From a virus: a DNA stretch of 29,662 nucleotides. The position numbers and the translations under genes are program-made. Position 1 is the stretch's first letter, and each line of letters begins with the position of its first letter. Location of the stretch: IMG/VR virus record IMGVR_UViG_3300044634_000110, positions 1-29,662 of that record. The stretch is one strand, 5' to 3'. Below are positions 1 to 29,662 of this stretch, piece by piece. The notes below the pieces were generated by a model. It searched no databases. It saw nothing but the letters and a program-made list of their open reading frames with translations, and was not told where the DNA came from.

Positions 1-127
1 CAAATGTTTAGCAAAGATACAAATACAAACAATCCAAACAACAATGCCAACGGCAAAGGCTCTTTTTTCGTTATTCGGCATCTTCTTTCTTTTTAAATAT
101 TTTCTCAACTGATGTTAAACCTAATGT
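1..127. repeat. Terminal direct repeat (left copy)
   Basis: The first 127 bases are identical to the last 127 (29536-29662). The repeat includes the promoter-like site before the GIY-YIG gene and the 3' end of the holin-like gene. A length of exactly 127 is a common assembler k-mer size, so this is best read as the overlap of a circular contig and not as a biological terminal repeat. The left and right ends are therefore adjacent in the real molecule. Confidence 0.95.
12..42 (-). promoter_or_regulatory. Bacteroidetes-type promoter before GIY-YIG/lysozyme genes
   Basis: On the minus strand a TATCTTTG box (12-19) fits the Bacteroidetes -7 consensus TAnnTTTG, and a GTTG (39-42) lies 19 bases upstream, fitting the -33 TTG element. 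The duplicate copy is at 29547-29577. Transcription would start around base 5 and reach the ATG at 29528 about 18 bases past the -7 box. It would restart transcription after the holin-like gene and drive the endonuclease and lysozyme. Both elements and spacing are seen; activity is inferred. Confidence 0.55.
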
Positions 128-295
128 TCCAAAAGCTAACATAGCAACCGCCTCTACCAAAATTGCACTTGGAGCCGTATGCTCCTCACTAAATTGGTTG
201 TGATACATTGTAGCACATAAAGCAATAGTACATAATAACCCACAAAGTCTTTTCATGCTATATCTTCCGTTGTCTTCTGTAAAAAATTGTTTCAT
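71..295 (-). CDS. Putative holin (two membrane segments)
   Basis: 74 aa. It has a short polar N-terminus (FFTEDNGRYSMKRL), then two hydrophobic segments (about residues 16-30 and 45-60) and a charged C-terminus (KIFKKKEDAE). This size and topology fit a small holin that sits in the inner membrane and releases the lysozyme at 28289-28891. It lies in a block of small membrane and secreted proteins and, after closing the circle, directly upstream of the endonuclease and lysozyme genes. The family identity is from topology and position only. The 55-aa protein at 1719-1886 has similar topology and is a rival candidate; one may be an antiholin. Confidence 0.55.
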   Translation of the reverse strand: MKQFFTEDNGRYSMKRLCGLLCTIALCATMYHNQFSEEHTAPSAILVEAVAMLAFGTLGLTSVEKIFKKKEDAE

Positions 296-296
296 C

Positions 297-692
297 TTAT
301 TGTAATTGATTGAATTGAAAAACTATTATGAAAATTAATAGAATCTTACTCCAAGCGTGTAACTTATCTATTTTTTTTTGGTTTTCTTCCCAGTCTTGGT
401 ATAAAGACTTGTTAAGTGAGTATTTATACTTCCAATTATAGAAGCTATCTTTTTGAGCAGATATTGAATTGAATATAGAGTCATATTTAACGTTTTTAAT
501 CTTCAAGTTTTCTTTTAGTAAACTTATTGTATCGTTGTATTTACTATACAATTTGTTTATTTCTTCGCCTTGCTCAACTGACATTATAATAACTGAATCA
601 CCCTTGTAAAACCTTTTAATAGGGTATTGGGAGTAACTTAAATGGCACAATAGAATCAGTACTAACACTATCCAGCTTTGCTTTTGTCTCAT
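297..692 (-). CDS. Secreted/membrane protein with coiled coil, lysis block
   Basis: 131 aa, not recognised. The N-terminus looks like a signal peptide (WIVLVLILLCHLSYSQ, about residues 7-22). A charged helical middle contains spaced Leu/Ile and many Lys/Asp, and a hydrophobic stretch near the C-terminus (about 116-127, ILLIFIIVF) could be a membrane segment. The gene overlaps the 3' end of the lipoprotein gene 616-909 by 77 bases in another frame and is followed one base later by the holin-like gene. The position suggests a lysis or envelope role, perhaps part of the spanin complex, but this is inference. Confidence 0.55.
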   Translation of the reverse strand: MRQKQSWIVLVLILLCHLSYSQYPIKRFYKGDSVIIMSVEQGEEINKLYSKYNDTISLLKENLKIKNVKYDSIFNSISAQKDSFYNWKYKYSLNKSLYQDWEENQKKIDKLHAWSKILLIFIIVFQFNQLQ

Positions 693-909
693 TTAGTTCC
701 TCCTTTAGTTCTTTTATTGTCGTTACGGCTTCGGTTACTATTTGTTTTTGTTTTTTGTCTGCTTTGTCTTGAACCTTTATAGTTAGTTCAATGTTCTGGT
801 TAATCTTGCCTAAAAGTTTCTCTAACTCAATGTCTTCTTTTATTGTTTCGCTTGGACTTTGAGCCGTAACTCCACATCCAGCCAAAAAGACTAATAAAAG
901 GCATCTCAT
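616..909 (-). CDS. Small lipoprotein, o-spanin-like
   Basis: 97 aa. A very short signal (MRCLLLVFLAG) ends in a lipobox LAGC with Cys12 as the likely lipidated residue. The rest is a charged coiled coil (about 25-80) followed by a Pro-containing tail. An outer-membrane lipoprotein immediately after a small inner-membrane coiled-coil protein (909-1175, stop and start overlapping as TAATG) is the layout of two-component spanins, which disrupt the outer membrane at lysis. The lipobox and coiled coil are seen; the spanin role is inferred. Its 3' end overlaps the next gene by 77 bases. Confidence 0.6.
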   Translation of the reverse strand: MRCLLLVFLAGCGVTAQSPSETIKEDIELEKLLGKINQNIELTIKVQDKADKKQKQIVTEAVTTIKELKEELNETKAKLDSVSTDSIVPFKLLPIPY

Positions 910-1175
910 TACTTTAAACCTTTAATTGCTCCTAATTCAGCCAAAGTAGAAAGTTTAGTCGTAGAAACTGCTGATAAACTATCCGACTTTCTCAAGGCAT
1001 CACTAACCACATCAACCCTATGCTCTAACTTTTCTATGCGTACATCTTGGCTTTTTGCTTGATCTTGAAACGTAGAACGAATATCTACATACAAAGCACC
1101 TATTGCACCCATTACGATAAATAAAGTTCCCACAACTGGGTTCTTTGCAAACTCCTTAAATTTTATTGGTAGCAT
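909..1175 (-). CDS. Membrane-anchored coiled-coil protein, i-spanin-like
   Basis: 88 aa. One membrane segment (about residues 13-30, VVGTLFIVMGAIGALYV) precedes a helical domain with heptad-like spacing (about 35-80). This is the usual plan of an inner-membrane spanin subunit that reaches into the periplasm to meet the lipoprotein encoded next (616-909). It begins 2 bases after the stop of 1177-1719 and its own stop shares one base with the lipoprotein ATG, suggesting translational coupling. Spanin sequences diverge strongly, so the call rests on architecture. Confidence 0.55.
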   Translation of the reverse strand: MLPIKFKEFAKNPVVGTLFIVMGAIGALYVDIRSTFQDQAKSQDVRIEKLEHRVDVVSDALRKSDSLSAVSTTKLSTLAELGAIKGLK

Positions 1176-1176
1176 A

Positions 1177-1719
1177 TTAAAACTTTTTATAATAACCTAA
1201 ACTATAATTGTTTGTTGTAGCGTTTAACAAAAATAAGCCTTTTTTTGGGGTGTAATATCCCAAGCCAAGCCCTAACCCTAATTTATTGTCAAATGCCCTT
1301 AAATCGGTTAAAAAGCCCAAATAAATGGCACTCTTATCCTTTTTAGTTATAGTTGTAGTATTGTAAATCGTTTTATAGGCAATTTCAGCCTTAAATAACC
1401 TTGATTGTATCTTGTTCTGGGAAATAGAATCTTGTATGTAAAACTTGCTTGAATCTTGGGTAATTGTGTCCTTGTAAACCCTTGTAGCGTAGTAATCGTT
1501 TAAAACTTGTATAGTGTCGTGTATGAAGATAGAATCTTCTAAAACTCTGTAAATCTCAAAAGGTATGTCTTTGCCTTTTTTGTATTTTACTATTGTATCC
1601 TTAGAGTAAATAGTATCTATTTGCGTAACTATGATTGGCTTGTCGCCTATGTACTTTGACTTATCAAAGATGAAAAATATCAGTACTGCTATTAGCAATG
1701 TAATAACAACTGATTTCAC
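1177..1719 (-). CDS. Membrane-anchored protein with beta-rich C-terminus
   Basis: 180 aa, family not recognised. It starts with GTG (minus strand, 1719-1717), sharing one base with the stop of the preceding 55-aa gene. An N-terminal membrane segment (SVVITLLIAVLIFFIF, about 3-18) is followed by a long helical region with recurring DTI/DSI tripeptides (about 35-100). The Gly- and aromatic-rich end (about 130-180, with a GLGLGLGYY run) could form beta strands. It may span the periplasm like a one-protein spanin, or be an envelope protein made during lysis. The lysis role is inferred from neighbours. Confidence 0.6.
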   Translation of the reverse strand: MKSVVITLLIAVLIFFIFDKSKYIGDKPIIVTQIDTIYSKDTIVKYKKGKDIPFEIYRVLEDSIFIHDTIQVLNDYYATRVYKDTITQDSSKFYIQDSISQNKIQSRLFKAEIAYKTIYNTTTITKKDKSAIYLGFLTDLRAFDNKLGLGLGLGYYTPKKGLFLLNATTNNYSLGYYKKF

Positions 1720-1886
1720 TACTTTTTCTTTTTAGTCTGCTTGTAAATTGCGATACATCCAGAGATAGTACCAACCAATGCTGCCGAAAACTGAACGACT
1801 GGAACAAAGTTGCCAAAGCTAATTAACGCACCAGAGATGCTTAAAAATATACTTAGAATCGGTTGGTTACTATCGTGATGGTGCAT
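1719..1886 (-). CDS. Small two-helix membrane protein, holin-like
   Basis: 55 aa. Translation begins MHHHDSNQPI, then gives two hydrophobic segments (about 11-25 and 31-48) and ends with a KQTKKKK tail. A short polar start, two membrane helices and a basic C-terminus fit small holins. It fills the gap between the 47-aa gene (stop at 1888) and the next start at 1719, sharing bases with the latter, which supports real expression. It competes with the 74-aa protein (71-295) for the holin role. A His-rich start is unusual. Confidence 0.55.
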   Translation of the reverse strand: MHHHDSNQPILSIFLSISGALISFGNFVPVVQFSAALVGTISGCIAIYKQTKKKK

Positions 1887-1887
1887 T

Positions 1888-2031
1888 TTAGTCTTCTTTT
1901 ACTTCTTGTGTTTGCTCTGCTTGTAATTGACCAAAGAATTGGATCAATGGTAATCCGTAAGCCGTTGGAATAGTGTTAATGAATTTCACTAACTCTTCTA
2001 ATTGTTCTTTTGTGATTTTTACTTCGTTCAT
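1888..2031 (-). CDS. Small hypothetical protein after tail fibre
   Basis: 47 aa, acidic and helical (starts MNEVKITKEQLEELVKF, ends QTQEVKED), with no membrane segment. It begins 18 bases after the upstream tail-fibre stop and ends 1 base before the ATG of the 55-aa membrane protein. A TAAATTTG promoter-type box overlaps the fibre stop 13 bases before its ATG. Function unknown. The fit to the gap and the tight junctions support it as a gene at the head of the lysis block. Confidence 0.5.
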   Translation of the reverse strand: MNEVKITKEQLEELVKFINTIPTAYGLPLIQFFGQLQAEQTQEVKED

Positions 2032-2044
2032 ATATGTTTTTTTA

Positions 2045-2052
2045 CAAATTTA
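2045..2052 (-). promoter_or_regulatory. TAAATTTG -7-type box before lysis block
   Basis: A TAAATTTG octamer on the minus strand matches the Bacteroidetes -7 consensus TAnnTTTG and lies 13 bases before the ATG at 2031, overlapping the stop of the tail-fibre gene. No clear TTG was found 17-24 bases upstream, so it is a partial match. The following bases (TAAAAA) resemble those after the same octamer at 13180-13187. Confidence 0.35.
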
Positions 2053-3261
2053 GGATTTATTCTCTAATGCTGATACTTTAGCAGAAAGTTCCTTTATTGC
2101 CTCTACTAATAATGCGTCAAAATGGAAAGGCAAACTCAATGATTTAATTTTATCATCTTCAATAATTTCTTTTTGAGTATCACTTGCATTTGTTTCAGCT
2201 ACCCATTCTGGGAATATTTCCATCACTTCATCTGCTATAAAACCAGCACTTTCTTTTTTACCAAATTCTGTATAGCCTTCTTTCCAATCAAATGTTACTC
2301 CTCTTAATTGCAATATTTTATCTAAAGCATTATCTATTGTTTTAACATTTTCTTTTAGTCTAATATCAGATGAGTTTGCCCATGAGCCACCACCTGGCTT
2401 ATATCCCTGACCACCTACATATAAATCACCATACATGCTAACTATTCCATTAGCTGAAATTCTCATTCTTTCTGTTACACCGCCACCGCCAGTCCAAAAT
2501 GTTAATCTACCATTGCTTAAACCTGTATCAGTTTCACCTTTAATTTGAGCACGAATTAATCCATCCCATTGATAATTATACCAGCTAATATCCCCCAAAG
2601 AGCCACCAGTATTACTATTTGCAGCAAAATATAATGATTTTGGTGTATTTAATTGAGCATTATCAATTTGAATATTACCCCCACTTGTAATACGCATTCT
2701 TTCGGTAGCCCCAGTTCCAAGTAATAAATTATTAACTGCGTTTACTACAAAGTCAGTAGAAGATGCACCTGCTATAATCCAATCTGCATTACTTACATAA
2801 CCTAAATCAGAACCATTTCTTCTCCATCTCATACCTACATCACCAACACCGCCTCTTTCTAATCTTAATTCAGCAGTTCCACTACTATTAAAAGCGTGTA
2901 ATAAAACACTTGGACTATTTGTTCCAATTCCTACATTACCAGCGTTGTTAATGTACAATCGTGTTGCACTATTAATAGCCAAACTTACATTATCTACACC
3001 GCTTAAAATTGTAGCAGTTGAAGATGCAGCTAAAGCAAAATTTCCAGCACCAGGAGTAACACCAGTTGAATATATAGCACCAAAACCAGCACCGCCAGTA
3101 TATGCTCTAACATTTAAACCTTGTGTGCCATCCCAAAACCTACTTGCACCAGTAACTTCAAATTTAAAGCTACCAGAAGGAGAGCCACCTATACCTATGT
3201 TATTAGATGCGTCTTGCCATAAACCATTTGTTAGTAAGCCAGTTGAGAAAGTTTTTCCCAT
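2050..3261 (-). CDS. Tail fibre protein with S74 chaperone domain
   Basis: 403 aa. The body has beta-rich segments with repeated GNVGIGTNSPS and ERMRITSGGN motifs typical of trimeric phage fibres. The C-terminal part begins with SSDIRLKENV (about residue 295), the hallmark of the peptidase S74 intramolecular chaperone, which assembles the trimer and then cleaves itself off; the Ser and Lys of this motif are present. The end (about 385-403) is a short coiled coil. It begins 6 bases after the stop of the larger fibre gene, with which it shares motifs at protein and DNA level. It likely contacts the host surface. Confidence 0.85.
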   Translation of the reverse strand: MGKTFSTGLLTNGLWQDASNNIGIGGSPSGSFKFEVTGASRFWDGTQGLNVRAYTGGAGFGAIYSTGVTPGAGNFALAASSTATILSGVDNVSLAINSATRLYINNAGNVGIGTNSPSVLLHAFNSSGTAELRLERGGVGDVGMRWRRNGSDLGYVSNADWIIAGASSTDFVVNAVNNLLLGTGATERMRITSGGNIQIDNAQLNTPKSLYFAANSNTGGSLGDISWYNYQWDGLIRAQIKGETDTGLSNGRLTFWTGGGGVTERMRISANGIVSMYGDLYVGGQGYKPGGGSWANSSDIRLKENVKTIDNALDKILQLRGVTFDWKEGYTEFGKKESAGFIADEVMEIFPEWVAETNASDTQKEIIEDDKIKSLSLPFHFDALLVEAIKELSAKVSALENKS

Positions 3262-3267
3262 AATATT

Positions 3268-6099
3268 TTATTTTACTAATTGTTTTAATTCGTCTATTTG
3301 CTTTTGCTGCTCTTGGATTGCTTTTGTTAATAAAGCTATCATATTTTGATAAGCTAATGCATCTGGGCTACCATCGTCTGCGTATGTAACAAATTCATTT
3401 AACCCTAATGCATCTATTTCCTCTGCTATTAATCCAGCGAATTGTTTATCACCATCATTAGGATTTTTACCTTTATAATAAACTGGTCGCATTCCCATTA
3501 CCTCAGCTAATCCTTTATCGTAATCTCTTACTTCTTTTTTATACTTTAAAGAAGATGTTGAACGCTCTAATCCACCAGAAGCAGTTACGACTAAGTTAGC
3601 CGCAGCACCACTTGTATTATTATATGGAGAAACCGCAGAAGTACCAGTATTAACAAAACCATCACTTCTAACATAGAATACACCAGTACTTGTATTTGCT
3701 AAAAATAGTATAAATGATGAATTGTCTGAAGTTGCTGATTTTACATATAGTCTTGCTCCTGAATCAGAGCCATTTATACCTACATTTCCAGCAGATGTAA
3801 TACGCATTCTTTCGGTATTGTTAGTACCTAAAACTAAATGTTGGTTTGCTCTATTAAATACATAGGCTTCATTTGATGAACCTTGCCCAACGTATAATTC
3901 ATTTGCACTTGTACCAGCATTAGCCCAAAAAGTAACGGCAGCACTTGTACTTGCACCAGTCGCAATTGTTAATTTATCTCCTGGCGAACTTGTACCAATT
4001 CCTACATTACCAGTAGAGGTTATTACCATTCTTTGATTTATTCCACCAGTATAAAAATTCATATCTACACCAGAAGGAGTAAATAAAAACGCTTTACCAG
4101 CTAAAGCATTAGTTACAGATGCGTTACCATAACCTAAAATAATTCTTTCTGCACCAGTACTATCATATACATCTATTGAGCTATAATATCCGCTATTATT
4201 ATTTTGAATAGACATTAAATGTCCAGCATAATTTGCTACAAAATTAAATGCAGTATTAGGAGTGGCAGTACCAAATCCTATTTGTGTACCATTATCATAA
4301 ATCAAGCTATTCCCTAACACACCAGATGCAGTCCACTTAGAGATATAGTTTGTTGTACCAGTTCCTAAGACAAGAGTTCCATTAGCAGCTGGTAGTGTGT
4401 ATGTGTATGATGTGTTTGTAGACCACGCTGAAAAATCAAAAGTAAATGTCTTTAAATTCCCTGATGATACGGATTGTGAAATTGCAACTTGACCAGTTGT
4501 ACTTGATAAATAAGAATAACCAGCAGTATAACCTATGCCAGTACTCATTATTTTAAACTGATAAAAAGATTCCGTTATTACACCACTTGATTGTAAAGCA
4601 TAGCTTCCTAAGTTAACGCTTGATGTCGCCCCAGTATATGGTACATATCCAGTTAAACTTGGAATATCACTTGTAAGAGCAATAGTTCCACTTGTAGAAG
4701 GGAATGTATATGTATAAGTTGCAGGAGAACCTACAAAATTTAAAATAATTCCTTTTGCAGTTGTTCCATCTGCCAATTTCATTGATAAAGTAGAACCAGA
4801 ACCAGAACCACTTTTATCAAATGCCATTGCTATATAATTGCCAGTACCTACTAAAGATGCACCTACTTTAAAATTCGCACTTTGGTCAAATAAAGGTGAT
4901 GCTGAAAATATTGCATTATCACTAAATGTCTTTGCCCCAGTAAATGTCTGTGTCCCTTCTAATAAGGCGAAAGTTCCGTTTATATTAGGGAATTTATAAT
5001 TTCTTGAATAACTACCAGTACCCAAATCTGTAATATCTAATGAAATTGATTTTAATGCACCAGTAGATGAAGGATTTTGAGTAAGATAAAATTTGCTATC
5101 TGTACTTGATAAAAAACTTTGATTTGAACTAAAAAATGGACTTGCATTAATATCAAAAGCATAACCATTTGTTGATATAAAATTTAATGCAGTTGCATTA
5201 TATGAACCTAAATCAACATTAGTAGTTGCTCCAGTATAAGGAACATATCCAGTTAAATCTGGACCAGTTGAAACAGAACCATCTGCCATTAAGTATTGGC
5301 TCGATGTACCACCATTTTTAACTAAAGTAGTTGCGTTTAATGTACCTATAATAGTTGCAGCATTACCACTACCACTTGTTTTGTTTATATATAATCCTTC
5401 TCCATTGCCACCCTTTGTTATGTTTAAAGCTATTCCACTACCGCTTGAATGATTAATAGCAAAAGTATCACTACCACCGTTTGATGCAAAAGAACCTGTT
5501 GCACCTGTAATAACATCAGCTGTCAAATCAAATGTCCCTAAATCAACATTAGCAGTCGCACCAGTGTAAGGCACATATCCAGTCAAAGAAGGGAAGGTTG
5601 TTAAATTACCTGCTCCGTTAATATATTGCCCACTTGTTCCAGCAAATCCTATGTTAATCGTTCCGCTTGTAGTAATAGGAGAACCAGTTATTGTTAGAGC
5701 ATCACCACTTTCAGTTAAAGCTACGCTTGTTACAGTTCCACTCGCCCCTGCTGATTTTTGCCAAGTTCCACTTCCGTAAATTACCCAATCGCCCACCGCA
5801 AAAGTAATAGGACCAGCACCGAAGTTTACTGTACCTGCTACATTACAAATATATAAATCGCCATCATCGCCCACTCCGTTTGTTAAAGTAGGAGTATTAG
5901 TTGATGCGTTCCAAGTACCTAAATAAGTAATAACTGAAGATGGAAGCTGACTTAATGGAACTTTACCGCTTGAATCAAGCGTAGCGACTCCATTTGCACC
6001 ACCATAAGGAACTGAACTAACAATACCAGCCGTGCCAGTTAATACACCTTCTAAACTTCTAACCTTTGCACCAGAACTTATTACTATTTGATTACTCAT
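3268..6099 (-). CDS. Large tail fibre / receptor-binding protein with S74 domain
   Basis: 943 aa. An N-terminal domain (about 1-120) with IVISSGAKV and YLGTWNAST probably attaches to the tail tip. It is followed by at least three copies of the module GYVPYTGATxxVxLGxY (near residues 174, 282 and 483), then fibre motifs such as GNVGIGTSSP and ERMRITSAGN. The C-terminus (about 845-943) has a divergent S74 start (STSSLKYKKEVRDYDKGL) and an EEIDALGL segment, ending in a coiled coil (IQEQQKQIDELKQLVK). The usual Asp after Ser is missing, so self-cleavage is less certain than in the neighbour. It probably forms the main adhesion fibre. Confidence 0.85.
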   Translation of the reverse strand: MSNQIVISSGAKVRSLEGVLTGTAGIVSSVPYGGANGVATLDSSGKVPLSQLPSSVITYLGTWNASTNTPTLTNGVGDDGDLYICNVAGTVNFGAGPITFAVGDWVIYGSGTWQKSAGASGTVTSVALTESGDALTITGSPITTSGTINIGFAGTSGQYINGAGNLTTFPSLTGYVPYTGATANVDLGTFDLTADVITGATGSFASNGGSDTFAINHSSGSGIALNITKGGNGEGLYINKTSGSGNAATIIGTLNATTLVKNGGTSSQYLMADGSVSTGPDLTGYVPYTGATTNVDLGSYNATALNFISTNGYAFDINASPFFSSNQSFLSSTDSKFYLTQNPSSTGALKSISLDITDLGTGSYSRNYKFPNINGTFALLEGTQTFTGAKTFSDNAIFSASPLFDQSANFKVGASLVGTGNYIAMAFDKSGSGSGSTLSMKLADGTTAKGIILNFVGSPATYTYTFPSTSGTIALTSDIPSLTGYVPYTGATSSVNLGSYALQSSGVITESFYQFKIMSTGIGYTAGYSYLSSTTGQVAISQSVSSGNLKTFTFDFSAWSTNTSYTYTLPAANGTLVLGTGTTNYISKWTASGVLGNSLIYDNGTQIGFGTATPNTAFNFVANYAGHLMSIQNNNSGYYSSIDVYDSTGAERIILGYGNASVTNALAGKAFLFTPSGVDMNFYTGGINQRMVITSTGNVGIGTSSPGDKLTIATGASTSAAVTFWANAGTSANELYVGQGSSNEAYVFNRANQHLVLGTNNTERMRITSAGNVGINGSDSGARLYVKSATSDNSSFILFLANTSTGVFYVRSDGFVNTGTSAVSPYNNTSGAAANLVVTASGGLERSTSSLKYKKEVRDYDKGLAEVMGMRPVYYKGKNPNDGDKQFAGLIAEEIDALGLNEFVTYADDGSPDALAYQNMIALLTKAIQEQQKQIDELKQLVK
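4620..5593 (-). repeat. Three dispersed VPYTGAT modules in tail fibre
   Basis: Three similar blocks of about 60-70 bases lie near 4620-4670, 5215-5262 and 5545-5593. Each encodes LTGYVPYTGAT followed by a VDLG or VNLG strand. They are imperfect repeats at DNA level, diverged mainly at third positions. Such internal repeats can let a fibre change length by recombination. Confidence 0.75.
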
Positions 6100-6113
6100 T
6101 TATCTAAATTTAT

Positions 6114-6800
6114 CTATTGAAATAATGATCTAACATACTCACCACTACCTAAAGCACGGCTAAAAGTTAAAACCCCAGTTAAAGTATTCCATTTAACCTC
6201 CTCGTCAATTGGAGTACCAGTTGTTAAAATAGTTTGAACATCGATACCACCTCTTGATACATAAAGACAAGTTTTGCCTATTAAATCACTATAAGTAATT
6301 GTTGTTTCTCCACCTGCTGCCGTATATCCTTTTGTAAACACCGAACCGCCTATGATAACCACTCCGCTTGGGCTAATTGATGTTCCGCTTGTGCCATAAG
6401 CACCAGAACCTTGTAAACTAACCGAATAAGTAGCTATGTCCTTATAAGGAGCATTGATACTCAAACTTGTTAAATTACAATTTCCACTAATAATCACTAA
6501 TCCATCAACTCCGTTATCTATTACGAATTTTACTAATATCGTTTCTCTATCTTTTTGTTGCTCTAATAAAAACAAATAACCATAGTTGTCTAAGGTTATC
6601 AAGCCATCGCAAGTGATTGTCCAACTGGCTACATCGTTCTTAAATTCACGATACCAAGCAGAACTTTGAGAAGTTACTTCTTTTTGATCTACATTAACAT
6701 TGAAAGTACAATTGGTAGAACACGCAAAAGGTATATCCGTTTCCGTTTCTGCATCATACTTGTAGAGCATTATATTTTTACCTATTACTTTATCTGCCAT
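6114..6800 (-). CDS. Tail-tube-fold protein (second copy)
   Basis: 228 aa. The N-terminal two-thirds (MADKVIGKNIMLYKYD... through NAPYKDIATYSVSLQG, about 1-135) reads like a TP901-1-type tail tube fold, similar in plan to the 149-aa tube protein at 10906-11355: a MA(D/E) start, a short cysteine-containing strand, a Trp/Thr strand and a closing strand before a Gly-rich linker. After the linker (SGAYGTSGTSISPSG), an extra C-terminal beta domain follows (about 160-228). Its place between the hub-like protein and the fibres suggests a baseplate or fibre-connecting ring. An octamer TAACTTTG sits 4 bases before the ATG. Confidence 0.55.
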   Translation of the reverse strand: MADKVIGKNIMLYKYDAETETDIPFACSTNCTFNVNVDQKEVTSQSSAWYREFKNDVASWTITCDGLITLDNYGYLFLLEQQKDRETILVKFVIDNGVDGLVIISGNCNLTSLSINAPYKDIATYSVSLQGSGAYGTSGTSISPSGVVIIGGSVFTKGYTAAGGETTITYSDLIGKTCLYVSRGGIDVQTILTTGTPIDEEVKWNTLTGVLTFSRALGSGEYVRSLFQ

Positions 6801-6804
6801 TGTC

Positions 6805-6812
6805 CAAAGTTA
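6805..6812 (-). promoter_or_regulatory. TAACTTTG box 4 bases before start
   Basis: TAACTTTG, then GACA, then the ATG at 6800 on the minus strand. It matches the Bacteroidetes -7 box; if used, the transcript would begin almost at the ATG. The same octamer with the same 4-base gap precedes the genes starting at 15091 and 21216. No -33 TTG was found here. Confidence 0.35.
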
Positions 6813-6819
6813 AATTATA

Positions 6820-8703
6820 TTATCTAAAATATTCTATAAAGCCTATTGTTGCCTCTATGTCATTATTGCTAATTTCAAGCAATGTTCCACTTGTAATATC
6901 CGTTGCGTAGTTTATTGTTGAGTTACCTAACATATATGAACTATCTGCCACGTTTATTTGTGCTGGGTCTGTGTCGGTAGATTTTAGCATCTTAGATGCA
7001 TTTAAAATAGGATAAGTTGCGTTTGTTGTTTCAAAGCTACTTAAAGAGCAATCTATGTTTATGATATTCTTGCCATAAGAGTTAATGTATTGTTGCATCA
7101 ATAACTCCGTTAAGCTACCATAAGCACCTACCATTCCGTATCTGTACCAGTTTGTGTATGAAGTGGCATCCGACTTTAAAAACACCCCTACCGATGTAGG
7201 AAAGCCATATAAAGCCCTAAATCCAAAAGGTATCTCTATTTCTTTCTTGTACTCCTTATTATTGTTGATATAAGCAAAGTAATCAATCTTGTTAAACTCG
7301 TATTCAGCCGTTAAAACAAACTGACTAACTGTGCAACTATTACCAATTTGGTTATTGAACTCTATTGTCAATTGACCACTAATTGGGCAAGGTAAAGTAG
7401 AGAACGAAAAAACCCCATCATCGCCTTCTGGTATAATGTAGCCAGAACTTACTGAACTCTGCCAATCCTTATCATTGTTTAAATAATAAGTAGTAGTGCC
7501 GTCAAATACAGTCATTGAAACATAACCTCTTGTACCAGCACCTCCATTTAAAAATAACATTGAGTAATTTAAAATAGCCGATGCACTAATCTTAGGCATA
7601 AAGTTGTTAATCATTCTTGTATAACCACCACCCCCTGCTCTTAGTAAAGTAATTTGAGCAAAAGACTCATTTGCGTTATCTACAATTGAAAATGAAGAAC
7701 CAACCCCAACGTTGGTTACTGTCCAAGATTGTGGAGCAGAAACAAGGTTAGGGTAAATCTTTAAGTTCCCATTATCTACTAAATTCTTCTCATAATCTAT
7801 CTCTTTAGTAAACTCAACTCTATTAAATCCTTTAAGTATTAACTTAAACTGCTCATTGTTTACATAATATAAACCACTTGTGTTGCCAGTATATCCTTGT
7901 ATTGTACTTAGAGTGTTTAGATTGCTTCCGCTTGTTACTAATGTTCCAGTATTTGTATATTCAGTAAAATAGTTATTAGTATTTGCAAATTCATTAATTG
8001 CAACAATCCACCATTTCCCACCAGCTTGGAATAACCTACAACCAAAAGACTTTACAATTTTGTCTAATACATCGTAACTATTCTCGTAGGTATAATCTTC
8101 ATTTTTAAATGTTCTTATAGGTAAGTAAGTTTGACTAAATGGCTCGTATTGAGTGCCATCTTCTCTATCATTCATTCCACTTGCAAAATAAGAGCAAACT
8201 GTTACCAAATTTGGATTTGTTGGAAAGTCTAATGCGTTTAAACAAGTTAAAATATAACTTAATACTGTTTGTAAAGTATTAGTTCTATTGCCAACGCTAT
8301 TTATTTCTAAAGGAATGTTTTTAAGCATCCCTAATCCATCAACGCAGTTAAAGAATAATTGCTTTCTACCAGTTGAATAAGTTATTTGTACGTTATCCGA
8401 TAATACCCACCCAATCCATTCTAAGTTAGCACCTAAATATAATTTAGCTAAATACTTTCTATCATTTAAAGTAACTAAGTTTGGAATATTAGCTAAGTCG
8501 TTAGTTACATCAATTGTAACATTTAATTGACTTGAATAAAGTGCTTCGTAAATTTCATCCGACTTTGGCAGATATTGTAGATCAATATTTATTCCATCGT
8601 ATTCAATTAAACTACCAACATAGTTATCTTCTAAGATATATAAATATGCAGTTTTAGTAGTCTTTGTTGCGTATGTAATTTTATATTTATTTTGATATGC
8701 CAT
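6820..8703 (-). CDS. Tail hub / tail-associated structural protein
   Basis: 627 aa. The N-terminal third (YKITYATKTTKTAYLYILED... through LFFNCVDGLGMLKNIPL) is beta-rich and has the pattern of phage hub proteins that bridge the tail tube to the tip. The middle contains a conserved-looking SYDVLDKIVKSFGCRLFQAGGKWWIV segment (about 208-235), and the C-terminal half is beta-sandwich-like. The gene follows the tape measure with a 1-base stop/start overlap at 8703, the usual slot for distal tail/hub proteins. No lysozyme or protease motif is visible. The exact subtype (Dit, Tal or fused) cannot be decided by eye. Confidence 0.6.
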   Translation of the reverse strand: MAYQNKYKITYATKTTKTAYLYILEDNYVGSLIEYDGINIDLQYLPKSDEIYEALYSSQLNVTIDVTNDLANIPNLVTLNDRKYLAKLYLGANLEWIGWVLSDNVQITYSTGRKQLFFNCVDGLGMLKNIPLEINSVGNRTNTLQTVLSYILTCLNALDFPTNPNLVTVCSYFASGMNDREDGTQYEPFSQTYLPIRTFKNEDYTYENSYDVLDKIVKSFGCRLFQAGGKWWIVAINEFANTNNYFTEYTNTGTLVTSGSNLNTLSTIQGYTGNTSGLYYVNNEQFKLILKGFNRVEFTKEIDYEKNLVDNGNLKIYPNLVSAPQSWTVTNVGVGSSFSIVDNANESFAQITLLRAGGGGYTRMINNFMPKISASAILNYSMLFLNGGAGTRGYVSMTVFDGTTTYYLNNDKDWQSSVSSGYIIPEGDDGVFSFSTLPCPISGQLTIEFNNQIGNSCTVSQFVLTAEYEFNKIDYFAYINNNKEYKKEIEIPFGFRALYGFPTSVGVFLKSDATSYTNWYRYGMVGAYGSLTELLMQQYINSYGKNIINIDCSLSSFETTNATYPILNASKMLKSTDTDPAQINVADSSYMLGNSTINYATDITSGTLLEISNNDIEATIGFIEYFR

Positions 8704-10217
8704 TATCTTCTAAAACTTAAGTTATTGTTTGCTCTTTGTGTTGCCAATACTAAATCCGAGCCTTTTAATATAAATTCTCCCAATAAACCACCGCCTTGAC
8801 CAAATGAAGCAGCATTTAATAAATCAGCAGGTAATCCTACTGAACCACCTAAAGCATTTAATATTGTTTTAAATATTAATGCCTTTGCAACCATTTCTAC
8901 TAATTGAACTACTATTTGTTTAAATGTTTGCTCTAATGCCGCACCAATACTTTCTCCGTTTATCAATGCTTCAAATATGTTATTAAAACCAAATGAAATA
9001 GCATCAGTTAATTCAGCAGTTAATTGCATTGTTGCATTTAATAAGTCTAATTGACCTATTGCTTCCGATGTTGCTTTTGCATTTATAATATCTTGTGATG
9101 GTTGTCCTTGAAACCCTATCCCAGCCTCCCCTAATGGAGCAATTGGACTTGGAGTTATTGTTTGAATTGGTTGTTGGAATCCAGTCGGTGCATTTGTAGT
9201 AACTCCTCCTATTTTTTGAATATTTGCCGCTGCTTTACCAGTTTCTGCTGCTAATTGTTTTGCACCATTAGTAATATTATAAAAAGGATTTGTTGCAACT
9301 GTTGTTATTACGTTTTGAACCGATGTCTTTAAGCCATCTATTGAGTTGCTTAAATTAACCGCTTCTTGTGCTGCTCCAATATATTCTTGTCTTGTTCTAT
9401 TAATTATTCCTGCTTGAACGATTGAAGCATCGGTATAACCATTAGACATATTTTTGGAACGCTCTAATGTTTTGTTATATTCTTCCGCTGCTGCTAATGC
9501 CTTTTTATTTGCATTTTCTAATTTAATAGTCTTGTCTGCAATTTCATCTATATATCTTGAAGTAATTGCTTGTGCAATTAATGCTTGAGTATATAAATCA
9601 ACCGCTGCTCTTGCTTGATCTGTTGTTGTAATTGTTGCAGCATAAGCACTATTTACTTTAGCTAATTCCGATATTACAAATTTTAACGCATTGGCTCTTT
9701 TATCATCCGCAATTGCTGCGTTTTCTGCTATGCCTATATAAGCTAATAATTTTAAGCCATTCTCACTTGCACTCGCTCTTGCCTTATCTAAACTTTCAGC
9801 AAATTTATCTTCCGCTTCTTTTGCTGCATCTATCCCTTTAACAAAGTTTGCAATCTTAGGTCCAAATGCTACTAATAAAGAAGATACCGCACCAATAGCT
9901 AAACCAATACCAGCTGGACCCATTAAACCTCCTGCCATTGCTTTAAACGCAGCAGATGTACTCCCAGTTTCTTTTTGTAATCTTTGGAACGACTCAACTA
10001 AAGGGTTCAAGTTGTTTGCAATACCTATAAATCCATAAGGAGCATCTTGGGCAACTCTTGACAAGTTAGTTAAAGCATTTGTAGCAGCCCCACTTGATTG
10101 TGGGATTTGCCTCATTGCGTTACCTAAATTATTGGTCGCAGTTATTGTTTGGTTTATATTCGCTACCGCTTCTTTATTGTCGGCGGTAATGGTAATTTTG
10201 AGCGTTTCTTGTGCCAT
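8703..10217 (-). CDS. Tail tape measure protein
   Basis: 504 aa. Starts AQETLKITITADNKEAVANINQ, then a long Ala/Asn/Gln-rich helical region with hydrophobic segments (about 96-118, GLMGPAGIGLAIGAVSSLL, and about 430-455), as expected of the protein that fills the tail tube and sets its length. At about 1.5 angstrom per residue the length implies a tail near 75 nm, short for a siphovirus. It follows the two frameshift-linked chaperone frames, the standard order. No peptidase or transglycosylase domain is visible. Confidence 0.8.
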   Translation of the reverse strand: MAQETLKITITADNKEAVANINQTITATNNLGNAMRQIPQSSGAATNALTNLSRVAQDAPYGFIGIANNLNPLVESFQRLQKETGSTSAAFKAMAGGLMGPAGIGLAIGAVSSLLVAFGPKIANFVKGIDAAKEAEDKFAESLDKARASASENGLKLLAYIGIAENAAIADDKRANALKFVISELAKVNSAYAATITTTDQARAAVDLYTQALIAQAITSRYIDEIADKTIKLENANKKALAAAEEYNKTLERSKNMSNGYTDASIVQAGIINRTRQEYIGAAQEAVNLSNSIDGLKTSVQNVITTVATNPFYNITNGAKQLAAETGKAAANIQKIGGVTTNAPTGFQQPIQTITPSPIAPLGEAGIGFQGQPSQDIINAKATSEAIGQLDLLNATMQLTAELTDAISFGFNNIFEALINGESIGAALEQTFKQIVVQLVEMVAKALIFKTILNALGGSVGLPADLLNAASFGQGGGLLGEFILKGSDLVLATQRANNNLSFRR

Positions 10218-10222
10218 CTTAT

Positions 10223-10495
10223 TTATTTAACTCCATACATTTTTAAAGTCCTTGCTAATTGATCTTGCGTTAATTTAGGACTATCATCAACTTCCTCTAC
10301 ATCACTTGGCAATGGGAAAAATGCTTTTAAACTTTTAGGACTTTTATCAGTAGTATTTGACTTATATATCAAATAGGCTATTGTTCTTGTCCTTTCCCAT
10401 TCCTTTATCTGCTTATTGTCATAAGCCATTTTATATAATAAAAATTCTCGCCATGTCAATTGCCAAAACTCTTCTATCGTTAAGCCAACCTCCAA
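10223..10495 (-). CDS. Tail assembly chaperone, frameshift extension (T part)
   Basis: About 90 aa if begun at the TTG at 10495, but the frame is open upstream to the A-run at 10535-10544, so it is probably read only by -1 frameshift from the 117-aa protein. Contains GLTIEEFWQLTWREFLLYK, a pattern common in second tail-chaperone frames, and a helical middle. The frameshift product would be about 220 aa and recruit the tape measure and tube protein for tail assembly. The absence of a good ATG and the A10 slippery run support this. Independent initiation at TTG cannot be excluded. Confidence 0.65.
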   Translation of the reverse strand: MEVGLTIEEFWQLTWREFLLYKMAYDNKQIKEWERTRTIAYLIYKSNTTDKSPKSLKAFFPLPSDVEEVDDSPKLTQDQLARTLKMYGVK

Positions 10496-10530
10496 AGCGA
10501 GAATTAATATTGAATCCCAACTATAAAAAC

Positions 10531-10884
10531 CTAATTTTTTTTTTCAGCCGTTGACTTACTTTCTTTTAACTCTGGCACCATTGAATTTTGCATATATTTC
10601 ATAAATTCAACTAATTGACCATCCTTAGCAGTTAAGCCGCCAACTTCGTCAATCCAATCGCATACATCAAATTCCTCAAAATCAATAGGCTTCTTTAGGC
10701 TCTTATATCCACTCTCGGCAGAGGCTTGTACTATATGAACAATAGTGTCCATTTCATACACCCCAGACGATAAAACATTGATTAACTCCATTAGATTTTT
10801 TTTCTCTAATTCGCAAAATCGTTTCATCGCCCAAGTTCCCCACCTTAAAGGTATTGTTGTTTCTTTAAGTTTTAACTCGTACAT
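10531..10884 (-). CDS. Tail assembly chaperone, upstream frame (G part)
   Basis: 117 aa, starting MYELKLKETTIPLRWGTWAMKRFCELE, a pattern typical of phage tail assembly chaperones; the N-terminus is beta, the rest helical (about 40-105). It ends ...STAEKKN, where the last Lys/Asn codons lie in a run of ten A. It sits between the tail tube gene and the tape measure gene, as in lambda G/GT. Most ribosomes stop at 10531; a fraction should slip -1 into 10223-10495. Not part of the virion; acts in the cytoplasm. Confidence 0.75.
   Translation of the reverse strand: MYELKLKETTIPLRWGTWAMKRFCELEKKNLMELINVLSSGVYEMDTIVHIVQASAESGYKSLKKPIDFEEFDVCDWIDEVGGLTAKDGQLVEFMKYMQNSMVPELKESKSTAEKKN
10535..10544 (-). 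other. Programmed -1 frameshift slippery site (A10)
   Basis: On the minus strand the end of the chaperone gene reads GAA AAA AAA AAT TAG. Slipping back one base gives AAA TTA GGT and an open frame (KLGFYSWDSILILAL) that runs without a stop into the 10223-10495 frame. The alternative (+1/-2) frame stops within a few codons. No strong downstream stem was recognised; a long A-run can work without one. Confidence 0.75.
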
Positions 10885-10905
10885 AGTTCTTGTTGTTGTT
10901 TTTTA

Positions 10906-11355
10906 TTATACTGTTTCTGTTTGTGCAATAGGCGGTACACTAACTACAAATGTTGCAGTAAATTTAACATCATCAGCATCATCAGCAGTTACACCGAAAT
11001 CGCTAATAAATACTAAAGAACCTGCTCCACCATAAGTAATATCTCCACTTGTTGGAGTAGCTTTACCCATCTTAATTGCGAACAAAGTTTTAGCTGCGTG
11101 TGCAGTATATAATTGTTGGTAAGAATCTTTACTTGGAGTACCAGTTTCGTCAATTGCAAAACCTTCACAATCAAATGATTGAGAAAATACTGGACTTGGA
11201 GTGTAAGAGTTACCGCACTTTGAAGTTGAATCAATAGTGTCGTTAGTTGATGTTAAAGAGTTAGTTGTAAGACAAGCAACTGGTTTAAATGTACCATCGT
11301 TGTTTATGTCTGCAAGTAGGATATAATCTCTACCGCTTACTTTAGTTTCTGCCAT
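10906..11355 (-). CDS. Major tail tube protein
   Basis: 149 aa. MAETKVSGRDYILLADINNDG starts a small beta-rich protein with a CLTTNSLTSTNDTIDSTSKCG strand-turn segment and closing strands SLVFISDFGVTADDADDVKF and TATFVVSV. This fits the TP901-1-like tail tube family whose hexamers stack to form the non-contractile tail tube. The position between the tail completion gene and the chaperones is canonical. It probably needs the tape measure and chaperones for polymerisation. A second protein of similar plan occurs at 6114-6800. Confidence 0.7.
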   Translation of the reverse strand: MAETKVSGRDYILLADINNDGTFKPVACLTTNSLTSTNDTIDSTSKCGNSYTPSPVFSQSFDCEGFAIDETGTPSKDSYQQLYTAHAAKTLFAIKMGKATPTSGDITYGGAGSLVFISDFGVTADDADDVKFTATFVVSVPPIAQTETV

Positions 11356-11360
11356 TTTAT

Positions 11361-11768
11361 TTAATTTTGAGTTATTATTATGTTATATGATATAATCGTT
11401 CTAAATACGTTATCAGTTGGGTTTAATCCGTCTAAGTTTCTAATACTTGCTACAACTAAAGTTGAACTATAAAAGCCATTCGCTAAAGTTATATTCGTAT
11501 CCGAGTTAATAGCCGTAAGAACCAAATTGCTAATTTCTTCAGCACGTTTATAGCCAAAGTTAGCATTTTTTGTAACAATGTCCACATCAATTGTAATTCC
11601 ATTTGTATAACCGCTTTTGCCTTGTTCTTGACTTGATGTTCTGCCAGTCATTACAATATATTCTTCCCCTGCTCCAGTTGGTGCAATACCATCATAAACT
11701 ACTAAACTTGTAGCACTTGTTAAATTGGTATAAAACCATTTCTTTATTTCTATATTAGGGTTAAGCAT
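11361..11768 (-). CDS. Tail completion / terminator protein
   Basis: 135 aa. N-terminal helix (MLNPNIEIKKWFYTNL), then a DGIAPTGAGEEYIVMTGR strand segment and alternating strands and helix to the end (RTIISYNIIITQN). This is the plan of the DUF3168/tail-terminator type proteins that cap the tail tube and join it to the head. It lies between the gp10-like gene (8-base overlap at 11761-11768) and the tail tube gene, the expected slot. The family call is by pattern and position. Confidence 0.6.
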   Translation of the reverse strand: MLNPNIEIKKWFYTNLTSATSLVVYDGIAPTGAGEEYIVMTGRTSSQEQGKSGYTNGITIDVDIVTKNANFGYKRAEEISNLVLTAINSDTNITLANGFYSSTLVVASIRNLDGLNPTDNVFRTIISYNIIITQN

Positions 11769-12285
11769 TTAATAATTTTTTAAGTCTTTGTATTAATTTA
11801 GGCTTCTCTTGTTCGTAAGCTGGTATTAAAAATGGTTGCGGTCTAAGTCCTTTTTGCAAGATACTTCTTGCTATTACATAAGCGACACCTTTGTCATTTT
11901 TGCCGTTTCCAATGCCTTTCCTTTTAACCCACAAAGTTAGAGCATCAACCATATCTTTAAACTTACCTCCTTTGCCTCCTTTAAAGGTTTTTGCATATGC
12001 TTGAAAGTCAGCTGGTACGCTTACCTTTCCGCCAGTTCCAAACTCTACATAGGGACTATAACTTGCAGTTGACTCTACACCAAAAGTTAAGTCGCTTACT
12101 TTCTCTAATCTAATTCCACTTCTTAATTGACCAAAATTTACTGGTGCTAATCTTTTTGCGTCAGCTTGTATTTTTAATGCAGATGCATTTATCTCATTAG
12201 ATACATCTTTTTTTAATGACATATCTAAGTTTTTTAGGGCATCTTGAATACCTTTTAGATTTTGTAAGTTTACTGAAAAACCCAT
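11761..12285 (-). CDS. HK97 gp10-like head-tail joining protein
   Basis: 174 aa. An N-terminal helix (LKGIQDALKNLDMSLKKDVSNEINASALKIQADAKRLAPV) leads to GQLRSGIR and later SPYVEFGTGG, the combination typical of the HK97 gp10 family, which completes the connector or tail top. The C-terminal segment has RPQPFLIPAYEQEKPKLIQRLKKLL, also typical. It overlaps the previous start by one base and the next gene by 8 bases. The insert between 88 and 135 (Lys/Gly-rich) is somewhat longer than I expect but not anomalous. Confidence 0.75.
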   Translation of the reverse strand: MGFSVNLQNLKGIQDALKNLDMSLKKDVSNEINASALKIQADAKRLAPVNFGQLRSGIRLEKVSDLTFGVESTASYSPYVEFGTGGKVSVPADFQAYAKTFKGGKGGKFKDMVDALTLWVKRKGIGNGKNDKGVAYVIARSILQKGLRPQPFLIPAYEQEKPKLIQRLKKLLNA

Positions 12286-12626
12286 TATCTATATATTACA
12301 AGTTCGTAAAATCTATGTTGGTTTTCTACATCCTTAATAGAATGAATGGTATATCTTGATCCTTCAACCTCTACCTCATAAGTATCTGTAATAGTAACCC
12401 CATAGCGAATAAAAAGCCTCATTCTTTGGTCAAATTGTAATTCCGACTCATCTACCTCTCTTACCTTGTCATCTGGTCTTAAATCGCCCCAAACAGTGCC
12501 TTGTAGGGCAAAAGTCGTAGTATATCCACCTTGACCATCGCTTGTGCGAGTTGGTGCATATAACAAGACCTCCCTTGTCATTGTGTTAGCGTCTATATAA
12601 ACCGATTTAGCTTTACCTAATTTCAT
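12285..12626 (-). CDS. Head closure / head-tail adaptor protein
   Basis: 113 aa, all-beta. Motifs LLYAPTRTSDGQGGYTTTF, VWGDLRPDDKVREVDESELQFDQRMRLFIRY and YEVEVEGSRYTIHSIKDVENQHRFYELVIYR are characteristic of the SPP1 gp16/HK97-type head-tail joining family. Such proteins form a ring below the connector and close the DNA channel. The gene lies between the connector gene (12628) and the gp10-like gene (shared base 12285). Confidence 0.8.
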   Translation of the reverse strand: MKLGKAKSVYIDANTMTREVLLYAPTRTSDGQGGYTTTFALQGTVWGDLRPDDKVREVDESELQFDQRMRLFIRYGVTITDTYEVEVEGSRYTIHSIKDVENQHRFYELVIYR

Positions 12627-12627
12627 A

Positions 12628-13167
12628 CTATAATATTGGGGAAACTCTTGTCCATCTTTGACAAGCCTTCCATGATTTATTACAAATTCCAGTATCAGAA
12701 TCTAAGCCTCTATTCTCGTAGTCGTAACTTACTTGGTCTAAAATAGCCACCTTTAAATCCGTTGGTACTGTTGTATAACCGCTTGTATAAGTTGCTTTTA
12801 GATTTGCGTACTTAGGATAAACCAATTTAGGGAACTTATCGCCTATTAGTTGATAGTCAGTTCCAGTTATTTCTAATCCGTCTTGCTCCATATCGTATAA
12901 CTTAAATGAAGCCGTAACTGGACCGAATGGCATCTCAAAATTACCTCCAATGTTATTGAAAAATATAACCATTGCTTTTGGCACTAAGTTTAAACCAGTT
13001 GCCATCTCAATTGCTTCTCTTGCTTGTGTAATAAGCGTTGAGAATAAAGTATCTTCTGTTGAAGTACTAACTCTACAATAGGCTTTAGCCTCTGCAACTG
13101 TTACTGGCTCTGTTATAGGAGCGTTTGGGGTTGCGGTAAAGTCGTTAATATAATTTGAGTATGCCAT
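12628..13167 (-). CDS. Head-tail connector (gp6-like DNA packaging protein)
   Basis: 179 aa. EPVTVAEAKAYCRVSTSTEDTLFSTLITQAREAIEMATG (about 19-58) is the helical signature of the HK97 gp6-like connector family, which binds under the portal. The middle is beta-rich and includes LKATYTSGYTTVPTDLKVAILDQVSYDYENRG. It is the first gene after the terminator that follows the capsid gene; a TAAATTTG box lies 12 bases before its ATG, so it may have its own promoter. The C-terminal end contains Trp and Cys residues (SWKACQRWTR). Confidence 0.75.
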   Translation of the reverse strand: MAYSNYINDFTATPNAPITEPVTVAEAKAYCRVSTSTEDTLFSTLITQAREAIEMATGLNLVPKAMVIFFNNIGGNFEMPFGPVTASFKLYDMEQDGLEITGTDYQLIGDKFPKLVYPKYANLKATYTSGYTTVPTDLKVAILDQVSYDYENRGLDSDTGICNKSWKACQRWTRVSPIL

Positions 13168-13179
13168 AATATCTTTTTA

Positions 13180-13187
13180 CAAATTTA
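13180..13187 (-). promoter_or_regulatory. TAAATTTG -7-type box between terminator and connector gene
   Basis: TAAATTTG on the minus strand lies 16 bases beyond the terminator stem (13205-13228) and 12 bases before the ATG at 13167. It could restart transcription for connector and tail genes. The -33 position falls in the terminator's T-run and has no TTG, so only half a promoter is visible. Confidence 0.35.
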
Positions 13188-13195
13188 CATTAATT

Positions 13196-13228
13196 ATAAT
13201 AAAAAACCCCACCGATTAAAGTGGGGTT
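13196..13228 (-). terminator. Intrinsic terminator after capsid gene
   Basis: Minus-strand RNA forms a perfect 8-bp stem, AACCCCAC and GTGGGGTT, with an 8-base loop (13213-13220), followed by a T-rich tail at 13206-13196. It lies 22 bases past the capsid stop codon. This is a textbook rho-independent terminator and should end or attenuate transcripts so that capsid mRNA exceeds that of downstream connector and tail genes. Confidence 0.9.
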
Positions 13229-13250
13229 CTTATTTTATATAGGTTAGTTA

Positions 13251-14345
13251 TTATCCAACGTTACCCATATCAGCGTAGATAGCTGAAGTAGTCAACATTA
13301 AGTTGATGTCTTCGTAACACTCGATACGAGCAGTTACTAAGTTCTTTTGGAAGTTTTCGCCATTCTCATAAGAGAACTCGATAGCTAAACCTTCAACTTC
13401 AACACGCTCTAAGTAAGATGCGTCAAATATTAATACTTTGTCATCAGTTACCCAAGAAGCAGATACAACTGGAACACCCCAGATTGTGATACCGCCGTTA
13501 GGAGAAACGATTACAGATCCGTTACCAGCATAGTAACCAGCAGCAACAGTAGCTTTCAATAAGCGACCCATTTGTGTTTGGCTAACTAAAGCATAAGAAG
13601 GAACGAAGTTTGCAGTCTTTTGGTTACCGATGTAATCAATCAATTGTAACAAGTCGTTAGTTTCCGCAGTTGTAGTAGAACCAGTTGCAGCACCAGATAC
13701 ACTTGTGAAGAATGCAGCGTTCTCAGCCTTAAAGAAATCTCTTTGTAACATTCTTGGTAATGTTTGAGTCATAAAAGGTAAAGACTTCAACATTTGCTTA
13801 GAGAAAGTTGAGAAACCAGCTAAGTAGTCGTTTACAACTTTAACTTCAGTTAAAGAGTAGTTATTCTCACCTTTGTCAGAACCTTCTGTTTGGTTTGCGA
13901 TGTTGTTAGTTAAACCAGCGTTCTCACGATAGTAAACATACAATCCGCTTTCGCTTCTTACAGTTGGGATTAAATCACGGAAGTTAATGCTTTGTGCTGG
14001 TTGGATAGCTGGGTTTGGAGCGTAAGACGCTTGAGCATCACCAGTTAAGTTTCCAGATAAAGTCATTGTTTTAACGTCAGATAAATCTAAACGATACTTA
14101 CCATTAGACTTTAAAGACTTTTCCATTGCATCAAAGTTGCCATCTAATTTCTCCATGATAACTTCGTCAATGTGCTTTACTTCTTTCTTAGCAGCTTTCT
14201 TTTGAGCAGCTAATTGAGAATCGATTTGTTTTTGTAACTCGTCTTTTACAACAGTTACTTGTGCAGCTACTTCTTTAATTTGAGCTTCTGCATTAGCTTG
14301 GAAACCTTTAAGGTTTTCAGCCATTTCGTTAATTAAATTTTCCAT
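13251..14345 (-). CDS. Major capsid protein, HK97 fold
   Basis: 364 aa. Residues about 1-95 are a charged coiled coil rich in Ala, Lys, Glu and Gln, fitting the HK97 delta/scaffold domain removed by the prohead protease next door. The mature shell part follows, with NFRDLIPTVRSESGLYVYYRENAG (N-arm/E-loop region) and the long alpha/beta domain ending in SAIYADMGNVG. The gene follows the protease gene by 2 bases and is terminated by a strong hairpin. A less biased codon and base composition than many neighbours is consistent with high expression. Cleavage site not determined, probably near residue 100. Confidence 0.9.
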   Translation of the reverse strand: MENLINEMAENLKGFQANAEAQIKEVAAQVTVVKDELQKQIDSQLAAQKKAAKKEVKHIDEVIMEKLDGNFDAMEKSLKSNGKYRLDLSDVKTMTLSGNLTGDAQASYAPNPAIQPAQSINFRDLIPTVRSESGLYVYYRENAGLTNNIANQTEGSDKGENNYSLTEVKVVNDYLAGFSTFSKQMLKSLPFMTQTLPRMLQRDFFKAENAAFFTSVSGAATGSTTTAETNDLLQLIDYIGNQKTANFVPSYALVSQTQMGRLLKATVAAGYYAGNGSVIVSPNGGITIWGVPVVSASWVTDDKVLIFDASYLERVEVEGLAIEFSYENGENFQKNLVTARIECYEDINLMLTTSAIYADMGNVG

Positions 14346-14347
14346 TT

Positions 14348-15091
14348 TTACTTTTTAAATAGATTGTTAAAATGTTTGATTGCTTTCAATACTTCTTCAT
14401 TACTTTTCTCCTCTGGTGCTGGGGTCGGCTCAACTGCTAAAGCGGGTTGAGTGATAGTTTCAACAACTTCAAGTTCTAATAATGCAGCTTGTATTTGTTT
14501 TATTTGAATCTCCATTAAAGCAAAAGTGTCATCCGTAAAGGTTCCACCTCTAAATGCCTTAATCAAGTTTTCTAAACGCAAAGATAATACTTCCTTGTTT
14601 TGTTTAAATTCATTCTTGAAACCCAATGTTGGGGTTTCTGGATTAGCTGCCCAAAGTACCGCTGAACCTTCATAAAGTTTTAACTCTGTGATTGTTCTAA
14701 CTCCAGTCTTTTGGTCAACATTGCTTTTTAATGTAGTAAAACCGATTGAGTGTTGGTTAATTAAACCAGCTTCATAAAGTTTGATTGCATCTTCGCCACA
14801 CTCTGTTTCAATCAAGTCAGTAACCGCAACAAGCATATCGCCTTCAATATACAATTCTTTAGGCTTACCTAAAGTATGTGCCATGTCAGCTTTATGATCT
14901 ACTAAAGACCAAATCATATTTTTCCCTGCTGGTCCTCTTTCTTTAATTGTCTTTGTGAACGCATCAGCAACAATAATATCGCCGTCTAAATCCACATTAC
15001 CAATTCTTGACCAACACGCTTTTACTGTTCTTGTTTCTGGGGTTATGTCTAAAATCATTTCATCATATCCCTTTTGTTCAATTTTACTCAT
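14348..15091 (-). CDS. Prohead protease (HK97 / S78 type)
   Basis: 247 aa. RVGD-like start (SRIGNVDLDGDIIVADAF), then LVDHKADMAHTLGKP with candidate catalytic His66, and INQHSIGFTT with candidate Ser115. This is the standard His...Ser arrangement of caudoviral prohead proteases. A C-terminal extension of about 80 residues, Pro/Glu-rich then basic (EEVLKAIKHFNNLFKK), may bind scaffold. It removes the capsid delta domain during maturation. TAACTTTG sits 4 bases before the ATG (15096-15103). Confidence 0.9.
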   Translation of the reverse strand: MSKIEQKGYDEMILDITPETRTVKACWSRIGNVDLDGDIIVADAFTKTIKERGPAGKNMIWSLVDHKADMAHTLGKPKELYIEGDMLVAVTDLIETECGEDAIKLYEAGLINQHSIGFTTLKSNVDQKTGVRTITELKLYEGSAVLWAANPETPTLGFKNEFKQNKEVLSLRLENLIKAFRGGTFTDDTFALMEIQIKQIQAALLELEVVETITQPALAVEPTPAPEEKSNEEVLKAIKHFNNLFKK

Positions 15092-15095
15092 AAAA

Positions 15096-15103
15096 CAAAG
15101 TTA
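15096..15103 (-). promoter_or_regulatory. TAACTTTG box 4 bases before protease start
   Basis: TAACTTTG, TTTT, ATG on the minus strand. Same octamer and spacing as before 6800 and 21216. Bacteroidetes -7 match without a recognisable -33 element. It lies in the short gap after the Mu F-like gene. Confidence 0.35.
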
Positions 15104-15115
15104 TTAATTTTTTTA

Positions 15116-16018
15116 TTATTGTAATGCTTCTGCTATTAAATTACCAATTTGTATTCCTGCTATATTTCCAAGCGTTGCCCAAATGAAACCCATATCTCCT
15201 TTTGGAGGGTTTGTGTCAAATGTTTTTAGTTTCCCGTTTGCATCTCTTTGAGCCTCGAACGCAACAGTACATCTACAATTACAAGTATTAGCAGCACTTG
15301 CACCGCTATCGCATGGTTGCATCATTAATTCTACATTTCCGATATGAGTGCCACCTTTTGCCTTTGGACTTGTAGGAACTTTGAAAGGTTCATCAAATGC
15401 TACCTTAACTCCATCCATTACAAGATGGTCAGCGTAACTTGGCGGCATTCTTCTGGTTCTTGCATCTCTTGCTGAAATCCATTCCTTAACAGTTACTAAG
15501 CCAGTTGCAGTCGCTCCAACCATTGCACCTAAATTAGCCGCCCTACCAGTTTCAGTTCTTGCTATAAGTTCCGCTCTAAAGTCAGTTATCCCAGCTTGTC
15601 TAAGCATTGGAATTAACTCTTGTATAGATAAATTATTTTCAAACCCTTTTTGTAGGTATGCAGCAATTTGATTGATAGTTGTGTTTGTAATTTCGTCTGC
15701 TATCTGACTTACTCCTTGTCTTTCTAAGAACTGAAGGATAACATATGAATAAATATCCGTCTGGCTCATTTTTATTTCAAATGGCTCATAAAAGCCTTTT
15801 GTAGCCTTTTTAACGGACTTATTTGTCGCAGTAGCCATCTTTGTACCTAAAGCAACGTGAAGCTGCTTAATGGTCTTAGAAATGCCTTTAGAAGATATTG
15901 CTGCGTAATCTTGGGTACGACAAAACGTATCTACTTGCTTTTGTAGTTCTTTTTTGAACTTAGGCGAGTATTGCTTTAGTGCGTTTGCATAAAGTTTTCG
16001 ATAGTCTTGCCAAATCAT
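15116..16018 (-). CDS. Mu F-like minor head / head morphogenesis protein
   Basis: 300 aa. Helical N-terminus, then IQELIPMLRQAGITDFRAELIARTETGRAANLGAMVGA (about 128-167) and the region WISARDARTRRMPPSYADHLVMDG, ending with a Cys-rich CNCRC motif near residue 246 followed by TVAFEAQ. These are hallmarks of the phage Mu gpF/SPP1 gp7 family, which binds the portal and is present in a few copies per head, possibly involved in DNA ejection. The gene starts 4 bases inside the 124-aa gene upstream and precedes the protease, the usual order. Confidence 0.85.
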   Translation of the reverse strand: MIWQDYRKLYANALKQYSPKFKKELQKQVDTFCRTQDYAAISSKGISKTIKQLHVALGTKMATATNKSVKKATKGFYEPFEIKMSQTDIYSYVILQFLERQGVSQIADEITNTTINQIAAYLQKGFENNLSIQELIPMLRQAGITDFRAELIARTETGRAANLGAMVGATATGLVTVKEWISARDARTRRMPPSYADHLVMDGVKVAFDEPFKVPTSPKAKGGTHIGNVELMMQPCDSGASAANTCNCRCTVAFEAQRDANGKLKTFDTNPPKGDMGFIWATLGNIAGIQIGNLIAEALQ

Positions 16019-16389
16019 TTATTAGGATTGTAAGCCCAGTTCTTTAGAGATATATCCCTTTTAGATGGGCAAGTTTTTGATACTGGTTCTCCTTGTTCCA
16101 TGTTCTTCATACGACTAACAAAACTAATCGTTCTATTTGCTGACTTAACCTCGTTTGCACCCCACTCGCTTTTCTTCTTGCTAAGTAGGTTTAAGTTTCT
16201 TGTTATTGGACTTCTATCTAATGAAGCTAACTTAGAGCAGTCAGTTTTGCTCCAAGCCTTTAACTCCGAATAAGACATATTTACTACATCGTGATACTTA
16301 GAATAAACTTCATCTATTATCTCGCTTAGGTCGGCTTTTAACTCAACCTTTAGATCAAATAAACTATCAATTAACTCTTGACTATTCAT
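16015..16389 (-). CDS. Hypothetical protein between portal and Mu F-like gene
   Basis: 124 aa. An acidic helical N-terminal half (LFDLKVELKADLSEIIDEVYSKYHD) and a basic C-terminal half with SPITRNLNLLSKKKSEWG, ANRTISFVSRMK and CPSKRDISLKNWAYNP. The C-terminal motifs look conserved to me in Bacteroidetes phages but I know no function. It overlaps the portal stop by 8 bases and the next start by 4, so it belongs to the head operon. It could be a packaging accessory or DNA-binding protein; this is a guess from charge and place. Confidence 0.7.
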   Translation of the reverse strand: MNSQELIDSLFDLKVELKADLSEIIDEVYSKYHDVVNMSYSELKAWSKTDCSKLASLDRSPITRNLNLLSKKKSEWGANEVKSANRTISFVSRMKNMEQGEPVSKTCPSKRDISLKNWAYNPNK

Positions 16390-17761
16390 TTGGTAAGTTT
16401 AATGGTTGGAAGTCATCAACTGGTTGTAAAGAACTTGGGATGTAAAGTTTCTCCATTTCTTCTTCTGGAATATAATCTGGAATTTCTAATCCCATAATAT
16501 CCATTTTTTGCTTAGGAGCAATCCACCACGCTTTATCTAACCATTCTACTTGTTCGCTCTTGTTGGCTTCTAATTCTCCGTAAACAGATGCATCAAAATC
16601 AACATAAATATTGGAACCTCTATATCCCCAATCGCTATGCAACTTTCTATTAATGTTATCACGCATACCAATAAGTAAAGGCAAAGCACAACGTAAAGTC
16701 AAAGCCTTCTCGCCTTCTCTTTGGTTATTGTAAGTCTTATTCTCGCTATCGTTTAATAATTGTGCCGGTACTCCGTAAATATTGCAAAGTGCTTTCATAT
16801 CCCACTTCTCACTCTCAATAATGTCAAGTTCTACCGGACTTAATCCTATTTGTTTCCAATCTACTTTATAACCACTAACCGCAATTGAATTAAAGTTAGC
16901 CGCTCCGCCTTTCTCACTAACCGCTCTTTTAAGTGCTTGTGCTTGTTGGCTTCCACTTATTGGATCAAAGCGTTCATCGTTCATAAAAAGAACTCCAGCT
17001 GGACCGCCATTCTGGAAAGATGCAACCGCAGCAGTCTTGGCTTCGTTCGAACGAGTCAAGTTTCTCGCAGCAGCCATCAAAGGAGATTGTCCATATAATT
17101 GATTGCCAGTAGTATTCCATTGTGGGTTAAAGTATTTGTCTTGTAATATTTCTTGTTTCGTAAAGTTCCATAATGGTCCGTAATTCAACTGATAACCTGC
17201 TATTGTAGGAGGGAACTCTAATGTGTTTGCCAAGATGTACATATATTGAGATGGAAGCACAAATAACTCGTAAGGTTTGCCGTTATTGTTCCCACCTTCA
17301 ATCATTTTAGCATATACGAAAGAGTTACCAGTAATCAATTTGAAACCTGCCCAAGCCTCAACCAAATCACCCCAAGTATCTTCTTCGTTAGGGTATTTTA
17401 GTAACTCGTTAAGTCTTGCATCGCCAGTATATAACTCAAATGCTTTCTTGTGTAAATTATTTACTTCTTTCCAGTTTTCAATCTTATCTGGTTGGCTGAT
17501 TAAAGCCTTATATTTCTTTGCTGATACTTCATCAACTACTTTGTAAACGTGCCAAGGGGCAATCTTTGTTTTATCAGTAATTAGCTTAACAATTGAATAA
17601 ACTATATCGTTTGCTTGATAGCCTTCGTTTACGAAACTAATATTATCGCCACCTTGCCAAGTTACGATGCCTTGTTGTATTGCTACTTGTCCGTTGAAAG
17701 GTATGTTTGGCAAAATAGTGTTTAGCTTCTGTTTTTTCTTCAAGAAGTCAAATAATCCCAT
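16382..17761 (-). CDS. Portal protein, HK97 family
   Basis: 459 aa. Starts MGLFDFLKKKQKL like many phage portals. Recognisable segments include ANDIVYSIVKLITDKTKIAPWHVYKV, NLHKKAFELYTGDARLNELLKYPN, WAGFKLITGNSFVYAK and GYKVDWKQIGLSPVELDIIESEKWDMKALCNIYGVP, the latter being the conserved wing/stem region of HK97-type portals. Twelve copies form the DNA entry ring used by the terminase. A TAACTTTG box lies 16 bases before the ATG. It follows the large terminase by 35 bases. Confidence 0.92.
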   Translation of the reverse strand: MGLFDFLKKKQKLNTILPNIPFNGQVAIQQGIVTWQGGDNISFVNEGYQANDIVYSIVKLITDKTKIAPWHVYKVVDEVSAKKYKALISQPDKIENWKEVNNLHKKAFELYTGDARLNELLKYPNEEDTWGDLVEAWAGFKLITGNSFVYAKMIEGGNNNGKPYELFVLPSQYMYILANTLEFPPTIAGYQLNYGPLWNFTKQEILQDKYFNPQWNTTGNQLYGQSPLMAAARNLTRSNEAKTAAVASFQNGGPAGVLFMNDERFDPISGSQQAQALKRAVSEKGGAANFNSIAVSGYKVDWKQIGLSPVELDIIESEKWDMKALCNIYGVPAQLLNDSENKTYNNQREGEKALTLRCALPLLIGMRDNINRKLHSDWGYRGSNIYVDFDASVYGELEANKSEQVEWLDKAWWIAPKQKMDIMGLEIPDYIPEEEMEKLYIPSSLQPVDDFQPLNLPNE

Positions 17762-17777
17762 TTGTGTATATTTTAGT

Positions 17778-17785
17778 CAAAGTTA
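17778..17785 (-). promoter_or_regulatory. TAACTTTG box before portal gene
   Basis: TAACTTTG on the minus strand in the 35-base gap between terminase and portal genes, 16 bases before the ATG at 17761. It matches the Bacteroidetes -7 element; no -33 TTG at suitable distance. Confidence 0.35.
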
Positions 17786-17796
17786 AAGATTTTATA

Positions 17797-19110
17797 TTAG
17801 AATACGCTCACTTCAAATCTTGGCTTGTATTCAAAAACCATTCTCATAGCAAGACAATCGCTAAAGTCTGGTGAACGACCTATCAATGCTTTTACTTTGT
17901 CTTTAGGTATTATTCCTTTTTTGCCATCGTTATCTACTGACTTTTGTTTGACTTGCTCTAACTCTTGGATAATCTTTTCTTTGATTGTGCCAGATGCGTT
18001 AATGAAGATTTTGTTGTCGTTAATGTACTCTGCTAACTTGTAATAACATTGCGACTTTAGGTTATCAAAGTTTTCTTTTTGTCTTGTTACTGGGTTTTCT
18101 AATGGAGAACTATTATTGACAAAGTTCTTACAACCTTGTATCATATCTGCAACTCCACCGCCTACTCCATCGGAGTCCACCACCACTTGTGAATTGGGTA
18201 TTTGAAACTCGGCTTGAAATTGCTTTATGATGTTAGCCACTTCCACAACTGATTTGCCTTGATACTGATGTAGTTTAACCCTAAAACCATCCCATATACC
18301 AATAACAGTAGAATCGCTGCCGAAACGTGCAACATCACAACTAATGTAACGTGAGCCATTAGGTAAATAGCCGCTACTGAAAGCATCAAGAATTTTGTCA
18401 TAGTCTATTAAAGTTGATGGATCATTTGAATATTCCCAGTTACCAAATAGCAAACGTTCCTTTGAAACTGTGTCTAAGGTTAAAAGGTTTTGTTTATAGT
18501 GCTTTGAGATAAATGGGTTATCGTCAATTAACGATGGGATAAATTGTTTGTTTTTTGCTATTGTGCCATCTACTTGTGGCTTGTAAAACTCCGAGTATGT
18601 CCAGTTCTTAGCTGGGTTACAAGTGTAAAGCACTTTAGGTATTAAATAGTTTTCGTCAAGCTGGTATCTAATCCTTGACTTGATAATATTTCGTGCCTTA
18701 TCTTCTATCTGGTTAGCCTCGTCTATAAAAGCATCAGTTATCTCTAACGAACCTAATTCATCAAAGTTTGGATCGGAAGGGTAAGCGTAAAGGTCTTTAA
18801 GTAGAATAACAGAGCCGTTAAATAATTCTATTTGGCTCATCTGTCCATTGTACTTGTAATGCTTCCCAGCTTCTAAGCCTTGCATCTTTGCCACTTGAAA
18901 GAAAGATACTAATGTAGTTTCTTTAAGTGTCTTTAGTACGGCACGACCTATTAAGCCTCTTGTGTTTGGATATTTTAGTCTTTGTTTTAACTGCCAGTAA
19001 CAACCTAATGCAGTTTTGCCACCACCAGCCCCACCGCCAAATAAAATCTCATTTGTGGTTTTATCTTCAAGTAAATCTAAGGCTATGGTTTGTTTTATTG
19101 ATAATTCCAT
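17797..19110 (-). CDS. terL: Terminase large subunit
   Basis: 437 aa. ATPase domain: Walker A GGGAGGGKT at 25-33, GLIGRAVLKTLKETTL at 52-67, Walker B AFIDEANQI with Asp130/Glu131. Nuclease domain: SCDVARFGSDSTVIGIWDG (Asp259), QVVVDSDGVGGGV (Asp312/Asp314) and a late Asp in RSPDFSDCLAMRM. It pumps DNA through the portal and cuts the concatemer. Its ATG shares a base with the stop of the small subunit gene at 19110. Confidence 0.95.
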   Translation of the reverse strand: MELSIKQTIALDLLEDKTTNEILFGGGAGGGKTALGCYWQLKQRLKYPNTRGLIGRAVLKTLKETTLVSFFQVAKMQGLEAGKHYKYNGQMSQIELFNGSVILLKDLYAYPSDPNFDELGSLEITDAFIDEANQIEDKARNIIKSRIRYQLDENYLIPKVLYTCNPAKNWTYSEFYKPQVDGTIAKNKQFIPSLIDDNPFISKHYKQNLLTLDTVSKERLLFGNWEYSNDPSTLIDYDKILDAFSSGYLPNGSRYISCDVARFGSDSTVIGIWDGFRVKLHQYQGKSVVEVANIIKQFQAEFQIPNSQVVVDSDGVGGGVADMIQGCKNFVNNSSPLENPVTRQKENFDNLKSQCYYKLAEYINDNKIFINASGTIKEKIIQELEQVKQKSVDNDGKKGIIPKDKVKALIGRSPDFSDCLAMRMVFEYKPRFEVSVF

Positions 19111-19457
19111 TATAGGCTACCAGTATTTCCAACGTATGTTTTTTTCTCCTCCCAAGTTATGTTTACTCCTCCGCTTACTTCTACCTCTGTTGATTGTTTA
19201 GGCTTACCCTCTAATCGGTCTAAGATAATTTCATAGGCTTTAAGGTCGCCCTTTCTCGCCTTAGCTATAATCTGCATATCTAATTGTTCTGCTATGCTGA
19301 ACTCCTCCTCCTCTCCAGTTACTGGGTTTCTAACCTTAGTAACTAATTCAAGTAGTCTAAGTAATCTTGTCTTTGAGTTAAGTACTCCTTTAGGCTTTCC
19401 GTTTGGGTTTCTTACTTCGCCTTTCTTAGCTGGTATTAAATTTTGTTCGTTTGCCAT
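19110..19457 (-). CDS. Terminase small subunit (putative)
   Basis: 115 aa. The motif KKGEVRNPNGKPKGVLNSKTRLLRLLELV (about 12-40) is the Gly-Asn-Pro-basic pattern of DUF5681-type small proteins often encoded just before large terminases, followed by a helical ARKGDLKAYEIILDRLEGKPKQ segment. It likely recognises the packaging site. Its stop overlaps the large subunit start. A TATCTTTG box 27 bases upstream of the ATG and an 11-bp tandem repeat between them suggest separate control of packaging genes. Confidence 0.75.
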   Translation of the reverse strand: MANEQNLIPAKKGEVRNPNGKPKGVLNSKTRLLRLLELVTKVRNPVTGEEEEFSIAEQLDMQIIAKARKGDLKAYEIILDRLEGKPKQSTEVEVSGGVNITWEEKKTYVGNTGSL

Positions 19458-19460
19458 TTT

Positions 19461-19482
19461 TTCTAATCAATTTCTAATCAAT
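19461..19482 (-). repeat. 11-bp tandem repeat before small terminase gene
   Basis: Two exact head-to-tail copies of TTCTAATCAAT (plus strand, 19461-19471 and 19472-19482) lie between the TATCTTTG box and the ATG at 19457. One DNA turn of spacing would put both copies on the same DNA face. It could be an operator, a terminase recognition site, or chance. Confidence 0.7.
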
Positions 19483-19916
19483 TACAAAGATACACCACAA
19501 TTTGGGCAAATAGTTCCACTTTTAGTATTGTCAATCTTTTTAGGTTCGTCAATTGTAGGTACAAGAAAGTCAACATCTACTCCCCAATCGTTTAAATCTT
19601 CCAATTGCCAATCTTCGTTAGCTAACATTTCCATATCCCAATCTCCATAATGGGTATTATCTATTACAAGTAATTTTTGTTTTTCTCTTGGGGTAAGATT
19701 TGGCATAACAATAACTGGCACATCTTGAATACCTAATTCTAAACAAGCACGATACCTTTGATTGCCTCCTAAGATTATATTGTTTTCATCAAGTATTAAA
19801 GGTTTAGCTTCTAATAGCTTTGGATCATCTTGAATAGATTTTACCAATTTAGCAAACTCATTCTTGCCAATTGTTCTTGGATTATTTTGATTAGGTCTAA
19901 TTTGATTTATGTCCAT
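19482..19916 (-). CDS. ParB-like nuclease domain protein
   Basis: 144 aa. Starts MDINQIRPNQNNPR, then SIQDDPKLLEAKPLILDENNIILGGNQRYRACLELGIQDVPVIV, with the GGNQRYRA box (50-57) of the ParB/Srx fold. The full partition machinery is absent (no ParA, no HTH-bearing ParB middle), so this is the stand-alone phage type found near terminases, thought to bind or nick DNA or to modify partner proteins. A C-terminal CPNC (137-140) hints at metal binding with few other ligands. Next to the packaging genes, a packaging or DNA-processing role is plausible. Confidence 0.8.
   Translation of the reverse strand: MDINQIRPNQNNPRTIGKNEFAKLVKSIQDDPKLLEAKPLILDENNIILGGNQRYRACLELGIQDVPVIVMPNLTPREKQKLLVIDNTHYGDWDMEMLANEDWQLEDLNDWGVDVDFLVPTIDEPKKIDNTKSGTICPNCGVSL
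19485..19492 (-). promoter_or_regulatory. TATCTTTG -7 box before packaging genes
   Basis: TATCTTTG on the minus strand inside the last codons of the ParB-like gene, 27 bases before the small terminase ATG. It matches TAnnTTTG fully. A TTTG lies upstream but only 14 bases away, shorter than the usual spacer, so the -33 element is doubtful. Confidence 0.4.
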
Positions 19917-20110
19917 TATCGGTTTTTTGTATCAGTTCTAATAGAATGTAATTGTGGTTTAACTTCTTTAAGTATATTGTCATAACCTATTAACTCACTA
20001 CATTTATTACATTTTAAGTAATGCTTTTCTAAATCGCTTTGCCAAACATAGCACTCATTGATAGTGCCGCATTTACATTTGTATTTTCTTTTTGCACAAG
20101 TATTTTTCAT
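19916..20110 (-). CDS. Small zinc-ribbon protein
   Basis: 64 aa. CKCG at about 12-15 and CNKC at about 34-37 form a likely four-cysteine zinc ribbon, with basic flanks (KNTCAKRKYK at the start, RTDTKNR at the end). It probably binds nucleic acid or a protein partner. The ATG overlaps the stop of the 39-aa gene (ATGA) and its stop overlaps the ParB-like start, so the three are co-translated. No family name recognised. Confidence 0.65.
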   Translation of the reverse strand: MKNTCAKRKYKCKCGTINECYVWQSDLEKHYLKCNKCSELIGYDNILKEVKPQLHSIRTDTKNR

Positions 20111-20226
20111 CGCCCTTGTCTATTATATGGTTTTACTGGTTTATCTTTTGGACCAGATGTCTTTTTAGCTTTGCCACATTTACGCTTACCAAATTGAATT
20201 TTTCCGCTATTTGTTGATTTAGCCAT
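20107..20226 (-). CDS. 39-aa basic protein
   Basis: Translation MAKSTNSGKIQFGKRKCGKA followed by a further Lys/Pro-rich half ending NRQGR. Very basic, one Cys, no predicted fold. Its ATG shares a base with the GIY-YIG stop (TAATG) and its TGA overlaps the next ATG (ATGA), so it fits the operon exactly. Composition suggests a nucleic-acid-binding or ribosome-associated small protein; this is a guess. Confidence 0.6.
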   Translation of the reverse strand: MAKSTNSGKIQFGKRKCGKAKKTSGPKDKPVKPYNRQGR

Positions 20227-20864
20227 TATAATAATTTAAAATCTTTATGTTTACTTATTATTCTATTTTTTATTGTTGGTCTTGATACGCAAAGATAATT
20301 AGCACAATCTTGAAAAGACTCAAATATTTTATTTTCTGGTATATACAATACTTTTTTAGACATTGGATGCAAATCACCAGTTCTTCCTAATGCTGGTTTT
20401 ATTAATTTGTTTCTTTGACTTAAATATGGTCTTTTAACACCAAGATTAATCTTGCCTTTAGTAGCTATTCTAATAGATTCTTTGTGTTTTTCAGATAGTA
20501 TTTTGCCTTTATGCGTCTTTGATATTTTATTTGCAACTAATGGGTCTTTACTAATAGCTTTAGTTGGATTTCTAACTAAATTCATTCCATCTTTATTGTC
20601 TTTATTATAAGTGCCAAATAAACCAATATAAAACTGCTCCCATAATAACATTTCTTCATATGTAATATCTCCTAAATCAATTATTAATTTATAAAAATTG
20701 TCAAACCCATATTTATTAATAGTTTTTGTTGAAAATCTATTATCGTTATTATTTCTATATTGATAAAATCTTTTACTTAAATTTTTTGTAGACCCTACAT
20801 AGGTTCTACCATCAGTATGACTTAGTAAATCTAAAAAATAGATATATTTATTTGCCTTCGCCAT
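20226..20864 (-). CDS. GIY-YIG endonuclease with NUMOD3/NUMOD1 domains
   Basis: 212 aa. The N-terminal GIY-YIG domain has YIYFLDL and TYVGSTKNLSKRF (about 7-32) and LLWEQFYIGLFG with a candidate catalytic Glu (about 73-84). The middle has a NUMOD3-like helix (LSEKHKESIRIATKGK, about 118-133), and the end a NUMOD1-like DNA-binding segment (ENKIFESFQDCANYLCVSRPT). This is a homing-type enzyme that cuts DNA lacking it and spreads its own gene. It overlaps NinG-like gene end by 17 bases and is wedged between NinG and the 39-aa gene. More A/T-rich than neighbours, consistent with later arrival. Confidence 0.9.
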   Translation of the reverse strand: MAKANKYIYFLDLLSHTDGRTYVGSTKNLSKRFYQYRNNNDNRFSTKTINKYGFDNFYKLIIDLGDITYEEMLLWEQFYIGLFGTYNKDNKDGMNLVRNPTKAISKDPLVANKISKTHKGKILSEKHKESIRIATKGKINLGVKRPYLSQRNKLIKPALGRTGDLHPMSKKVLYIPENKIFESFQDCANYLCVSRPTIKNRIISKHKDFKLL

Positions 20865-21216
20865 ATTTTTCTATTAATTCGTTTAATTCAGTTCTTGACC
20901 ATTTGTAAACCTTAACCTTAGTTGCTATTGTCTCCAATCCTTTTACTGCTTGTTCACCTAACTTGTTTACTAAGCCTATTCTGTACATAGCTTGGTTGCC
21001 ATGTTTATACATATTGCACCCAGCACATTGTAGGTTAATATTCCATTCATTAAACCTTAAAGCGGAATACCCTTTAACTGGAAAATAATGCCCAGCTTGA
21101 TTTGCGTTAAAGCTGCCACAAGAAATACAAGGTAATCCTTCGTCTCTTTTGCGAACGTATGCGTTAATCACCTTTTGTGTTTTTTTTAATAGCTTGGGTA
21201 ATGGAGTTAATGCCAT
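20848..21216 (-). CDS. NinG-like (Rap) recombination endonuclease
   Basis: 122 aa. LPCISCGS (Cys30, Cys33), QAGHYFPVKGYSALRFNEWNINLQCAGCN (His43, Cys64, Cys67) and MYKHGN match the zinc-binding nuclease fold of lambda NinG/Rap, a branched-DNA endonuclease acting on recombination intermediates. It follows the replication genes as in lambda. A TTG-N20-TAACTTTG promoter-like pair lies directly upstream, with the -7 box 4 bases before the ATG. Confidence 0.88.
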   Translation of the reverse strand: MALTPLPKLLKKTQKVINAYVRKRDEGLPCISCGSFNANQAGHYFPVKGYSALRFNEWNINLQCAGCNMYKHGNQAMYRIGLVNKLGEQAVKGLETIATKVKVYKWSRTELNELIEKYGEGK

Positions 21217-21220
21217 ATGG

Positions 21221-21251
21221 CAAAGTTAGGGGTTATGTAGCCTAAAAACAA
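21221..21251 (-). promoter_or_regulatory. Promoter-like pair before NinG gene
   Basis: Minus strand: TTG (21249-21251), 20-base spacer, TAACTTTG (21221-21228), CCAT, ATG at 21216. Both Bacteroidetes promoter elements are present at acceptable spacing; transcript would be leaderless or nearly so. Confidence 0.45.
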
Positions 21252-21441
21252 CAGTTCGACCATTAACCTCAAATCGCTTCTTTTTTAATGGGCTTAATCC
21301 TTGTCTTAATGCATACTCATTTACTTTAGTTGTTCTTACTGCATAAGCTATGCTTTTAAAAATCGTAACTTCTTTGGTTTCTATATCAATCATTTTAATA
21401 GGTCTCGCATTTTCAGTTCCACTTGCTATCATTTTCTCCAT
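21226..21441 (-). CDS. Small hypothetical protein, NUMOD1-like segment
   Basis: 71 aa. IKMIDIETKEVTIFKSIAYAVRTTKVN (about 15-42) resembles the strand-strand-helix DNA-binding repeat (NUMOD1 type) found at the ends of homing endonucleases, followed by a basic LSPLKKKRFEV and a closing strand. No nuclease domain is present. It might be a remnant of a homing endonuclease or a small regulator. It overlaps the preceding 32-aa membrane peptide by 13 bases. Confidence 0.55.
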   Translation of the reverse strand: MEKMIASGTENARPIKMIDIETKEVTIFKSIAYAVRTTKVNEYALRQGLSPLKKKRFEVNGRTVVFRLHNP

Positions 21442-21527
21442 CGTTTAAATTCAAAATAAAGGTTTGCAGTTGTTATTAAAAGTAGTGCTAAAGGAACACT
21501 AATAAAGAAAAATTTAATCCATTTCAT
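21429..21527 (-). CDS. 32-aa single-pass membrane micropeptide
   Basis: Translation MKWIKFFFISVPLALLLITT then ANLYFEFKRWRK. One hydrophobic helix flanked by basic residues (KWIK and KRWRK). ATG overlaps the stop of a 15-codon ORF (ATGA) and its end overlaps the 71-aa gene. It fits the otherwise empty gap. Function unknown; may be a membrane micropeptide affecting the host. Confidence 0.4.
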   Translation of the reverse strand: MKWIKFFFISVPLALLLITTANLYFEFKRWRK

Positions 21528-21571
21528 AGTTTAAAGTTTAATGCCCAGCCGTTTACATAACCAACACCCAT
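21524..21571 (-). CDS. 15-codon ORF inside a hairpin loop
   Basis: Encodes MGVGYVNGWALNFKL and stops in ATGA overlap with the 32-aa gene. The ATG lies in the loop of a long-range hairpin with 8-bp arms (21542-21549 and 21591-21598). It may be a leader peptide for the following gene or a true micropeptide. Too short to be sure. Confidence 0.25.
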   Translation of the reverse strand: MGVGYVNGWALNFKL

Positions 21572-21598
21572 TGTTAATTAATAAATTTTAGCTGGGCA
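21542..21598 (-). other. Inverted repeat after replication gene
   Basis: TGCCCAGC at 21542-21549 and GCTGGGCA at 21591-21598 (plus strand) form an 8-bp stem with a 41-base loop, just past the stop codon at 21600. No T-run follows on the minus strand, so it is not an intrinsic terminator; it may stabilise the mRNA end or gate the short ORF in its loop. Confidence 0.5.
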
Positions 21599-21599
21599 A

Positions 21600-22223
21600 T
21601 TATTTAGATAAGTTTTTTAAATACTCATTCATTGCATTACGATTAGCCTCTTTGTCTGTATCATTTGACATTCGGTTAGTATCGCCCATAGATTTAAATT
21701 GTGCGTGTGCCTCCTCTTTAGCATTAACATACGATTGATGCCTTTGTTCACGATATACTTCTAACATCTCAAAAAATGTTGGCATATCCATTCTATCATA
21801 AACTTTGCCGTATTTAAACTTAGGCAATCCATCTAAGAATAGCATAATATCTTGTAAAGCTAATTGATCTTGCTCGGCTTCGTTTATTAACTCAAATGAT
21901 AAATTTGCTATTTGCTCTGGGTTCATACCAACTCTTAAATTGAAATTATTTAAAGAATTTGTAATAGCAATACTTAATACTCCGGCTATTTTATCATTTC
22001 CGTACATTTTTGCTAATGCTGGTAATCTTTCGTTTACTGGTACATTCTCAATTACTGCTAAATGATTTGGTTCGCCTTTTTGAATATAGCGACACATTTC
22101 ATTAAAAACTTCTCCTTTACTGCCTTTCGCTACTTTGTTTAGCAACTGCTTGGAGAGACTCCCATGCGGTAACTTTTGGACTAACCCTTGATTGACTTGT
22201 TGTATTTCTTGTGATGATTTCAT
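21600..22223 (-). CDS. Hypothetical protein paired with replication initiator
   Basis: 207 aa, mainly helical. Segments EVFNEMCRYIQKG, LALQDIMLFLDGLPKFKYGKVYDRMDMPTFFEMLEVYREQRHQ and a Gln/Asn/Lys-rich tail are visible; I recall similar proteins beside initiators in Bacteroidetes phages but know no confirmed function. By position it could be a helicase loader (the lambda P slot), though no Walker motif is present. It overlaps the initiator gene by 107 bases when begun at 22223. A later in-frame Met (about residue 43, 44 region, MCRY) would nearly remove the overlap. Confidence 0.65.
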   Translation of the reverse strand: MKSSQEIQQVNQGLVQKLPHGSLSKQLLNKVAKGSKGEVFNEMCRYIQKGEPNHLAVIENVPVNERLPALAKMYGNDKIAGVLSIAITNSLNNFNLRVGMNPEQIANLSFELINEAEQDQLALQDIMLFLDGLPKFKYGKVYDRMDMPTFFEMLEVYREQRHQSYVNAKEEAHAQFKSMGDTNRMSNDTDKEANRNAMNEYLKNLSK

Positions 22224-22806
22224 CGTTAAAAGATTTTTGGTTTAAGTAAGTAGTTGGATGCTTTCTAAAACTTTTATCTGGAGTTGATTTTACATAGGCT
22301 TGAACGGATTGTAAAGCTAAATCTTTTTCTTGCTCATTTAGTTTATTCCAAGACTTTTTTGCTTTATCCTTAGAAATCTTGTAATCGTACCAAAGCCACC
22401 ATTCTTCAAATTTTGGATCAAGTATTTCAATTTTAGCTTTAGTTCTATTTATAGTTATAGTTTCATTTTCAGTTTCAGTTTCCATATGCTTAGCATATGC
22501 TTTGCTAGTGCTTTCATTTTTAGGTGATTTAGCGTTATTTCTTCTTGATTCACTAAATTTTTGCCTTCTAACTGTTTCATTATACATTCTTTCGTTATAA
22601 AATGCACCATCTTCATTTTTAAATTTGCTCCAAATGTCAATATCATATGCTCTGCATATGCTTAGCATATCCTTTTCAGTTAATTTGCCTTTTTGATGTT
22701 GCAAACAAAGTAAACGAATATACATTCCAACTTGTTCGTTGGTCATAGTAAAAGTTCCACTTAAAAAGTCGGATGTGTAAAATAGCACCGCTGGGTCTTT
22801 ACTCAT
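22117..22806 (-). CDS. Replication initiator-like protein (DUF1376 type)
   Basis: 229 aa. DPAVLFYTSDFLSGTFTMTNEQVGMYIRLLCLQHQKGKLTEKDM (about 4-47) is the winged-helix signature of DUF1376/YdaU-type proteins that fill the lambda O slot. A variable Asn/Lys/Thr linker follows, then a C-terminal domain (FEEWWLWYDYKISKDKAKKSWNKL... HPTTYLNQKSF) common in phage initiators. It probably binds the phage origin and recruits host helicase, since no helicase is encoded. A GC-rich hairpin precedes the ATG directly. Confidence 0.75.
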   Translation of the reverse strand: MSKDPAVLFYTSDFLSGTFTMTNEQVGMYIRLLCLQHQKGKLTEKDMLSICRAYDIDIWSKFKNEDGAFYNERMYNETVRRQKFSESRRNNAKSPKNESTSKAYAKHMETETENETITINRTKAKIEILDPKFEEWWLWYDYKISKDKAKKSWNKLNEQEKDLALQSVQAYVKSTPDKSFRKHPTTYLNQKSFNDEIITRNTTSQSRVSPKVTAWESLQAVAKQSSERQ

Positions 22807-22811
22807 AAAAT

Positions 22812-22864
22812 AAAAAAGGTCCGCAGCGTTCCCCCCAGTAGGATTGAGGGTTCAGCGTTGGACC
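22812..22864 (-). other. GC-rich hairpin before replication initiator
   Basis: On the minus strand GGTCC (22864-22860) pairs with GGACC (22822-22818), enclosing two direct copies of AACGCTG and a C-rich/G-rich inner segment, followed by TTTTTTATTTT and then the ATG at 22806. It may be an attenuator or a regulatory leader. The region is much richer in GC than its surroundings. Confidence 0.5.
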
Positions 22865-22906
22865 AATAAGTTTAATAATGGATATCCTACATCCGTTACA
22901 AAAATA

Positions 22907-23671
22907 CTACTTATTAACCATTAATTCAAATTCTTCTATCGCTTTAAAAATTTGATGTGCAACTTGTGGAACTATTGCGTTTCCGTATGCTTTAATTGAT
23001 TGATTTCTCCATTTAGAAAAGGTAATTCCGTCCATTTCTCTGGAAATCCCATCATCTCCTCCACAAATTGGGGATTTAGTTGGGAACCTGCTGAAATTCC
23101 TTTCCTCATTAAATAACCTACTACATGTTTCCTGTTTAATTGACTTGGAGGAAATGTGCTGTTTGTTTGATCTTGCAGAGTTGGAGTAGGCAAGAAACCA
23201 AATTCTATATCGTTGGTGCGGTGCGTTGACACCAGCAGCTGGAATAAGAAACGATTGGACTTCATATCCTTCCCTTTCCAAGTCATCGTACACCTCGTTG
23301 AATACCAACCCTCCATTCCAATTAACAAGTCCACGAACATTCTCGCCAATAATCCATCTGGGTTTGACCTCTTTAATGCATCTAAGCATATGTGGAAAGA
23401 GATGTCTTTCATCGGCTTTCCCAAGTCGTTTTCCTGCTGTTGAGTAAGGTTGGCAGGGGAAACCTCCTGTAAGGATGTCAACTGATCCGTTGTGAATAGA
23501 GAAGTCTGTTTTAGTAATGTCATTGTAAGAAATTGAATTAGGAAAATGATGTTTTAAAACCCTTTGTCCAAAAGGATTCCATTCGCAATGGAAAAGGTTA
23601 TCCCAACCCATCCATTCAGCGGCAAGGTCAAATCCTCCTATACCGCTAAAAAGGGATGCATGTACTAACAT
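22907..23671 (-). CDS. DNA (cytosine-5) methyltransferase
   Basis: 254 aa. Motif I SLFSGIGGFDLAAEW (6-20), motif IV GGFPCQPYS with catalytic Cys73, motif VI GENVRGL (Glu110-Val112), motif VIII QRYRIWFLAYS (153-163), and motifs IX-X RNQSIKAYGNAIVPQVAHQI (222-241). All catalytic blocks are present; the target-recognition region (about 164-220) is short. It methylates cytosine at C5 in a site that cannot be read from sequence, probably to evade host restriction. No cognate nuclease is nearby. A second frame is open through residues 50-234. It overlaps the HTH gene upstream by 7 bases. Confidence 0.95.
   Translation of the reverse strand: MLVHASLFSGIGGFDLAAEWMGWDNLFHCEWNPFGQRVLKHHFPNSISYNDITKTDFSIHNGSVDILTGGFPCQPYSTAGKRLGKADERHLFPHMLRCIKEVKPRWIIGENVRGLVNWNGGLVFNEVYDDLEREGYEVQSFLIPAAGVNAPHQRYRIWFLAYSNSARSNKQHISSKSIKQETCSRLFNEERNFSRFPTKSPICGGDDGISREMDGITFSKWRNQSIKAYGNAIVPQVAHQIFKAIEEFELMVNK
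22972..23523 (-). CDS. Nested overlapping gene: methyltransferase companion protein
   Basis: 183 aa, read in another frame entirely inside the cytosine methyltransferase gene. It contains TSLQEVSPANLTQQQEN (16-32), IGMEGWYSTRCTMTWKGKD (68-86), FLPTPTLQDQTN (110-121) and LNPQFVEEMMGFPEKWTELP (149-168). From memory, the same blocks recur in Bacteroidetes phage and prophage proteins, often with several LLPTPT units in a longer middle. The LNPQFVEEMMGF block is read across a part of the methyltransferase that holds no catalytic motif, arguing that this frame is itself selected. Function unknown. Start is uncertain; no own RBS was recognised. Confidence 0.55.
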   Translation of the reverse strand: MTLLKQTSLFTTDQLTSLQEVSPANLTQQQENDLGKPMKDISFHICLDALKRSNPDGLLARMFVDLLIGMEGWYSTRCTMTWKGKDMKSNRFLFQLLVSTHRTNDIEFGFLPTPTLQDQTNSTFPPSQLNRKHVVGYLMRKGISAGSQLNPQFVEEMMGFPEKWTELPFLNGEINQLKHTETQ

Positions 23672-23859
23672 AATCTATACTTTGCGTATTGTTTGTTCTT
23701 ATTATACTCCATTTCAGTAACTATTTTTAAGCCTTCATTTTTTAGTTTATAAATAACCGCCGCTAATCTAAAGCAGCCAAATTTATTTAAGGCTTGAATA
23801 GGAGTAATTGTTTTTCTACTTAATAGATACTTTTTGATTTGTTCTTTTTGGGTTTTCAT
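23665..23859 (-). CDS. Small helix-turn-helix protein
   Basis: 64 aa. KEQIKKYLLSRKTITPIQALNKFGCFRLAAVIYKLKNEGLKIVTEM is a compact winged-helix/HTH: helix 1 (5-14), ITPIQALNKF helix 2, FRLAAVIYKLKNEG recognition helix, then a wing with KQYAKYRL. Resembles small HTH domain proteins common in phages. It may regulate early genes or help the methyltransferase, whose start it overlaps by 7 bases. Confidence 0.75.
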   Translation of the reverse strand: MKTQKEQIKKYLLSRKTITPIQALNKFGCFRLAAVIYKLKNEGLKIVTEMEYNKNKQYAKYRLC

Positions 23860-23882
23860 AGTTGTTAAATTTTTGTTATAAT

Positions 23883-24164
23883 TTAGAAAGGTAGGTTATC
23901 TTGATCTTCTTGCTCTTGTTTATTAGAGTTTGCGTACTCTTTTTTAGCGTCAAACTTGTATTCTTTCCCACGACCGCAATACTCTTTTTTAGCTTTCTCT
24001 GCTCTTTGTTCTTGTGTTTGATTGTTCCATACTGTTAAAACATTCCCTTTATCGTCTGGTTCTCTTAGGTAATCAACAGCTATATTGGCATAGTGTTTAA
24101 CTCCAGACTTTGTTTGTACTGGCTTCCATTTAATATCTTCTTGACAAATGTTTAATACTTTCAT
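23883..24164 (-). CDS. SSB-like single-stranded DNA-binding protein
   Basis: 93 aa. Small beta-rich front (IKWKPVQTKSGVKHYANIAVDYL), VLTVWNNQTQEQRAEKAKKEYCGRGKEYKF, a polar linker and an acidic tail ending DQDNLPF. The final acidic-acidic-hydrophobic-Pro-Phe tip imitates the bacterial SSB C-terminus (DDIPF) that recruits host replication and repair proteins. It is shorter than host SSB (about 150 aa), so the OB fold is only assumed. It lies among replication genes. Confidence 0.6.
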   Translation of the reverse strand: MKVLNICQEDIKWKPVQTKSGVKHYANIAVDYLREPDDKGNVLTVWNNQTQEQRAEKAKKEYCGRGKEYKFDAKKEYANSNKQEQEDQDNLPF

Positions 24165-24165
24165 T

Positions 24166-24330
24166 TTAATTGTTTTTATTGATTTGTAATTCGTTTATTT
24201 GGTCTTCCGTCTTTTGGTCTTCTAAAAGTTCTTCTTCATCTTCCTCCTCCCAATCACAATGTTCTAAGCATATTGGACATAAGCCAATTTCTGTCATTGT
24301 GGTTTCTCCTCCGCAGCAAGTTGATAATGC
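24166..24330 (-). CDS. Small acidic cysteine-rich protein
   Basis: 54 aa from the ATG at 24330; an earlier in-frame ATG at 24375 would give 69 aa but overlaps the previous gene by 32 bases. STCCGGETTMTEIGLCPICLEHCDW offers five or six Cys/His ligands for a small zinc site, followed by an acidic run (EEEDEEELLEDQ). Acidic tail with zinc knuckle suggests protein binding. It sits one base from the SSB-like gene. Function unknown. Confidence 0.6.
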   Translation of the reverse strand, partial: ALSTCCGGETTMTEIGLCPICLEHCDWEEEDEEELLEDQKTEDQINELQINKNN

Positions 24331-24343
24331 CATAATTTTATTT

Positions 24344-24592
24344 TTAATAGTTAGAAAATTCTTCAAAGTTTTCAACCCAATCCGACATCCTTACATAAGG
24401 TTCGGACTTAAAGTAAGTTGGTGGTACTAATAAAGCTGGAAAATACTTTCTCTTGTATTCTTTTAGTTGCTCTTTAGCTTTAATTACCATTTGTTGCATA
24501 CTTCGTGCTTGATGTGGGCTACAATTATTAAATCTGTATTCCCAATATCTTACATTATCTCGTAAGTTTTCAAGTTGTACTTCTTTGTTCAT
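24344..24592 (-). CDS. Hypothetical protein in replication operon
   Basis: 82 aa. Helical N-terminal half (VQLENLRDNVRYWEYRFNNC ... MQQMVIKAKEQLKEYKRKYF) and a C-terminal segment with aromatic and acidic residues (SDWVENFEEFSNY). No family recognised. Its ATG shares one base with the stop of the annealing-like gene at 24592. Confidence 0.6.
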   Translation of the reverse strand: MNKEVQLENLRDNVRYWEYRFNNCSPHQARSMQQMVIKAKEQLKEYKRKYFPALLVPPTYFKSEPYVRMSDWVENFEEFSNY

Positions 24593-25215
24593 TATAGGTT
24601 CTTTTTAGCGTTAGTAAATAATTCGTTTAACTGGTTCTCTTGGATCATTGTGATATTTAGTTCGTAAAGTTGCTTTAATTCTGTCAAACTTTCACAAAAA
24701 TCAATAGCTACTACTAAATTGTCTTGGGTTTCGTGCTTCTTGATATAAGGTGCTTGTTCCTTAGAGAAATCCATTTCTTCAGCTGGAGTTGCTTCAAATC
24801 CTGCTGCTTTCATTAACCAACCTAATAAAAGTCTATAAGCCTTACCCTCTGCTCTTGTTTGAGCCATTGAACAAATAGCGTACTCATCAAAGGTTCTTTT
24901 AGTGCGTTCTTTGTTAGAGCAAATAGCGTGTCCGATTGAAACCACTTGATTGGTAGTAATGTTTCGGACCTCACAAGTTGCCCAATACTTTACTTCGTTT
25001 TCTTTGCTTAGGTCTTTTACTTCTGTAATAATTGGAATCAATCCAATTGCAGCACCAGCGTAGCCCCAGCCTTCAACGTTTACGAATTGTTTGCCTTGAA
25101 TGTTAGTGCTTAGTTTTTTTTCTTTGATAAGACTTGCCAACTCATTTGATAGGCTCAAAAGACTATCTTTGTTAATAAGTTCATAGGTTGGTCTAATCTG
25201 TTGTAGTTCTTGCAT
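24592..25215 (-). CDS. Putative ssDNA-annealing / recombination protein
   Basis: 207 aa. FVNVEGWGYAGAAIGLIPII (44-63), YWATCEVRNITTNQVVSIGHAICS (77-100) and CSMAQTRAEGKAYRLLLGWLMKAAGFEATPAEEM (115-148) form a compact alpha/beta domain. The AQTRAxGKAxR helix recalls single-strand annealing and DNA-binding proteins of the Rad52/ERF type seen in phages, but the match is by memory and low in certainty. Next to an SSB-like gene, annealing fits. A promoter-like pair lies upstream (25243-25274). Confidence 0.5.
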   Translation of the reverse strand: MQELQQIRPTYELINKDSLLSLSNELASLIKEKKLSTNIQGKQFVNVEGWGYAGAAIGLIPIITEVKDLSKENEVKYWATCEVRNITTNQVVSIGHAICSNKERTKRTFDEYAICSMAQTRAEGKAYRLLLGWLMKAAGFEATPAEEMDFSKEQAPYIKKHETQDNLVVAIDFCESLTELKQLYELNITMIQENQLNELFTNAKKNL

Positions 25216-25242
25216 AGTAAAGGTTTTTTGTTATTTAATAAT

Positions 25243-25274
25243 TAAAAGTATAACTAATTTGTTAATAAATCAAA
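25243..25274 (-). promoter_or_regulatory. Promoter-like pair before annealing-type gene
   Basis: Minus strand: TTTG (25271-25274), 20-base spacer, TACTTTTA (25243-25250), then about 27 bases to the ATG at 25215. Same geometry as the candidate at 26581-26612, with the final G of the -7 box replaced by A. The -33 part overlaps the end of the DnaA-like gene. Confidence 0.4.
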
Positions 25275-25608
25275 TAAATCTTTTAATATTTATCAAATCT
25301 TCTTTTAGATCAGTTTCGTACTTTAAAGACATAATATCCTTAATTGTTTCTAAGGCATGGATAACAGTAGTATGGTCTCGCCCAAACATGTCGCCAATGG
25401 TATTTAGGGTAAAGTCTGTTTTCTCCCTTATATAGTACATAGCTATCCATCTGGCTTTAACCAGTTCACGTTTACGGCATTTGCCTCTAATATCCGAGTT
25501 AGACATACCATAGAAGGCAGCCACTTTCTCAACAATGCTATCCGCCATTTTGATTTGGCTTTTTAGCCCCGATTTTTCCTTCATTATAGGTTGGGTCCAG
25601 TAGTTCAT
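25270..25608 (-). CDS. DnaA domain IV-like DNA-binding protein
   Basis: 112 aa from 25608, or 92 aa from the Met at 25548 (MADSIVEK), which reduces overlap with the upstream 58-aa gene to 11 bases. IVEKVAAFYGMSNSDIRGKCRKRELVKARWIAMYYIREKTDFTLNTIGDMFGRDHTTVIHALETI is the helix-turn-helix of bacterial DnaA domain IV; GRDHTTVIHA is the signature that reads the DnaA box. The AAA+ ATPase and helicase-loading parts are missing. It could mark a phage origin, or compete with host DnaA at oriC. Confidence 0.88.
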   Translation of the reverse strand: MNYWTQPIMKEKSGLKSQIKMADSIVEKVAAFYGMSNSDIRGKCRKRELVKARWIAMYYIREKTDFTLNTIGDMFGRDHTTVIHALETIKDIMSLKYETDLKEDLINIKRFI

Positions 25609-25714
25609 TTAATTTTTGTTTTAGTTCTTTAATTTGTTTTCTTAGCATCTCATTCTCTAATTCAAGTATCTGATTCATCTTGATATAATAGCTTTTATTG
25701 TCTATGTAACTCAT
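25538..25714 (-). CDS. 58-aa coiled-coil protein
   Basis: Translation starts MSYIDNKSYYIKMNQ, then LELENEMLRKQIKELKQKLN with heptad leucines, a Pro/Gly-rich basic tail and ends PNQNGG. It fits the gap exactly: ATG 2 bases after the stop of 25716-26015 and stop within the start of the DnaA-like gene. It may dimerise through the coiled coil, possibly with the DnaA-like protein made next. Confidence 0.55.
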   Translation of the reverse strand: MSYIDNKSYYIKMNQILELENEMLRKQIKELKQKLNELLDPTYNEGKIGAKKPNQNGG

Positions 25715-25715
25715 A

Positions 25716-26015
25716 TTAAAAGTGTAATAGGTTTACTGGCAGCATAAAATCTTCCGTGATTTCGTACAAATCCAAGATTAAAAAATGATATGATTTTAAA
25801 ATACGCTTTTGTACTTCGTTCATTCTGGCTATCTTAATTAAGATGTCCTCCTCCTTTTGCATTAAACGGATTGGATCATCCATTGTGCCTTTTCGCCATT
25901 TAGCTAAGTCTTTCTCAAATAGCGTTTGTCTGGCTTGTGCTGACTTTAATAGTTCTAATAAACAAGCTGCTCTTTTGTGGAGTACAAGTTGTTTTCCTTG
26001 ATAAATTAGTTCCAT
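25716..26015 (-). CDS. Hypothetical helical protein
   Basis: 99 aa, almost entirely helical and basic at its start (YQGKQLVLHKRAACLLELLKSAQARQTLFEKDLAKW), with an acidic/hydrophobic C-terminus (LILDLYEITEDFMLPVNLL). No family recognised. It lies 10 bases after the 74-aa gene in the early operon. May act by protein contact, e.g. against host factors. Confidence 0.6.
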   Translation of the reverse strand: MELIYQGKQLVLHKRAACLLELLKSAQARQTLFEKDLAKWRKGTMDDPIRLMQKEEDILIKIARMNEVQKRILKSYHFLILDLYEITEDFMLPVNLLHF

Positions 26016-26025
26016 AGTTTTATGT

Positions 26026-26250
26026 TTAATCGTTAGAAATATAATTCATAAAATAGTACATATTGCCATCTGCAGTTGAGTTTAATTTGCCACTGTTATA
26101 AGCAGCCTCAATTTGCTTTCTTTCATCTAAAAGCATTGAATAAACTTGTAATGTAATAGTCTTAATTGCTAATAGACTTTTCATATCATTTTCTTCAGAT
26201 GCCATGTCTTCTAAGAAACATATTAATTGTTTTAATTGCGTTTTTTCCAT
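26026..26250 (-). CDS. Hypothetical early protein
   Basis: 74 aa, helical (LKQLICFLEDMASEENDMKSLLAIKTITLQVYSMLLDERKQIEAAYNSG) with a Tyr/Asn-rich end (MYYFMNYISND). No recognised family. Position behind the early promoter makes an early host-takeover role possible. Confidence 0.55.
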   Translation of the reverse strand: MEKTQLKQLICFLEDMASEENDMKSLLAIKTITLQVYSMLLDERKQIEAAYNSGKLNSTADGNMYYFMNYISND

Positions 26251-26260
26251 AGTTGTAGGT

Positions 26261-26356
26261 TTAAAGGTTTTCTACTAATGCGGTTAAGATAAATCCTATT
26301 AATACGATAATAAAAACGTACATAGGTTTGATTGAGTCTTGTTCGTACTTGTTCAT
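26261..26356 (-). CDS. 31-aa single-pass membrane micropeptide
   Basis: Translation MNKYEQDSIKPMYVFIIVLI then GFILTALVENL. Polar N-terminus then one hydrophobic helix. It fills the gap between the 65-aa gene (stop at 26360) and the 74-aa gene (start 26250), supporting it as real. Function unknown; small early membrane peptides can interfere with host processes or superinfection. Confidence 0.5.
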   Translation of the reverse strand: MNKYEQDSIKPMYVFIIVLIGFILTALVENL

Positions 26357-26359
26357 GGT

Positions 26360-26557
26360 TTAAGGTTTTAAGGTGATAATAATTGAGTAACTCATGTTTG
26401 AGAAAGTAATACTTTCTACTGTGAACATAATTCGTTTAACTTCTTTGCCAAAGTTTGTAATAATGCTATCCCCTACTCTTGGTAGATGTGGAGCATTAAA
26501 TACTTGTTGGTAGTCGATGCCGTCTTGGGCATAATAGATGGTTGTTTGCCAATTCAT
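26360..26557 (-). CDS. Hypothetical first gene of early operon
   Basis: 65 aa, beta-rich: NWQTTIYYAQDGIDYQQVFNAPHLPRVGDSI and a strand-turn end (MFTVESITFSNMSYSIIITL). No family recognised. It is first behind the promoter at 26581-26612, with a predicted leader of about 15 bases, so likely among the earliest proteins made. Confidence 0.6.
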   Translation of the reverse strand: MNWQTTIYYAQDGIDYQQVFNAPHLPRVGDSIITNFGKEVKRIMFTVESITFSNMSYSIIITLKP

Positions 26558-26582
26558 AAATAAGGTTTTTGTTTATGAAGTA

Positions 26583-26602
26583 AAGATATATACACATATC
26601 TT
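26583..26602. promoter_or_regulatory. Inverted repeat in early promoter (operator candidate)
   Basis: AAGATAT (26583-26589) and ATATCTT (26596-26602) are perfect 7-bp inverted arms with 6 bases between. The repeat overlaps the -7 box and spacer of the candidate early promoter, where a dimeric repressor would block transcription. The small HTH protein at 23665-23859 is one possible ligand. Confidence 0.45.
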
Positions 26603-26609
26603 ATCCACC
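26601..26609 (+). promoter_or_regulatory. DnaA-box-like site
   Basis: TTATCCACC matches the DnaA box TTATCCACA at 8 of 9 positions. It sits in the only long noncoding region, next to A/T-rich DNA, in a genome encoding a DnaA domain IV-like protein. A single site is weak evidence for an origin. Confidence 0.35.
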
Positions 26610-26728
26610 AAATTTATTAACAATTATTTTTAGGCTTTAGGATAATTTTAACACTTTGCTAAAGTTTTTAGTAAACATAAAGTTTTCTAATAGTAAACTT
26701 ATCAATCTAATGATATATAATTATATAA

Positions 26729-26755
26729 CAAAAAAAGGGATGTAGAAACACCCCT
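26729..26755 (-). terminator. Intrinsic terminator, second of pair
   Basis: Minus-strand RNA: AGGGGTGT and ACATCCCT form an 8-bp stem with one G-U pair around loop TTCT (26744-26747), followed by seven T (26736-26730). It backs up the terminator at 26803-26834 about 50 bases upstream. Confidence 0.75.
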
Positions 26756-26802
26756 CGGATAAACCTTAATTTACTATGCAATATGAATTAGGGCAAATAT
26801 AA

Positions 26803-26834
26803 TAAAAAACTGGCTACTTTTTTAGGGTAGCCAG
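26803..26834 (-). terminator. Intrinsic terminator after metallopeptidase gene
   Basis: CTGGCTAC and GTAGCCAG form a perfect 8-bp stem (26810-26817, 26827-26834) with a 9-base loop, followed on the minus strand by TTTTTTATT. It ends the transcript running from the lysis block through the exonuclease to the metallopeptidase. Confidence 0.85.
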
Positions 26835-26877
26835 AAACCTAAGAACTATGAAAAAACAACAACACAAAGATACAACT

Positions 26878-27150
26878 CTATTTTGAGCCGTCTTGGAGCA
26901 AGTCTTTGTCGTGGTTATCTACCCTTCTATATCCCTCTTTCCATAGTATTTTGGTTAGGGCAACGCTTTTACGCACTATTTCAGCTTCGCTATCCTCTGG
27001 GTTTAGTAAGTGCATTACTTCGTGAATCAATATTTCTAAATGCTTTTTACCTTTTAGCCTTGAATCAATAAGAATCTCACCATCGCTACAAGCAATGCCA
27101 TGAGCCTTTTCTTTGCCCAGCTTCTTATAAATAATTCTAATCTTAGGCAC
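26878..27150 (-). CDS. Minimal HExxH metallopeptidase-like protein
   Basis: 90 aa. ILIHEVMHLLNPEDSEAEIVRK (about 40-61) contains the zinc motif HEVMH with a downstream Glu in SEAE as possible third ligand. The front has GIACSDGEILIDSRLKGKKHLE, a strand-helix lead-in. Only the core of a zincin domain is present, far shorter than usual. It is the last gene before the double terminator. It might cleave a host protein or be a non-catalytic zinc protein. Confidence 0.7.
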   Translation of the reverse strand: MPKIRIIYKKLGKEKAHGIACSDGEILIDSRLKGKKHLEILIHEVMHLLNPEDSEAEIVRKSVALTKILWKEGYRRVDNHDKDLLQDGSK

Positions 27151-27350
27151 TAATGTTCATCTTTAAGCATCGCCAAATCTGGGCGGTCTATTTCCTTAGG
27201 AGTGTACTTGTGTCCACCTCTAACTTTTGCTAACGCTTTTGTAATCTCTGCCTCGATTTGATGCACTTTAGTCAATTCATTAACTAATGCACTTTCTTGT
27301 TCTTCTAATGTCATTTTGCTAAATCCTTTTGGTAGTTTATATGTTGCCAT
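27150..27350 (-). CDS. Hypothetical small helical protein
   Basis: 66 aa. PKGFSKMTLEEQESALVNELTKVHQIEAEITKALAKVRGG is helical, followed by a polar HKYTPKEIDRPDLAML tail. No family recognised. Its stop shares a base with the metallopeptidase ATG and its start overlaps the next gene upstream by 14 bases. Confidence 0.6.
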   Translation of the reverse strand: MATYKLPKGFSKMTLEEQESALVNELTKVHQIEAEITKALAKVRGGHKYTPKEIDRPDLAMLKDEH

Positions 27351-27528
27351 TTCTAATGATTAATAGTTTTTTTAAATAAATGCAGAAATCAAGGCTTTCT
27401 TCGTAAGCGTGTTGTAACCATTGATCTTGTGTTAAATCAGTACGATCCATTGTTACTCCATATGTTTCCAATCCTTTTAGTTCTCTGGCTTTAATGTCGT
27501 TTATTACTTGTTCGGTTACTTGGCTCAT
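27337..27528 (-). CDS. Small MazG-like / nucleotide-pool protein (putative)
   Basis: 63 aa. VINDIKARELKGLETYGVTMDRTDLTQDQWLQHAYEESLDFCIYLKKLL has the R-x-x-KG-x-x-TYG and EE-x-x-D spacing of short all-alpha phage NTP pyrophosphohydrolase-like proteins. The candidate metal-binding residues are Glu and Asp in YEESLDF. It may trim modified or excess nucleotides. Short length and by-eye matching limit certainty. ATG at 27528 shares a base with the exonuclease stop. Confidence 0.5.
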   Translation of the reverse strand: MSQVTEQVINDIKARELKGLETYGVTMDRTDLTQDQWLQHAYEESLDFCIYLKKLLIIRNGNI

Positions 27529-28271
27529 TATTTATCGGTTTTTGTATGAAACTTGCCACAAACCTTACATCTCATTTGCACTTTAACTACCCCAGTTGCG
27601 GTTGTTCTTGTGTTGTTTCTAACTATGTTTTCTCCATCTGCTCCACATTCTGGGCAAGATGCTCTTAGACCTCCGTAAAGCACCCCATAATGAGATTTAG
27701 ATGGTATATGGTTATTTAAGTGTTTAAATACCTTTTCAAGCAATATTACATCCTTTTTGCAGTATTTAAGCATATCATCCATAGCCTTTTTATCCTTATG
27801 TAACAAAATATCTTTCCAAAGGTTAAACTCTGTTTTAATTTTTTGTCCTATGCCTAAAAAATCTGCTATGTAGTTTAATCGGTTAGAGTTAAATCTAAAC
27901 TTAGACCTTGCTATCTTTAAAGTATCTATTGTAATGTAATTAGGAAACATTAGTATCCCATGAAATAAGCATCTGGTTCTAATCCATGCTAAATCAAACT
28001 TGTCTCCATTATGTCCTACTAATTCGGTAGCAGTATTTGCTACTTGTATAAACTTTTCAAGCATCTTTTTATCGTTCTGCTTGGAATCCCAGTAAAGTCC
28101 TTCTACTTCTTTATCATCTTCCCACTTGTAACAAATGCAAATTATGGCTCTTTCTTTGACTATGTTTGAATAGTCTATGTTCTTTTTATATCCAGCTTCC
28201 CAGAATAGACCGATGTTTGGAGAGGTTTCTATGTCAAAGAATAGCCTTCTCCTTGTTGTTCTTTCAGCCAT
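27528..28271 (-). CDS. DnaQ-like 3'-5' exonuclease with zinc ribbon
   Basis: 247 aa. Exo I FFDIETSP (Asp13, Glu15), Exo II LVGHNGDKFDLAWI (Asp93), Exo III YCKKDVILLEKV (Asp174) give the DEDD set of RNase H-fold exonucleases, of the YprB or DNA polymerase proofreading type. The polymerase domain is absent. A C-terminal zinc ribbon, CPECG (206-210) and CKVCG (235-239), is fused and probably binds DNA. It may process DNA ends or degrade host DNA. It follows the lysozyme gene by 17 bases. Confidence 0.88.
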   Translation of the reverse strand: MAERTTRRRLFFDIETSPNIGLFWEAGYKKNIDYSNIVKERAIICICYKWEDDKEVEGLYWDSKQNDKKMLEKFIQVANTATELVGHNGDKFDLAWIRTRCLFHGILMFPNYITIDTLKIARSKFRFNSNRLNYIADFLGIGQKIKTEFNLWKDILLHKDKKAMDDMLKYCKKDVILLEKVFKHLNNHIPSKSHYGVLYGGLRASCPECGADGENIVRNNTRTTATGVVKVQMRCKVCGKFHTKTDK

Positions 28272-28288
28272 TATGTAGGTTTTTGTTT

Positions 28289-28891
28289 TTATGCCATACT
28301 TGACCTTATCAAGTCTGCCTCGCTTTCACGTCTAACTACCAACCCGTCTAATCCTTTGCCCTCCCACAATCTCTTGCTCTTTTCAATTTGTTCAGCTATG
28401 CCCTCATAATCTTGCTTTGCTACTAAATCTACAATAGCCTTCATTTCTTTACGAGAATCACCTTCTATCTTTGAGCCTCTGTTATATACCATAGAAACCA
28501 AAGCACCTCTGGTATCTTCGTTTAAGGTATCTAATTGAGGGTATATTCTTTTAGTCATTGCGTAATACTTAGGAATTGACTTCTTAACGAAAACATCATA
28601 TGCTATATTGTACGGAATGATAACATTTAACACTTCGCCTTTCATCATTGACTTAACCACTTCACCCTTAACTCCACAAAATCTTTTCATTGCATTTAAG
28701 AAGTTTAGGTTCAATGCTGACCAATCAGAAAACAAGTCTGCTTCTTTAGCATAGCCACAATCCCAGCCGATACCCAGCGTAAGTCCGCTTTCTCCGCCTG
28801 GCCATATTGGTTTCTGATATTTTTTTTCATAAACATTTCTTCCACCAATCTCGTGTTGTATTATAAGTTCAACTGCTTTGCGGCTAATCAT
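28289..28891 (-). CDS. Phage lysozyme (T4-type / GH24-like endolysin)
   Basis: 200 aa. IIQHEIGG near the N-terminus gives candidate catalytic Glu14, and GLTLGIGWDCGY (36-47) the second active-site region of T4-like muramidases; GALVSMVYNRGS (about 129-140) matches the conserved lysozyme core. No signal peptide, so export depends on a holin (71-295 or 1719-1886). It should cleave peptidoglycan at lysis. The ATG overlaps the end of the GIY-YIG gene by 8 bases. Being followed by an exonuclease rather than a terminator is unusual for lysis genes. Confidence 0.85.
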   Translation of the reverse strand: MISRKAVELIIQHEIGGRNVYEKKYQKPIWPGGESGLTLGIGWDCGYAKEADLFSDWSALNLNFLNAMKRFCGVKGEVVKSMMKGEVLNVIIPYNIAYDVFVKKSIPKYYAMTKRIYPQLDTLNEDTRGALVSMVYNRGSKIEGDSRKEMKAIVDLVAKQDYEGIAEQIEKSKRLWEGKGLDGLVVRRESEADLIRSSMA

Positions 28892-29528
28892 TTCTTAATC
28901 TTTTTTCTGCGTTATATTTTAATAATGTTTGTCTTATTTTTTCTTTTGTCTCTTCACTAACCTTTGTATTTTTTCTACAAGTAGGATTTAGTTTTTTAGT
29001 ATCTCTTATTTTTTGTTTTGTTTCTTCAGACATTTTTTTGCCTTTATTTGGACCAACTCTACCTCTTAAAGTATTAGCAATCTTTTCTCTTGTTTCTTTA
29101 GATGGAGATTTACCAGCGTTTGGACTAATCTTACCTAAATTAGCTAATCTTAATTTAAGTTTTGTTTCTTCACTTCTTGGGCTTCGTTTTCTATTTCTGC
29201 TTTCTTCTCCAATTTTTCTTTTCGCATCTTCACTATGTCTAAAGCCTTTTGATCCACCGCCACCATCAGAAATATTAACTAAACAACCAGTTCCGTTATC
29301 TCTTTTGCCGTACAAAGATATAAACTCTATCTCTTTCTTTTCAGCTTCTTCCCAGCTTATATCATCAAAAAGTATTTCTACTTCATAATCAGTTTTAGCT
29401 ACTATATTTTGCCAAAATTGATTTCTTTTCTGCTTTTCATATGCTCTTTTATAGTTAGGCAGCTTTCCAATACCAATGTAAAATGGTTCGTTTTTATCCA
29501 GCCTAATATGCCTATAAACATATGCCAT
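28884..29528 (-). CDS. GIY-YIG endonuclease with repeated NUMOD3 motifs
   Basis: 214 aa. VYRHIRLDKNEPFYIGIGKLPNYKRAYEK (4-32) is a GIY-YIG variant of the type common in Bacteroidetes phages; WEEAEKKEIEFISLYG supplies the likely catalytic Glu (about residue 67). Then at least four NUMOD3-like units follow: HSEDAKRKIGEES, SEETKLKLRLANLG, SKETREKIANTLRG, SEETKQKIRDTKK and SEETKEKIRQTL. These bind DNA along the target. It is wedged between holin-like and lysozyme genes across the window junction and is a probable homing element. A promoter-like site immediately precedes it. Confidence 0.88.
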   Translation of the reverse strand: MAYVYRHIRLDKNEPFYIGIGKLPNYKRAYEKQKRNQFWQNIVAKTDYEVEILFDDISWEEAEKKEIEFISLYGKRDNGTGCLVNISDGGGGSKGFRHSEDAKRKIGEESRNRKRSPRSEETKLKLRLANLGKISPNAGKSPSKETREKIANTLRGRVGPNKGKKMSEETKQKIRDTKKLNPTCRKNTKVSEETKEKIRQTLLKYNAEKRLRND

Positions 29529-29535
29529 ATTAAAT

Positions 29536-29662
29536 CAAATGTTTAGCAAAGATACAAATACAAACAATCCAAACAACAATGCCAACGGCAAAGGCTCTTT
29601 TTTCGTTATTCGGCATCTTCTTTCTTTTTAAATATTTTCTCAACTGATGTTAAACCTAATGT
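29536..29662. repeat. Terminal direct repeat (right copy)
   Basis: Exact copy of bases 1-127. Joining the ends gives a 29,535-bp circle in which the holin-like gene (71-295) lies just upstream of the GIY-YIG gene (28884-29528) on the minus strand. Features in this copy are the same as those listed for the left copy. Confidence 0.95.

Follow-up and report, generated by a model that had tools for sequence, protein, structure and literature searches.

What can a protein that carries the DNA-binding domain of DnaA, and no ATPase, do for the phage that encodes it? The question is raised by the gene dnaA-IV (25270-25608, minus strand; 112 aa) in the window, i.e. the whole 29,662-nucleotide stretch of viral DNA analyzed here. 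According to the first-pass annotation, its product is an isolated DnaA domain IV from a phage lacking its own replication enzymes, which could either steer host replication proteins to a phage origin or occupy the host oriC and stop initiation there. We find that the domain assignment and the connection with DnaA boxes stand, while neither of the proposed roles is the best fit to the data. Instead, we favor, at a little under even chances, the view that the protein reads DnaA boxes as a transcription regulator, acting on its own operon and on the neighboring gene.

A free-standing DnaA domain IV and its genomic setting

The Bac_DnaA_C domain (PF08299) covers residues 23-89 of the protein (25342-25542; Pfam, E 1.6e-24), and the match, with 86.2 bits against a gathering cut-off of 31.5, extends over positions 2-69 of the 69 in the profile, i.e. 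over the full-length domain. The model of full-length DnaA (TIGR00362) aligns only at positions 343-436 of 437, that is with its last 94 positions, and its score of 85.6 bits lies far below the cut-off of 343.9 for a DnaA replication initiator. The end-to-end match to the former and the C-terminal-only match to the latter indicate that domain IV is present and domains I-III are absent, so the gene indeed encodes an isolated domain IV, in which the GRDHTTVIHA motif (residues 76-85) is kept and the AAA+ part is gone, as had been proposed. The best model of a short protein, PRK06030 (NF004686), matches at 1e-10, under its cut-off.

The comparison of a predicted structure with DnaA domain IV, suggested earlier as a check, agrees with this assignment: the best Foldseek matches of the AF2 model (pLDDT 87) are 3pvp and 1j1v (TM to target 0.85), and by sequence and fold alike the nearest solved structures are DNA-bound domains IV of DnaA from E. 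coli (1J1V) and M. tuberculosis (3PVP). With these the phage protein has in common the fold and the equivalents of five residues, R45, R53, D78, H79 and T80, aligned with R399, R407, D433, H434 and T435 of E. coli, which we take, following the structural work on 1J1V, to be DNA contacts. None of the five varies among 13 aligned phage proteins, the identity being as low as 31% for one of them, and the gene is under strong purifying selection (dN/dS of 0.07 for domain IV). The protein is a predicted reader of DnaA boxes with its DNA-contact residues kept. It differs from cellular DnaA by the absence of domains I-III, by the replacement of Q408 with W and of P423 with N or K, and, compared to E. 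coli DnaA, by being one residue shorter ahead of GRDH.

Phages often encode isolated DnaA-IV proteins, and by itself the present one is therefore no novelty. The gene matches a family of DnaA-like replication initiation proteins (PHROG 27829), and a structure search of viral models returned dozens of matches. Phages with DnaA-C proteins include the HTVC010P-type pelagiphages, Cellulophaga phage phi19:3, Olleya phage Harreka_1 and Flavobacterium phage tooticki; similar genes have been annotated in pelagiphages (PMC6811365) and in Polaribacter phages P12002L/S (PMC4615864). These are annotations of DnaA or Bac_DnaA_C in tailed-phage genomes, several of them from phages of Flavobacteriia, and in pelagiphages the gene also lies close to a single-strand annealing gene. 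We found no functional tests of the named phage proteins in the literature. Among bacteria, a contig scan for relatives yielded only three loci, from Comamonadaceae and Vandammella, with 40% identity.

With ends that are identical over 127 bp (terminal direct repeat, 1-127 and 29536-29662), the record probably represents a complete genome, of about 29,535 bp. The similarity of the portal protein to those of Cellulophaga and Flavobacterium phages, together with the style of the promoters, suggests that the host is probably a flavobacterium. The genome also carries two homing-endonuclease genes (phrog_314; 20226-20864 and 28884-29528) and a DNA methyltransferase gene (22907-23671).

The presumed lack of a polymerase, a primase and a helicase was confirmed in the sense that a scan of 30 ORFs against PHROGs matched none; weak or partial matches to polymerase and primase families came from the exonuclease and the methyltransferase. 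Nevertheless, the phage is not devoid of replication genes: it possesses a gene for a lambda-O-like replication initiation or primosomal protein (22117-22806, minus strand; phrog_270 4e-15, phrog_9327 5e-14, DUF1376), as well as a PolB-type 3'-5' exonuclease (27528-28271) and NinG (20848-21216). The O-like gene contains three iteron-like palindromic repeats CATATGCTNNGCATATG (22483-22671), which are kept in relatives with a similar O-like protein and are absent or different where this protein diverges. The origin of lambda is located inside gene O, and the CATATGCTNNGCATATG repeats, by their resemblance to this arrangement, constitute a candidate origin with lambda-type iterons, a rival to any origin at the DnaA boxes. 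An O-like gene with internal iterons makes it less compelling to assign DnaA-IV to replication for want of any other candidate.

DnaA boxes on both sides of the gene

The near-consensus DnaA box reported earlier at 26601-26609, in the main noncoding region, is real (TTATCCACC), and turns out to be the middle member of an array, which strengthens the case for DnaA boxes in this region. Three DnaA-box-like 9-mers (26588-26622, plus strand), namely ATATACACA at 26588, TTATCCACC at 26601 and TTATTAACA at 26614, follow each other with an exact 13-bp spacing in the AT-rich largest noncoding gap (320 bp), and 0/1000 shuffles gave such a triple. The array is retained in aligned relatives. Its core TAT..AC is constant in 14 of them, with free variation at the degenerate position 5 of the DnaA box; this constancy is in part imposed by the search pattern, hence the alignment of relatives provides the fairer view. 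Inspection by eye of the DNA beside the array revealed no convincing repeat of the DnaA-trio or unwinding type.

Promoters of Bacteroidota have the form TTG-N19/20-TAnnTTTG/A, and both box sites lie in predicted promoters of this type, as judged from consensus matches. At the array, the promoter-like element TTTG-N20-TATCTTTA (26581-26612, minus strand) overlaps boxes 2 and 3 and faces the dnaA-IV operon; the element at this operon end reads TTG-N20-TATCTTTA/G. Its TTG includes the final base of box 2, a possible reason for this box ending in C throughout the close relatives. In the diverged loci L078-L081 the boxes of the array are lost and the promoter elements are kept, with slightly longer spacing; having outlasted the boxes, these elements resemble an independent promoter. 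Between this promoter and dnaA-IV there are four small genes on the minus strand (26360-26557, 26026-26250, 25716-26015 and 25538-25714), presumably co-transcribed with it. A further candidate box, TTATTTACA, upstream of dnaA-IV in L078, L079 and L081, was rejected, as it falls in a small ORF.

A second site, absent from the first-pass annotation, lies in the gap that separates dnaA-IV from the following gene (25260-25268, minus strand; TTATTAACA in the window), starting one base past the dnaA-IV stop codon. It reads exactly TTATTCACA or TTATCCACA in 19/23 loci, the window's own copy carrying a C-to-A change; the relatives are partly redundant (the same contigs occur twice), so the independent evidence amounts to about a dozen sequences. 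Among the 12 distinct sequences of the site, no change occurs in columns 1-4 and 7-9 of the box, and the flanks vary. In each of six near-complete relatives (28.8-34.1 kb), the sole exact TTATNCACA of the genome is the site just after dnaA-IV. The diverged clade of L076 and L078-L081 has kept the box as well, as have relatives whose downstream protein is no more than 72-88% identical. Farther out, from L082 onward, dnaA-IV is present and a noncoding box is missing from the corresponding place. Paired boxes that seemed to occupy the gap between dnaA-IV and the following gene in 50-odd distant loci proved, upon alignment, to be part of a small ORF coding for IIHNINYSQ, and being coding they were left out of the counts.

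The second box is surrounded by the promoter-like element TTTG...N20...TACTTTTA (25243-25274, minus strand). A TTG-N19/20-TA[AC]TTTTA arrangement, with the box directly behind TTG, occurs in 22/23 loci; the promoter call calls for some caution, as the TTTG overlaps the dnaA-IV stop codon. The gene behind this element (24592-25215, minus strand) belongs to a family of unknown function (phrog_19042), and its product gave no significant Pfam or PDB match by sequence. RAD52 is among the top Foldseek matches of its structural model (E about 0.01), and because the model is of low confidence we regard the protein as a candidate Rad52-like single-strand annealing protein only. The linkage of the two genes is strict: dnaA-IV lies directly, or with one small ORF in between, upstream of the homologue of this gene in 77/77 loci with enough flanking sequence.

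Elsewhere in the window, DnaA boxes are scarce. There is no exact TTATNCACA in it, and near-boxes number 25 against a mean of 45 in shuffled sequences, which ignore codon usage, a rarity matched by only 2% of permuted motifs. Depletion of near-boxes was also seen in relatives and pelagiphages. In HTVC010P, HTVC024P, Greip and three other records we detected neither a 13-bp triple array nor a comparable noncoding box beside the gene, and no box arrays occur near dnaA-C genes in the pelagiphages, fecal phages and Rhizobium phage examined.

Possible roles of the domain IV protein

The combination of a domain without ATPase, conserved boxes in promoter-like cores and scarcity of boxes elsewhere is best accommodated by a transcription regulator. 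In such a scheme, the dnaA-IV protein would bind the three boxes that lie in tandem over its own operon's promoter, resulting in autoregulation, as well as the lone box that separates the -33-like from the -7-like element in the promoter of the annealing candidate. The boxes would be occupied by the phage protein, either in place of host DnaA or alongside it. Since these are located within promoter cores, repression by steric hindrance is the most likely outcome; the protein might instead activate transcription, or time it through exchange with host DnaA. More specifically, we propose, as a tentative idea held well short of even confidence, that in this phage lineage domain IV has become a dedicated repressor, with the genome's one exact box, in near-complete members, as the operator of the annealing candidate and the triple box controlling the protein's own operon.

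The closest precedent for the regulator, by analogy, may be GafY/HdaB (CCNA_01111) of Caulobacter crescentus, a homologue of DnaA domain IV that binds promoters, its own among them (PMC9632790), and is an activator of a phage-like GTA, or gene transfer agent (PMC9632790; PMC11150451). An effect of GafY on replication was reported first, and a role in GTA transcription was argued later (PMC9632790). As described, both GafY/HdaB and dnaA-IV are free-standing homologues of domain IV without AAA+, and GafY is tied to a phage-like element. On the other hand, GafY works with GafZ and IHF through a mapped element at -123 to -113 that has not been reported as a DnaA box (PMC11150451), whereas the present phage has its boxes within promoter-like cores and yielded no GafZ partner. 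DnaA itself is both an activator and a repressor of transcription (PMC8203912).

If the dedicated-repressor proposal is true, recombination and replication genes of the phage would answer to the DNA code of host initiation. Many isolated DnaA-IV proteins of phages are annotated as replication initiators by default, and the conserved boxes beside dnaA-IV offer a concrete and cheap way to ask whether such proteins are regulators and whether they compete with host DnaA for this code.

The suggestion that the protein steers host initiators to a phage origin, or blocks oriC, fits less well with boxes that lie in promoter-like cores and are otherwise rare, and with the iterons of the O-like gene. 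As an origin helper, a role we deem unlikely, the protein would mark a phage origin placed either in the 26588-26622 array or where dnaA-IV meets the annealing candidate, and recruit host DnaA, a DnaB loader or the O-like protein. A dnaA gene beside DnaA boxes is reminiscent of oriC in bacteria, the array occupies the largest and AT-rich gap, DnaA-C proteins of phages carry the annotation of replication initiation protein, and Rhizobium phage RHph_N28_2 has a DUF1376 gene ahead of its DnaA-like gene. Against this, noncoding DNA near dnaA-IV offers only four weak boxes, one of them alone; the array is lost in L078-L081 where dnaA-IV is retained; the O-like gene has palindromic iterons of its own, as in lambda; and the protein lacks the AAA+ domain for melting DNA. 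GC skew exhibits no clear switch around the array and dnaA-IV, a result confounded by the coding on one strand.

Alternatively, the intended reader of the boxes could be host DnaA, so that early phage promoters would be tied to its activity and the phage domain IV would compete with it; we consider this rather improbable. In lambda, host DnaA stimulates transcription near the origin (PMC3985674; PMC8203912), which provides a precedent, and the agreement of the phage contact residues with those of DnaA means that sites could be common to both proteins. Triples of DnaA boxes with exact 13-bp spacing, mostly TGTGGATAA, are also present in four virus records, L037 (4612-4646), L038 (11597-11631), L039 (799-833) and L040 (7631-7665), in which we found no DnaA-C gene, and these near-perfect boxes keep the host-DnaA reading alive. 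It is nevertheless difficult to reconcile with the second box traveling with the phage dnaA-IV across diverged relatives, and with the recurrence at both sites of variants such as TTATTAACA, which may suit the phage protein.

Even on its own, DnaA domain IV is able to bind boxes while lacking the AAA+ functions that opening requires, and the phage genome itself is box-poor, but an anti-host factor that occupies oriC or other host DnaA boxes and stops host initiation seems very improbable to us, as it leaves the conserved promoter boxes beside the gene unexplained and as the replication effect reported for GafY was later argued to reflect GTA transcription.

One more element deserves mention. 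A terminator-like hairpin (about 26735-26757, minus strand), for which no Rfam match was obtained, stands behind a conserved TAnnTTTG element and is a candidate short leader RNA. Its loop, TTTCTA, is invariant in relatives and present also in L078-L081, and among the relatives it is closed by five different, compensating 8-bp stems.
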